In this document: positions 1 to 64,000 of the stretch, piece by piece
Position numbering within the stretch: the first letter of the stretch is position 1
Layout of the letters: every line of letters starts with the position of its first letter
Assembly: GCA_020627925.1 (NCBI GenBank)
Contig: JAHDFY010000001.1
Coordinates: 251,297 to 315,296 of the forward strand
Length of the DNA stretch: 64,000 nucleotides
Direction of reading: 5' to 3'
Source: a bacterium
Lineage (GTDB): Bacteria; Patescibacteriota; Gracilibacteria; Absconditabacterales; Absconditicoccaceae
Position numbers and translations under genes: made by a program
Notes under the pieces: model-generated
Databases searched by the model: none
The model's input: only the letters and a program-made list of their open reading frames with translations
What the model was told of the DNA's origin: nothing

Positions 1-635
1 GCGTAAGGAACTCCAAAAATGAGTAATCATATAGTATTTAACACGAATAGAATACTTACCAAAATAAGTAGTCAATAGCAGTATTGTGCTATTACTTTTT
101 TAGCTATATCTAAGATTTCTTCACCATTGTTCAGTGTCTTTTTCATACTATGTTCTATACGTTTTTCATTTAGCAAGAATAATAGACTAAGAACAAAAAT
201 CAGTAATCATTTACTCAATCAATGTAAAGTTCATCAAGCTATTCATCATATAGTGTCTAAAGTTAAGAGTTTTTTTCATTGTTCTTTCAAATCTTTAATA
301 TGTTGATTTTTTATAAACCTATTGCTTTTAACCTTTGCTTCATATCAAGCATATGTTTCTTCAATCTGTTGTATTAAAGATGATGTGTTTTTTTCTATAT
401 ATCAAGCGCTGGCTCAAATACCATAGAGAATTCATCATAGCAATACAATATATCATACTATAATACTTACCACCGATCGTTTGTAAGGAAAAATTTTATC
501 TAATAGTCATACTTGATAGCTCATAATGAGCCAAAAGAAGACGCTTAGAGCGAAGGGTATTAAGAATGTTTTTCCGTAATACACCATAGCTATAACAAGA
601 AAGATACTTCACAATGTATAAAATGAATTTTTCAT
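1..635 (-). CDS. AI-2E family transporter (PerM-like permease), N-terminal part
   Basis: Read with TGA = Gly from ATG at 635, the frame stays open to the window edge (211 codons and counting). Hydrophobic segments lie near residues 1-35 and 45-65, followed by a charged extracytoplasmic-type stretch (QQIEETYAGYEAK) and further membrane segments. The last part (NTIGLLIFGVPYA) matches the conserved glycine/proline-rich core of PF01594 permeases. The family exports small molecules or ions; the substrate here cannot be told. Many of the visible glycines are UGA, so standard-code reading shatters the gene. It lies downstream of, and co-oriented with, the PF04020 gene. No clear Shine-Dalgarno sequence precedes the ATG. 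The C-terminal half is outside the window. Confidence 0.75.
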
Positions 636-911
636 AAATATAATGATGTAGTATGATAAATAATTTATGTTCTTTCTTCTATTAAATCAATCTCTTGTAT
701 TATGTTTTGTATTGCATGCTATGATGATAGGTCAATCTGCTTGGCTATCAAGCCTGGTGAATAATATGAATCAAGCTATAGTTATTCCAGTGATCAGTTC
801 GCTTGTATTTTTATAATGTTCTATTGCGAATAAGCTGCTTTAGATTATTGATGGATACTTCTAAATTTTTTCAAAATTTCATACTATTATGGTACACAAG
901 ACACATATTAT
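636..911. other. Intergenic stretch with only doubtful short ORFs
   Basis: This lies between two minus-strand genes. A minus-strand ORF of 23 codons (MKFGKNLEVSINN...) and a second open frame (...ELITGITIAGFILF...) in a different frame could be remnants of one small membrane protein split by a frameshift. A 48-codon plus-strand ORF at 668-814 has no supporting feature. I see no convincing intact gene or RNA. Confidence 0.3.
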
Positions 912-1256
912 TTAATCATCTTTTATGCTAGCAAATAATCAGCATATTATAGCCAATACTATCGCAAAGAGGGATGCATTCCAGAATCATCACACATTAA
1001 ATCAATCAATGAGATTACTAGTTAATAAAATCATCAGTACGGTAATAATTCAACTTACCAATCACAGAGTAATCCAATTGAGCGGTACGGTAAGAATACG
1101 TAGTATCCAACCTACTGTGGTATTTAATAATGCAATCACCACACCTACAACAATAGCTCGCCAAAAATTAGCTACTTCCACTCATGGGATGATATATGCC
1201 GATAGCGTTACTGCAGCTCAGATCAAAACAAACTGTATAATTATTTTCATAAACAT
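912..1256 (-). CDS. PF04020 (YvlD / phage holin family 4) small membrane protein
   Basis: The 114-residue protein has four hydrophobic helices and the family signature: an N-terminal IPGVEV motif followed by FWRAIVVGVVIALLNTTVG, then a second repeat with LIDGFNVGGFW and a terminal ICGLFASI. Members are about 110-120 residues, so it is full length. They are inner-membrane proteins of unclear function, sometimes grouped with holins but mostly housekeeping chromosomal genes. Eight of its ten glycines are encoded by TGA, which makes it a clean demonstration of the code change. Start chosen at ATG 1254-1256 (MFMKIII). It lies upstream of the AI-2E permease gene on the same strand. Confidence 0.85.
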
Positions 1257-1288
1257 ATTCTAAGAATAGTAAAAAATATTCACACGCA

Positions 1289-1570
1289 TTACTTCACATC
1301 AATGTTGTCTAGTTTTGTTTGGAGTTCTCCTATTTTTTTTACTAGCTCGTTTTTACCTTCACTAGCTTCTTCTTGAAGAATTTTTTTGTAAGCTTTATAC
1401 TTTTCTTCTAGTTCTTGTTTCTTGGACATGAGTTCTGATTTCTTTTTTTGGGTCATTTCTTCTTTTGTTTGTTTCCAGTTATCTAACAGGTTGTTCATTT
1501 CATCAATAAGCGTTGCTACAAGTGCTTTCGCTTCATTAGTGATGTTATTTACATGGTCTTGTATAGTCAT
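1289..1570 (-). CDS. Small coiled-coil protein, unknown function
   Basis: A 93-residue, highly charged protein starting MTIQDHVNNITNEA. From about residue 30 to 85 it is nearly all helix formers with heptad-like spacing (KKKSELMSKKQELEEKYKAYKK), predicting one long coiled coil. There are no cysteines, signal peptide or membrane segment. It is co-oriented with the small membrane-protein genes on either side. Its family is not recognised; a cytoplasmic structural or partner-binding role is only a guess. Confidence 0.6.
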   Translation of the reverse strand: MTIQDHVNNITNEAKALVATLIDEMNNLLDNWKQTKEEMTQKKKSELMSKKQELEEKYKAYKKILQEEASEGKNELVKKIGELQTKLDNIDVK

Positions 1571-1628
1571 ATGTATAAGGAGGAATAATAAAAAAAATCA
1601 AAATATATCTGTCATTGTATTATTACTG

Positions 1629-1781
1629 TTATAGGATCATATCAATAATTGATTCGCTTTCTGCTATAGCAGAGTTGTATGAATCAATACCAAAAATTTT
1701 GTCTATAATCCTATCGTCTTCTGTATCAGTAATAGCTTGAACTTTGCATCTGTTTCATCATCAAACTTCATTGTTGCATCT
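1629..1781 (-). pseudogene. Frameshifted small acidic ORF
   Basis: One frame reads MKFDDETDAKF... and closes soon after. The next frame continues in the same acidic style (QAITDTEDDRIIDKIFGIDSYNSAIAESE) to a TAA at 1629-1631. The join is near a GCAAAGTTC sequence, where removal of one A restores a single frame. There is no good start for the second part. I take it as a decayed or mis-sequenced small gene with no assignable function. A comparable acidic frameshifted remnant lies at 3244-3500. Confidence 0.3.
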
Positions 1782-1824
1782 ATATCATTATTTCATAGTA
1801 TATTATAGTAAATGGATAAAGGGA

Positions 1825-2373
1825 TTAAGATATTCTTTCTTTAGTTGTATGTTCTTTTAGTTGCTCTATTTTTTGAATAATTTTTTTGGGGTTTGGCATT
1901 TTGGTAATAAGCATATTCCCTGCGTTCTGTACTTTCATGATAATATCTCCATAATCAAAGACAGACTTTAGCATTCCATTTTGACTAGAGGTAATGGATA
2001 AAACTCTATAGAGTTCTAATATTTTCACTTCTTCTCTGAAAAAAAGATCAAATGATATCTTTACGACTCTTTCATGACTGATAATGACTACATAGTAAAA
2101 GTAGCTGATCAACGATCTCATTAAAATAATCCAAAGAAAGACCATAAAGACTAACACTAGTGTACCAAAAGCATTGTCTAGAAAAATTAAAAAGAAATCA
2201 TTTACTTTCTGCTCGCCTCTTATTTCTAGTGTTGCTATAATTAAGATAAGAATAAGAACTATGCTTATCAAAAAACATCATCAAATGATTCGCAAGATGT
2301 ACTTAGTCTTTCTTACTATCAAGTCATTCGGACTATTTACGTTTTTGATTTTGATAAAGTTTTTGAGTAACAT
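1825..2373 (-). CDS. Membrane-anchored bacterial PH-domain (bPH2-like) protein
   Basis: A 182-residue protein from ATG at 2373 (MLLKNFIKIKN). Two long hydrophobic helices span about residues 28-50 and 64-95. The C-terminal domain (about 100-175) has the pattern of bPH2/YdbT proteins: HERVVKISFDLFFREE, a run ISSTxG-like (ITSSQNGMLKSVFDYGDI), then AGNM and MPNPKKIIQKIEQL. In these families the domain packs against the cytoplasmic membrane face; the biochemical role is unknown. The region between residues 30 and 40 holds two consecutive TGA glycines. Its start codon region abuts the end of the upstream 2-TM gene, so the two are probably co-transcribed and translationally close. Confidence 0.6.
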
Positions 2374-2374
2374 C

Positions 2375-2731
2375 TTAGAAGTATAGAAAAATAAATAAGG
2401 TAAAGATAATTCCTCAGAGTAACCACAATCCTATCAGTATTCGCCAAAACTTTTCTTGCTGGTGAATGAATCTTAGACTTTCAGCAAACCTATGGTTAAT
2501 TAAGTTATTTGCTTTGTGTACTCTGTGGAGTATGAATATCAAATATGATATTCGAATTACCACAAAGATAATAAGATAGATAACTGCTGTATGAGTCATG
2601 GTAAGGTGAAGGATAAATAAACTACAGGAAAAAAAATGCAACAGATCTTTGCGTTCTAATATATTCCATAATTTTACATAGTTTGTGACAAGAGAGGATA
2701 TACTGATAGAGTTTATATAATATCTCATCAT
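2375..2731 (-). CDS. Small two-helix membrane protein, unknown
   Basis: A 118-residue protein, start ATG-ATG at 2731 (MMRYYINSISISS). Hydrophobic spans lie around residues 36-70 and at the C-terminus (ILIGLWLLGGIIFTLFIFLYF region), with a basic loop between them. A TGA glycine at 2414-2416 is followed by 13 further codons to TAA. It sits 7 bases downstream of the XRE regulator gene and directly before the PH-domain gene, so a three-gene operon is likely. The family is not recognised. Confidence 0.5.
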
Positions 2732-2738
2732 AAAGTTT

Positions 2739-3005
2739 CTAGATATTGCTTTGGAAGCTTTCTGAAGACTCTTGAGGAATGATTTCTACCATTTTTTCTG
2801 GTTTGGGTATAACAATACCACATGCTTTCAACTTTCTTAGCGTAGATAACTTTGGAACAGTTGTTCATTTCTTGATTTTAGATATCATTGTTGGACTAAG
2901 TCATGCTTGAAGTGATAGCTCTCTGTCGCTTAGAAGTTCTTCATCTTGATGTTCTTCAATTGCTTCGACAAGTTTAGTTCTATATGCAGGATCCTTATAG
3001 CGCAT
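2739..3005 (-). CDS. XRE/Cro-C1-type helix-turn-helix regulator
   Basis: An 88-residue protein beginning MRYKDPAYRTKLVEAIEE. Residues about 26-60 form a classic HTH_3: DRELSLQAGLSPTMISKIKKG followed by TTVPKLSTLRKL. It binds DNA, probably as a dimer. Two glycines in the HTH region (QAG, KKG) are TGA. Upstream on the minus strand are a promoter and several near-palindromic AT-rich sites, which suggests autoregulation. It is the first gene of the small membrane-protein operon. It was overlooked under the standard code because the frame is cut at both UGAs. Confidence 0.75.
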
Positions 3006-3024
3006 ATGTATAGTTTGTTAGATA

Positions 3025-3111
3025 AAAAACATGTTTTTGTGACTAAATAATAGTTGCTTTTTAGTAAAAATCAAGCTTTTTTGAATAAATATAAATAATT
3101 TTTAGTAAAAA
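3025..3111 (-). promoter_or_regulatory. Promoter and candidate operators for the XRE operon
   Basis: On the minus strand TTGATT (3069-3074) and TATTAT (3047-3052) are 16 bases apart and read toward the XRE gene. A near-palindrome TTTTTAGTAAAAA lies between them (3058-3070) and is repeated at 3099-3111. A perfect 14-base palindrome AAAAACATGTTTTT covers 3025-3038, near the expected start of transcription. This layout fits repression by the encoded HTH protein. Confidence 0.5.
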
Positions 3112-3243
3112 AGTGTATCGAAGACAACTTAAGGTGTATTTTGGGGGTAAGCTATTTACTTCACTATCAGCGTCTCTGTGTAATCTTTTTCGTTATATGA
3201 TATATACTACTTATTATTCTTTCATCGAGCGGTATTTTTTTTC

Positions 3244-3500
3244 TTATGCATTTTCCTCATCTTGTCTAGAGCTCTGTAGTTGACTATCAAAAATAGTCTC
3301 GACTTGAACTTTTTTTCTTTGCATCGCAGTCTTTTATTTTTTCGGCTAATGACATAGATGTTTCTGAGACAAAATATTCTGTGTTTTTTTTGTATTGTTA
3401 TCTCTTCGAGGATATCATTTAATAGTGATTTTCCTTCTGCTTTGATATCTGTATTTATGTTAAGTAGTATAGAAGTATAGTTACTTTGTGAACTATAGGA
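3244..3500 (-). pseudogene. Decayed ORF with two homopolymer frameshifts
   Basis: Three frames join into one acidic protein if one A is removed from an A8 run and one from an A7 run: (NTDIKAEGKSLLNDILEEI) + (QYKKNTEYFVSETSMSLAEK) + (KVQVETIFDSQLQSSRQDEENA, stop at 3244-3246). No ATG start is visible upstream in frame. Either a pseudogene or assembly errors in homopolymers. No family recognised. Confidence 0.3.
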
Positions 3501-3537
3501 GCAGCTAAGTGTATTGATAGGTGCGAATGAACAAGAG

Positions 3538-3565
3538 TTGATCTTTAAATAGAAAATACTATAAT
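3538..3565 (+). promoter_or_regulatory. Promoter of the trpS leader transcript
   Basis: TTGATC (3538-3543) and a perfect TATAAT (3560-3565) are separated by 16 bases. Transcription would start near 3572, about 20 bases before the leader-peptide ATG. Confidence 0.6.
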
Positions 3566-3592
3566 ACTATCAGTTTATATTAGCCAACAAGT

Positions 3593-3670
3593 ATGTACCA
3601 AGTACAAAATAACACATGGTGGACAAATTCTCAAAAGACCTCAATAGGTTCGAGAATTTTCTGTTGGTAA
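3593..3670 (+). CDS. trpS leader peptide with tandem Trp codons
   Basis: A 25-codon ORF (ATG 3593, TAA 3668-3670) that begins MYQVQNNTWWTNS and ends FCW. Two adjacent TGG codons lie at 3617-3622 and a third is the last sense codon. Tryptophan is rare elsewhere, so three in 25 is striking. The ORF lies between a good promoter and a terminator hairpin upstream of tryptophanyl-tRNA synthetase, and the WWT arrangement is like classical trp leader peptides. Its function would be to stall the ribosome when Trp-tRNA is short. The peptide itself probably has no other role. The call rests on sequence and position only. Confidence 0.7.
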   Translation: MYQVQNNTWWTNSQKTSIGSRIFCW

Positions 3671-3724
3671 AAAGATATTATCCCAATTGAAACTTCCAAG
3701 GCCTGAGGTCTGGAAGTTTTTTGT
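3617..3724 (+). promoter_or_regulatory. Transcription attenuator of trpS
   Basis: Hairpin A pairs AAATTCTC (3625-3632) with GAGAATTT (3652-3659), with inner GACC/GGTT pairs. The terminator pairs AAACTTCC with GGAAGTTT (3690-3719, inner AGGCC/GGTCT) and is followed by a T run. An alternative 8-base perfect pairing, AGACCTCA (3636-3643) with TGAGGTCT (3704-3711), excludes both. A ribosome paused at the TGG-TGG codons (3617-3622) would cover the 5' arm of hairpin A and favour the alternative, letting RNA polymerase read into trpS. Confidence 0.65.
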
Positions 3725-3824
3725 TTATTCGAAAATTATCATGATATATTTACGCAACTCATATGACACATACTGGTGTACTTGACCAAATGTGACCAAC
3801 TATATTTTATAAACTATACAAATT

Positions 3825-4817
3825 ATGATGAAAAAATATGAAAAGATACTAACAGGTATTAAGCCTACTTGAGTGCAAATGCATATAGGAAATTACTTCT
3901 GAGCAGTTAAGCCTGCAATTGATTTAGCTAATCAGTTCCCGGACGCACAAATTATAACCTTTATACCAAACATGCATGCTCTGACGCAGCTTAAAGACCC
4001 ACAAAGAATTTACCAGAATTCTATCAATATTACAAAGTGACTGATCGCAAGTTGAGCAGATCCAGAAAGATACGTAATATTTAACTCGTCCGACGTTCCA
4101 GCTCATGCACAACTTACACGAATACTCATGTGTTATACAGGAATGTGAATGGCAGAAAGAATGCATGCGTATAAAGATGCAATCCAAAAGAATCAAAAAG
4201 ATAGACTTAACCTTGGAACCTTTGCATACCCCGTTTTGATGGCAGCAGATATACTTTTATACGATGCAGATGCAGTTCCTGTTGGAAAAGATCAAAAACA
4301 ACACGGAGAACTGGCTTTGGAACTAGCTAGAAAGTTAAATAACGCTCATGGAGAAGTGTTTAAGTATCCAAAGATTATTGTGAAAGAAGATGTCGCTACA
4401 GTTCCTGGAGTTGACGGTAGAAAGATGTCAAAATCGTATCACAATACAATCGGAATGTTTGACGATGCAAAGACTTTGATGAAGAAGGTAAAGCAAATTA
4501 AAACCCACTCTATACAAGTTGATGAGCCAAAGAATCCAGATGAGTGTAATGTATATAACATAATTAAGTTATTCCTATCAAAGTCAGAGGATGAAGATCT
4601 TAGAAAACGCTATCTGAAATGATGATTATCTTACAAGGAGGTCAAAGACTACCTTTACACAAAGTTACTAGAATACTTGCTTCCATTTCAACACCATTAT
4701 AATGATATCTCGGATGAGGAAATCGTTGCATACCTCAAGCAGTGAGCTGTTGTAGCAAATGAAATTGCAAGTAAGAAGATTATTGAAATTGAAAAGGCTG
4801 TAGGGTTTAGGAGGTAA
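3825..4817 (+). CDS. trpS: Tryptophanyl-tRNA synthetase
   Basis: A 330-residue class I synthetase, the normal bacterial length. It charges tRNA-Trp. The HIGH-type motif is MHIGNYF (about residues 19-25) and the KMSKS loop is residues 200-204 (GRKMSKSYHN). Typical TrpRS segments are visible: TGIKPTGVQMHIGN, LGTFAYPVLMAADILLYDADAVPVGKDQ. Glycines in TGVQ, YFGAV, TKGLIASGAD, TGMGM are TGA. Two ATGs stand in tandem at 3825 and 3828; the first is used here. It is transcribed from the attenuated leader just upstream. No terminator is obvious after the TAA. Confidence 0.95.
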
Positions 4818-4958
4818 GATGAGAAAAATTTAGTTATTGATTGATTAGATAATAAGCAGGTGTAGAAAGTAGACTATATTTAATCAGTTGATGTAGAATA
4901 CGGGTATATAATATTTATTCTAGTGTTAAGGTCTAATTTACATTATATGTCTTAAGAT

Positions 4959-5381
4959 ATGAACTCCAAAAATAATTTTTGACTTAAAGTTATTCGAGTT
5001 GATTGATTTGAGGATCTTTTCAGAGTTGAACTAGTTTTTTGAAACAGCCTTACTACAACAAAATTGATAACTTATACTTCAAGAGCCAAAATTATATCTC
5101 AACTTGATTGAGACGTAACTTGAAGGATTTTGCATTGAGAAAAAATTGATTTTAGCTTTTTACAGGAGGAACAATTAAAGTTCTCTGCAAAATTTACAAT
5201 GCCTAGTCAAATTCAGCTTACAATAATTTATAGTTCAGAGGATGATGGCTATAGAAATTGATCAGATTTTTCAAAAGGATCTCTATGATTTAATCTAGAG
5301 CCAATAGAATTCGAAAAATTAACCAATATGTTAAAATCCCTGAAAGGTAATTTATGAGAAGAATTTTTTTTAACTTTTTAA
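4959..5381 (+). CDS. Hypothetical protein, 140 aa
   Basis: Open from ATG 4959 to TAA 5379-5381 with nine or more TGA glycines (for example VDGFED, LDGDVTGRILHGE). It is soluble, mixed alpha/beta in appearance, with a beta-rich first half (LKVIRVDGFEDLFRVELVF) and no signal peptide, cysteine pairs or nucleotide-binding motif. It follows trpS by about 140 bases on the same strand. I do not recognise a family. TGA codons at plausible turn positions support that it is a real gene. Confidence 0.5.
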
Positions 5382-5668
5382 ATAAATACAACCAGAACCT
5401 AGGTGTAAATGTATGTTAAAGATATTGTTTTGAAATACGAATACGTATGTCGAGTCGAAGAATTGATAAAGATCAAGTCATTAGATGAGTTAATGCAGAT
5501 GCAGGGGTTTTATTCTAATATCTAGTACCATAAAGAAAGGCCAAAAATTGATTGAATAATAATCAGATAAAGGGAGTGGAACAAATAGATATATGCACAT
5601 TAATTGACAATATTCTCTTGCATAGGTATACTTATTACAAATGATTTAAACTAACTTAATTGCTCTAT
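5382..5668. other. Intergenic stretch
   Basis: It holds a 38-codon ORF (5409-5525, MYVKDIVLKYEYVCRVEEL) overlapping a 23-codon one in another frame. Neither is supported by context. Just after the preceding gene is a copy of the short CCTAGGTG-containing flank repeat. Nothing else seen. Confidence 0.3.
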
Positions 5669-6574
5669 ATGAAATTGAGGAAAGAAATCCAGGAATGATC
5701 ATCACGAGTACGAACTAAACTTTCAGCAATGTTTACCAAAAAGAGTAAACAAGAGCTTTTAAAAGAATTAAAAAGTGAACCATTTCACGAAAAAATAAGT
5801 AAGTACGGAGAGGTTGATATTTTAATGTCTCAAATTAGAGCTAATAACTCAACGAATCTACATGATGCATATAAAGTTGTAGATTTAGAAGGACACAATA
5901 TTAACCTTGAAGACAAGCTGTGAAGTTGAGGTACAAAAGAAGTTTACCTAATTAACTTGGAAGGAAAACAATATGCTTTAGCATTACCAGGCTATATTGA
6001 TTGAATTCAAGTAATTAAGCAAAAGTGGGCAAAAGCTATGGAAGAAGTAGAGAACACAATAGAACTAAAGAATAAAGGATATATAGTAAATGATGAAATT
6101 GCTATTAAGGAGCTTTTAGTTAATGGAGTGAAATTTCCAGCTATACTTATGAAGCCGTACAATGAACACAAATTTACAATACTGGACGGAAAGAATACTC
6201 AAGGAAATAGTAATCCATTATTAACTTCGGAAATGGAATTAGATGATGATAAAATGATGGATTTGTGCGTGCCTCTTTTACATGACATTTCCAACCTAAT
6301 AAAGGACTGAATCTGCCTAGGATTAGATAATTTTAATATATGTGCAGTAGACTGAAAATTGAGGTTATTCTTGAATGATTTGTGAAATATGAAGGTGGAA
6401 CAAATTTCTGATAAGGAATTATATATTAAGTATTACCTTATGTACAGTATTGGTGCTATAGTGAATAGTTTAAGTCGAGATGCATATAAAAAAAATGATT
6501 ACCTGAATAAGTTAGAAATGAATGAAGGGCTTGGAAACAGAATGAAAAATATCATTAGAGAAAATTTAATATAG
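5669..6574 (+). CDS. Protein-kinase-like fold protein, probably a pseudokinase or effector
   Basis: A 301-residue protein from ATG 5669 (MKLRKEIQEGSSRVR). After about 85 residues comes a glycine-rich-loop-like segment, KLGSGGTKEVYLINLEGKQYAL, then a long helix. Later GLDNFNICAVDGKLRLFLNDLGN resembles the catalytic-loop Asn and the DFG Asp of kinases and aminoglycoside-phosphotransferase folds. The beta-3 Lys and a clear HRD Asp are not evident, so activity is doubtful. Both glycines of the GSGG loop region and DLGN are partly TGA-encoded. It has no membrane segment. Neighbours give no pathway. The fold call is from motif spacing only. Confidence 0.4.
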
Positions 6575-6590
6575 TTTTTAGCTAAACCCA

Positions 6591-6620
6591 AATAGGAGCA
6601 GAATAAAATCTACTTTTTTC
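6591..6620 (+). terminator. Probable terminator after the kinase-like gene
   Basis: GAGCAGA ... TCTAC followed by TTTTTT, imperfectly paired. Its sequence resembles the better hairpin at 12311-12331 and is followed by the same A-rich flank. Confidence 0.35.
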
Positions 6621-6719
6621 AAACAAAAAATAGCCAAAATCAGGCGTCAAAGTGTTTCTATTAAGCTTAATGTTAGAAAAAATCGTAGATTTTTTCTGGT
6701 GAAGATAAACACAAAAATA

Positions 6720-7475
6720 TTAAACTCTTTTCAAGAAGAAGTGTACAAACACCAGTATGTCTTTGAGCGTATGAGTGCTTTATTAAGAGAGAAGATGTTT
6801 TCTACAGAGTCATATAATGGCTAGTTATGAAACTAATTCAGGTAGAATAGGAGTGTTGTATATGTACAGGGAATAACTCACTCATAACACATAAAAGTTA
6901 TGAACAAAAGAGACTATCAAAAGCAGTTAGTAGGAGAACGATAAAGAAGTTCCAGAAGGCACAGGCTTTCAAAGAGAAGCTACTAACCTACCTAGAGGAA
7001 CACAAGCCGTACCTACTAAAGAGCAAGAGCTTTTTCAATATCTTTGATAGAATGGTGGTTTCTGTAAAAATCTCACATAAGCGAAGAAGTGGACGACACC
7101 CGCATATCAATATCTTAGCTTGTTCAGATTTTGAAGTTGAGATAGAAAAAGGTATATTTGCTAGGTGACAACTAAACCAAAAACTCTTAGACGAGTGGTT
7201 AGCTATCACTGGTGGTAAGTTTTATAGAACATCCGTAGAATAACGGTAAAGGATGATACACACTTTGATAAAACAGGATATGAGAAATTTTCAAATACGC
7301 TATTAAGTTCTAAGATCTAACCGTAGGACAGTTGGCTAAACTTATGGAGCTTCAACACAAGAAGAAATATCGTTTTTTCTCTACTTATGGAGTGTTTAGG
7401 TTACGAAAACTGAGTGAGTATAGGGGGATGAAAGGTAATTGGTATAAAGGTAGATTCGGTTATGAATTGAAGTAA
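6720..7475 (+). pseudogene. Degenerate mobile-element-like gene with several frameshifts
   Basis: Successive frames read as one basic protein broken by shifts: LNSFQEEVYKHQYVFERMSALL (from 6720), then CCICTGNN...KRLSKAVSRRTIKKFQKAQ...GRHPHINILACSDF...GKFYRTSVE (to about 7243), then VKDDTHFDKTGYEKFSNTLL, then LTVGQLAKLMELQHKKKYRFF...WYKGRFGYELK ending TAA at 7473. The CCIC start could be a broken zinc knuckle. The 5' part is repeated at 14878. The basic composition and dispersed copies suggest a transposase or other element protein, but the family is not recognised. Confidence 0.45.
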
Positions 7476-7593
7476 CTTAGAATTTTTTTGTTTATTACTC
7501 AAGCGTAAGCTCAATCAGAAACCTTAATTACCTTGTTAATAAGAATAGAAAAAATAGTATATTTATGATTTTTACATAAGTTTGTGGTATAAA

Positions 7594-9012
7594 ATGGGTA
7601 TAGCTATATACAATTCGTTGAGTCGCAAGAAGGAGATCTTTATTCCTATTTATAAGAATAAAGTCACAATGTATGTATGCTGACTAACACCACAAAATCA
7701 CCCACACCTAGGTCATGCTGTAGCTGCAATTAGATTTGCTATGATTCGTAGATATTTAGAATACAGTGGCTATACAGTTGAGTTCGTAGAAAATGTAACT
7801 GATATTGATGATAAGATAATTGTTAGGTCTAAAGCACTGAATGTTTCTCCAAAAGAACTAGCAGATAAACACTTCAATGAGTATATAGAGGCAAAGAAAA
7901 TATTAAGTTTACCGTTACCAACTCATCAGCCAAAGGTATCAGAGTATGTTGATGAAATCAAAGAATATATAGATATTCTTGTTAAGAAAGGTTGCGCTTA
8001 TCCTACTTCAGATGGTGATGTATATTTTGATGTATCCACAAAAAAGGATTATGGAAAGCTTTCTGGTAGAAAAACTGATGAACTTCGTTCTGGTACAAGA
8101 GTTTCATCAAAAGAGAATAAGAAAAATGCTTCAGATTTTGCCTTATGGAAAAATGATGTAACTGAAGGTGCTTCATGGGATTCCCCTTGGGGAAAATGAA
8201 GACCAGGTTGGCATATTGAATGTAGTGTTATGTGTAATAGTCTATTATGACCTACAATAGATATTCATTGATGAGGTTTGGATTTACTATTCCCACATCA
8301 TGAAAACGAAATTGCACAGTGTGAAGCTCATAACGGTCAAGAATATGCAAAATATTGGGTTCATTGTGGTTTGTTAAATGTTGACTGAAGAAAAATGTCT
8401 AAATCTTTCGGTAACTTTTTGACTGCAAGTGAAGCTCTTGAAAAATATGGTAAAGAGCTAATTTTATTTGTTGTTCTTAAGCATCAATATCGTTCTTCCA
8501 TTGATTTCAATGATAGGTTATTTTTAGATAGTCTTAATACTTTATTGGAACTATACACATTGATAGACGGTGTTTTGCAATCTAATCAAAGTGAAGAGAT
8601 CGTTGATAGTGAAATTAGCAAAAAAATGATCAGTGAATTTGAAGAGGCAATGAATGACGATTTTAACACCTCAAAAGCACTTACTGTTATTTTTAAATAT
8701 TTGGATAGTTATCAAGATAAAAATGTATTGATAACTATCATAAATATTGGTCAGACGTTAGGGCTTTTTTCAAAAGAATACAGCTTGTCAAAAATTAAAA
8801 GAGAGCTTCTGTCTTTTCATCAAACCTCTTTAGGAATACAAGAATCAATAACAGTCGACGAAATTGAAGAGATAATTGCAGCTCGTATAGAGGCAAGAGA
8901 AACCAGAGATTTTAAAAAGTCAGATGAACTTAGAGAAAAGCTTGCTAAGTTTGGCTTAAAGGTGTTGGATTGAACATCAAAAAGTAGTTGGCAATTTAAA
9001 GTTAGCTTATAG
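7594..9012 (+). CDS. cysS: Cysteinyl-tRNA synthetase
   Basis: A 472-residue class I synthetase that charges tRNA-Cys. The start ([14 protein letters not shown]) matches the usual CysRS N-terminus. MYVCGLTP (about residues 26-33) carries the first zinc Cys in place of the common CGPTVYD, followed by HPHLGHA as the HIGH motif. Also visible are [26 protein letters not shown] and KMSKS at 267-271. The C-terminal helical domain ([30 protein letters not shown]) is complete. Six or more glycines in conserved motifs (CGL, WGKGRPG, IHGGG, DGRKMSKS) are TGA. No cognate-codon leader was found upstream, unlike trpS and tyrS. Confidence 0.95.
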
Positions 9013-9076
9013 TAAATTTGATTTGTGTTTTGAGTAGTATATACAATCAGTATAATTTAGAAAATTACGATAAAAC

Positions 9077-9655
9077 ATGATTTATAAATACAAAAAACCA
9101 CACAAACATCTGAGTCAAATGAAATCATTTTGTTGACCGGCATCAGTTCAAATGATCCTTTTTAGAAATGATGTTTGGGTAGAACAAGAACAACTAGCCT
9201 TTGATTTATGAGTTATCATAGAAGAAAAAAATAAAGAGTTCTATAACTTGCCATTCAAAAGGCTTACTGATGGAGATCCACTTCACTGATTTAAATTCTA
9301 CTTTTTTGAATCAGAACAGATCGTAAATATGATTGCTGACTATGGCTTTTCAATAAGTGTTATCTATCACCCTGATATTAATAATTTTGAAGATCTAATA
9401 ATCAAAACTATCGAGGATGATAGAGATATGATAATCAATTATAAACGGGCATGAATAAGATGGAATGATTATAAAGGGTGACACTATGTCGTGCTTTCCT
9501 CTTATGATTCAGATAAAAAAGAACTAACTGTTTGTGATCCAACACCAAGGGCACCTAACTATTGGAACGTACCACTAAGTGAGATGAAAGAAGCGATGTC
9601 ATGAAAGTGGGATGGTAGAGAAAGAGGTGTAGTAGTTTTTGAGAAGAACACATAG
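9077..9655 (+). CDS. Peptidase C39-like family protein
   Basis: A 192-residue protein with the papain-like layout of PF13529/C39: QMKSFCGPASVQMIL with candidate catalytic Cys19 preceded by a Gln, a GGHYVVLSSYD segment with His136, and VCDPTPR about 17 residues later with the third-position Asp. There is no signal peptide or membrane helix, so it would be cytoplasmic as encoded. Families with this fold cleave double-glycine leaders or other peptides; the target is unknown. CysGly, HGF, AGIR and GGH glycines are TGA. It stands alone between cysS and the pyrophosphatase gene. Confidence 0.6.
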
Positions 9656-9713
9656 TAATACTATTAACATTCTATATAAGATACCTTACGTTTAGATCGT
9701 ATTGTAAGCTAAC

Positions 9714-10055
9714 ATGGAGATGTATAGTAACTATCTAGGAAAAGAAGTACAAGCAACCATAGACCGCCCTATGGGATCAAAGCATCCCAAACACGGATTC
9801 ATCTATCCAATTAACTATGGGTTTATCCCAGATACAAAAGCTTGAGATGGACGTGAGATAGATGTATTTATTCTAGGTGTATTTGAACCAGTCGAAACAT
9901 TTGAGTGAGTGTGTATTGGGTATATTCATAGAAAGGATGATGTTGAAGCTAAGCTAGTAGCCGCGCCTAAGTGAAAGTCATATACCAAAGAACAAGTTGA
10001 GGCCTTAGTAGAATTCCAAGAACAATGGTTTGATAGCGAAGCAATTATGGCATAA
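9714..10055 (+). CDS. Small inorganic pyrophosphatase-like protein
   Basis: A 113-residue protein resembling the short COG0221-like pyrophosphatases. Visible are the substrate-loop pattern HGFIYPINYGFIPDT, then KAGDGREIDVFILG (metal-binding Asp residues) and a C-terminal acidic helix. It would hydrolyse PPi from aminoacylation and polymer synthesis, which suits its place beside tRNA synthetase genes. It lacks the longer C-terminal part of classical ~175-residue Ppa. KAGDG, FEGVC and PKGKS use TGA. A terminator follows at once. Confidence 0.65.
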
Positions 10056-10082
10056 AGAAAAGAGGCAGATACCTCTTTTTCC
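10056..10082 (+). terminator. Intrinsic terminator
   Basis: AAAAGAGG (10058-10065) pairs with CCTCTTTTT (10072-10080) around a six-base loop, right after the pyrophosphatase stop. Confidence 0.75.
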
Positions 10083-10265
10083 TTTAGAATAACAATAAAT
10101 AATTGTATATGATCCGAATGTTTTTTGAGATTTTAATAGAAAGGTGAATGAATAGAAGCTAATATTGTTGGTAAGTGAAATATGCAGAAAACTAGCATTC
10201 TATAGAAATATTGCAATTGTATAGAAGAATCTCTATACTAGTAATAGTTTATAATTATTAGGAAA

Positions 10266-10316
10266 ATGATCAAAAACAGACAAAATACATCATATTATTA
10301 CTACTTCCGCAGCTAG
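10266..10316 (+). CDS. tyrS leader peptide with four consecutive Tyr codons
   Basis: A 16-codon ORF, MIKNRQNTSYYYYFRS, with TAT TAT TAC TAC at 10293-10304 and TAG stop at 10314-10316. A TATAAT box at 10250-10255 puts the ATG almost at the transcript start. It lies about 100 bases before tyrosyl-tRNA synthetase and overlaps the first arm of the attenuator. Four tandem cognate codons before the matching synthetase gene are very unlikely by chance. It would act as a Tyr-tRNA sensor through ribosome stalling. Confidence 0.8.
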   Translation: MIKNRQNTSYYYYFRS

Positions 10317-10398
10317 GAAGAGTTTTTCTGTGTATTCATTTTTAATTAAACTACTTCCTATAGAGCACTCTAGCTGACAAAGGGAAGTGGTTTTTTTT
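10293..10398 (+). promoter_or_regulatory. Transcription attenuator of tyrS
   Basis: A textbook four-segment attenuator. Segment 1 CTTCC (10304-10308) pairs with segment 2 GGAAG (10316-10320). Segment 2, as TAGGAAG (10314-10320), pairs perfectly with segment 3 CTTCCTA (10354-10360). Segment 3, as ACTACTTCC (10350-10358), pairs with segment 4 GGAAGTGGT (10383-10391), followed by eight T, forming the terminator. The Tyr codons overlap segment 1, so a stalled ribosome frees segment 2 to pair with 3 and prevents termination. CAGCTAG (10310-10316) can also pair with CTAGCTG (10370-10376). Confidence 0.8.
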
Positions 10399-10415
10399 AT
10401 TCTAACACAATTAAC

Positions 10416-11630
10416 ATGAAAACTATTAATACTAATGAAAATCTAATTGATGATATTCTTTCACGTAGTATTTCTGATATATTACCATCAAGAAAAGAAT
10501 TAAAAGCGAAATTACAAAGTTGAGAGCGCTTGAGAATATATATTGGTGCTGATGCAACATGAACAGCATTACATTTGTGACATGCTACTAACTTTATACT
10601 ATTAGAAAAATTGAGACAATTAGGCCATGAAACAATAATCTTGATCTGAGACTTCACAGCTCGTATTGGAGACCCTACAGATAAAACTGCCACAAGAGTA
10701 AAGTTGACACGCAAACAAGTAATTGATAATACAGTTACTTGGTTAAAACAAATTGGAGCAGTGGTTGATATCCAAAATAAAGATAACCCAGTTTCTATTG
10801 TTCATAATCACGATCGATTATCAAAACTTAGTTTTGAGGATATTATAGAACTATCTTCTCATTTTACTGTTCAACAAATGTTAGAAAGAAGTATGTTTAA
10901 ATGAAGGATGAACAGTCAACAACCTATACATATGCATGAGTTTTTTTACCCACTAATGCAGTGATTTGATAGTGTGGAGTTAGATGTTGATATTGAGCTT
11001 TGTGGTAATGACCAACTATTTAATGCTATGGCTTGAAGAACATTAATGAAGAAAATCAAAAGTAAAGAAAAATTTGTTGTTACTACAACCTTATTAGAAA
11101 ATCCCAAAACATGAGAGAAGATGATGTCAAAGAGTTTGGGTACAGGGATTTTCCTTGATGAAGATCATATATCAATGTTCTGAAAGGTTATGGCACAACC
11201 AGATGAAAACATTCCACAACTGTTCACTGATTGTACACTAGTGTCTGTAGAGAAGATTAATGAAATTCTATTAAGTAACTCGAATCCTAGAGATAGTAAG
11301 CTTATATTAGCTTGGGAAATAACAAATCTCTTCCATTGAAGAGAATTAGCTGATTCAGCAAAGAATAACTTTGAACAGGTAGTTCAAAACAAAGAAATTC
11401 CTGTAGAGATTGATGAAATAATAGTGTCCAAAGATTCTATAAATATTGTTGAGGCCCTAATCTTGGCTAAGTTTGCAAAATCGAATGGAGAAGCAAAGAG
11501 GTTAATTATTCAAAATTGAGTAAAGATTGATGGTAGTACCATCGCATCAATTAATGAACAGATCTCTCTGAATAAAGAATGAGTAGTTGTACAAAAATGA
11601 AAAATTAACTTTGTAAAAATTAAAAACTAG
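10416..11630 (+). CDS. tyrS: Tyrosyl-tRNA synthetase
   Basis: A 404-residue class I synthetase that charges tRNA-Tyr. The Rossmann part shows IYIGADATGTALHLGHATN (HIGH motif), IGDFTARIGDPTDKTATR, the Tyr-site region HFTVQQMLERSMFKGR and FFYPLMQGFDSV. The KMSKS equivalent is EKMMSKSLGTG (K235-S240), with Met in the first motif position after a Lys. The C-terminal S4 RNA-binding domain is NGEAKRLIIQNGVKIDG. Most glycines in these motifs are TGA. The ATG at 10416 follows the attenuator by about 18 bases, with no Shine-Dalgarno sequence. Confidence 0.95.
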
Positions 11631-11842
11631 ATGGTCTAAAAGCAATAGATATAGTTAGTCTGTATATACTGCTTTCTGACTTCATAAAGAAAAGTAAGGT
11701 AAGATACGCTAGATCCCTGATCCAATGTTACATCAAAGTCACAGATGATGAAGACGGAATTATTTCAAGATTGAATGATAAACAGATGATTGTGTATGAT
11801 TTGGACGGTTTCGAAGAGGCTACAGGTATAGGAAGATACTAA
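11624..11842 (+). pseudogene. Truncated S4-like ORF derived from the tyrS 3' region
   Basis: The frame is open from 11624, overlapping the end of tyrS in another frame, but has no ATG. It reads LDGLKAIDIVSLYILLSDFIKKSKVRYARSLIQCYIKVTDDEDG and ends GIGRY at 11842. IDIVSLYIL...KSKVRYARSLIQCYIKV mirrors the TyrRS segment INIVEALIL...KSNGEAKRLIIQNGVKI, so it looks like a diverged S4 domain. The last 150 bases are nearly identical to the ORF at 12375-12575. Confidence 0.45.
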
Positions 11843-11959
11843 CTGGTCGACTAATGAACAACATACAATCATTTGTTTTTGTTGTTGTAATAGTTATCAA
11901 TAATAGTAGTAGAAAACCATTATAAGAACAGCAGTTGACTTTATCTCAAGTTGGTCGTA

Positions 11960-12310
11960 ATGAAAATCAGAACCCTATATTTCAAAGTATCGGATATGGA
12001 CAAGGCAGTTTCTTTCTGGCAGACGATTCTAGAAGTTGAGCCTCACAAAACGGGTCCAAAATGGCACGAGTTTATGGTGGGACAATTAAGACTTGGGCTT
12101 CTGTTAAATGATTTTGATGATAAGTTCCAAGGGTCAAACTGCGTTCCTGTTTTTGAGTTTGCTGATGAAGAACTCCCAGCTTACATAGATAGAGCAAAAC
12201 AAGCAGGAGCAAAAGTTCTGGTAGATGGACTTGAGGATCCCAACCTTAAATCAATTGTTTTCCAAGACCCTTGGGGTAACGAGTTTGAACTTAGTAGGTT
12301 TCATGATTAA
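11960..12310 (+). CDS. VOC-superfamily (glyoxalase/bleomycin-resistance-like) protein
   Basis: A 116-residue single VOC domain: MKIRTLYFKVSDMDKAVSFWQTIL at the N-terminus, LRLGLLLND in the middle and SIVFQDPWGNEFELSRFHD at the end with the usual Glu metal ligand. These proteins dimerise and act on diverse small molecules; the substrate is unknown. ATG 11960 is preferred to an upstream TTG in frame. No TGA codon occurs in it, unlike its neighbours, which may mean recent transfer. It is bracketed by two S4-like repeats, which suggests insertion or duplication here. Confidence 0.8.
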   Translation: MKIRTLYFKVSDMDKAVSFWQTILEVEPHKTGPKWHEFMVGQLRLGLLLNDFDDKFQGSNCVPVFEFADEELPAYIDRAKQAGAKVLVDGLEDPNLKSIVFQDPWGNEFELSRFHD

Positions 12311-12333
12311 AGCAGAGTAAAATCTGCTTTTTC
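12311..12333 (+). terminator. Intrinsic terminator after the VOC gene
   Basis: AGCAGA pairs with TCTGCT around a short loop and is followed by TTTTTCTC. Confidence 0.7.
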
Positions 12334-12374
12334 TCAAACGAAAAAAACACCCAAAGTCTAGGTGTGAAGTCAGA

Positions 12375-12575
12375 TTGAACAGCTCTGCGAGCATTGTGAA
12401 CAATATCTATGACTTCATAAAGAAAAGTAAGTTAAGATATGCAAGATCATTGATTCAAGGTTATATCAAGATTACAGATGATGAAGACGGAATTGTGTCC
12501 AGATTGAATGATAAACAGATGATTGTGTATGATTTGGACGGTTTTGAAGTTGCAACTGGGATTGATAGGTATTAA
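12375..12575 (+). CDS. Stand-alone S4-like small protein
   Basis: A 66-codon ORF starting at TTG 12375 (or a later GTG), reading NSSASIVNNIYDFIKKSKLRYARSLIQGYIKITDDEDG and ending GIDRY. The helix-turn KSKLRYARSLIQGYIKI is S4-like and matches the tyrS C-terminal domain. Nearly the same sequence occurs at 11689-11842. It has no good ATG, so it may be an expressed small RNA-binding protein or a repeat. No TGA is used. Confidence that it is a gene is moderate; that it is S4-related is better. Confidence 0.45.
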   Translation: MNSSASIVNNIYDFIKKSKLRYARSLIQGYIKITDDEDGIVSRLNDKQMIVYDLDGFEVATGIDRY

Positions 12576-12665
12576 GAGAAGGGCGAATGAACAATGAATA
12601 ATTTCTTGTGATTGAAAAGAAGATAGATAGACTTCCTAGAAAGTTCTTATACATTTATAAACTAT

Positions 12666-13673
12666 ATGAAGTTAAAAACATACCTATGAACATTCCCTGC
12701 ATGACTCCAAACAATTGTGGAGAGTTTTTTGATGGATAAAAAATTAACGTGAAGAATATTTACCGTGCTTGATGGGCTGATAGTATTTGAATCAGGAGAA
12801 AATATGAGAACACTGGTTGATTATCCTATATTTTCAAATTTGTTTCTCGTCCTAAAAACATTCCAAAGACCTAAAGGGTCAGCTGACATGTTTATGCAAG
12901 TTGTTGTTAAAGGATATGACGTGGTCAAGCCAGCGATAGTATCTAAAGATATGAAGACATTTCGTATCATTCATTCTTCTCAAAATCAGCTTGCGAGTAT
13001 TCCAGATAAAATGCACAGAAAACTAGAAAAACTGATTGAGAGAGTGACGAGGCTCCAAACAAATAGAAGTCTTCCAGATACAGAATTTTGGTTTATAAGG
13101 AGAAGCGAAAAAATTGGATATTTTGTACAAAGACTCAACACTCATAAGTCAAAATCAAATAAGCTTCAGAGGGGAGAATTAGCAAAATCAATAACATACG
13201 CTATGTGTTATATTGCAGGAGGACTCAACGACAAAGTTATCGCAGATCCATTTTTTGGTAGAGGAGGACTAGCAAAGACAATGACAAGATTTCGAAGACC
13301 AGCAAGAGTCTACGTTAGTGATATAGACAAAAATCTAGTAGCACAATTTTCGAGTAGCTATCAATCTGTGAAAAAACACGTAGCAGATGCTACAAACCTC
13401 GATTTTATCAAGGAAGCAAGTGTTGATGCTGTTGTTACTGATCCACCGTGGTGACTATTTGAGGCAATTGACGATATAAAAAGTTTTTATGAGAACATGT
13501 TGCAAGAAATCATAAGAATACTATCTAAAAAGTGAGTTGCTGTATTACTGATCGGAGCAAGGGAAGAGTTTGAGTCTGTAGTAGCAAGTATAGGGGTATT
13601 GACAAATGAGAGGGTTGCAGACATCCTAGTTTCAGGAAAAAAAGCGTCCATTTACTTATTGAAGAGAGGCTAA
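12666..13673 (+). CDS. RNA guanine-N2-methyltransferase-like (THUMP/Trm11 group) protein
   Basis: A 335-residue protein from ATG 12666 (MKLKTYLGTFPAG). The C-terminal half is a Rossmann SAM-dependent methyltransferase: IADPFFGRGGLAKT (motif I), VYVSDIDKNL, VADATNLDF and the catalytic VTDPPWG (NPPY-type motif IV, with the final G as TGA). The order matches Trm11/RlmL-type N2-methylguanosine enzymes. The N-terminal part is compatible with a THUMP-like region but diverged. It overlaps nothing and its stop is directly followed by the SDR ATG (TAAATG), so the two were one transcription unit. Confidence 0.65.
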
Positions 13674-14294
13674 ATGAATCGATATCTTGTAACATGAGGA
13701 AATAGCGGAATTGGAAGGGCCGTCATAAGCAAAATACTTGAACAAGATAGCGGTAACCATGTTGTCTCACTCGACCAAAAACTATGAAGTCGAGAAAAGG
13801 AAGAGCACGTCCATGAGTTTGTAATAGATCTTACATCTTGCTGAGAAATAGAAAAATTCATCAAATCAGCCAAAGAAAATAATCGATCATTTACCCATCT
13901 TGTGAACAATGCTGGATTCCAAGAAAGTTTTGACATACTTGATAGCACCATAAATAAATGGAGATCGCTATTTTCGTTACATCTTGATGCAGCTTTTATG
14001 TTGTGTCAATATGTCTGTAACGATATGATTAGCAGATGAGTAAAGTGAACAATTACAAATATCACCTCTATTCATGATACTATAATCAGAGATATAGCTC
14101 ACTATTCGTCATCTAAAGCGGCATTAGCAATGTTTTCAAATGAGCTCGCAGTAGAGGTTGCTAAACATGGAATAAGAGTGAATTTGGTTGCACCAGGTGC
14201 TATTAAAACAGCGCTAATAGAAAAAGATCTAACAACATCGGAGCTTGTAGAAAAAGCAGCGTGACAGAAGATGTTATGCTTGATCCAAAGATAA
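13674..14294 (+). CDS. Short-chain dehydrogenase, C-terminally truncated
   Basis: A 206-residue SDR: VTGGNSGIGRA (NAD(P) loop, residues about 6-16), LVNNAGF, Ser in TNITSIHD, YSSSKAALA (catalytic Tyr and Lys) and VNLVAPGAIKTALI. Normal SDRs continue for about 45 more residues (LGR.G...VA.AV.FL). Here the family similarity stops at KAAG and is replaced by a short out-of-frame tail, exactly where epimerase sequence begins. The gene is therefore broken by a deletion that joined it to the next gene; the enzyme is probably inactive or altered. Confidence 0.75.
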
Positions 14295-14785
14295 GTTATG
14301 CAATAGCCAAAAGATGTAATGAAATCTATTTAAAATCACTGTATCAGGAAAAGAAGATAGATTCAGTGATATTAAGGTTCTTCAATGTATATGGCGAAAA
14401 GCAGGATGAAAGAATGGTCATACCAAGATTCATTGAACAAGCCAAAAACGGAAATCCAATTACGGTATATGGAAATGGGAAGCAGACAAGAGATTTTACC
14501 TATATCGATGATGTTGTTTATTCAATCATTCAGTTAGCCAGTGTTTCATGATGAGCAGAAATCTTCAATATATCACATGAATCAGAGACTACAATCAAGG
14601 ATCTCGCAGAGATGATTATTGATCTTACACAATCAAGTTCCAACTTATCTTACGTCGAAACAACAACCAATAGGTATGACTTTGAGGTGGGAAGAAGGTA
14701 TGGTAATTCATGAAAGCTCGAGAGTGTAACAGGGTATAAGCCAAAAACCACCTTAGAAGAAGGGCTGAGAAGAATCTTAAAGTAA
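14261..14785 (+). CDS. NAD-dependent epimerase/dehydratase, C-terminal half only
   Basis: Opening at GTG 14261 and running 174 codons. It carries the extended-SDR YxxxK motif (SYAIAKRCNE), then ILRFFNVYGEKQDERMVIPRFI, GNGKQTRDFTYIDDVV and ETTIKDLAEMI, typical of nucleotide-sugar 4-epimerases. The N-terminal NAD-binding half with GxxGxxG is missing. It overlaps the SDR reading frame by 34 bases in another frame. It is a gene remnant produced by the same deletion; a TGA pair near 14551 encodes Gly-Gly. Confidence 0.75.
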
Positions 14786-14788
14786 AAA

Positions 14789-14816
14789 AGGGGAGGTATT
14801 TAGCCTCTTTTTCTTA
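14789..14816 (+). terminator. Intrinsic terminator
   Basis: GGGGAGG pairs with GCCTCTTTTT around TATTTA after the epimerase stop. Confidence 0.7.
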
Positions 14817-14877
14817 AACAAAAAAAAATACCCAATACCTAGGTGAAAATACATTTTTGAAGATAGGCTATAAAATG

Positions 14878-15025
14878 TTAAACTCTTTTCAAGAAGAAGT
14901 GTGCAAACACCAGTATGTTTTTGAGCGTATAGTGCTTTGCTTAGAGACAAGGTATTCTCTGTTACCAATGATCTTAGTAGACAAGCTAAAGTAGATAGAG
15001 CTGGGGTGTTATATAGGTAATCTAT
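14878..15025 (+). repeat. Second copy of the 5' part of the 6720 element
   Basis: About 100 bases closely match 6720-6820 (TTAAACTCTTTTCAAGAAG..., CACCAGTATGT, TTTGAGCGTAT), with weaker similarity to about 15025. It encodes LNSFQEEVCKHQYVFER before the frame is lost. The rest of the element is missing. Confidence 0.55.
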
Positions 15026-15029
15026 TGTA

Positions 15030-15062
15030 AAAAGAAAAGGCCTATATTGGCCCTTTCTTTTA
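15030..15062. terminator. Bidirectional terminator
   Basis: AAAGAAAAGGCC and TGGCCCTTTCTTTT pair around TATAT, with A and T tracts on the two sides. It separates plus-strand remnants from the minus-strand gene at 15085. Confidence 0.65.
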
Positions 15063-15084
15063 TCAAATTGAAGTGAAAGAAAAC

Positions 15085-15831
15085 CTACTTCTTACGGTAT
15101 ACTTTATAGATTACAAGCATTACGCTTAATGCAATTAGGATAATTATTCAATAGAGAGCCCAACGGTCATAGTTTGGATTGTTCTTCCAGTACTTTCATG
15201 TGTTGATATCGAACAAGTACTCTACTCATATTGGTCATGTTGGATCTCAAGCGGTATAGGGCAATGATTTGAATGTTCGAGTTTTTAATGCATTTTCAAC
15301 AAGTCCCGATAAGTAATCATCATAACCATTAGTATTTATAGGACAATTGCCTTTGTAATAATGTTTGTATCATCGTGCTCTAATAGTATTTATTACAAAT
15401 TGCCAACTTTCTTCTTCTGTAGTGTTCCAGTCGTTGTTGTCAAAGTCTGCCTTAATCCTTTTCCATGCTTCACTATATTTATCAGTTAATACAAATTCCT
15501 CCCAAGGCCAGATAGTCCCTTGTTTATCTTTGACGTATGCTTCACATTCATCGTTGGAACTATGAAGTATATCTATCCATTCATCTTTTGTTAATGTGTC
15601 TCCCTCTGTAGTTTGTATTACATATCAAGTCTGGTATGGAATTATCCCAGAACACTTTCTTTTAAAACATAAGCTTATGGAATCTCATTGCTTAAATATG
15701 TAAGAGTTGCCGCGATAATATTCTCAAGCATCAATTAGAAGAATACTGTCTCTTGATTCTGGGATTCCTGCGTATGTAGACCCTATCGATAGAAAGAATA
15801 AAAGAGTAATAAAGAATAACAGCTTTTTCAT
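15085..15831 (-). CDS. Secreted, C-terminally membrane-anchored protein, unknown
   Basis: A 248-residue protein with a clear signal peptide (MKKLLFFITLLFFLSIGSTYA, possible cleavage after AYA-like TYA), an extracytoplasmic region of about 190 residues with four to five cysteines (LCFKRKC, DECEAY, GNCPIN), and a single C-terminal helix (YGIIILIALSVMLVIY) ending in a basic tail YRKK. The outer part includes WPWEEFVLTDKYSEAW and TAGDPTGPIGVEYLF. It is probably displayed on the cell surface. In this predatory or epibiont lineage a host-contact role is conceivable but is inference. Several glycines are TGA. Family not recognised. Confidence 0.6.
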
Positions 15832-15922
15832 AGATTCAGCTTTTCAAAGTAAATATATAGTTAATACGCAGAGAGTAGTGAATATATGACAATCTGCAAC
15901 TGGACATTTAAGGAAAACATTT

Positions 15923-15969
15923 TTTTGTTTTAAAAACAAACTAGTAACAGGAGAATAACTGTTACTAGT
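15923..15969. repeat. Two adjacent palindromes
   Basis: TTTGTTTT/AAAACAAA (about 15923-15939) is followed directly by an 11-base perfect inverted repeat ACTAGTAACAG (15940-15950) / CTGTTACTAGT (15959-15969) around GAGAATAA. No T run follows, so an operator or a mobile-element end is more likely than a terminator. It lies between the minus-strand secreted-protein gene and the plus-strand island. Confidence 0.5.
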
Positions 15970-16063
15970 CTATAACTGTATATCTAAGTTTACTCTCTAT
16001 TCTGGGCAGTACACAGGATTTCTAGGAGCAAACTCACAGACACAAGATTACTAAGTTTTGAAG

Positions 16064-16225
16064 ATGCTCGGCGACTCATCGAACAAATGATTACTAGATG
16101 TTGTGAAACTAGACTTTAGGACTGCTTACTTAATGATTCAGTTCTATTGTGAGGAATTTGGTAAAAGAGATGAAGTTTTATCAAAACTTACGAAGAAACA
16201 ACAAACTTTATATAGATTAGTGTAA
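16064..16225 (+). CDS. Small hypothetical protein, 53 aa
   Basis: MLGDSSNKGLLDVVKLDFRT, then a helix-rich rest with a basic C-terminus (KLTKKQQTLYRLV). One TGA glycine. Short and without homology that I can name; kept because the frame is clean and it begins the plus-strand island. Confidence 0.35.
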
Positions 16226-16310
16226 TTCTTATCTACATTCTACCATTAAGACGTTAGTCTATGAACAATATACAGCTTAATGATTTCGATCATTTACATT
16301 TGATAAGAAG

Positions 16311-16889
16311 ATGGCAAAGAGAACAGTAGAAAGCATGAAAAGTATCAGTGTAACAAGGTTAAAGAAGCGAGGATATCTAGATCTTTGAAGAGAAAACCAA
16401 GGTGTGTTTACTCGACATAACAGAGGTGAAAAGACATGAAGTATGAATGCTCTATGTGACAAAGATAATCAGTATCTACAGTTGGATTTTTGTACAAAAC
16501 CAAAGGATAAAGAAAGCGAAAACCATAGGTTATTTGTTCCACTAGTCACTACCCCATGCAACTATGGATGAGAGAGATATTGGTTTCAGTGTCCAAAGTG
16601 TAAACAGAGGGCATGAGTTGTCTATTATTCAGATATTAGCTTCCAATGTAGAAAGTGCCTAGACCTATGTTATGATAGTCAGATGGAGTCTCGTTTTGGA
16701 AGATACTGGTCAAAGAGGATTCCTGGACGATGGGAGGAAGAACTAGCTAGCGATATCTTTCATAGTATCAAATACTTCTACAGAAACGGTAGGAAGGCAA
16801 GAAAGTATAAGAGATATCTAAGACTTATGAAAGGGTGTCAGGACTTGCATGTAGCTTGTGCAAGGTGGAAACAGATGATGAGTTGGTAG
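16311..16889 (+). CDS. Zinc-ribbon protein of a mobile-element-associated family
   Basis: A 192-residue basic protein. The core is YWFQCPKCKQRAGVVYY followed by FQCRKCLDLCYDSQ: two CxxC pairs forming a zinc ribbon, then a CYDSQ motif often seen in phage and transposon-associated small proteins. The N-terminal 70 residues are basic (MAKRTVESMKSISVTRLKKRG). The C-terminal 60 residues are helical and Arg/Lys rich, and would suit nucleic-acid binding. Several TGA glycines. It precedes the restriction-modification genes on the same strand. Exact role unknown. Confidence 0.55.
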
Positions 16890-17070
16890 GAACAATGTAA
16901 TGCCTTAAATGTCTCGAGGCTTGTCAAACTACAGGATTTTAAGGAAAGAGTACTTTATGTTTTTGAGTAGCTATTATTTATGTCTATGATAATGTCTAAT
17001 AAAACTTTGAATTGTAATTTTATATCCATATTCTGGATGCTGACGCAATACATTTAGTTATTCAATTCAA

Positions 17071-17697
17071 ATGGATATAAAAGATAAAATTAAAATACTA
17101 GCAAATGAGTATGCATCAAAGTTAGATTCTAAGATTGTTGCTAGAGTAGAAGAAATGAAAAATGATAATAATACTCATTATCTTATATACCAAGTATTAT
17201 GAATTTCTGAAAATGAATGAAATCTTATTGATATTTATCAAAATAAATGAAGGTTTCTATATAAGTATGCATGAAGTTTTCTTGAAGAAGCTACTATATT
17301 GTGCTTTGAGGATAAATTTAAGGAAGCTCAAAGAAAAGTGTACATACCGAACAATTCATGAAAAAGACCAAAGAGGTTTGAAATCGATTGTTTAGTTTGA
17401 AACAGAGCATATGAGATTAAACGAAGAGATGCAACAACTGACTGAGATCATATAACAAAAGAGCATACTAGAGCTTTGAATATTAAGGAGAGTTGATATG
17501 TACCTATACGTATTATGTTTTATTATCCATTGAGAAAGCAATCTCTTAAAATTCAAGAAACTATTAAGACTGTATATGATGGTCTAGGAGGAGAGTGTTA
17601 TTTTTGAGATGATGCTCGAGATTTTTTAAATGGAGAGACTAATATTGATTTAAAGTGAATATTGGAATCGATTGCAAAAGAAAATTTATCTACCTAA
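17071..17697 (+). CDS. ApaLI-like type II restriction endonuclease
   Basis: A 208-residue protein matching RE_ApaLI (PF09499) in order: an N-terminal helical part, RFEIDCLVGNRAYEIK with RRDATTDGDH (PD-(D/E)xK-type active site: Asp, then Glu-x-Lys), VPIRIMFYYPLRKQSLKIQ, and GGECYFGDDA...NGETNIDLKGIL. ApaLI-type enzymes cut GTGCAC; the specificity here is inferred from family only. The gene has many TGA glycines, so it is expressed correctly only in a UGA = Gly host. It is followed after 12 bases by its likely partner methyltransferase. Confidence 0.75.
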
Positions 17698-17709
17698 TTA
17701 TAATACATT

Positions 17710-18897
17710 ATGATATTGCACTGAGACTGTATAAATATGTTGGATGAATTGGAAAAAAATTCTATAGATTTGATTTATTTGGATCCACCATTTTTTACAC
17801 AAAAAAAGCAACGTCTAAAAAATAAGAATAATAAAGAGTATATATTTGAAGATAACCGAAGGGATATTCATGAATATTGTGATTTTATGAAGAATAGATT
17901 ATTGAAGTGTAAAGAGGTATTATCAAATACATGAAGTATATTTGTTCATTGTGATAAATTCGCATCACATTACATAAGGGTCATATTAGATGAGGTTTTC
18001 TGAATGAATAATTTTCAAAGTGAAATTATCTGGTCATATAAGAGGTGGTCTAATTCAAAAAAGTGACTATTGAATTCACATCAAAATATATACTTTTACA
18101 GTAAATCTAAATCATTTAAGTTTAATTTAATTTATACAAATTATTCTCCAACAACGAACCTTGATCAGATATTTCAAAAAAGAAAAAAAAACATAAATTG
18201 AAAGACTGTATATGAGACAGGTTCTAATGGGAAACCAGTTTTAATGAAAGAAAAAAAAGGGGTTCCATTGTCAGATGTTCGACTAATTCCATATTTGAAT
18301 CCCAAGGCAAAAGAGAGAGTATGATATCCAACACAAAAACCATTAGAGCTTATTGAAAAGATTATTGAACTAGTTACAGATGAGTGAGATGTGGTGCTTG
18401 ATCCATTTATGTGAAGTTGAACTACTTTAGTTGCTGCAAAATTGAAGAATAGAGAATATATTTGAATTGATGTTTCAGTTGATGCAGTTAATCTTGCAAA
18501 AGAAAGGTTAAAAAATCCAATAAAAACTAAATCAAAGTTATTAGAGGTTGGTTATGAAAGTTATAAGAATCAAGATATAGAAAAAGTTAAAATATTGAAA
18601 AGTATTTGAGCAAAAGAGGTTGCAAGAAATAAATGAATAGATGGCTTTTTATTAAGAGAATGAGTTATTACAAATATTCCAATAAAAGTAGTATTAGACG
18701 GAGATTCTTTTCAGAATGCAAAATTGCTTATGGCAAAAGCTATTAAAAGAAATAACTTCGACTATTGAATTTTGATATGAAATTGAAAAGCTATGCTAGA
18801 AACTCTTATTGGAGTAGATATGGATAATTTAAAGGTATTTCCTACGGTGCAGTCATTCCTACGTCAAAGGAGCAAATTTTTAGTTAAAGAGATTTAA
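17710..18897 (+). CDS. DNA methyltransferase (beta-type N6-adenine/N4-cytosine) of the R-M system
   Basis: A 395-residue enzyme with motif IV DPPF at residues 25-28 (IYLDPPFF) and motif I DPFMGSGTT at 231-239 with KPLELIEKII just before it. This order (IV before I) is the beta class. The region between (about 60-200) would hold the target-recognition domain. The C-terminal 120 residues are an extra domain (GIDGFLLREGVITNIPIKVV). Many motif glycines (GSG, GID) are TGA. It would protect host DNA from the adjacent ApaLI-like nuclease. No controller (C) protein gene was seen between or before them. Confidence 0.85.
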
Positions 18898-18907
18898 ACT
18901 AAGGAGT

Positions 18908-19768
18908 ATGACGAACCCCAAAACAATAATAACCTACCTCGTTGACGGTAATCCACAGTGAATCAAAACGGTCGAACTATCCAACCGAGTAGGTAAAGCT
19001 ATTAGTATACCAAGAGCACAGTTGAAAGAAGCTAAGAAAAGAGCTGAGTGTAACCAACCAGCCCTCTATTTCTTATTCTGAAAAGACTTAGATCAAGATT
19101 TGGCTTATATTGGAGAGGCTGAAAATCTGATTCAAAGACTAAGTCATCATGATACTAATAAAGATTTTCGAGAGGTGGTAATAGCCTTTGTTTCCAAAGA
19201 TAATAATTTAACAAAAGCAGACGTTAAATTTCTAGAGGCAGAAGCTATACAAAAAGCCCAATCAGTAAATAGGTATAGTCTACAAAATGGAACTACCCCA
19301 TCAGTTAATAACTTGCCAGAATATCAAGAATCTACTATGAGAGAGTTTCTCGCAAATATTGATCTGCTGATAGCAGCTATGTGATATCCTATTCTCAAAG
19401 AAGTGAGTGTAATTAGTTCAGAGGTTAATAATATCTATTATTTATCATCTAGAGGAGCTGAGGCAAAATGAGAATATACAGAAGAGGGAATGGTCATACT
19501 AAAATGAAGTAAATGACCAAAAGACTTACAAAGTTCAGTAATAGAAAAAAAACACTATGCTTATAGACATAGACCAAGTCTGCTTAAAAAATGAGTAATA
19601 AGTGAAGAATGAGAGTGTATAGTATTTAAACAGGATTACGTATTTTCAAGTCCTAGTTCTGCAGCATCTTTTATAGCTGGAGCTTCACTAAACTGATGGA
19701 TTGTTTGGAAGGACAAAGATTGAGTAACACTAGATGAGAATGAAAGAATAAGTTTAGACAATAATTAA
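18908..19768 (+). CDS. GIY-YIG-type nuclease domain protein with C-terminal DUF4357
   Basis: A 286-residue protein. The N-terminal domain has ALYFLFGKDLDQDLAYIGEAENLIQRLSHH, a variant GIY-YIG (LYFLFG...AYIGE) with the following Arg and a later Glu (KFLEAEAI). The C-terminal 60 residues, FSSPSSAASFIAGASLNGWIVW, match DUF4357. Such proteins are frequent in R-M and defence islands as presumed nucleases or regulators. A conserved linker lies between. It starts 10 bases after the methyltransferase stop with a purine-rich AAGGAG before the ATG, one of the few clear Shine-Dalgarno sequences here. Confidence 0.7.
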
Positions 19769-19773
19769 TCTCA

Positions 19774-21579
19774 ATGCTCTATACCAAGTCCCTCTATGTA
19801 AACTACGCTTCTTTTCCAAAATTAGGATGGTGGAAAGCCAATAATAAAGAGGTCTACTACAAGATAAAAAAGATGGAAACCGAAGAAAAACAAGAACATG
19901 CTATAGAGTTATGACAATCTGTGGAAGATAAAGTTCTTGAATATCTAGAAGCTAAGCATCATACTACAGCTTCTAATCTTTTTCCAGCTTTTCCAAAGCA
20001 AACAGAAAATGGGGAGGGTGAGTCTGAGGATATAGTAACTCAACAACAAGATTGGCTTACTAAGCTACAAAGTGCAGCAGCTGATACACTAGAAGCTATC
20101 AAAAACAAAGAACCACTTCTCTATCAACCGTCTTTCTTATGGAATGATTGCTTTGTGAGAGCAGATTTTATGGTACTCAATAGTGAATGAAACTATGATC
20201 TAATAGAGGTGAAAGCTAAGACAACCATCAGAAAAAATGTAAAAGATGATGGAGAAGATAAACCTATTGGTGATGTAAAGAAAGATTTAATAGATGATGT
20301 AAGTTTCCAAACATACGTTATCAATAATGTTTTGAAAGAAAATGATTTATGAGAGCTTTGAGGAAAGTATCTCTATCACCTAAACAAGGAGTATGTCAAA
20401 AAATGAGAACTAGATATCAACCAACTAATAACATTCAGTAAACTCGATACCAAGCACACTATAGCAGTCCTCCAATGAAAAAAGAAGATTTCTAAAGAAA
20501 AGCTTATCAATGATTCACTAGTAAATGCTCAAATAGTAGAAGAAACGCTAGGTAAGTTAAAGAAAGAAATCCATCTAAGCGAAGAAGATTTCAATAAGCT
20601 ACATATGTACCCTTGAGTAAAATATTTGGAGTATTTTGGTGAGGATAAACCCTTTGGAACAATTATGTGAAGAGGTATCCACCACGGTAAAGCAAAACTG
20701 ATTCATGAACTCTATTATGATGGTAGTCATAACATAGATGAACTTACAGAAGAAGAAATTATGCTATTCCATGGTAAAGATGCACCTGGTACCTCATATG
20801 AGTTTATAAACAACTATCTTGTAGCCAAAGAGCAAGGAAAGCCTCTTATTGATGAGATAAGTATACATAATGATCTGAAAAAGCTCACGTATCCTATTTG
20901 TTTTTACGACTACGAAACTATCAGCGTACCTATTCCCTACATGGATAATACTTCTCCATACCAACAAGTAGTAGTACAATATTCACTCCATAAGTATTAT
21001 GAAGACGGAAGTATGAAACACTATGGATGACTACTTTGATGATTAGAAGAAAGCAAACGTGTTGAAACAATCACAATAGAGAATAATCCAAACAAAGTAT
21101 GATACGAGTCAGAAAAGGTAGTTTATGGAAGCTATAAAGATCTGCTTGATGAGTTCCTGATAGATATAGGTGAGGATATAAATGACTCAAGCTTTGTAGT
21201 GTGGTATCAAGCCTTTGAAAACACAAGAAACAAAGAAATTGCAAACTTGTTTCCTGACATAGCAGATAGTTATCAAAAGATGAGAGAAGAAGGTACTTAC
21301 TATGATCTTATGGATATCTTTGCAAAGAGTTACTATTTTGACCTAGCATTTGAGTGATCTAGTTCTATCAAAAAGGTGCTACCTGTTCTTGTACCAGAAA
21401 TGACTTATGAATGAATGGAGATATGAAAAGGAGATGAGGCAATGAAGGCACTTAACAACTTATTGATTGATAAATACTCAGGTGAAGAAAAAAGAAAGGT
21501 TATAGAGAACCTACTTCTTTACTGTGGACAAGATAGTTTAGCTATGGTGAGGTTGTTTGAGAAAATCCGCTTGAATTAA
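19774..21579 (+). CDS. DUF2779 nuclease-like protein
   Basis: A 601-residue protein starting MLYTKSLYVNYASFPKLGWW, a typical N-terminus of DUF2779 (PF11074) proteins. Residues about 130-150 (VRADFMVLNSEGNYDLIEVKAKT) form a PD-(D/E)xK nuclease signature. PICFYDYETISVPIPYMD (about 375-390) looks like the first Asp-Glu pair of a DnaQ-like exonuclease fold, and YCGQDSLAMVRLFEKI at the C-terminus could supply the last acidic residue. Two nuclease folds in one chain fit a DNA or RNA degradation role. It is packed against the GIY-YIG gene, so they probably form a defence or element-maintenance operon. Many TGA glycines. Confidence 0.65.
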
Positions 21580-21796
21580 GATAGAAACTCAATAAGTAAA
21601 AAAATATATACGACATAGTATATTGCTTTTTATATAAGCAGTATTTGTGACTTACAAATCATAGGGCGTTCACACGGGAACGTTAAAATCTGGGTCCCTC
21701 TATGGTTTGGACAATAGTTTCTCGCAGAGCGTTAACTGCGTTAAAAAGATATGTTAAGAAGTCTATGTGACAATGAAGCGTAAGTGCTAATTGTTC
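21580..21796. ncRNA. Non-coding stretch with three hairpins; candidate structured RNA
   Basis: Within 21664-21740 three perfect short stems occur in series: CGTTC/GAACG (21667-21682), GTCC/GGAC (21694-21712) and CGCAG/CTGCG (21723-21740). The GC content is higher than around it and no ORF covers it. It could be a small RNA, a leader of the recombinase gene or part of an attachment site. Strand and boundaries are not known. Confidence 0.3.
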
Positions 21797-21880
21797 ATGC
21801 TAATTAAGAAATCATCTCTAGGTGAACTTCTCTATAATCTGACAGAGATTTTCAAAGAGATAGACGAGGAGGAAAGCTAA
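21797..21880 (+). CDS. Possible 27-residue small protein
   Basis: MLIKKSSLGELLYNLTEIFK and an acidic tail ending before TAA; directly followed by a strong terminator whose stem includes its last codons. Helical amphipathic character. Existence uncertain. Confidence 0.3.
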   Translation: MLIKKSSLGELLYNLTEIFKEIDEEES

Positions 21881-21896
21881 TTTCCTCTTTTTTTGT
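21868..21896 (+). terminator. Intrinsic terminator
   Basis: GAGGAAA (21869-21875) pairs with TTTCCTC (21881-21887) around GCTAA, followed by seven T. Confidence 0.75.
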
Positions 21897-21957
21897 TGCT
21901 TTAGTTCAATATACTGAAATCAGTGCTAAAGTGTTGTTTTACATCGAACATACGGCT

Positions 21958-23652
21958 ATGGCTGAGTACATAATATACTGTAGAAAATCATCAGAAGAAA
22001 GCTCTGGTCAGCAAGCTCAGTCAATACCTAATCAAATACACAAGTGTGTAGAGTATGCTAAAAATAATAGCTTACAAGTAGCTATGAAGCCAGAAGATTT
22101 TTCTATGTTCGAGGATAAATGGGAAATTGCTAAAGAAGATGCTGAGTCAGATGTAGCAAATAGAAGACTATACAAGGAAACAAGGGATCTTTTTATCATC
22201 AAAGAGCAGAAAACAGCCAAGATTCCATGAGCAAGAGAGAAACGAAAGACTTTGATAAAGTGGGTCAAGAAGTGAAAAATAAAAGGTATCCTGAGTTATT
22301 CCCCAGATAGACAATCAAGAAATATGATGGAGTGATGAGAATTAATTGACTTGGTAGATCAGTGACTTGTTGATCTGAAGTACACTAATTTTCACTTTGA
22401 GCCTACAGCTAGTGGAAAAATGATGCTATGAATCTGGTTTGTATTCTCTAAGCAATATGCCGATAAGCTTTCAGAAGATATAACAAGAGGTAACAAATCA
22501 AAAAAAGCAAAATGAAAATCACTAAACAAATATAAGTATGGATATATAACCAATGAAGAAGGTTATTATGAACCACACCCAAAGTACTTCGATCTTATGA
22601 GAAGAGCCTTTGAGATGAAAATATACGAGAATAAAAGTAATCCAGAAATTGCAGATCGGCTCAATGCAAATGGTTATATAAGAGAATTTAAAACATGAGC
22701 GAGACCAGTTAGTCATAAGAGACTATGAGACGTATGGAAAAATACTTTGTATTATGGTATATATGTATCAAAGAACGAAATATATGACCTTAGAGAACTA
22801 AATCCACACTTCAAACCTATGATTACAGAGGAAGAATATGATTTATTACAGGAAAAGCTTCGTAAGCCAACAAAACCAAGAGCAATTAATGATGAAAATG
22901 AAGCATATTATCCTTTTGATAAGTGACTGGTTGTTGATCCAGATGGTAATTCCTTTAGTTGTACTCTACCAAATCCAAAGAGATTTAGAGATAAACTAGC
23001 TGAACTTAAGAAAACTAAGAAGAACGCTACACTTGGAGATGTAGTAAACCCAAAAAATATACATTTCAGAGTGATGAATACGTGATCTAAGTATCATAAT
23101 ACTAAGGTAGGTTTTGATGTTATTCAAGATAAGATAGTAGAGTGTCTTAATAAATTAAAAATAGATGAAAAGGCAGATACTGAGTACGTTGAGTTTGCAA
23201 AGACACAGGCTGATGTTGTACATGAAAAGAGAAGAACGGAGGCAAACAGAATACAGGTAAGAATAAATAAGTTATCATCAGATAGAAAAGACTATATCAA
23301 AAGACATATGGCAATAGATTTTTCTGATGCGGAAAGAAAAATATACAATGAAGAGGTTGAGAGATATGATAACCAAATAGAGTTGCTTGAAAAAGAAAGA
23401 AGTGAGATAGATCTTTCAGAAAGAAATGAGATTGTAGAGTTGAGAATCTTCTTAGATATGTTGAATAAGTCAGGTGAGTACTTTAGAAAAGCTAGTTATG
23501 TTCAAAAAAGAAGAATTAGTAAAATTTTGTTCTCGAACATAGTTATAGATAACAAAAAAAGGCTTACCATTGCGGTAAATCCTGCTTTTGAATCTTTATT
23601 CGCTCATGTTATGAAGATGCCGGGAATCGAACCCGGGTCTGAAAGTCATTAG
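21958..23652 (+). CDS. Large serine recombinase (integrase)
   Basis: A 564-residue protein. The resolvase domain starts at once: YIIYCRKSSEESSGQQAQ with nucleophile Ser11, then GILSYSPDRQSRNMMEGG and TASGKMMLGIWFVFSKQYADKLSEDITRG. The recombinase domain (PF07508) follows (KYGYITNEEGYYEPHP...RAFEMKIYENKSNPEIADRLNANG), then a coiled-coil motif (RRTEANRIQVRINKL...NQIELLEKERSEIDL). It catalyses site-specific integration. Its last 14 codons (MPGIEPGSESH end) run antisense through the T-arm of the tmRNA gene, so the tmRNA 3' end is the likely attachment site. Many TGA glycines. Confidence 0.85.
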
Positions 23653-24019
23653 CTCATTATCTACCACTATAGTTTTCCAAAAAAGCCTCAAGAGTTTAGG
23701 GTCTTTGAATACAAGGCAACAGATCGGCGGGAAAACACGCCTAGCTGTTTTGTATATTCGCTGACACAAGGGGTTGTTTCCGTCGATATCGCCCTGCAGT
23801 TTAGGAAACGTCCTGCAACGGGTTGAAAGCGCGCGAGGGCGCTACTCTTTAGGAATAGACTAAGCTACAGCAAGAGCTGCTCTTTGGAATTTCCCGAAAA
23901 GAGATTTGTTTGAGTTTGCACTTTTTAATGCGTGAACGATTATTTTCAGTTCGGTACGCTCATCGAACGGTGGCAAATGGGTACTAATGCTGATACTTCC
24001 GTCAAAGCCTCACATCCCC
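23612..24019 (-). ncRNA. ssrA: Transfer-messenger RNA
   Basis: The 5' end (24019) is GGGGATGTGAGGCTTTGACGG and the 3' end (23612) has a T-arm GGGTTCGATTCCC and CATCTTCA. The ends form a seven-pair acceptor stem with two G-U pairs; CCA is not encoded. The tag ORF lies at 23931-23860: starting at a GCA resume codon it reads ALKSANSNKSLFGKF and ends QRAALAVA, TAG. AxAVA-type endings are the usual proteolysis signal. The tag glycine is GGG and no UGA occurs. The molecule is about 408 nt and rescues stalled ribosomes. Confidence 0.9.
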
Positions 24020-24126
24020 ATAACATCATTATAACGAGAATACTACAAAATGCAAGTATGGCTATCAATGTAATTGATATATTTCCTTGAAATATGTATT
24101 AAATATGAGTATTGTCCTTGTGAATT

Positions 24127-25029
24127 ATGAAAATAAAAAATGTAAAAAAAATGACAAAAACAAAATATTCAATAGGGGTAATAGTACTAGTTGCAGTTTC
24201 TATGGTTTCCTATAACTCAACACTTATTAAACCATTTGATATAAACAAAAATAAATCTTCGAACAAGGAGGTTGTAGTAAAGTTTGTATCTTTTTCCTCA
24301 CTCTTATCCGAAATTGTTTCTCTTTTGCCAGATACTCTTTTGGTTAATAGTGGAACAAGATCAACCGATTATCAACCAATGAAAAAACATAAGCAAGAAA
24401 AAATAAATAAATTTATTAAAGAGCATTGTGGAGATTTTGACGTAAATCGATTTTGGAATTTTATTGCTTCCAAAAAAGTTCCACAGATCCAAGATTTGGT
24501 GCTACTGAAGACAATGCTAGAAAAACACCGCGGAAATATAAATCCAGAGTTGTTTTCTGACTTTTTGCTTATGTTGCCAAATTTTTTTAAATTATTGATG
24601 GTAGCTAAGCTTATTATACAAAACCATGCAAATAATAATATAGTGCTACCAAGGTTTTTTGTTTGTGGGTTTCCTTATCAACAACATTTTTCTAGTGAGC
24701 ATGTATTGCAAAATATTGAAATTTTTGAAGAAAGGGGTTACCTACAGAGTGCTAAACACTGTGCTACTAATTATAAGCAGAAAAGAAGCGATTCTGGACA
24801 ATCGCTGATAATAGCTTACAAAAAAGATCCTGATGGAAGTGTTTGGGTATCTATTGCCAACGATGGTGTGAAACAAAGAGTGTTTGATTCTTTTTCATCA
24901 GTATTAGTGGCGCTTTTATTCAAAAAGAAAGATTTTGTTTTCAATTGTGACAAAAATAACAATTCTTTTTCTCCATTTCCCTTATTAAAACAAACATCTA
25001 TATATCAGTGCAAAATTACTTATCAATAA
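24127..25029 (+). CDS. Hypothetical membrane-anchored protein, 300 aa
   Basis: An N-terminal basic stretch (MKIKNVKKMTKTKYS) is followed by one hydrophobic helix (IGVIVLVAVSMVSY), giving a signal anchor with about 260 residues outside. The outer part is helical and basic in the middle (EKHRGNINPELFSDFLLMLPNFFKLL) with a C-terminal SLIIAYKKDPDGSVWVSIANDG. Four or five cysteines. It contains no TGA codon at all, unlike genes to its left. With the next gene it forms a pair of similar architecture. Function unknown. Confidence 0.55.
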   Translation: MKIKNVKKMTKTKYSIGVIVLVAVSMVSYNSTLIKPFDINKNKSSNKEVVVKFVSFSSLLSEIVSLLPDTLLVNSGTRSTDYQPMKKHKQEKINKFIKEHCGDFDVNRFWNFIASKKVPQIQDLVLLKTMLEKHRGNINPELFSDFLLMLPNFFKLLMVAKLIIQNHANNNIVLPRFFVCGFPYQQHFSSEHVLQNIEIFEERGYLQSAKHCATNYKQKRSDSGQSLIIAYKKDPDGSVWVSIANDGVKQRVFDSFSSVLVALLFKKKDFVFNCDKNNNSFSPFPLLKQTSIYQCKITYQ

Positions 25030-25037
25030 TATCACAA

Positions 25038-25069
25038 AGGCAACCGGTATTTTCTTGGTTGTCTTTTTG
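25038..25069 (+). terminator. Intrinsic terminator
   Basis: AGGCAACC (25038-25045) pairs with GGTTGTCT (25057-25064) followed by TTTTG. Confidence 0.75.
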
Positions 25070-25176
25070 TTTTAATGATATTGACAGTTGTTTTATATTT
25101 ACTCTTGTATGTGTGTTTGTTTTGAGTATTGTTTTTACGTTAAACATATTATGAAACCAAAAAATACATTGAAAAA

Positions 25177-25971
25177 ATGGAGACATGTACTAAAGAAAAA
25201 AAAGTTGTGCGTCCAAACACCTCTACCAAAAAAACTAATAGCAGCATAGTAAATGTACTTGCAGGAATGATTTTTTTGCTTTTGGCTCTAACGGTGATTT
25301 ACTTTATAATAACCTCTTTGTTAGCTACTCCTAGCGTTCAGGTTATTTATAAGGATAATGCTTATGCTATCGTTGCAAGCCAAGATATTTGGAATGACTC
25401 GCAGAAAAAAAAGACCTTTAAGAAAGATAATATTCTTGAGCTTTTGAGAAAGGCAAAGACCACTCATTTGTCATTAAAGGAAGCTTCTTTACTATTGGGG
25501 TGGTTGAGAGCAAATAAAGATGTTTTGTCCAAATGTATGAAGGAGTTGCTTGCTGCTTTCAGTAGTGATTCCGTCTCCAAAGCGAAAAACATTGTAGAAA
25601 TCAAAGAACTGATTGAGGTTTTGAAAAAGTCAAAACAAAAATATCGTGTTACCTTCGCTGTAAGACAAGGCTGGCGTTCTTTTGATGCTTTTGATGACTT
25701 GCTAGATCGCGCGATCCTAAATCTTCATCGAGTTGATGTTATATCTTTGAATACTTCTAATGCCCCAGTCTCAAAAATCGTTAAAAAAGTAGGACAATCT
25801 ATTCCGCTGCAGCAGTTTGAAGTTATTCTTGAACCAGTATATGGTGGATGGGACTATACATTGCTTATTCCTGAAGAAGACAATAAAAAGATCTCTTTGG
25901 ATGATTTCCCGACAGAGATGATCGAATTTTTGCTCTTCACGAAACCATCACAATTAGAACTATTAAATTAA
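25177..25971 (+). CDS. Hypothetical membrane-anchored protein, 264 aa
   Basis: Same design as the preceding gene: a basic N-terminus (METCTKEKKVVRPNTST), one strong helix (VLAGMIFLLLALTVIYFIITSLL), then about 210 outside residues, helical in the first part (LLRKAKTTHLSLKEASLLLGWLRANKDVL). The end EPVYGGWDYTLLIPEED parallels the DPDGSVWVSIANDG region of its neighbour, so the two may be distant paralogues. No TGA codon. A strong terminator follows. Function unknown. Confidence 0.55.
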   Translation: METCTKEKKVVRPNTSTKKTNSSIVNVLAGMIFLLLALTVIYFIITSLLATPSVQVIYKDNAYAIVASQDIWNDSQKKKTFKKDNILELLRKAKTTHLSLKEASLLLGWLRANKDVLSKCMKELLAAFSSDSVSKAKNIVEIKELIEVLKKSKQKYRVTFAVRQGWRSFDAFDDLLDRAILNLHRVDVISLNTSNAPVSKIVKKVGQSIPLQQFEVILEPVYGGWDYTLLIPEEDNKKISLDDFPTEMIEFLLFTKPSQLELLN

Positions 25972-25974
25972 TTC

Positions 25975-26007
25975 AAACAATCCAATGGTTTTCCATTGGG
26001 TTGTTTA
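25975..26007 (+). terminator. Intrinsic terminator
   Basis: AAACAATCCAATGG and CCATTGGGTTGTTT pair nearly perfectly around TTTT. Confidence 0.8.
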
Positions 26008-26104
26008 TATTTTTGTGAAAAACTTGGTTTTCTTGACCAATTAGCTACAATGCGTGTATATGGCAATGGAACTTATTTATTTTTGTTTGTGTACCATCAA
26101 ATAA

Positions 26105-26830
26105 ATGTTGCAAACCCCTCATTTCTATCTCATACGAAAACCCTCAGGTCTTCCGTCAACGCACGGTCAGGATCTCTCTTTTTTGGATCACATTACGCAG
26201 GCGATCAATGCTTCTCAGCAAAATAACTCCCTTTCTCAAAAATTTTCCAAAGAATTTCTGCAATCATGTCAGCAGTTTGGTATCGAGCAAGAATATGGCC
26301 TACTCAATCGTTTGGATAATGCGACGTCGTGATTATTGTACTTTGCAAAATCTCCAGAAGATAAGCGCTATTATATCACAATGCAAAAACAAAAAAAACT
26401 GACGAAGTATTACGTTGCGGAGGTGTATGGTCGCGTTGCTTCTTCGTTTGGGCGAATACAACATCCGATCGCTCATCATCCTACCGACAAAAAAAAGATG
26501 GTTGCTTTGCAAGATGCAACAATATCCTACAGGAGTAAACCACAGCAAGTAGTTACCTATTATGAATTGCTTGCTTATGACGCAAAAAATGATGTATCGA
26601 TACTTCATGTCGAAATTACAAAATGAGCAAGGCATCAAATTCGTTGTCACCTTGCATCGATGAGGCATCCTATTGTTAATGATCCTCTTTACACAACCAA
26701 AAGACAAAGAAAAAAGCTTTTATCACTTGGTCGTTATGATAAACAATGAACGTTAGGACTAACCAGTGTTGGAATGAGATATGCTAAGGAAACCATTGAC
26801 CAAAAATCCTCGTCCTTGGGAGAGCAATAA
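26105..26830 (+). CDS. RluA-family pseudouridine synthase
   Basis: A 241-residue enzyme lacking an S4 domain. FYLIRKPSGLPSTHG is the family start, LLNRLDNATSGLLYFAK carries the catalytic Asp71, and VEITKGARHQIRCHLASMRHPIVNDPLY is the conserved C-terminal block. It isomerises uridine to pseudouridine in rRNA or tRNA; which site cannot be told. TSG, KGA and KQG glycines are TGA. ATG 26105 gives the usual short N-terminus. Its end overlaps the convergent minus-strand gene by 47 bases. Confidence 0.85.
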
Positions 26831-28119
26831 TAGCGCCCGAATTGAGTAGTTGATTTGCATCAACTTCTTCATACTGTCTTGTCGCCGTTTGTTCGATTTT
26901 CCTCATTGGAACGTATAAGGCATCATGCCCACCAGGAATGTTGTCTCCAAATCCCCAATAGCGATAAGCCAAAAAATTGTCTAAGTACATTGAATAATCA
27001 CTATACACCAGTTGGTACAACAGCATTTTGAAATAACTGATACGCTCTATAACAGGAGACGAAGAAAATGTTCGATGGTAATACCTACGAGTAAAGTCTC
27101 TTACATCATCTTGATAACGAGAAAAAACATGAGAAGCAATAGCTTGCTGTGTCTTGTTCTGTCATGTAAAAACTCCTCAAATAAGTTGACCACTATGATA
27201 TTGTTGACTTAATCAATCATGATTTATTATGAGACTTCCAGAATGAGGAGTCCATCGTCCTATGTTTCCATTATGAATCTCTACGGTGTTGCGTGAAACA
27301 AAAATATTATCATAATGTCTTGTCTCTGTCCATGTGAGGCTTGTTTGAGGAAGAAGAAACAAAATATCTCCATTCCATAAGGTAATACTAACGATGTTGT
27401 CGCTTTCTCAAGATGGAGAAATATACTGAATATTGTCTAATGGTCTAGACAAGGTAAGCGGTGTTGTTGCAATTTCATTCAATGAATATCTACGTATTGC
27501 TTGGTTGCTACTAATGACGACTGCTTGATTTTGTGTTCTATCATTAATATGGGCAGCGATAGAAACAGGTTGTTGCTCAAAAAATACATGGGGAGAGACA
27601 GTTTTGCGATACACAGGAATAGTTTCCAATAAGAGAAGTAGTACCATCAGTGTCAATACGCCCATCATCCAGTATCATCTATAACGTAAGCGACTGAATG
27701 CAAAGAAAAACAATACGATACTTCCTCCTACCAAAATAAGAGAAGTTTCATGAGATAAGGCGAGTCCTCGATGCAAAAAATAATAAAGAACGACATTCCC
27801 GTGAATGATTCCAAATGAACGTCTCAAAAAAGCTTTCCAGTGAAGATAATACGCTCCATAAAACAGCGTCATTACCAAATGTGCTATAAAACCAAAGACA
27901 TATGACTGAATAGACAAAAGAAAACGAATATTGGTGTTGCCTTGATCATACCGTCCAATAACCAAAAAAACACTGTAATGAAGCACTAATGACAGTCATA
28001 ACAGCACCAAAAATTGTCCCAATGGAATAAGATAACTTTTTATTGGTAACGGGCAAAAAAATTAAAGCAATCAACCATTTGTATGATGGTTGTACTAAGT
28101 ATATTCCAAAAACATTCAT
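26784..28119 (-). CDS. Polytopic membrane protein with large extracytoplasmic domain (one apparent frameshift)
   Basis: From ATG 28119 (MNVFGIYLVQPSYKWLIALIFLP) the frame shifts at an A7 run (28055-28061, T7 in the gene) and continues PIKSYLIPLGQFLVLLGLSLVLHYS to a TAG at 26784. Deleting one base restores a single frame of about 445 codons. There are five or six membrane helices in the first 190 residues, then about 250 outside residues. SITLWNGDILFLLPQTSLTW...IFVSRNTVEIHNGNIGRW is weakly FecR-like. The terminal part holds IPGGHDALYVPMRKIEQTATRQYEEV. Function unknown; the shift may be a sequencing error or real. Confidence 0.5.
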
Positions 28120-28127
28120 AAAGCAAA

Positions 28128-28158
28128 AAACTCCCGATCAAAAGAACAGGAGTTGTAA
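28128..28158 (-). terminator. Probable hairpin between two minus-strand genes
   Basis: AACTCC and GGAGTT pair around CGATCAAAAGAACA with an A tract on the left, which reads as a T tract on the minus strand. Confidence 0.45.
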
Positions 28159-28173
28159 TGAAATGTATTATAT

Positions 28174-29007
28174 TTACAGCATGACGCTACTGTTGTAGCT
28201 GTCGCTCAATAATCTTTTAAGAGCGTGCGCCGCTTTTTGATTCTTGGTAAGAGTAATGGTAATAGGCGCCTTAATATGAAGAAGTTGTTCATATCAATAT
28301 GCATCAAACTGATCCATTTTTTGCGTATTTTCAAATACTTGTGAAAGATAATCAAGCGGTAATTGTGGTATGCTCACCTCCATGGTAATATCGTTAACGA
28401 CCATGGTAAGAAATCATTTTTTGGGGAGAGGAAGAAACGAATCACTCCAAAAACGAAATGCATCATGGTGGGCAATATTCAAAATATGCTTATCTAGGGC
28501 AGAATCATTTCCTATGACATTGTATATTTTATAATTGCTCTCTGTCAAGATGTGAACAAGTTCTTTGTTTGCTTCATGAGCTCCTAACCACAAATAACCA
28601 TGAGAACTATAGCTAAAAACATCGTCACCAAGTCCTTGTCTATGCTGCATACAAATAATACTTTGCCAAGTTTCACGAACTTGATTCATTGTATCTACAA
28701 CAATAGTTTTGGTCTCTCCTTGTTGTCTCGGTAGATGAATAATTCACTCTTTATCAAAGTTTCATTCAATAGTGTTTGCAAGTTGTAGTAGCTTTTTTAC
28801 TCGTAGCGTATGTAGTGTGACAGAACCGTACTTTTTCGCAAGAATCTGCGCATCAGCCATTTTTCCTATAATCCTATAGAGCTGTTGCCTTGAAATGCTA
28901 ATAGTCGCATGGTGAGTCAATGATGAGTGGATTTCATCGGTGCTCATTGTTTTTCTGGTACTCAAAAGAGAGATGATGTGGTTTTCAATTGGATGAGTAG
29001 TAAGCAT
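28174..29007 (-). CDS. Winged-helix-type regulatory protein, unknown target
   Basis: A 277-residue protein from ATG 29007 (MLTTHPIENHIISLLSTRKTM). The first 80 residues look like a winged helix: STDEIHSSLTHHATISISRQQLYRIIGKMADAQILAKKYGSV. The C-terminal 190 residues (IIHLPRQQGETKTIVVDTMNQVRETW...YSSHGYLWLGAHEANKELVHIL...DKHILNIAHHDAFRFW) are an unrecognised domain, possibly a sensor. Three to four TGA glycines. It reads away from the region of the tRNA genes and upstream of the polytopic membrane protein gene. Confidence 0.5.
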
Positions 29008-29088
29008 GAGCAAAATCTATATAAACTTCTCAAAAAATAAGAAATTTATTCAAAAATGCAAATATTATTCTACTTTTTGTTGTTTATT

Positions 29089-29454
29089 TTAGCCAATAGT
29101 GAGAAGTGTTTCTTTCAAAATGTTGGAATGTTGTGTTATTTCTCGTTGTAGCTTTTGTACGAGATGGCGATAGCTCTCTTGATGGTGTCATCCACTAGAA
29201 ATATCACGAATAATTGCCTTAATTGTTGTTAAACTTTGCAGACAATTCCCCAAAAAATGGGCATAAGCTCTTTTTGATTTGTGATTGGTTTGTGAATTGC
29301 GCAAAAGTGTTTCTCTTTGATTGCTATAAAGAGTAGTGATGCTTGATTCATGTTTATGTATGGCATTGATGTCTTTTTTTTCTAGTGCTTTCGAAAGCTC
29401 CTTTCGTGCAAGGACATATTCTTGCATCAAAAAAATAATGGTATTATCGTTCAT
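29089..29454 (-). CDS. Small helical protein, 121 aa
   Basis: MNDNTIIFLMQEYVLARKELSKALEKKD and on, all helical and charged, ending HSNILKETLLTIG. One TGA glycine (SSGGHH). No membrane segment. It resembles small two-helix coiled-coil adaptor proteins in composition, but no family can be named. It is the gene before the winged-helix gene on the same strand. Confidence 0.5.
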
Positions 29455-29703
29455 AATTAGTAAATGGTAATAAACAAACCTGCAATAATGAACAACCTCT
29501 TGGGTTGCTAGAGAGCAAGTAAAAATCGATCGTATAAATAAGGTTTTGCAACAAAAATGCAACATATTGACAAAAAATATTATTTTCTCTTGCAATAAAG
29601 AAATTCTTATATATACATGTTGCTGTCTCAAGCGACGACAGGTAATACTGCATTGTGTTAAGCATTGTAAGTTCCTGTTATTTTGAAAAATGGACATACC
29701 CGT

Positions 29704-29775
29704 GCCAGGGTAGCTCAGTGGTAGAGCAGAGGCCTGAAAAGCCTTGTGTCGGCAGTTCAATTCTGCCTCCTGGCA
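29704..29775 (+). tRNA. tRNA-Phe (GAA)
   Basis: A cloverleaf with acceptor GCCAGGG/TCCTGGC, D-stem GCTC/GAGC, anticodon stem GAGGC/GCCTT with loop CTGAAAA (anticodon GAA) and T-stem GGCAG/CTGCC. CCA is not encoded. Confidence 0.9.
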
Positions 29776-29963
29776 ATTGGCGCCCATTTTGTTTTTTGTC
29801 AAGAAAGATGATGAAATTCTCTTGATTTTTGTTGATAAAAAGATATATGTTGATGTCGAAATGTGTCAATATGTTGAATTGTTTTAAATGAGACCTAGGA
29901 AAATTTGTGTTTATTGTGTGATAAATAGAAATATTTACTATATAATATAATGCAATACTGTGT

Positions 29964-30037
29964 CGGGGATTAGCTCAGATGGCTAGAGTGCTTGGTTTGG
30001 GACCAAGAGGTCGCGAGTTCGAGTCCCGCATCCCCGA
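29964..30037 (+). tRNA. tRNA-Pro (TGG)
   Basis: Acceptor CGGGGAT/ATCCCCG, anticodon stem CTTGG/CCAAG with loop TTTGGGA (anticodon TGG), T-arm with GTTCGAGTC. CCA is not encoded. Two overlapping TATAAT boxes lie at 29941-29951. Confidence 0.9.
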
Positions 30038-30040
30038 TAT

Positions 30041-30117
<77 letters not shown>

Positions 30118-30129
30118 CGTAATGAATAC

Positions 30130-30268
30130 GTGTATATGTGAAATGCAACGTCTCAGCGAAACAATCTAATTAATAGTTAATAATATATTAATTAATAATT
30201 AGATTGTGTCGCTTTGTAGACAAAATGTACAATGCACATCGTTGTTGCTTTGCATTTCATATATGCAC
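30130..30268. repeat. Long interrupted inverted repeat between tRNA-Ile and tuf
   Basis: Outer arms GTGTATATGTGAAATGCA (30130-30147) and TGCATTTCATATATGCAC (30251-30268) pair almost fully. Inner arms AGCGAAACAATCTAATTAAT (from 30155) and ATTAGATTGTGTCGCT (to 30213) pair as well. The transcript would form a ~140-nt rod. No T run follows. It could be an RNA-processing site, a tuf leader or a miniature element. Confidence 0.6.
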
Positions 30269-30309
30269 ATAGAACAAGACTATCTTTATACTGTTATCTT
30301 ATTTGCTAA

Positions 30310-31482
30310 ATGTCTAAGGTTCACGTAAATGTAGGTACTATTGGTCACGTAGATCATGGTAAAACTACTTTGACAGCCGCTATTACTACTGTAGCTGCTA
30401 CAGCTGGATTTGCGAAAGCACAAGATTATTCTGCTATCGACAACGCTCCAGAAGAAAAAGAAAGAGGTATTACAATTAATACAAGACACGTAGAGTATGA
30501 AACAGAAACAAGACACTACGCACATATTGATTGTCCAGGACATGCCGATTATGTTAAAAACATGATCGTTGGTGCTGCACAAATGGATGGAGCTATTCTT
30601 GTAGTTGCTGCTACAGATGGTCCTATGGCACAAACAAGAGAACATATTCTTCTTGGTAGACAAGTAAACGTACCACAAATGGTTGTTTTCCTAAATAAAT
30701 GTGATATGGTAGACGATCCTGATATGCTAGAACTTGTTGAAGAAGAAATTAGAGAACTTCTAAGTGCACAAGGTTATGATGGAGATAATACTCCTATCGT
30801 AAGAGGATCAGCTCTAAAAGCTGTTGAAAATCCAGAAGATAAAGATGGTGCTGCAGCTCCTATCTGGGAACTACTAGGTCATCTAGATACATACATTCCA
30901 GAACCACAAAGAGAAGTTGATAAAGATTTCTTGATGCCTATCGAAGATGTATTCTCTATTAAAGGTAGAGGTACAGTAGTAACAGGTAGAATCGAAACAG
31001 GTACTATTAACCTAAACGACGAAGTAGAAATTACTGGTCTCGGTAGAGAAACAGCAAAAACTACTTGTACAGGAATCGAAATGTTCCACAAACAACACGA
31101 ATCTGCTCAAGCTGGATTGAATGTTGGTCTTCTTTTGAGAGGTGTTCAAAAGGACGAAGTTGAAAGAGGTCAAGTAATTGCTAAGCCTGGAACAGCTTCT
31201 GCTCACAAGAGTTTTGAAGCGGAAGTATACGTACTAAAGAAAGAAGAAGGAGGTAGACATACTCCATTTATGACTGGATACAGACCACAATTCTTCCTTA
31301 GAACAACAGATGTTACTGGTGCAATCTCACTAAAAGCAGGTACAGAAATGATTATGCCTGGTGATAATGCAAAGATTGATGTTGAATTGATCTACCCAGT
31401 TGCTATGCAAGAAGGTCTAAGATTTGCTATCCGTGAAGGAGGTAGAACAGTAGGTGCTGGAGTTATTACAAAAATTAACTAA
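30310..31482 (+). CDS. tuf: Elongation factor Tu
   Basis: 390 residues, full length. GTPase motifs are GHVDHGKT (12-19), DCPGH, NKCD and SALK, with the effector region [15 protein letters not shown]. Domains 2 and 3 are complete, ending [15 protein letters not shown]. It delivers aminoacyl-tRNA to the ribosome. The gene has no TGA codon; all glycines use GGN. Leucines and alanines use a narrow codon set, as expected of a very highly expressed gene. It is preceded by the long inverted repeat and followed by a structured leader before rpsJ. Confidence 0.98.
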
Positions 31483-31493
31483 TCATCTACCTA

Positions 31494-31687
31494 ATTAATA
31501 TAAATTATTAAAGAGAGAGCGGCTGTCAGCACAATCTTGTGTTGTCAGCTGTTATCTACTCTCAAAAGTTGTTAGCTTGCAGCTAATAGTCAGTCGCTCA
31601 AGAACAAATAGCAAAGTGATTTACTAATAGCTGATGGCTGATAGCTTGATGTATGATGGTCTTTTAAGTTATTACGCATATTGTTTA
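31494..31687 (+). promoter_or_regulatory. Structured leader upstream of rpsJ
   Basis: GAGAG (31513-31517) and CTCTC (31559-31563) enclose GCTGTCAGCACA/TGTGTTGTCAGC (31522-31549). A second hairpin GTTAGC/GCTAAT follows (31570-31587). Repeated AGCTGATGGCTGATAGC-like units continue to rpsJ. It could be an r-protein autoregulatory leader. An in-frame ATG at 31634 would add 18 residues to S10 but is not conserved in S10. Confidence 0.4.
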
Positions 31688-32026
31688 ATGCCTAAGAAAG
31701 CAAGTGCTGGCAATAAGAAACAGCCAAAATTGAGAATTAAACTGAAAAGTTATGATATCAAAATGTTGGAAGCATCTCTTGGTAAAGTAGTAAATCTACT
31801 TACAAAGTCTGGTGCAGATATTGTTGGGCCAGTACCTCTACCTAGAAAAAGAAAGATGTATACTGTTCTTAAGTCTAACTTTGTATATAAAGATGCTAGA
31901 GAGCAATTCGAAAGATGGACATATACAAGACTTATAGATGTGGCAGAAACTGGGCCCAAAACTATGGAATATATGCAAAATCTCGTTATCCCAGTAGGGG
32001 TTTCAGTAGATGTTAAGGTGTTTTAG
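31688..32026 (+). CDS. rpsJ: Ribosomal protein uS10
   Basis: 112 residues from ATG 31688 (MPKKASAGNKKQPKLRIKLKSYD). The conserved HK loop region is GADIVGPVPLPRKRKMYTVLKS, and it ends VIPVGVSVDVKVF. It is in the 30S head and joins NusB in antitermination complexes. First gene of the S10 operon. The start was chosen over an in-frame ATG at 31634 because S10 proteins begin just before the KLRI strand. Confidence 0.93.
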   Translation: MPKKASAGNKKQPKLRIKLKSYDIKMLEASLGKVVNLLTKSGADIVGPVPLPRKRKMYTVLKSNFVYKDAREQFERWTYTRLIDVAETGPKTMEYMQNLVIPVGVSVDVKVF

Positions 32027-32049
32027 TAATTTTTTCTCAGCGAGTAGTT

Positions 32050-32652
32050 ATGACAAAAGGAGGATTGATTGTCAGAAAAAAAGAAATGACAAGATTGCCA
32101 GTTGGTAACTCTTTGACTGCAGTAACATTGCTTCAAATTGTACCGCAAGAAGTTGTTAGATATAAAAACATGGAAAAAGACGGTTATGAAGCAGTAGTTA
32201 TTGGTGCAGATAAAAAAGAGACAAAGAAAAAGAAAGGACAAAAAGTAACGTACTCTCGCATGGTTGAGTTTGGATCAAGTGAAGAATTCATGCAAGCAAA
32301 TAGTGCTGGTTCTGCATTGACTGCCTCAATTCTTGAAGGAGTAGAAAAAATCAATGTTACTGGAACGTCTAAAGGTAAAGGTTTTCAAGGAGTGATGAAA
32401 AGACACGGTGCAAAAGGAGGACCAGAAACACATGGTTCTAAGTTTCACAGACATATTTGATCTCTTGGAAATAGAAAACCGAGAAGAGTGATGAAAGGAC
32501 ATCCTCACCACGGACATATGGGAGATGAACGTATCACTCTCAAAAATCTATCAGTAGTCGATGTACTACAATTAGATAACGAATCTCTTATTGTTGTGAA
32601 AGGATCTATACCAGGTTCATATAACAGCTACCTAAAAGTGGAGATTGTTTAG
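32050..32652 (+). CDS. rplC: Ribosomal protein uL3
   Basis: 200 residues. The characteristic block GTSKGKGFQGVMKRHGAKGGPETHGSKFHR is followed by HIGSLGNRKPRRVMKGHPHHGHMG, where HIG uses TGA at 32458-32460. Standard-code reading would cut the protein before this essential loop. It organises the 23S rRNA near the peptidyl-transferase centre. 23 bases after rpsJ. Confidence 0.96.
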
Positions 32653-32676
32653 TTTGTTTGTATCAAAGATAAGATT

Positions 32677-33315
32677 ATGACCTACTCATTTGATGTATTT
32701 AATCAAGAAGGAAAAAAGCTAAAACCAATAGCGGCTAATGCTGCGGTATTTAGCGACGATAGAATCAATGAATCAGCAATTGCTGAATTCGCTCGTTTGC
32801 AAATGGCTAATGAACGTATCGCTATCGCGAATACAAAAACTAGAGGTCAAGTTGCTGGATCGGGAAAAAAACTATACAGACAAAAAGGAACTGGATCAGG
32901 AAGAGTGGGTGATAAAAAATCACCACTAAGAAAGAAAGGTTGAGTAGTGTTTGGTCCAACATCGCAAAGAAACTACTCTATTGATCTTCCTAAAAAAATA
33001 AGAAAGCTAGCTCTAGCGTCACTTATTACTAAGAAATTTCAAGGTGGTATGGCACTAGGATTGGATAAGTTTTCTTTCAAGGAAACAAAGACAAAGAATG
33101 CTGTTAATGTTTTGGGTAACTTAGGTTTGGGTAACGATAAAGTGCTTGTTGTTGTACCAGAAGCTAATGAATCACTAAAAAAATCTTTCAGCAATCTACC
33201 AAAGGTAAAGGTTCTTTTAGCTAGTTACCTAAATCCTCGTGATTTGTTAAACTATTCTAAGGTTCTTTTTGTTGCCGATTCTTTCGGTAAGGTAGAAGAA
33301 AGTCTTTCAATTTAA
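32677..33315 (+). CDS. rplD: Ribosomal protein uL4
   Basis: 212 residues. [49 protein letters not shown] is the exit-tunnel extension; the second Gly of KKGG is TGA. The C-terminal globular domain is complete (VLLASYLNPRDLLNYSKVLF). In many bacteria L4 also represses this operon. Confidence 0.95.
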
Positions 33316-33336
33316 TGCTTTATACTATTGAGTATC

Positions 33337-33678
33337 ATGACATTTAAACAAGTGCTAAAGGCTAGAGGAAAAAAACTTACAAAGACATCTGCTCTTAATA
33401 AGTTTACTCCTTATGATATCATTGTTAAGCCTTTGATGACTGAAAAATCATATGCACAAGCTGCTAATGATAATAAGTTTTCATTTAAAGTGCACAGAGA
33501 TGCAAATAAGAATGACGTAAAAGTAGCTATTCAAGCTATCTATGGAGTTACTCCTGTTAATGTTAATACTAGCATTGTTCCAACAAAAGGAAGAGCTAAC
33601 AGAAAAGTAGTAAGACCAGGATACAAGAAAGCAGTTATTACATTGAAAAAATGAGATACTATTGATCTTGTTTCATAA
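33337..33678 (+). CDS. rplW: Ribosomal protein uL23
   Basis: 113 residues from ATG 33337. FTPYDIIVKPLMTEKSYAQA and NKFSFKVHRDANKNDVKVAIQAIYGV are standard L23, and RPGYKKAVITLKKGDTIDL closes it; the Gly after KK is TGA at 33652. L23 lies at the tunnel exit and docks trigger factor and SRP. An in-frame TTG at 33328 is less likely as start. Confidence 0.94.
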
Positions 33679-33707
33679 GTTTTTAGGTACTTTGAGTAAT
33701 TAAGGAT

Positions 33708-34553
33708 ATGGCAGTTAAACATTATAATCCTACAACACCTTCTAGACGTTTTATGGTTGGATACTCTTTTTCAGAGATTACTACATCTACACCACAAAAA
33801 TCGCTAACGAAGGGTAAAAAGCGTACATCAGGTAGAAATAACTCTGGTAGAATTACTTCTAGATTTAAAGGAGGATGACACAAAAGACGTTATAGAACTG
33901 TTGATTTTAGAATGTACGATAAGGAAGGAATTCCTGCGAAAGTTGCTTCGATTGAATACGATCCATACAGATCTGCAAGAATCGCTCTTTTGGTATACGC
34001 TGATGGAGAAAAAAGATATGCACTTGCATGGAAAGGTGTTGCAGTAGGAGATACTATTATGACAGGAGATAAAGGAGAAATCGCTCCAGGAAACAGAAGA
34101 AGATTGAAGGATATTCCAGAAGGTCTAACTGTTTTTAATCTTGAAGTTACTCCTAACACAAAAGGTAAGCTTATTAAATCAGCTGGTCTCTCAGCAACTA
34201 TTATGGGTAAAGATGAAGCACAAGGATTGATCTTCATTAAACTTCCATCAGGAGAAATCAGAAAATTTGATGAGAAATGTTGGGCTACTATGGGTATCGT
34301 TAGCAACGAAGAACATAAAAACATCGTTATTGGTAAAGCTGGTAGACAAAGATGGTTGGGTAATAAGCCTCGTAACCGTGGTAAATCAATGAACCCAGTA
34401 GATCACCCTCATGGAGGATGAGAAGGTGCTGCATCAATAGGAATGAAGTATCCAAAATCATTTACTGGTAGAATTGTCGCTCCAGGAAAGAGAACAAGAA
34501 GAAAAAAGAAATGGTCTGATAAATTCATTGTTTCTAGAAGAACCAAGAACTAG
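33708..34553 (+). CDS. rplB: Ribosomal protein uL2
   Basis: 281 residues. [26 protein letters not shown], the central SH3-like domain, and the active-site-adjacent [18 protein letters not shown] with KRTRRKKKW are all present. GGG in both motifs includes TGA. L2 is needed for subunit joining and peptidyl transfer. Confidence 0.97.
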
Positions 34554-34579
34554 TTTTACTTAATGTACATATAAGTTAT

Positions 34580-34837
34580 ATGGCAAGATCACTTAAAAAG
34601 GGGTTTTATGTAAATGAAAAACTCCTTAAAAAAATTCAAAAGATGAATGACGCCAACGAAAAAAAGATTATTAAAGTCTGGGATAGAGCAAGTCAAATCG
34701 TTCCTGATATGTTGGACTTCACTTTTGCTGTACACAATGGTAGGCAGTTCATTAGTGTTTACGTAACAGAGGAAATGCTAGGTCACAGATTGTGAGAATT
34801 CGCATTTACAAGAACCTTTAGAGGTCATCCATTCTAA
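34580..34837 (+). CDS. rpsS: Ribosomal protein uS19
   Basis: 85 residues: [67 protein letters not shown] and FRGHPF. HRLGEF, a hallmark of S19, has its Gly as TGA at 34794. Full length. Confidence 0.96.
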
Positions 34838-34879
34838 ATATTAAAATATTTTTTTATTGCTCTTAGTAAGAACCATATT

Positions 34880-35218
34880 ATGAACCAAAGTATGACGGCT
34901 ACACTAAAGTATGCAACAATCTCATACAAAAAGATGTGAGTGATTGCGAAGCTGATAAGAGGAAAAAAAGCTACAGATGTTCTGGATATGCTAGAATTCC
35001 TTCCAAAAAAATGAGCTGACATCGTGAGAAAGGTTGTTAATTCTGCTGTTTCAAATGCCGTAAACAATGCATGAAAAAACAAAGATTCTCTTTATATCGA
35101 AACAGTTGAGGTTGGAAGAGGTCCAAAGCTTAAAAGAATCAGATTCGTAGCAAGAGCAAGAATTCATGGTTATGTAAAGCATAGATCATTTGTTAAGGTT
35201 GTTTTAGTTAGTAAATAG
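34880..35218 (+). CDS. rplV: Ribosomal protein uL22
   Basis: 112 residues, with about four TGA glycines (KMGVIAKLIRG, PKKGADIV, NNAGKN). The hairpin VEVGRGPKLKRIRFVARARIHG reaches into the exit tunnel. IRGKKATDVLDML and the C-terminal KHRSFVKVVLVSK are conserved. Confidence 0.95.
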
Positions 35219-35226
35219 TACGGTCC

Positions 35227-35886
35227 ATGTGACAAAAAGCACACCCAATAGGGTTAAGAGTAGGAATTATCAAGTCATGGCCTTCTGAATGGTTCGGTAA
35301 GACCAAAAAACAAGCTGCTGATTTCTTCGTAGAAGATCTTAAAATTAGAGCATTTGTTGATAATTACTTCGGAAGAACAGGTATTGCTAAACTAATTATC
35401 AGAAAAACTGATAAAGAAGCAGAACTTATCATTTTCTCTTCTAAAGTTGGTGTTATCATGGGTAAAGATGGTGAAAAAATCAAAGCTTTTGAGCAAAAAC
35501 TTGAAAAGAAATTTCACAAACCTTTCAAAATTATGGTAAAGGCAGTTAAAAAACCAGAATTGTCTGCAAAAATCATGGCTGAGTATGCTGCAACACAAAT
35601 TGAATCAAGAATGCCATTCAGAAGAGTTGCAAAACAAATCGTACAAAAAGTTATGGAAAAAGGAGCAATCGGAGTAAAGGTACAAGTTGGTGGTAGACTT
35701 GGAGGAGTTGATATCGCGAGAAGAGAAAAATTCTCAGATGGAAGAGTTCCTCTACAAACACTTAGATCTGATATCGATTATCACTACACACAAGCAGTTA
35801 CAAAATACGGAGTAATTGGTGTAAAGGTATGGATTGCTAAATGAGAAGTATACAAAAAATCTCAAAAGAAAGTGAAATCACAGTAA
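35227..35886 (+). CDS. rpsC: Ribosomal protein uS3
   Basis: 219 residues. The second codon is TGA (M-G-Q-K-A-H-P-I-G-L-R-V-G), the normal S3 N-terminus GQKxHPxGxR, so initiation is followed immediately by a recoded codon. KH domain with GKDGEKIKAFEQKL; C-terminal SRMPFRRVAKQIVQKVMEKGAIGVKVQVGGRLGGVDIARREKF. S3 shapes the mRNA entry tunnel. 8 bases after rplV. Confidence 0.97.
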
Positions 35887-35912
35887 TTTAACTCATATAT
35901 CATTGATTTACG

Positions 35913-36332
35913 ATGTTGTTGTCCCCTAAAAAGCGAAAACACAGAAAGCAAATGGTGAAACCAATTTCAGGTAAAGCTGGAAGAGGTGCTAAAGTATCAT
36001 TTGGTGAATTTGCACTAAAAGCTACGACAAGCAAATATGTCTCAAATAGACAAATTGAGGCTGCAAGAAAAGTTATCACAAGATACATTAAAAAAATAGG
36101 TAAGCTATGGATTAGAGTATTTCCAGATGTTCCTGTGACGAAAATGGCGTTAGAAATGCCAATGGGAAAAGGTAAAGGAGATGTTGATAAATATGTAGCT
36201 AGAGTTAAAAAAGGGAGAATTCTTTTCGAAATCAGTGGAGTTGATAGAGAATTTGCTCAAGAAGTACTCAAAAAAGCTTCATACAAGCTTTCTCTTGATA
36301 CAAGATTTGTAGAAAAAGGAGAAATTAAGTAA
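35913..36332 (+). CDS. rplP: Ribosomal protein uL16
   Basis: 139 residues: MLLSPKKRKHRKQMVKPISGKAGRG, TSKYVSNRQIEAARKVITRYIKKIGKLWIRVFPDVPVTKMALEMPMGKGKGDVDKYVARVKKGRILFEI. Complete, with no TGA codon. L16 contacts tRNA in the A site. Confidence 0.96.
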   Translation: MLLSPKKRKHRKQMVKPISGKAGRGAKVSFGEFALKATTSKYVSNRQIEAARKVITRYIKKIGKLWIRVFPDVPVTKMALEMPMGKGKGDVDKYVARVKKGRILFEISGVDREFAQEVLKKASYKLSLDTRFVEKGEIK

Positions 36333-36368
36333 TATCAAACCACCATAGAAAATTTTTTATTCTAACTA

Positions 36369-36605
36369 ATGGCCTTATCAATGAAAAGGAAAGATTTCTT
36401 GGCGAAATTGATAAAGATGTCTGTAAAGGATCTCGTAAAAATGAGAAACGATCTTAGAAAAGAGCTACATCAAATGAAGATGAAAAATGCTATGAGATCA
36501 CAATCTCAAACGCACCAAATCAGAACAACAAGAAGAAATATCGCCAGAGTTAACACTATTTTAACTTCTAAAATCACTGAAGCATATGGCAATAATATGA
36601 GATAA
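36369..36605 (+). CDS. rpmC: Ribosomal protein uL29
   Basis: 78 residues: [26 protein letters not shown] and [18 protein letters not shown] are the two-helix L29 core. It has a slightly long N-terminus ([14 protein letters not shown]) and no TGA. Its end overlaps the start of rpsQ by 20 bases, so translation is probably coupled. Confidence 0.92.
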
Positions 36606-36852
36606 AAACCTCAAGGAACTCGTAGGAGTTGTCGTGAGTGATAAGATGGAAAAAACTGTCGTTGTTTCTGTTTCTGTCGTGAAGATGCATAAACTATACA
36701 AAAAAAGATTTGTTGTATATAAAAAATTCTATGTTCATGACGAAAATAATGAAGCAAAAGAATGAAATAAAGTAAGAATCAGACAAATTAGTCCTATATC
36801 AAAGAAGAAAAAATGGTGACTTATCGAAATTCTTTCGAATAAGGCAGCATAA
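36586..36852 (+). CDS. rpsQ: Ribosomal protein uS17
   Basis: 88 residues from ATG 36586 ([29 protein letters not shown]). [48 protein letters not shown] is the OB-fold core. Glycines of IIGD, KEGN and KWGL are TGA. Starts within rpmC. Confidence 0.93.
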
Positions 36853-36880
36853 TTGTTTATATACCTTTGTAACACTTACA

Positions 36881-37261
36881 ATGCTAAGAAGAGAATCAGT
36901 TGTATCTGTAATCGACAATACAGGAGCGAAAAAAGCCAAAGTTATTGGTATTCCTCACGGATCTAGAAAAAAAAACGCAACAGTAGGAGACTATGTAACA
37001 GTTTCTATTCAAGATGCGTCACCTAATGGATCAGTAAAAAAAGGACAAGTAATTCGTGGTATTGTTGTAAGAACAAGAAAAGAAATTAGAAGACCTGACG
37101 GATCTTATATCAGATTTGGAGACAACGCAATTGTTCTTGTCGATGTAAGTGAAAAGGGAGAAGTTAAGCCAAGAGGAAAAAGAGTTTTTGGTCCTGTTGC
37201 TAGAGAAATTAGAGAAATGGGTCTAAGGTCAATTACAAATTTGGCGGAAGAAGTTATCTAA
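36881..37261 (+). CDS. rplN: Ribosomal protein uL14
   Basis: 126 residues: MLRRESVVSVIDNTGAKKAKVIGI, GQVIRGIVVRTRKEIRRPDGSYIRFGDNAIVLV, GKRVFGPVAREIREMGLRSITNLAEEVI. Full length with no TGA codon despite about 15 glycines. It forms an intersubunit bridge with uL19 and 16S rRNA. Confidence 0.96.
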   Translation: MLRRESVVSVIDNTGAKKAKVIGIPHGSRKKNATVGDYVTVSIQDASPNGSVKKGQVIRGIVVRTRKEIRRPDGSYIRFGDNAIVLVDVSEKGEVKPRGKRVFGPVAREIREMGLRSITNLAEEVI

Positions 37262-37307
37262 ATTTCAATAATAATAGTCAATTTATTTTGTTTTACGATG
37301 TGTACCA

Positions 37308-37598
37308 ATGAAGAAAATTAAATCTGGAGACAAAGTCATTGTTGTTGCTTCTAAGCACAAAGGGAAGATCTCTAAAGTGACTAAAGTTGACGGAGAAAAG
37401 GTGTACGTAGAAAATGTGAATGTTGCTAAAAAGTGAGTAAAAGGTCAAGGTTTCCAAGAAATCACTCACCCAATTCACATCTCTAACATCATGCACTACG
37501 ATGAAGAAGCAAAAAAGCCTTCAAGAGTGAAAATCACCATAGGTAAAGATGGAAAAAAGAAGAGACAACTAGTTAAAAGTGGAAAAGTAATTGATTAA
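37308..37598 (+). CDS. rplX: Ribosomal protein uL24
   Basis: 96 residues: MKKIKSGDKVIVVASKHKGKISKVTKVDGEKVYVENVNVAKKGVKG is the KOW domain; the Gly of KKGVKG is TGA. PIHISNIMHYDEEAKKPSRVKI follows as usual. The ATG at 37308 fits better than an out-of-frame ATG at 37299. It initiates 50S assembly. Confidence 0.94.
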
Positions 37599-37627
37599 TT
37601 TTAATTTGTACTAAAGAACTTGCAATC

Positions 37628-38164
37628 ATGGCAATTAGTGAAAAAACTAAGCAAGCATTAGCAGCAACTCATAAGAGATTGTGAGATGTTAATATTAATG
37701 AGGTACCTAAAGTTGAAAAGGTAATTATCAATATAGGTATTGGTTCTCTTGTAACCAGAAAAGGACTTAAAGATTTCTCTGAAATCGAAAAGAATCTTAT
37801 GATGATCACAGGACAAAAACCTCATCTTGTAAAAGCAAAAAGATCGGTATCGAACTTTAAGCTAAGAGAAGGTATGCCGGTGATGATGAAAGTTACTCTA
37901 AGAGATCAAAAAGCTTATGATTTCTTGTTCAAGGTAATGTCTATAGTTTTCCCTAGAGTAAGAGATTTTGATGGACTAACTCAAAAATCATTTGATGGGA
38001 GAGGAAACTACTCTTTTGGACTTAAAAATTACAACTTATTTCCAGAATTGCATCCAGATGATGTGACAATACCAGTAGGATTACAAATATCAATTGCTAC
38101 AAGTGCAAAAAACAACGAAGATGCACAAACATTATTAGAAGAACTAGGATTCATCTTCAAATAA
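37628..38164 (+). CDS. rplE: Ribosomal protein uL5
   Basis: 178 residues: INEVPKVEKVIINIGIGSL, ITGQKPHLVKAKRSVSNFKLREGMPVMMKVTLRD, FPRVRDFDGLTQKSFDGRGNYSFGLKNYNLFPEL. One TGA glycine (KRLGDVN). Complete. It binds 5S rRNA and P-site tRNA. Confidence 0.96.
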
Positions 38165-38188
38165 TCTTTACTTATACTTTGTTTAACC

Positions 38189-38449
38189 ATGGCAAGAAAA
38201 GCGCTAATCGTAAAACAACAAAAATTGGCTAGATTAAGAAAGCTATATCTAGAAGAAAAAAAACTAGCATTAGCTGAAGGAAGACCAATGCGCAGAATTA
38301 AAGGATTCAGACCAACTAAATATTACAATAGATGTCAATTCACTTGAAGATCTAAATGATATATGAGAGAGTTTGGTGTTTGTAGAGTTACATTTAGAGA
38401 TGTAGCTAGACAAGGACTCGCAACAGGAGTACAAAAAGCAAGCCGATAA
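38189..38449 (+). CDS. rpsN: Ribosomal protein uS14
   Basis: 86 residues: MARKALIVKQQKLARLRKL, then RCQFTGRSKGYMREFGVCRVTFRDVARQGLATGVQKASR. The end matches S14 (FGxCRxxFRexaxxGxxPGxxKAS). Only two Cys remain (RC and VCR), so the four-Cys zinc site of the short form is absent, although its spacing is echoed. TGR and KGY glycines are TGA. Confidence 0.93.
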
Positions 38450-38482
38450 GTGAAAGTTTTAATTTTTCAATAGTGTATCTAA

Positions 38483-38887
38483 ATGAGTGTAAATGCACCA
38501 GTACATGATCTGCTAATCAGAATCAAGAATGCATATATGGCAAGAAGATTAACGGTAGAATGAGTTCAATATTCTCGTTTTTCTGAAGCTGTATTGCAAT
38601 TACTCAAAGACTATAAGTTCATTGAAGGATTCGAGATAATCGATGCAGATAATAATAAAAGGTTCCTATCTGTAAAGCTAAAGGAAGTAAAAAATCCCGT
38701 ACAAGATGTTCCGGTGATTCGTTTCTTCTCAAAGCCTGCAAGAAGATGGTATGTAAGTTATAAAGACTTGAGACCTGTTGCAGGAGGACAAGGAATTGGT
38801 ATTATCTCAACAAATAAAGGTCTTTTGCCTTCACATAAAGCAAAAGAACTAAAGGTTGGAGGTGAATACATTGCAGAAATCTACTAA
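38483..38887 (+). CDS. rpsH: Ribosomal protein uS8
   Basis: 134 residues: VHDLLIRIKNAYMARRLTVEGVQYSRFSEAVLQLLKDYKFIEGFEI, FFSKPARRWYVSYKDLRPVAGGQGIGIISTNKGLLPSHKAKELKVGGEYIAEIY. One TGA (VEGVQ). Full length. It binds the central domain of 16S rRNA and in many bacteria represses the spc operon. Confidence 0.96.
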
Positions 38888-38924
38888 ACCTACACATTTA
38901 TTCTAATTAGAGGAATTGTTTATC

Positions 38925-39467
38925 ATGTCTAAGATAGGAAAACTACCAGTACAAATTCCAGCGGGAGTGGAAGTCACAATCAATGGAAATGAACTTAAGG
39001 TAAAAGGTCCAAAAGGAGAACTTTCATATACTTTAGTAAAAGGAGTGAAAGCTGAAGTTACTGAGAACGTTATTTCTGTTTCAGTTGAATCTTCAGATCT
39101 TGCTAACTTGTGGGGTCTCACAAGAACACTTGCTGCAAATATGGTAGAAGGAGTTACAAAATGATACGAAAAATCACTACTCGTATTGGGAGTTGGTTAT
39201 AGCGCAAAAATGCAAGGTTCAGACCTAGTATTACAACTATGATTTTCTCACCCAGTTGTGTTTAAAGTTGATTCAAGAGTGACTGTTGGTGTCGACAAAG
39301 ACCCGAAAGGAAATACTTTGATTAAGGTTGAAGGAATCGACAAACAAGTAGTAGGAGAAGTGGCTGCAAAGATCAGATCACTAAAAAAACCAGATCCATA
39401 TAAAGGTAAAGGAATTAGATACACATATGAGATTGTTAAATTAAGACCAGGTAAGGCGGCTAAGTAG
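38925..39467 (+). CDS. rplF: Ribosomal protein uL6
   Basis: 180 residues: [109 protein letters not shown] and QLGFSH use TGA. An in-frame upstream codon at 38916 is not needed. Confidence 0.96.
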
Positions 39468-39502
39468 CCTTCGTCATATTTATTACTTTTGTTACATGCA
39501 CA

Positions 39503-39847
39503 ATGTCTGCTCAAAGTAAAGTTGCAAGATTTATGAGAAGAAAGAAGAGAGTTAACGCTATCATCAAAAATTCTAATTTTGATTATAGACTCATTGTTAA
39601 TAGATCAAATAAGTACACATACGGTCAAATCGTAGATAAGAATGGTGTGACAAGTGTTATGATGAGTGATGAAAAGATGAAAGGAGCTACCAAAGTAGAA
39701 AGAGCAAAACAACTAGGTATAGAACTAGCAAAAAAAGCTGCTGAAAAAGGTATTACTAAAGCAGTCTTTGATAGAAATGGTTTCCTATACCATGGAAGAG
39801 TTGCGGCTCTTTGTGATGGTGCAAGAGAAGGAGGACTTTCTATATAA
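39503..39847 (+). CDS. rplR: Ribosomal protein uL18
   Basis: 114 residues: RMRRKKRV-type N-terminus (KVARFMRRKKRVNAII), RLIVNRSNKYTYGQIVD, KAVFDRNGFLYHGRVAALCDGAREGGLSI. No TGA codon. It binds 5S rRNA. Confidence 0.95.
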   Translation: MSAQSKVARFMRRKKRVNAIIKNSNFDYRLIVNRSNKYTYGQIVDKNGVTSVMMSDEKMKGATKVERAKQLGIELAKKAAEKGITKAVFDRNGFLYHGRVAALCDGAREGGLSI

Positions 39848-39878
39848 TTAATTTTTATCTATTAGGTTTATTAAACCA

Positions 39879-40544
39879 ATGACAGCTACTAATGAAGCAA
39901 TCCAAACTGAAAATAAGAAACCAACATCTTCTGCTGATGTAAAGAAAACAGGAGGTAGAGATGGAGGACAAAGAGGAAATAGAGACAATAGAAGAGGTGG
40001 AAGAGATAATAGAAGAGGAAGAAGAGGAGATAGACCAAAAAAAGAATTTAATGAAGTACTTCTAGAAATCAGAAGAGTTACAAAAGTAACAAGATGAGGA
40101 AGAAGAATGAACTTCAGAGCAACAATTCTTATTGGAAATGGAAAAGGAAAGATTGGTGTTGGAGTTGCTAAATGATCAGATGTTGCAATCGCAGTAAGAA
40201 AGGCAACACACGATGCATATAAACATATCAGTATTGTTCCTATTACAGAAGAAGGAACTATTCCATACCCGCTAACAATCAAAAATAAAGCGTCAGTATT
40301 GAAGCTTATTCCTGCTGCTCAAGGTACAGGTATGAAGGCATGATCTTCTGTCAGAATGGTACTAGAACTTGCTGGATACTCAAACATGCTATCAAAAATT
40401 ATTGGTACAAATAATAAACTTAATAATGCTTTAACAACTATCAAAGCTCTTACAACATTCAAGAACAAAAGAGGTTCTACAAAGAAAGTAAAAGCTGCAG
40501 AAGATAAAAAAGCAGAAAAAAAGACATCAAAAAAAGCTAAATAA
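39879..40544 (+). CDS. rpsE: Ribosomal protein uS5 with RGG-rich N-terminal extension
   Basis: 221 residues, longer than the usual ~165. Residues 22-60 are a low-complexity Arg/Gly/Asn/Asp tract (GGRDGGQRGNRDNRRGGRD) before the S5 core: [99 protein letters not shown]. A Lys/Ala-rich tail ends it. The tract glycines are GGN while VTRGG, AKGS and KAGS use TGA. Such extensions may bind rRNA. Confidence 0.95.
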
Positions 40545-40609
40545 TAAAATATTCTAGTCATATGTGCTAGCTGTCATTATAATATTTTTATCATTGTTCT
40601 AGTCGCAAA

Positions 40610-41065
40610 ATGTTAATGCATGAATTGAAAAAAAGCGATACAAAGAAAAAAAAGGCTCTAAGAAGAGGAAGAGGTAACTCATCTTGACGTGGAAATTACT
40701 CAACAAGAGGTTTGAAAGGACAAAAAGCAAGATCTGGTTGGTCTCAACAACCTGGTTTTGAATGAGGTCAAACTCCTCTACATATGAGATTGCCTAAAAT
40801 GAGAGGTTTCAAAAGATACTTTAAGCTAGTAGATAATTACAGTATTATCAACCTTGCATCACTAGAACACAATGATGGAGTAAAAGCAGGTGATGTAGTT
40901 ACCGTAGACTACCTAGCGAATCTAGGATTCTGTTCAAAAGGAGATGCTGTAAAGATCCTCGGTGAAGGAGAACTGTCAAAAAAATTGACGTTTAATGGAA
41001 TTGCAAAATTTTCAAAATCAGCAAAAGAAAAAGTAGAAAAAGCAGGATGAACAATTGAAGAATAG
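40610..41065 (+). CDS. rplO: Ribosomal protein uL15
   Basis: 151 residues: [58 protein letters not shown] and a normal C-terminal domain. SSGRGN, FEGGQ and KAGGT use TGA. It follows rpsE directly; no uL30 (rpmD) gene lies between, as is usual in candidate-phyla-radiation genomes. Confidence 0.95.
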
Positions 41066-41092
41066 TCTTTATATATTCCACACGATAGGTAA

Positions 41093-42415
41093 ATGACTTG
41101 GTTAGGAACAATTAAATCAATATTTGTGAATAAAAACGTCAGAACAAAAATTTTATGGACAATAGCATTGCTTGCTGTGTATAGATTTTTGGTTTTTATT
41201 CCTGTTCCATTTGCTGATGTAGCGCAAATAATTAATGCTTCATCATGAACAACTGAGGGACTTTCTCAATTTTTGATGCTTCTAGGATGATCAATTGAGC
41301 GTTTTTCTATCCTTTCAGTTGGTCTTGCTCCGTTCATTAATGCTTCTATTATTATGCAGCTTCTTGCTGTTGTGGTACCTAAGCTTGAAGAACTACAAGA
41401 ACTGGGAGAACAATGAACACAACAAATTCAACAATATACAAGATATGCAACATTTCCATTAGCTTTTCTTCAAGCAATTGGAATGGTGTACATTATCAAC
41501 TCTATGCTAGGGAACGTTATTGATACTGCTAACTTCACGACTGTTCTTCTTGCTGCATTCTCTCTCTCTGTAGGAGCAATGATATTAGTATGGATTGGAG
41601 ATGTTATTACTGAAAAAGGAATAACTAATGGTGTCTCTCTTCTTATTTTTGCATCAATTGTTGCCGGAATGACAATGCAAATTAATGGTAGTCTTTTGTG
41701 AGCAGTTGATATGAATAGCTTTATAGGAGTCTTGCTATTCATCGTAGTCTTAGTAATTATCTTGATTTTGTGATCAGTATGGTTACTAAAATCGACAAAA
41801 AATATACCAATTGTTTATGCTAGACAAGGAAAGGTAGAACAAACATCGATGCTACCTATTCCACTTAATCCAGTTGGAATGATACCAATCATTTTTGCTA
41901 TAGCATTTGTTACTTTCCCTTACTTGCTTGCTCAATTTTTGATGAAAATTGGAACACCAAGTGATTTCATTTATAGAGCTTCTTTGTGGATAAGTAATAA
42001 TTTCAATTATTATGTTGCAAATCCTTCATGGATAGTAATTTTGGCCAACTTTGTCTTTATCGTATTGTTTACGTTCTTCTATACATTGATCGTATTTAAC
42101 CCAGATAGAATAGCAGATAATATCCAAAAAAGAGGTGGTTTTATTCCAGGTATTAGACCAGGAGAAGAAACAGCTTCATATATAAACAAAACACTAACTC
42201 ATCTTTCTTTTTGGTGAGGTGTTGGTTTGGGAGTTTTAGGTATATTTGATAAGCTTATTTACAAAATACCTTTTATTTTGGACATCACTCAATCACTAGG
42301 TTCTGTTCCTGTTGTAGTAACAGGTTCTGGAATTATCATTATTGTAGGTGTTGTGCAAGAATTAACTTCAAAGGTACAAACTGAAATACTTATGGCAAAG
42401 TATGATGATCTGTAA
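41093..42415 (+). CDS. secY: Protein translocase subunit SecY
   Basis: 440 residues with ten predicted membrane helices. Landmarks: KILWTIALLAVYRFLVFIPVP, SILSVGLAPFINASIIMQLL (plug/TM2b region), TRYATFPLAFLQAIG, IGDVITEKGITNGVSLLIFASIVAG, NPDRIADNIQKRGGFIPGIRPGEET and the C-terminal TSKVQTEILMAKYDDL. Several TGA glycines (SSGTTEG, GGSIERF, LLGAVD). It forms the Sec channel. Last gene of the spc-type operon here; adk, map and infA do not follow. Confidence 0.97.
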
Positions 42416-42440
42416 AATAAATCATACTTAAGATACAAAG

Positions 42441-42478
42441 ACTTAATTTGATGTTAAATCAGATTAAGTTTTTTTTAA
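42441..42478 (+). terminator. Intrinsic terminator after secY
   Basis: ACTTAATTTGA pairs with TCAGATTAAGT around TGTTAAA, followed by eight T. Confidence 0.75.
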
Positions 42479-42573
42479 TATAAGATTTTATTAAGACAAA
42501 ATAGTCGCTGACTCTTGCTTTACAGAAAGGTTTGAATATATTTATCTAAATATCTTTATCAAGAAAATGAGGC

Positions 42574-43416
42574 ATGGAAAAAACTCATTATGTTCTTGAC
42601 TGGTATGCTAATAAAAACCTTGCAATTAAACATTGCCCATATGATCAAGAGTTAACAATAGGAAAAAAAATAGTATATTATATTGATCAGCCAGGAGGCA
42701 AAAAATTATCAGTTTGAACCTATATTGGAGAAAATTATAAATGAATAGAAAAAAAATGATATTTTTCTTCGTTTTTGTCATGAGAAAAAGAAAAAAACTT
42801 TGAAAAATCACAAAAAAAAGCTTACGAATTATTTCCTCTTTTCAAGAAAAACTTCAGACGCTATTTTTCAACAGCGATCCCCGTAACAGCAAGATATCAT
42901 ATCTTTAGTAAACAATATTATTTTTATTTTTATTCAGAAGAAAGATTTCAATTTACGCATTTTCTCAAAGACTTTAGATCAAAAATAGGTGAAAATTTCT
43001 TTCTATTTCAAGTAGGTGCAAGAGATATGGTAAAAATGTCTCCTCAAACTGATCATTTGGTTTGATGTAATGGAAAGAATCTTTGTTGTAAATCAAACAG
43101 GCCGCTTCCTAGCGTTAATGTTGAGGCCCTAGTCATACAGCATTTGGAATGAAGAGATATTGAAAGACTAAAAGGAAGATGTGGAAAATTAAAATGTAGT
43201 TTACTGTATGAGGTTGCCTTATACTTAGACGAAAATAAGCAATATCCAGCAAAAGGAACAAAGATTAAAAGTAAATCTTGCGAAAGCTGTGGTGTTGTGA
43301 CTAATTATAATATTATTAATCGCACTATTAATTTTAAAGACAGGGAATGAGCTTATGTTTCAATATCATTAGATGAATTAAAAAAAGATTATGAAGTAAT
43401 CAAGAAGCAAAAATAA
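42574..43416 (+). CDS. PSP1-domain protein (RicT/YaaT-like)
   Basis: 280 residues. The second half matches RicT: FSEERFQF-type FYSEERFQFTHFLKDFRSKIGENFFLFQVGARDMVKMSPQTDHLVGCNGKNLCC, then VQALVIQHLEG..IERLKGRCGKLKCSLLYE. Cysteines at C-NGKNLCC and RCGKLKC plus a CESCG pair could bind an Fe-S cluster, as in the RicAFT complex that aids RNA processing in Bacillus. Whether that role holds here is inference. LVGCN, LEGRD and other glycines are TGA. Confidence 0.7.
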
Positions 43417-43436
43417 TTTATTAATAACAACAATCT

Positions 43437-44372
43437 ATGTCTATTAACTGATCTCTCTTTATTTTATGGATAATTACATCTGTTTTTGCACTTATTTTTC
43501 CTGTTGTTTTTTTTATAAAATACTTTTTTCTTGCTATCAAAAACTTCATTAAATATATAAGAGAACATGCGTCTGAAATGAAAGCCATAAAGTTGTTTCA
43601 AAAAGATAATTTCTTAAGTAAAATAAAACAATGAGATAAAGATGCTACACCAATCTTTTCGACAGCAAAAAAGAAACAACAACCAAAGATTACTCATAAG
43701 TTCAAAGAAGAGCAGAAAGAGCAATTGACACAAAAAAAGGAACCGATGGTGGATAAAAAGGATTCGTCTCCCTCAATTGACTCTCATAGCCTAACGAAGA
43801 AAAAGCGTAAAAATAAATTGGAATCGCTAAAAGCTCAAGCACATCAATACAAAACAAGATGACAGTTTGACGAGTACGAAAAAATATTGATAGAGTGAAT
43901 GGCTATAGAAGATACAAATTGATTGTCTTTTAAGAAAATGCTTGCAGATTGGTATTTTTCTATACAAAACTTCAAAAAGGCACTAACACTGTTAAAACAA
44001 ATTCTTGCGCAAGAACCAAAAAATCATAAATCTCTTTGGCAGGTAGGAGAAATTCATTTGGAAAAGTGAGAGTTTGATGTGGCAAAAATGCTTGTACAAA
44101 AAGCTATTGATTCAGCGCCACAAAATCCTAAATACTACATCACTATGGTAGAAATTCTCTATAATATTGGAGACTTACATCATGCGATAGCGTTAATGCA
44201 CAAGGTAGTCAAGTTAAGACCAACTAATGTCTCTTATTTGATGGGCTTAGCCAATCTTCTTGAACAAGCATGAGATCAAAAAGAAGCCCAAACCTATTAC
44301 CTCAAAGTGGTTCATATTGATCCATCAAATGAAAAGGCAAGGAAAAAACTCAAGTTGCTCAAAAATAATTAA
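43437..44372 (+). CDS. Membrane-anchored TPR-repeat protein
   Basis: 311 residues. One N-terminal helix (LFILWIITSVFALIFPVVFFIKYFF), a long charged linker with KKKQQPKITHKFKEEQKEQ, then TPR repeats from about residue 150: YEKILIEGMAIEDTN, WYFSIQNFKKALTLLKQILAQEPKN, LWQVGEIHLEKGEFDVAKMLVQKAIDSAPQNP, MVEILYNIGDLHHAIALMHKVVKLRPTN, LEQAGDQKEAQTYYLKVVHIDPSN. It is a cytoplasmic-facing scaffold, partner unknown. Several TGA glycines. Confidence 0.75.
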
Positions 44373-44402
44373 ACAATTTTTATTATCTTATTTATTGATT
44401 GT

Positions 44403-44639
44403 ATGAAAGGAAGAAATAGACGTAAATTACAACTAGCTGTTTTGTTTGTTTTGTTATTCTTTATTGTTTCTACCGTAGGGCTTTCTCTTATTTCCATAAC
44501 ACAAGTAAGTGCTCCCACAACAGAATATCCACAAACGACACAAGTTTCTGTGCAAACAGGCGATGTAGAAATATTGACATGAATGACTTCACAAGAACTT
44601 CCAACCGGTGTTGTCTTGACGTGACAGCTTCCTGAATAA
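44403..44639 (+). CDS. Small single-pass membrane protein, unknown
   Basis: 78 residues: a basic MKGRNRRKLQ, one helix (LAVLFVLLFFIVSTVGLSLISI), then a Thr/Gln/Val-rich outside part (TTEYPQTTQVSVQTGDVEILTG). Three TGA glycines. It lies between the TPR gene and the AlaRS half. Not recognised. Confidence 0.45.
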
Positions 44640-44669
44640 TTTTTTTATTGCCTCTACACCAATTCATAG

Positions 44670-45584
44670 ATGAAAGCAATTGTTAATCTAAAACAAAGAC
44701 ATGCAAAAATGAGAGCTCATACAGCGACGCACTTGCTCCATGCTGCTATTGGAAAATTTTTTCCTCATACAAAACAGGCTGGATCGTTGGTCGATGAAGA
44801 TTATTTGAGGTTTGATTTTACCGCAGATGCTCTTTTGACTCAAGCGCAACTCAAAGAACTAGAAGAGCTGGTAAATCACCGAATTGCTTTGGTTCTCCCT
44901 GTCGTTACTCAGGTACAGTCTTATGAAGAAGCAATTGCATGATGAGCAAAAGCTTTTTTTGAAGATAAATATGATGATGATGTGAGGGTAGTGACCATAA
45001 AAGATGGTGTACATGCGCCTATTTCTTTAGAGCTTTGTGGAGGAACACATGTAGAAAATACTGCCCACATTGGTGCGATGAAAATAATCGAACACGGTTC
45101 TGTTGCTTCATGAGTAAAAAGAATTGTGGCTTATACTGGGCCCAAAGTTGCGAATCATGCTCTCATGCTACAAGAAAAAATTTATGCAATTGCTGCTCAT
45201 TTGGAGTCGAAGCCAGCGCACATTGAGCAAAAAATAGAAAAAAATAAGAAAGAGAAAAAAGAATTATCAGAGGAATTATCACGTTTACAAACTGGACAAA
45301 TCACGTCACTGCTGGCAACAATGTCGAGTTCTCATGATTTTTTTGATGTACTTGTTGATGTTTCAAAAGAACAGGCTTTGCAATGATTCCCTTTTAAAAC
45401 GATTGTACAAAAAGCAAAAGAATATTTTGCTGACAAAAAAGTTTGTGTATACAACAAAGAGGGAAATTTTGCTCTACTAGGAGTAGATGCAAAAAGCTTT
45501 GCACAGCAACATTCTCTAAAAGGTGGAGGTTCTGATACTTTTGTACAATGAAGAGATTTACAAATAATAGAAGTATTCTGATAA
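44670..45584 (+). CDS. alaS: Alanyl-tRNA synthetase C-terminal half (editing + DHHA1 domains) as a separate gene
   Basis: 304 residues starting at ATG 44670. [17 protein letters not shown] carries the editing-site HxxxH (17-21), [13 protein letters not shown] holds Cys123 and His127, and [31 protein letters not shown] and [14 protein letters not shown] are AlaRS, not AlaX, sequences. A coiled coil ([19 protein letters not shown]) and a DHHA1 part with [15 protein letters not shown] end the protein. The aminoacylation half is not adjacent: upstream is an unrelated small gene. So alaS is split, or this is a trans-editing derivative that hydrolyses Ser/Gly-tRNA-Ala. Confidence 0.8.
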
Positions 45585-45719
45585 AAAATAAAAATCTTGG
45601 TAATGTTGTATCAATATTTTTTCTGTAAAGCAAAATGCTGAAAAGGCGTGAATTACTGCTAAAAAATAATGATTTTCTCTTGCAAAAATACAAAAAAACT
45701 CTATAAGTGGTGCCAGTAA

Positions 45720-45839
45720 GCAAATATATCATAGCTAAAGACAGTAGGTAAGCTTACATAAATCCTACCGAGGTTGTGGTCATAGTGTGGTGCATTGCAC
45801 CATTCATTATGCCATTGACTCGGGTCAAATGGTTTTTTT
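45720..45839 (+). promoter_or_regulatory. rplJ leader with attenuator-like terminator
   Basis: AGTAGGT and ATCCTACC form a stem next to GAGGTTGTGG, in the style of L10-leader motifs. TGGTGC/GCACCA (about 45789-45803) follows. Then CCATTGACtcgGGTCAAATGG (45812-45832) and seven T form an intrinsic terminator 23 bases before rplJ. This fits L10-L12 autoregulation by premature termination. Confidence 0.55.
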
Positions 45840-45862
45840 GATTTTATATTGTGTACAACCTG

Positions 45863-46519
45863 ATGGCATTAACCAAAGAACAAAAGGCTAAGCTTATGGA
45901 GGTATACAAGACCAAAGCACAAAACGCTTCCAATGTAGTACTATTGGTTCAAAAGGGTATTCCTGTTAATGGAGTAAATGAACTAAGACAACATATGGAT
46001 GAGACAGGTGGTCAAATGCTAGTAGTAAAGAAAAGACTTTTTCTTAAATCTGCTGCAGAAGCTGGGTTTTCTGACTCAGATCTAGATAAAATAGATGGTC
46101 ATCTTACTGTGCTCTTTGCTGGAGAAGACGAATATGCTCCATTAAAGCTTGTGTACAAAACAAACAAGCAGTACAAAAAAGACAGAGCTGAGTACGGTTT
46201 TTCATACCTATGAGGGTGGTATGATAACCAATGGAAAGACGCTCAATTTGTTGAAGAAATGGCTGCGCTACCTTCAAAAGAAGAACTTATTGGAAAGTTC
46301 CTATTCTTGTTGAACTACCCTATGCAATCTACTGCAGCTGTCTTGGATCAAATCAAAGACAAAATCAGTGATGGTAGTGTAGAAACAACAGAAGATAAAA
46401 AGGTAGAAGATTCAGCTACTGAAGAAGCTCCAAAAGCAGATGCAGAAAAAGCTGATGAATCAAAAGAGGCAAAGGCCCCAGAGGCAGTGGAAGAAGCTCC
46501 AAAAGCAGATGCAGAATAG
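45863..46519 (+). CDS. rplJ: Ribosomal protein uL10 with acidic repeat tail
   Basis: 218 residues. MALTKEQKAKLMEVYKTKAQNASNVVLLVQKGIPVNGVNELR and VVKKRLFLKSAAEAG, GHLTVLFAGEDEYAPLKLVY are the RNA-binding L10 domain. ELIGKFLFLLNYPMQSTAAVLDQI is the helix that binds L12 dimers. The last 50 residues are an acidic Ala/Glu/Lys tail with EEAPKADAE twice. FSYLGGWYD contains TGA. ATG 45863 is preferred over 45851. Confidence 0.93.
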
Positions 46520-46627
46520 TGTTTAATCTTTTGAGCAATAAATCTTCTTGCAAAAAATGAAAATGAAATGTAGTAACGATAGTTACATAATTAATGAAAA
46601 GTTTTACTATTATAGATCTATATAAAT

Positions 46628-47008
46628 ATGGATTTGTCAAAAAACGCACAAAAAGTATTTGACCTTGTAAAAGAGCTTACTGCTATTGAACTAGCTGCTC
46701 TTGTTAAGGCTCTAGAAGAAGAATTTGGTGTTACTGCTGCAGCAATGGCTGTTGCTGGAGCGGGAGCTGCTGGTGACGCTGACGCTGGTGGTGATAAAGA
46801 TTCATTCAACGTTGAATTGGCTGAAGTTGGTCAACAAAAAATTGCTGTTATTAAAGTAGTAAAAACAGTTCTTGGTGTTGGTCTAAAAGAAGCTAAGGAT
46901 ATGGTTGGAGCAGTACCTACAATCATCAAAGAAAACGTTAAAGCTGAAGAAGCTGAAGGAATTAAAGCTCAACTTGAAGAAGCTGGAGCGACAATTAATC
47001 TAAAATAA
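46628..47008 (+). CDS. rplL: Ribosomal protein bL12 (L7/L12)
   Basis: 126 residues. N-terminal dimer domain (VFDLVKELTAIELAALVKALEEEFGV), Ala/Gly hinge (AAAMAVAGAGAAGDADAGGDK) and C-terminal factor-binding domain (QQKIAVIKVVKTVLGVGLKEAKDMVGAVPTIIKENV). No TGA codon. It recruits translational GTPases. Confidence 0.96.
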   Translation: MDLSKNAQKVFDLVKELTAIELAALVKALEEEFGVTAAAMAVAGAGAAGDADAGGDKDSFNVELAEVGQQKIAVIKVVKTVLGVGLKEAKDMVGAVPTIIKENVKAEEAEGIKAQLEEAGATINLK

Positions 47009-47035
47009 TCTTTATACTCTCAAATGATGTAACAT

Positions 47036-47695
47036 ATGAGTGTAACTACCGACGCGGTTATAAAAAACCACTTGCACATTGGAGCTCTTACAAAAGAGTC
47101 TAACCCAAAGACAAGAAAGTTTTGGTTAGGTGCAGATAATGGTATCACTATTATTAATCCAGAACTCGTTACAGAACAACTTGATAATGCAAAAAAGAAA
47201 GTTGCTGAAGCGAAAAAAGCCGGGAAACAAATATTGGTTGTTTGTGAAAAAACTATGTATTCTGAAGAATTAGCTACGCTTTCTTCAAAAGCTGGTTTTC
47301 ACTATCTTAACCAAAAACTTCCAGCAGGATTTCTAACAAACTTTAATACATTGATTCAAAGAATTGACTCAATGAACGAAAAAAAGAAGTTTGTAAAGAG
47401 TGATTCTTACACAAGACTAACTAAAAAAGAACAAGTGATGATCAAAAGAGATCTAGCTAAAGTAGAAAGAATCTATGAAGGAGTAAAGTGATTAAAAAAG
47501 AAACCTGATTTGGTAATTCTTGTTGATGGAAATCTTACTAAATGATTGGTTGCAGAACTTGAAATTACAGGTATTGATAATGTTATACTTGCATCGACTG
47601 ATTTCAATAAATGGTGGAATGAAAATTCATTAGTAATGATGAATATGCAAAGTTATCAAGCTGTTGATTTCGCTTTACACTATATCTTCTCGTAA
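47036..47695 (+). CDS. rpsB: Ribosomal protein uS2
   Basis: 219 residues. HLHIGALTKESNPKTRKFWLGADNGITIINPE and LVVCEKTMYSEELATLSSKAGFHYLNQKLPAGFLTN, KKPDLVILVDGN..., then NVILASTDFNKWWNENSLVMMNMQSYQAVDFALHYIF. Slightly diverged in the C-terminal part. VKGLKKK and TKGLVAE use TGA. It stands before tsf, but with an inserted membrane-protein gene between. Confidence 0.9.
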
Positions 47696-47696
47696 C

Positions 47697-48158
47697 ATGG
47701 AAAATACTACACAACACCAGTCGTTGTCAAGTCAAGCTTACATTCCAAGCTCTCTTGAAAAAAAGAGAGTGGTGTTGTCGTACTTTCTTCTATGAATATT
47801 TGTCTATATGACATGAAGAGAACTTACTCCTTACGAATCATATCATGTAAGACGATCAACCTGATGGCGAATGCTATTTTTGCTATCTTTCTTTGTATTT
47901 ATTATCCCTATTTTGCTCGTACCTCTCTTTTGGGTAATAGCACTATTGTGTTATGTTCCATTAATTGGTATTTGGCTTTATAATTGTCATAGTTCATGGC
48001 AAGGAAAATATAAAGAAGAAGGAGATGCTTCAGTGTTGGCACTTATATATTGATTGTGAGGATGGTTCTTTACGATATTTGAGATTGATGTGAAGGAAAA
48101 AACACTACAATCAACCGATAAACAAGATTGACAATCGTGATCTGATACTCAAAACTAA
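47697..48158 (+). CDS. Small membrane protein between rpsB and tsf
   Basis: 153 residues with three to four helices (VVLSYFLLGIFVYMTG, MLFLLSFFVFIIPILLVPLFWVIALLCYVPLIGIWLYNCHSS, LALIYGLGGWFFTIF) and an acidic/polar tail. It resembles the TM topology of DUF4870-type proteins, without a firm match. Starts two bases after the rpsB stop, so co-translated. About eight TGA glycines. Confidence 0.6.
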
Positions 48159-48199
48159 CAAACTTAATCTATCTGATTTTATCCTAAATATTTGTTCTG

Positions 48200-49003
48200 A
48201 TGGCAGTAGATATTAATCTAGTAAAAGAACTAAGAGCAATGACACATGCTCCCCTAAAAGACTGTAAGTCTGTTCTAGAAGAGGCTAATGGTGATTTGGA
48301 GCTAGCACAAGAGCTACTTAGACAAAAAGGTGTTTTGAAAGCAGCAAAAAAAGCTGATAGAGAAACAAACAATGGTGTAGTAAAATTTGTTATGAAGGAC
48401 GGAGTTCTTGCGGGAATTAAAATCCTTTGTGAAACAGATTTTGTTGCAAAAAATGAAAAATTCATGCAACTAGTTGATGAAATGATGCAAAAAATTGTTG
48501 ATGTTGACGGTGAATTCAACACAGAATCAGCGCCAGCAGATCTAATTGAATCTATGACATCATATCTTCAAGAACACGTTGGAACAATAGGAGAAAATTT
48601 GAGACTTGATTATGTATTCAGATCAACAAAAAAATGATTTGTGTATAATCATAATGGAAATACTCTTTCTTCAGTAGTTTTCTTTGATGCAGAAGGTGAT
48701 GTTGATGCTATTGCAAAAGACGTTGCTCTTCAAGTTGCAGCAATGAATCCTTCGTTTATTTCTATCGATGAAGTTCCTGCTGAAAAGAAGGATGCTCTTC
48801 GTGAAGAATATACGGCAGAACTTGCTGAATCAAACAAACCTGAAGAAATTAAAGAAAAAATTATTGAAGGAAAGATATACAAGTTCCTACAAGATGATAT
48901 CTTATTAGAACAAACATCTATTAAAGATTGATCTAAAAAGATAAAAGATATTGTTGAAAACAAGATGACCATTACGGAAATTCTAAGAGTTACTGTTGGA
49001 TAG
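48200..49003 (+). CDS. tsf: Elongation factor Ts
   Basis: 267 residues. INLVKELRAMTHAPLKDCKSVLEEANGDLELAQELLRQKG is the N-terminal UBA module; KILCETDFVAKNEKFMQLVDEM carries the TDFV nucleotide-exchange motif. A second core domain and the C-terminal KITEILRVTVG-like end are present. KKGFVYN and KDGSKK use TGA. It reactivates EF-Tu. Confidence 0.95.
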
Positions 49004-49028
49004 TTTTATATACTGTAGCTAGGTGTTT

Positions 49029-49403
49029 ATGAAAAAATACGAGCTAGTAGTTGTTCTAGATGGAAGAACATCTCAAGAAGAAAGAGATACGGCTATTGCC
49101 GCTATTGAAGCTGCAATCGATACTAATAATATCGTACAAAAAGACGAAATTGGAGCAATGGATGCTGAATATGATTTAGCAAGAGTAAAAGGTAATAATA
49201 AAATCTACCTTATCTCTTACTACCTCAATTTGGTACCAGAAGCAATTCGTGAAATCGAAAAGAAGATTGCATATATCAAACCTCTTAAGAGACATTTCTT
49301 CTATGCAATGACGTCTACGCAACCTTTCTTTACATTCAAAGAACTTCAAAAGAAGTTTGAAGAACAAGAAGAAGAAGCTTCAAGTGAAGAAGAATCTAAT
49401 TAG
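49029..49403 (+). CDS. rpsF: Ribosomal protein bS6
   Basis: 124 residues: MKKYELVVVLDGRTSQEERDTAI, AEYDLARVKGNNKIYLISYYLNLVPEAIREIEKKIAY, with a Glu/Ser-rich tail. No TGA. It pairs with bS18, encoded next. ATG 49029 chosen over GTG 49023. Confidence 0.9.
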   Translation: MKKYELVVVLDGRTSQEERDTAIAAIEAAIDTNNIVQKDEIGAMDAEYDLARVKGNNKIYLISYYLNLVPEAIREIEKKIAYIKPLKRHFFYAMTSTQPFFTFKELQKKFEEQEEEASSEEESN

Positions 49404-49447
49404 ACAAACGTCTATGAAATATGATTTTAGCCCTATGATCTTTGCTA

Positions 49448-49657
49448 ATGATCAAGAAAAAAAATGAGTTTTTGTCAAACAAAGACAATTGGCAATATAT
49501 TAACTGGAAATCAATATTGTTGTTGAAACAATACGTAACAAGATTCAATAATATTAAGCCCAGAAAATACTCAAGACATTCTGTTGCAGCTCAAAAAAAA
49601 CTAAGAAAAGCTGTAATTAGAGCAAGAGAAATTGGTTTGTTGCCGTACAACAAGTAA
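49448..49657 (+). CDS. rpsR: Ribosomal protein bS18
   Basis: 69 residues. WQYINWKSILLLKQYVTRFNNIKPRKYSRHSVAAQKKLRKAVIRAREIGLLPYNK matches the S18 core (IDYKD...L..F....GKI.PR..TG.....QR.l..AIkRAR...LLPY). The N-terminal zinc Cys pair of some S18 proteins is absent. Just after rpsF; no ssb or rplI gene is present. Confidence 0.9.
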   Translation: MIKKKNEFLSNKDNWQYINWKSILLLKQYVTRFNNIKPRKYSRHSVAAQKKLRKAVIRAREIGLLPYNK

Positions 49658-49725
49658 TTTCTTTATGACGAATAGAATAGAAATTATTCTATTATGTTCA
49701 CTTTATTTTGTTTTTGTTTGCTTCC

Positions 49726-49908
49726 ATGGCGAGTAAACTAAGAAGAGTAAGAAAATACCAATGGGTAACAGGAAAAAGACTCAGAAAGCATGGGTTTAGA
49801 AAAAGAATGCTTACCAAAGAAGGTAGAAGAGTGTTGGCGAGAAGAAGATTAAAAGGAAGACATGCTTTGACGCCTAAGAGACCAGCAAAAAAGAGCCTTA
49901 GATGATAA
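49726..49908 (+). CDS. rpmH: Ribosomal protein bL34
   Basis: 60 residues: [45 protein letters not shown] is L34, with an extra basic C-terminal tail and a final TGA glycine before TAA. L34 genes usually sit by rnpA near the origin; here it is between rpsR and rpoB. Confidence 0.88.
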
Positions 49909-50097
49909 TAAAAACCATCATGTAGAAATACATAAGGTAAGTTTTATTGTAATCTAAAGAACGCTTAATGCTTTATGGTCCACAATGCATAACACTAAGG
50001 AAAGAGACCAGTTAGTTAATAATTGGTGTTTTTCTATTTATGCCTATTTGACCATTCATAACTATTGTCATTTTATTACCTATGTCCCGTTGTCTTC

Positions 50098-53676
<3,579 letters not shown>

Positions 53677-53706
53677 TAATACCTTTTATTCCTATACTAT
53701 GGTCTA

Positions 53707-57522
<3,816 letters not shown>

Positions 57523-57634
57523 CCCTGTCCCAAAAAAATGAATATGTCAACTTTCCCTTGCAAAGACTTGTTTATTGTATATACAAGTCTTGTCATGTGG
57601 AAAAACGTGAATTTTATATTGCTTTAAGCTTCTA

Positions 57635-58129
57635 ATGGCTCACAAAAAAGCCGCAGGATCGGCGAAAAACTTAAGAGACTCTAACGCTAAATATAGAGGG
57701 CTCAAGCTATTTGGTGGACAACGTGCAAAAGCTGGTAACATTATCATCAGACAAAAAGGATCAAAATATGAAGCTGGTCCAAATACATATGTCACTAAAG
57801 ACTTTTCTATTCATGCTGCAATCGACGGTATCGTAACATTCTTCAAAAAGAAGAAATCTAGATTTGACGGTAGAAAATACCTCAAAACATATGTAACAAT
57901 CGAACCAGCTACAGAAAAAGCAGAAAATGATAAAAAGCCAAAGGCTAAAAAAGCAGCGGCTAAAAAAGCAGCACCAAAAGCAAAGGCTACTACGAAAAAA
58001 ACGGAAAAAGCACCTGCTAAAAAAGCTACTGCAAAAAAAACCACTGCAACCACAACTACTGCCAAAAAAACAGCAACAAAAAAAGCTGCACCTAAAAAGG
58101 CAAAAAAGGAAACGAAAAAAGCTGAATAA
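57635..58129 (+). CDS. rpmA: Ribosomal protein bL27 with histone-H1-like Lys/Ala tail
   Basis: 164 residues against the usual 85-95. MAHKKAAGSAKNLRDSNAKYRGLKLFGGQRAKAGNIIIRQKGSKYEAGPNTYVTKDFSIHAAIDGIVTF is L27, with no cleavable N-terminal extension. From about residue 98 a tail of KKAAAKKAAPKAKATTKK-like repeats (Lys, Ala, Pro, Thr only) follows, as in histone H1 or bacterial HU-type tails. No TGA. The tail may bind rRNA or DNA; unusual for L27. Confidence 0.93.
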   Translation: MAHKKAAGSAKNLRDSNAKYRGLKLFGGQRAKAGNIIIRQKGSKYEAGPNTYVTKDFSIHAAIDGIVTFFKKKKSRFDGRKYLKTYVTIEPATEKAENDKKPKAKKAAAKKAAPKAKATTKKTEKAPAKKATAKKTTATTTTAKKTATKKAAPKKAKKETKKAE

Positions 58130-58204
58130 TAGCAACGTTCCATTAACAAACGTTCCACGTGTAGGCGTGTTCTAACGTTTATCTTTATCTACTATGAATA
58201 ATCC

Positions 58205-58441
58205 ATGTCTGGAGGAATCGTACAAAAGAAAAAGAGATCTCAGTCTAAAAAGAGAATTAGACACGCTACGTGGCAAAAGAAAGTTCTTGATTATTGGACA
58301 AAGAAGCTCAATCTAGGAGTTAATAAAACGACAGGAAATGTTGTAAGAGGTCACAGAGTAGACAAAAAAACTGGTTATTACGGAGACAAACAAGTAATGA
58401 CAGTAAAGTCTAAAGAACAAATCCTCGATGCTGATGCATAA
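58205..58441 (+). CDS. rpmF: Ribosomal protein bL32
   Basis: 78 residues. GGIVQKKKRSQSKKRIRHATWQKK matches the L32 N-terminus (VPKRKTSKSRRRRRRAHW). The C-terminal part (NKTTGNVVRGHRVDKKTGYYGDKQVM) follows the L32 pattern but without the Cys pairs. No TGA. Confidence 0.8.
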   Translation: MSGGIVQKKKRSQSKKRIRHATWQKKVLDYWTKKLNLGVNKTTGNVVRGHRVDKKTGYYGDKQVMTVKSKEQILDADA

Positions 58442-58465
58442 CCCCAATTTCCTATAATTATAAAG

Positions 58466-58498
58466 AAGTGCTGAACAATGTTCTTTCGGCACTTTTTC
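58466..58498 (+). terminator. Intrinsic terminator
   Basis: AAGTGC (58466-58471) pairs with GCACTT (58489-58494) followed by TTTC; inner AAC/GTT pairs. Confidence 0.55.
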
Positions 58499-58524
58499 TA
58501 TTATTTATTTGTTTGATCTTACCA

Positions 58525-59052
58525 ATGAATATTCCAGCAAGAATTATGACAAGAAAAGTAGTTTTTTCATTTATCTACTCTCATATTGTGCAACATAATT
58601 CTTTTCATATTGAGACGCGAAATATTCAGCCTATCGATAAGAATGGTTTACCTGCAAGAGAAGAAGATATTCATGACGTGAATGCTATGTCAGACGATGA
58701 TCTTATTGATCATTGCATCACTATTGTTCAGAATTTCTTTTCTTACAAAAAAACACCAGAAATCGATATGGAGTACTTAAAAAAAATGCTTGTATGAGTA
58801 GAAAAAACTATAGAAAAGGTAACAGAGCAAATAAATAACTATACAGAGACATTTTCTTTTGAAAAAATGGATGTCAGCGATCAAGCAATATTTATTCTTG
58901 CACTGACAGAATATGAAGAAATAAAGACACCAAAGGAAATTTTGCTCAATGAAATGGTAGAGCTAGCAAAAAGATATGGTGATAAGTGATCATCAAAATT
59001 AATTAATGGAGTATTACATAAGTACTTTAAAGATCGTGAATCAACAAAATAG
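58525..59052 (+). CDS. nusB: Transcription antitermination factor NusB
   Basis: 175 residues from ATG 58525 (MNIPARIMTRKVVFSFIYSHIV). All-helical; the C-terminal block DQAIFILALTEYEEIKTPKEILLNEMVELAKRYGDKGSSKLINGVLHKYF is diagnostic. It partners uS10. LVGVEK and DKGSS use TGA. An in-frame upstream ATG at 58468 lies inside the terminator and is rejected. Confidence 0.88.
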
Positions 59053-59057
59053 GAGGA

Positions 59058-59084
59058 GACAGACACATAGCTGTCTTTTTTTTA
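59058..59084 (+). terminator. Intrinsic terminator after nusB
   Basis: GACAG pairs with CTGTC around ACACATAG, followed by eight T. Confidence 0.75.
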
Positions 59085-59176
59085 TTGCTGTTTTTCTTTT
59101 GGTGACGAATGTAGTATTTATGGTGATGAATATGTTTGCATAGTTGTTATAATAGCTGACATAAAAGAAAAAAAAT

Positions 59177-59635
59177 ATGTTAACTATTATAATAGTATTC
59201 TATTTGTTATTCACGTTCTATTGTTTGTATGGTATCATTTCTGATGTAAAAAAATTACAAAAGAATCATCATAATCCTAATTATTTAGGTATCGAACATT
59301 ATGAGAGAGTAGAAAAAAGAATGAGGGAGTTATTAGAATTGTTATTTGTTTGTTTGTTTTTTTGTTTAGTTATTATTTTTATTTTTCATTTACGTTTAGT
59401 TGCTCCTCCCTTTATGGGCAGCATCGGCTTACCATGGTTGGTGCTGTTCCATAGTGGAGTACTTATTCTCACGGGTGTGCAGCTATGTTTTGTTTGGGTA
59501 TTAAGGCATCAAGTAAAACAAAAAAAAGCGTTGTTGGAAACAAAAATTCCAAAAGATAAGAATGGGGCTTACGGTAAGAAGTATATAAGTTCCAATGGAC
59601 AACAAAGACCAGATAAAAAACCTCAAAAAAATTAA
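59177..59635 (+). CDS. Membrane protein, 152 aa, unknown
   Basis: Three helices: LTIIIVFYLLFTFYCLYGII, ELLFVCLFFCLVIIFIFHLRL and LPWLVLFHSGVLILTGVQLCFVWVL, with a charged loop between the first two and a basic, Lys-rich tail (RPDKKPQKN). A TGTTATAAT extended -10 box precedes it (about 59147-59155). No TGA codon. Function unknown. Confidence 0.55.
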   Translation: MLTIIIVFYLLFTFYCLYGIISDVKKLQKNHHNPNYLGIEHYERVEKRMRELLELLFVCLFFCLVIIFIFHLRLVAPPFMGSIGLPWLVLFHSGVLILTGVQLCFVWVLRHQVKQKKALLETKIPKDKNGAYGKKYISSNGQQRPDKKPQKN

Positions 59636-59669
59636 AAAAGGGATATGGGATTGCCATATCTCCTTTTTT
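59634..59669. terminator. Bidirectional terminator
   Basis: AAAAAAGGGATATGG and CCATATCTCCTTTTTT pair around GATTG between convergent genes. Confidence 0.8.
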
Positions 59670-59675
59670 CTTTGC

Positions 59676-61220
59676 TTAGTGCAATAATGCAATAGTTTCC
59701 ACATGATGGGTATTTGGAAACATATCGACAGGCTGCAACAATGTTGTTTTCCAACCTCATTCTTCCAAGAGAGCCAAATCTCTTGCCAATGTAACAGGGT
59801 TGCACGATATATATAAGAGCTTTCCATTATACGTAGTTCTTAATCCTGTGAGGAATTTGACCACATCTTTGTGTAGTCCAGACCTTGGCGGGTCAACTAT
59901 CACGAGACCAAGGCTATCAAGTTTTTTTTTGAGTGTGCTATCGCTAAATACCAGATCTTCGGCTTTTCCTGCAACAAAGTAACTGTTTTTTTCCGTATTG
60001 TTGATTTTTGCATTTTCATATGCATCGTGAATAGCAGATTCGACAATTTCTACTCCGGCACAAAAATCTCCAAGTCCTTTTTGTAAAAAGCTTAATCCTA
60101 TTGTTCCTGCTCCACAATAAAGATCAAAAATAGTTCATTCTACTTTTCCTACAAGTTTGGCTGCAGTATCAAAAAGAACTTGAGCACCACCAGTATTGGT
60201 TTGAAAAAAAGCAAAAGGAGAAATTCTAAAAGAAACTTCTACTGACTCTTGTTCGCTTTTTTGACTATTAAAAACGAGTTTTTCATAGATAGTACCGTCA
60301 CCAAAAAGAATTTCTGAGGTAGAATCTTTTCATTTGACTATATCTGCCAGCCCATTGTTTGATGTAATCAGAAATGTGCGAACATGTTCTTTGATAAATG
60401 GATCATGAAGAAAGCTTGCACGAAGTGTTTTCCATTGCGTCTTTGCCTCATCGGTAAGTAGTTGTTGGTCAGCAACGACAAGATTAACCATGAGATGACC
60501 AGTGTTATGACCTGCTCTCATCACTAGATGTCTAAAAAAACCAGTATGAAATTTCTGATCATGAACAGGGAGTCATGAATCAAAACATAGTTTTTTGACG
60601 TAGGCATAGACCTTGTGCATAGATTCTGGAATAAGATAACATTGGTCAACATCTAGTACTTTACTGAATTCTCCTTGCTTATGGAAACCAACATTCCATT
60701 GATGATTGATAAAGTCATCACCATCTTCCATATCTCTTGTTTTTCCTTTGATATATTTACCGAAACTAAATTCTATCTTGTTTCTATATTGATATTGCGA
60801 AGGAGCATGGATGATTGGTTTGATACCAATACGGTCAAGAATGTCTTTTGCACCTCTAAAGCTATCAACTATAAGCGAATGTTTTAAGGCTAGTTGTTTT
60901 TCATAACTTGTGATCTGCCACTTACAACCACCACAACCAATTTTGTGTTCTTCGTCCTTTGATGGTTTTTTGAGTGGGTTGTTGTAGTGAGGACATTGAG
61001 GTGTTGCATCCGCCCAATGAGAATCAAAATGTACAAGATTTTCTACCACTGCTTCAATGAAGTCTTTTTTCTTTCTTTTTACTTTGACGTCGACAATACT
61101 GTTTGGTAGCACTCCACCTCTGACTAGTACTTTTTTTCCATTTTCTAAAAGTCAGATACCAATTCCTCAGTATCAGACCTTTTCAATAGTGACGTTTTTA
61201 ATGATTTTGTTCTTTTTCAT
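59676..61220 (-). CDS. rlmD: 23S rRNA (uracil-5-)-methyltransferase RumA/RlmD-type
   Basis: 514 residues from ATG 61220. TRAM domain first (KNVTIEKVGYGGIGIG), then Fe-S cysteines (QCPHY, IGCGGCKWQ and DQCYLIPES), central domain, and the methyltransferase core: TIFDLYCGAGTIGLS, VIVDPPRSGLHKDV and catalytic Cys in LLYISCNPVTLARDL. The end TLLQPVDMFPNTHHVETIALL is typical. VGYGG, IGLL, QTNTGG and other glycines use TGA. The target U (1939-, 747-type or a tRNA) cannot be told. Confidence 0.88.
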
Positions 61221-61260
61221 AGCAACAAATAATACAAAAGTATCCAAAAAAACTGCTTAT

Positions 61261-61815
61261 TTAACTTGCATCTCCAGTCATAGTATTGACAGTTACTGTA
61301 TCGCCTTCGCTTTTGTGAAGTGGGACTTGGATTTCCATTCCTGTTTCGATAGTCGCAGGTTTTTTTCCTGCTTGTGCTCTGTCTCCTTTGATTCCAGGCA
61401 CAGTTTGGGTGATCGTGTATGTAATAGTTTGTGGAAGGAGTATATTGATAACGTTTCCTTCATATTTTACCAAATAGATATCAAGATTTTCTTTGAGATA
61501 ACCAGTGATGTCGCTAATGTTATCTGCATCGAGTTCGTACATTTCACCTGTGTCATTCTCCATGAAAGAATAACTATCACCAGTGCTATATAAGAATATT
61601 CCATTATTCGTTTGAATTTCTGCTTCCTCAAGAATTGTTCCTGATTGGTAAGTAAATGTATTAGTTTTTCCCGCCAAAATATCTTTTACTTTGAACGTGT
61701 AAGTAGCACCACCTCTCGCCATATGTGTGTGTGAAAGATCAGTAACTTTGAATAGTTTACCTTCAATTTTCAAAATTTTACCTTTTTTTACATCTGATGT
61801 ATCTATTTTTCCCAT
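61261..61815 (-). CDS. efp: Elongation factor P
   Basis: 184 residues from ATG 61815 (MGKIDTSDVKKGKILKIEGK). Three beta-barrel domains; domain I tip is SHTHMARGGATYTFKV, so the residue that is modified Lys in E. coli lies in an Arg-Gly-Gly context here. YSFMENDTGEMYELDAD and VPLHKSEGDTVTVNTMTGDAS-like end are standard. It relieves stalling at polyproline. An upstream ATG pair at 61854 is not conserved. Confidence 0.92.
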   Translation of the reverse strand: MGKIDTSDVKKGKILKIEGKLFKVTDLSHTHMARGGATYTFKVKDILAGKTNTFTYQSGTILEEAEIQTNNGIFLYSTGDSYSFMENDTGEMYELDADNISDITGYLKENLDIYLVKYEGNVINILLPQTITYTITQTVPGIKGDRAQAGKKPATIETGMEIQVPLHKSEGDTVTVNTMTGDAS

Positions 61816-61893
61816 CAAAAAATTTTTAACGAATAAAAAAACTGACTTCATCATATCGATTGAGCAGTTTATAGCAAGAATATTTACCTGTTT

Positions 61894-62382
61894 TTACAAA
61901 AAAGCTTCGGTAATAATTTGTAGAATTGCGTACGAAAAGCTAATAACCAGTATTCCCGTAATCGCATCCCCTATATAACTTTGCTTGGGCTCAACTCATG
62001 TAATAGAGTAGGAAGCATATTGGTATCCAACAAAAATAATCATTAATACTCCAATCAAAAGTCCCAGTTGAGACAAGAACTGCAATGCATCAATGAGGAA
62101 AAAAATAAGAGAATCCCAGGTCATTATTCACGTCTGAATTTGGTTTGCGAGATTTTCTTGTCAAACAAGTTCAGGATTTTCATGCGCTTGTTTATCGTAT
62201 TCATCCCAGACACCACCTCCTTTGTTGATCAAAATTTCTACTGCTTCTTGACCACCATCAGCTTTATCCAAAATGAAAAAATCATTAGAATCTGCATACA
62301 CTGAATCTGTTTGTGTTCACAGTGCAAAAGTTAGTATAATACCTAATCCAACACTCAATAATAATTTTTTGACAAAACGCAT
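61894..62382 (-). CDS. VirB2/TrbC pilin-like or small secreted membrane protein
   Basis: 162 residues with a signal peptide (MRFVKKLLLSVGLGIILTFA, then GTQTDSVYADS), a polar stretch, and two to three C-terminal helices (WDSLIFFLIDALQFLSQLGLLIGVLMIIFVGYQYAS and YIGDAITGILVISFSYAILQII). The order resembles the pilin-like subunits common in candidate-phyla genomes. It could take part in a surface or secretion structure; this is inference. Three to four TGA glycines. Confidence 0.5.
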
Positions 62383-62534
62383 AGTAGTACAACAAAACGT
62401 AAATTTCCTATGCTAAGTGTAGTGGGAAGACAGGTTTTTGTCAAATTTTGTTATCACTTCTACTGGTTAAACAAAAGTGTTAACGAATAAACTAACGAGA
62501 TCCTGGTTAATTCAATATTTATTAATCTTATAGC

Positions 62535-63053
62535 TTAGAACTTTTTTCAAAAATCTGAATATTTCTTAAAAAGGCGAAAATATTGGTCTCAAAATCCATA
62601 AACATCAACATTGTTTCTTTCAACAGATATTGTATTGAGTATTTTTCCTTCAGCATTGATTGGTTGAAGAATAATAGTAACCTCATCAAAAGAAACTACC
62701 TTTCACAGAATAAACTCATATTCACTATCTTCTGACTTATTGAGACCTAATCCTTCTAATGATACCAATTTATATTCTTCCATAGACTTTATAAGTATAG
62801 CATCTATTTTGATATCTTTATATTTGTCAAAACTTTCTTGTATCGAATCAGCGTGCTCTTGTTCAATTATTTTTTTCATAAAAGCACAACTTCATGAAGA
62901 TGTAGCATTTTCTTCAGAAACAATTGATGATGTTTTGATAATACGCTATCAATCTAGTTGCGTATCATGAGTTCTTGCAATAGTAACGTAGTTTTGACTA
63001 CGAGATAATACAAATCCATTTGAAATAAATTCATGCATGACATTATTCATCAT
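62535..63053 (-). CDS. Hypothetical protein with an in-frame amber codon
   Basis: From ATG 63053 the frame reads MMNNVMHEFISNGFVLSRSQ...THDTQLDG, then TAG (62946-62948, codon 36), then RIIKTSSIVSEENATSSGSC...KKIIEQEHADSIQESF...VSLEGLGLNKSEDSEYEFILGKVVSF...DQYFRLFKKYSDFGKKF and TAA at 62535. Composition continues smoothly across the TAG, and TGA glycines occur on both sides. A downstream ATG at 62879 would give a 114-residue product. Either a nonsense mutation, readthrough, or a sequencing error. Function unknown. Confidence 0.45.
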
Positions 63054-63084
63054 TAACAAAGTTTACCACCAATAAAACATACAT

Positions 63085-63112
63085 AAAAAATCCCCATCGG
63101 GGATTTTTTTAC
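63085..63112. terminator. Strong bidirectional terminator
   Basis: AAAAAATCCCC and GGGGATTTTTTT around ATC; it ends the nusA transcript. Confidence 0.85.
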
Positions 63113-63114
63113 AA

Positions 63115-64000
63115 TTATACTACTTCAATATATAAGCCAGTTAGTCTTCCAGCAAGTTTGATATTGGTCGCTCCTTTTCCAATGGCTAGTGCTTTTTGGT
63201 TTCCTGGAACGCTTACTTTTGCTTTAGTTCCAGCTATTTCTACGTCATTAACTTGCGCAGGTTTGAGCGCAGCTCTGAGTAGTTCTTCAGGATCTTCCGT
63301 ATATTCAATATAGTCAATTTTTTCACCGTCAAGAAGTGAGAGAATAATATTGATTCTATCTCCTTGTTCTCCTACCAATACACCAATTGGGTCAATTCCT
63401 TCATCGTGACTACGAACTACTACTTTCGTTCTTTTCCCTGGGATTCTTGCAATTTTTTCTATGCTAATCAATCCTTCTTCAATTTCAGGAATGATTCTTT
63501 TCAAAATAGCTTCAATATATTCGTAAGAAGATTGGGTAATATCAAGAACAACACCACCTTTACCTTTTTCAATTTGTTTGAGGTACACGAATAGCTCTTC
63601 TCCTAAGTCATAAACTCTTTGAGGAACTTGTCCTTCACGAGGAAGTACAACAGGAACTCCATCAATATCAAGAACAACCGTGTCGTTGTGCAATTTGATA
63701 ACTTTTGCTTTGAGTAGTTCTCCTTCTTTGTCAGAAAATTTTTCATAGAATCTTTCTCTTTCAATATTTTTGAGATGTTGCTTGATTGTTTGAGCTGCTG
63801 CTTGTACTGCAACTCTTGTAAACTCAAGTGATTCCGGTGTGACATCGATCAAAAAGCTTTCTCCTTTTTTTGCTTCTTGAGTGATTTCTTGTGCTTGGTC
63901 TACTGTCATTTGCGTATGTTCATCTTCGATATCATCTTCACCACCTTCAATAACTTCATATTCTCTATAAACATGAATTTCTCCTTGAGAGTCGATATCT
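63115..64000 (-). CDS. nusA: Transcription factor NusA, N-terminus outside the window
   Basis: 295 visible codons, running to the right edge. N-terminal RNAP-binding domain (DIDSQGEIHVYREYEV...ESLEFTRVAVQAAAQTIKQHLKNIERERFYEKF), S1 domain (KAKVIKLHNDTVVLDIDGVPVVLPREGQVP) and two KH domains (SHDEGIDPIGVLVGEQGDRINIILSLLDGEKIDYIEYTEDPEELLRAALKPAQV, then NQKALAIGKGATNIKLAGRLTGLYIEV). It ends right after KH2. No TGA in the visible part. It controls pausing, termination and antitermination. Confidence 0.93.
   Translation of the reverse strand, partial: DIDSQGEIHVYREYEVIEGGEDDIEDEHTQMTVDQAQEITQEAKKGESFLIDVTPESLEFTRVAVQAAAQTIKQHLKNIERERFYEKFSDKEGELLKAKVIKLHNDTVVLDIDGVPVVLPREGQVPQRVYDLGEELFVYLKQIEKGKGGVVLDITQSSYEYIEAILKRIIPEIEEGLISIEKIARIPGKRTKVVVRSHDEGIDPIGVLVGEQGDRINIILSLLDGEKIDYIEYTEDPEELLRAALKPAQVNDVEIAGTKAKVSVPGNQKALAIGKGATNIKLAGRLTGLYIEVV

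Follow-up and report, generated by a model that had tools for sequence, protein, structure and literature searches.

The window, a 64,000-nucleotide stretch of a bacterial genome (G000; 1.27 Mb, 10 contigs), carries a tyrosyl-tRNA synthetase (TyrRS) gene, identified by a TIGR00234 match (294 bits; cut-off 113.8) and by intact HLGH and KMMSKS motifs. The gene is preceded by a short open reading frame (ORF) with four consecutive Tyr codons and by an intrinsic terminator, whose end lies 18 nt from the tyrS start codon (ATG at 10416), and the distance from the leader stop codon to tyrS is 99 nt. The features of the locus, with the Tyr run and the T8 tract read directly from the sequence, are:

10211 to 10239, plus strand: candidate promoter TTGCAA-N17-TATACT, with a counterpart of identical spacing before a second copy of the gene (copy 2)
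10266 to 10316, plus strand: leader peptide gene encoding MIKNRQNTSYYYYFRS, 16 codons from the ATG at 10266, with the stop codon TAG at 10314-10316
10293 to 10304, plus strand: regulatory Tyr codons TAT TAT TAC TAC
10304 to 10308, plus strand: arm 1, CUUCC, which shares a base with the last Tyr codon and has arm 2 as its partner
10314 to 10320, plus strand: arm 2, UAGGAAG, beginning at the leader stop codon
10354 to 10360, plus strand: arm 3, CUUCCUA, partner of arm 2 (antiterminator) or of arm 4 (terminator)
10349 to 10358, plus strand: left terminator arm AACTACTTCC, shared with arm 3
10383 to 10392, plus strand: arm 4, GGAAGTGGTT, the right side of the 3:4 terminator
10391 to 10398, plus strand: T8 tract
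10349 to 10398, plus strand: intrinsic terminator 3:4 with T8, 12 pairs and one mismatch
10416 to 11630, plus strand: extra tyrosyl-tRNA synthetase gene of parcubacterial type, with 13 TGA codons read as Gly

A sequence-only reading of the window had described a 16-codon ORF with TAT TAT TAC TAC before tyrS, an overlap of these codons with the first arm of a perfect 1:2 / 2:3 / 3:4 arrangement, and a terminator with T8 just before the synthetase gene. The ORF, the overlap and the terminator are all present at the positions listed, and the arrangement of arms holds as well, with "perfect" being slightly generous for a 3:4 stem with one mismatch and a 1:2 stem of five contiguous pairs. As in classical attenuators, the 2:3 and 3:4 pairings are mutually exclusive, arm 1 overlaps the regulatory codons, and the codon run is cognate to the downstream gene, a combination that recurs at phhA, thrS, and valS. 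The minimum-energy fold of the leader holds both the 1:2 and the 3:4 stem (-35.8 kcal/mol) and has a z-score of -2.98, none of 200 shuffles being equally stable. When the upstream region was subjected to dinucleotide shuffling, an ATG-initiated ORF no longer than 35 aa and containing YYYY appeared in one of 5000 shuffles, and YYYY together with a terminator in none of 5000. The counterpart of the candidate promoter before copy 2 reads TTGCAA-N17-TATAAT at about the same distance, and the frequency of promoter consensus matches is not above that in shuffles.

Three tyrS-like genes were found in the source genome. Copy 2 of the extra gene (G000:C5:20864) is 85% identical by tblastn, with 355 of 404 amino acids identical in a direct alignment, while the third, only ~28% identical, is like the one ordinary tyrS that most family members have. 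The nearest relatives of the window TyrRS are parcubacterial, with up to 60% identity (Moranbacteria), and the window gene is thus, judging by these similarities, most likely an acquired extra synthetase and not the ordinary one of the genome. Between the two extra copies, the leader up to the ATG is better conserved than the gene, with 137 of 150 nt identical (91%) against 1041 of 1215 nt (86%) in the coding sequence, and the flanks align about as random sequences do. The leader peptide of copy 2, MIRNRQNTSYYYYFRS, differs at two positions of the ORF (one Lys-to-Arg change and one synonymous change) and has identical Tyr codons, and a G-U pair of the window terminator is an A-U pair in copy 2. 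Copy 2 is followed by genes for an integrase of phage type and a nuclease of OLD-like type (L031, 7227-10808), which suggests a mobile island.

A Tyr leader was absent from the ordinary tyrS of G000, from the ordinary tyrS of family members except in the phhA-tyrS operon of genome G019, and from tyrS in 20 further class members outside the family. The expectation that the Tyr run would be conserved upstream of tyrS in related genomes therefore fails as literally worded, since the window tyrS is an acquired extra copy and not an orthologue of those genes. Nor was a Tyr leader seen at tyrS of the parcubacterial relatives, which makes it probable that the leader arrived later than the gene transfer. 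A 28-nt match to the leader in genome G001 was judged a chance match. Searches of viral contigs for TyrRS and the hydroxylase described below found neither, and the 83 matches to a 16-nt leader pattern in these contigs are within reach of chance.

Further Tyr leaders were found elsewhere. A weak blastn match of the window leader in G000 (68%, E 0.05) corresponds to a third Tyr leader, encoding MTTFMTHSQSYYYFLS up to its stop codon and followed by a terminator. It is akin to the window leader, the arms ACTACTTCC and GGAAGTAGT being common to both; arm 2 has gained one A (UAAGGAAG) and arm 3 one U (CUUCCUUA), so that 2:3 stays paired. After it comes a fourth Tyr leader, encoding MIILAHMYYYYCFP up to its stop codon, which has its own terminator and follows the same plan with dissimilar arms. 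These two tandem Tyr attenuators with differing arm sequences lie on the minus strand of locus L115 (G000:C8:13000-18500), from 3530 to 3237, upstream of a gene (phhA) for a biopterin-dependent aromatic amino acid hydroxylase (PF00351, E 6.5e-26), which from its family probably converts Phe to Tyr. Tandem leader-peptide attenuators are unusual. The hydroxylase gene is present in 3 of 49 family genomes. In G019, which belongs to another genus, phhA lies directly before tyrS, and a leader encoding MSVSLFTSTYYYYSTRLYCKGLSL up to its stop codon, together with CCACCTTACGAGGTGG-T8, is found upstream of the pair; its YYYY run is independent of the G000 leaders. In G021, a hairpin precedes phhA, and no Tyr run was found there. 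Among the loci examined for the 75 Tyr-run patterns in G000, no further convincing attenuator was found.

These comparisons bear on whether the hairpin is simply a constitutive terminator for transcription coming from ppa upstream, or is bypassed by a tyrS promoter located after it, with the ORF arising by chance. Shine-Dalgarno-like sequences at the leaders are weak or absent, a promoter-like match is found at 10374-10403, and folding predictions give the terminator as the prevailing state at equilibrium, all of which would fit such an arrangement. However, a leader better conserved than its gene, the rarity of the YYYY run in shuffles, the matching leaders at phhA and in G019, and the cognate Thr and Val leaders elsewhere make it very unlikely. 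Another explanation is that the leader acts on tyrS translation, or through reinitiation, rather than on termination. While leader genes very near the next gene can raise its translation by reinitiation (PMC4833913), the 99 nt from stop codon to tyrS and the intrinsic terminator between leader and target gene in all five Tyr leaders make this explanation highly improbable.

Based on its anatomy, conservation, and pairing potential, the tyrS leader is instead very probably a classical ribosome-mediated transcription attenuator sensing charged tRNA-Tyr. We infer that the leader is transcribed and translated, and that with ample Tyr-tRNA the ribosome would reach the leader stop codon and cover arm 2, leaving arms 3 and 4 to pair and transcription to end before tyrS. 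When Tyr-tRNA is scarce, the ribosome would wait at one of the four Tyr codons, covering arm 1 and leaving arm 2 free. Arm 2 may then pair with arm 3 ahead of the synthesis of arm 4, and RNA polymerase would continue into tyrS.

Co-transcriptional folding is consistent with this switch. An equilibrium model failed to separate the Tyr states, giving the terminator of the G000 Tyr leaders a probability of ~0.9 even with a ribosome on the Tyr codons. As the terminator is stable at equilibrium, the switch must be kinetic, with 2:3 forming first, which is usual for leader-peptide attenuators. A co-transcriptional model was therefore adopted, in which the ribosome footprint reaches 12 nt beyond the first base of the A site and the RNA extends up to arm 4. 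In the window leader, the probability of 2:3 pairing before arm 4 was 0.98-1.0 with the ribosome on any of the Tyr codons and 0.31 with it at the stop codon. In the same comparison, the remaining four leaders gave 0.97-1.0 versus 0.01, 0.99-1.0 versus 0.20, 0.82-0.84 versus 0.13, and 0.91 versus 0.00, while in G019 a ribosome on a lone fifth Tyr codon, which lies after the run, did not free arm 2. Thus, in predicted folding, a stall frees arm 2 and a ribosome at the stop codon covers it, as in the attenuator class. Compared with shuffles of the intervening sequence, the combined p-value for the five Tyr leaders was 1.8e-4, two of them being near-copies and hence non-independent; the second phhA attenuator (p 0.32) and the G019 attenuator (p 0.09) were not significant singly. 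For 13 Thr leaders, which are mutually related, the corresponding pairing p-value was 4e-14.

Leaders of this kind are also found at other synthetase genes. A Thr-run leader, defined as an ORF upstream of thrS that starts with ATG and in which five or more of eight successive residues are Thr, occurs in 13 of 29 family genomes, against <0.05 expected from shuffles (examples are MKHIHSTTTTTTTTTIV and MSYSTTTTTTTTTD). Outside the family, thrS leaders are found in class members without in-frame TGA (G291, G443, and G468), part of these extra-family Thr leaders being recognized with non-ATG starts and a looser threshold. Across family and class, the thrS leaders with terminators (L297-L326 and L327-L344) are a broader finding than the tyrS leader. 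Leaders with terminators also precede valS, with runs of VVV, VVVV, and VV in MIASTFFFSSVVVTL (G000; L267 / L369, G000:C10), MKTNTLSVVVVN (G043; L370), and MKTSKLSVVI (G042; L266), respectively. Covariation was assessed in an alignment of 12 Thr leaders, with compensated changes in 3:4 that none of 500 shuffles matched; arms 2:3 were 95% paired, and their covariation was weak and not clearly above that of shuffles. No cognate run was found upstream of pheS in seven genomes, and hence not every synthetase is controlled in this way; a generic scan for attenuators of all amino acids returned mostly chance matches. As judged from these sequences, attenuation is lineage-wide in the family and class.

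Firmicute tyrS genes are generally controlled by T-boxes, and a terminator/antiterminator pair is common to both mechanisms, so a T-box, or another riboswitch binding tRNA or a metabolite, could in principle control tyrS, with the short ORF being incidental. Yet no T-box was matched at the Rfam gathering score anywhere in the window or in the other leaders, no other Rfam family reached that score at the leaders, no T-box appeared up to E 10 in the window leader, and the leader is only ~150 nt long. The Tyr run also persists across independent leaders, and the runs match the amino acid of the gene (Tyr, Thr, and Val), which makes such control extremely improbable. The best Rfam match of the window leader was Phe_leader (RF01859), at 22.9 bits and E 0.1 and hence far below the gathering score of 55, and no other sub-threshold match was relevant.

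That match spans the full length of Phe_leader on the correct strand, and the enterobacterial pheST and pheA leaders share the alternative arms and the terminator; unlike them, the leaders described here contain Tyr rather than Phe codons, target tyrS and phhA, and occur in an unrelated lineage where TGA encodes Gly. The His leader before the hisS/hisZ paralogues of bacilli is likewise a leader-peptide attenuator placed at a synthetase gene that is extra and duplicated, yet it concerns another amino acid, sequence, and phylum (PMC2965389). Classical attenuators also precede the synthetase genes trpS and leuS of Streptomyces (PMC1262725), there for Trp and Leu and in Actinobacteria. Tyrosine genes of other bacteria are listed as T-box regulated (PMC1262725), and in the Tyr T-box of firmicute tyrS/tyrZ, as predicted here, more transcription reads through into a TyrRS gene when tRNA-Tyr is uncharged. 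However, the T-box contacts tRNA directly and involves no translated ORF, and no T-box was detected here. For a long time, descriptions of leader-peptide attenuation came only from Proteobacteria and Actinobacteria, to which hisS of bacilli was added (PMC2965389). The open-access literature searched contained nothing joining Absconditabacteria with a leader peptide, and in the sole paper that combines the term with Patescibacteria it denotes a family of peptidases. The mechanism is known, and the Tyr specificity, the targets, and the lineage look new, though the 2010 work of Lopatovskaya and co-workers, reportedly a survey of synthetase attenuation, may hold a Tyr leader. Neither a Tyr-specific leader nor its association with a Phe-to-Tyr hydroxylase appears to have been described in the open-access literature, and this is apparently the first sign of ribosome-mediated attenuation in this lineage of very small bacteria, most of them uncultured, which from its genetic code and kinship is of Absconditabacteria/Gracilibacteria type.

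Regarding its physiological role, the target of the window attenuator is a second, acquired TyrRS, and the element therefore probably makes this enzyme an inducible reserve synthetase, which would be of use when little tyrosine is available or an inhibitor acts on the ordinary enzyme. Through the tandem leaders in G000, the same signal would also govern the gene for the probable Phe-to-Tyr hydroxylase. The proposal that attenuation controls tyrS is supported by the leader kept in the paralogue, the Tyr leaders at phhA (G000) and phhA-tyrS (G019), and the Thr and Val leaders at thrS and valS. It could further be speculated, with about even confidence, that in this class of Patescibacteria leader-peptide attenuation is the general means of controlling several synthetase genes (thrS, valS, and tyrS) where firmicutes use T-boxes, that a Tyr cassette was copied between the hydroxylase gene and a foreign tyrS, and that the inducible reserve synthetase was later duplicated into the integrase/OLD-like nuclease region. 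Class-wide attenuation in a deep, small-genome, and partly UGA-recoded lineage bears on the age of the mechanism or the ease of its re-invention, and it offers an explanation, open to testing, for the way in which bacteria that have few known regulators match tRNA charging to amino acid supply.

Several other loci were noted. In an IleRS frame (L265, G000:C6), residues ~494-654 match phosphoserine phosphatase models at ~75 bits and are apparently an inserted domain. After tyrS, the window contains two similar short frames, at 11653-11842 and 12375-12575, ending in RYARSLIQ.YIK.TDDEDGI.SRLNDKQMIVYDLDGFE.ATGI.RY; the former is without a clear start, and the latter had no Pfam match. Finally, positions 45717-45848 of the window match the ribosomal protein L10 leader at 44.1, against a gathering score of 44.
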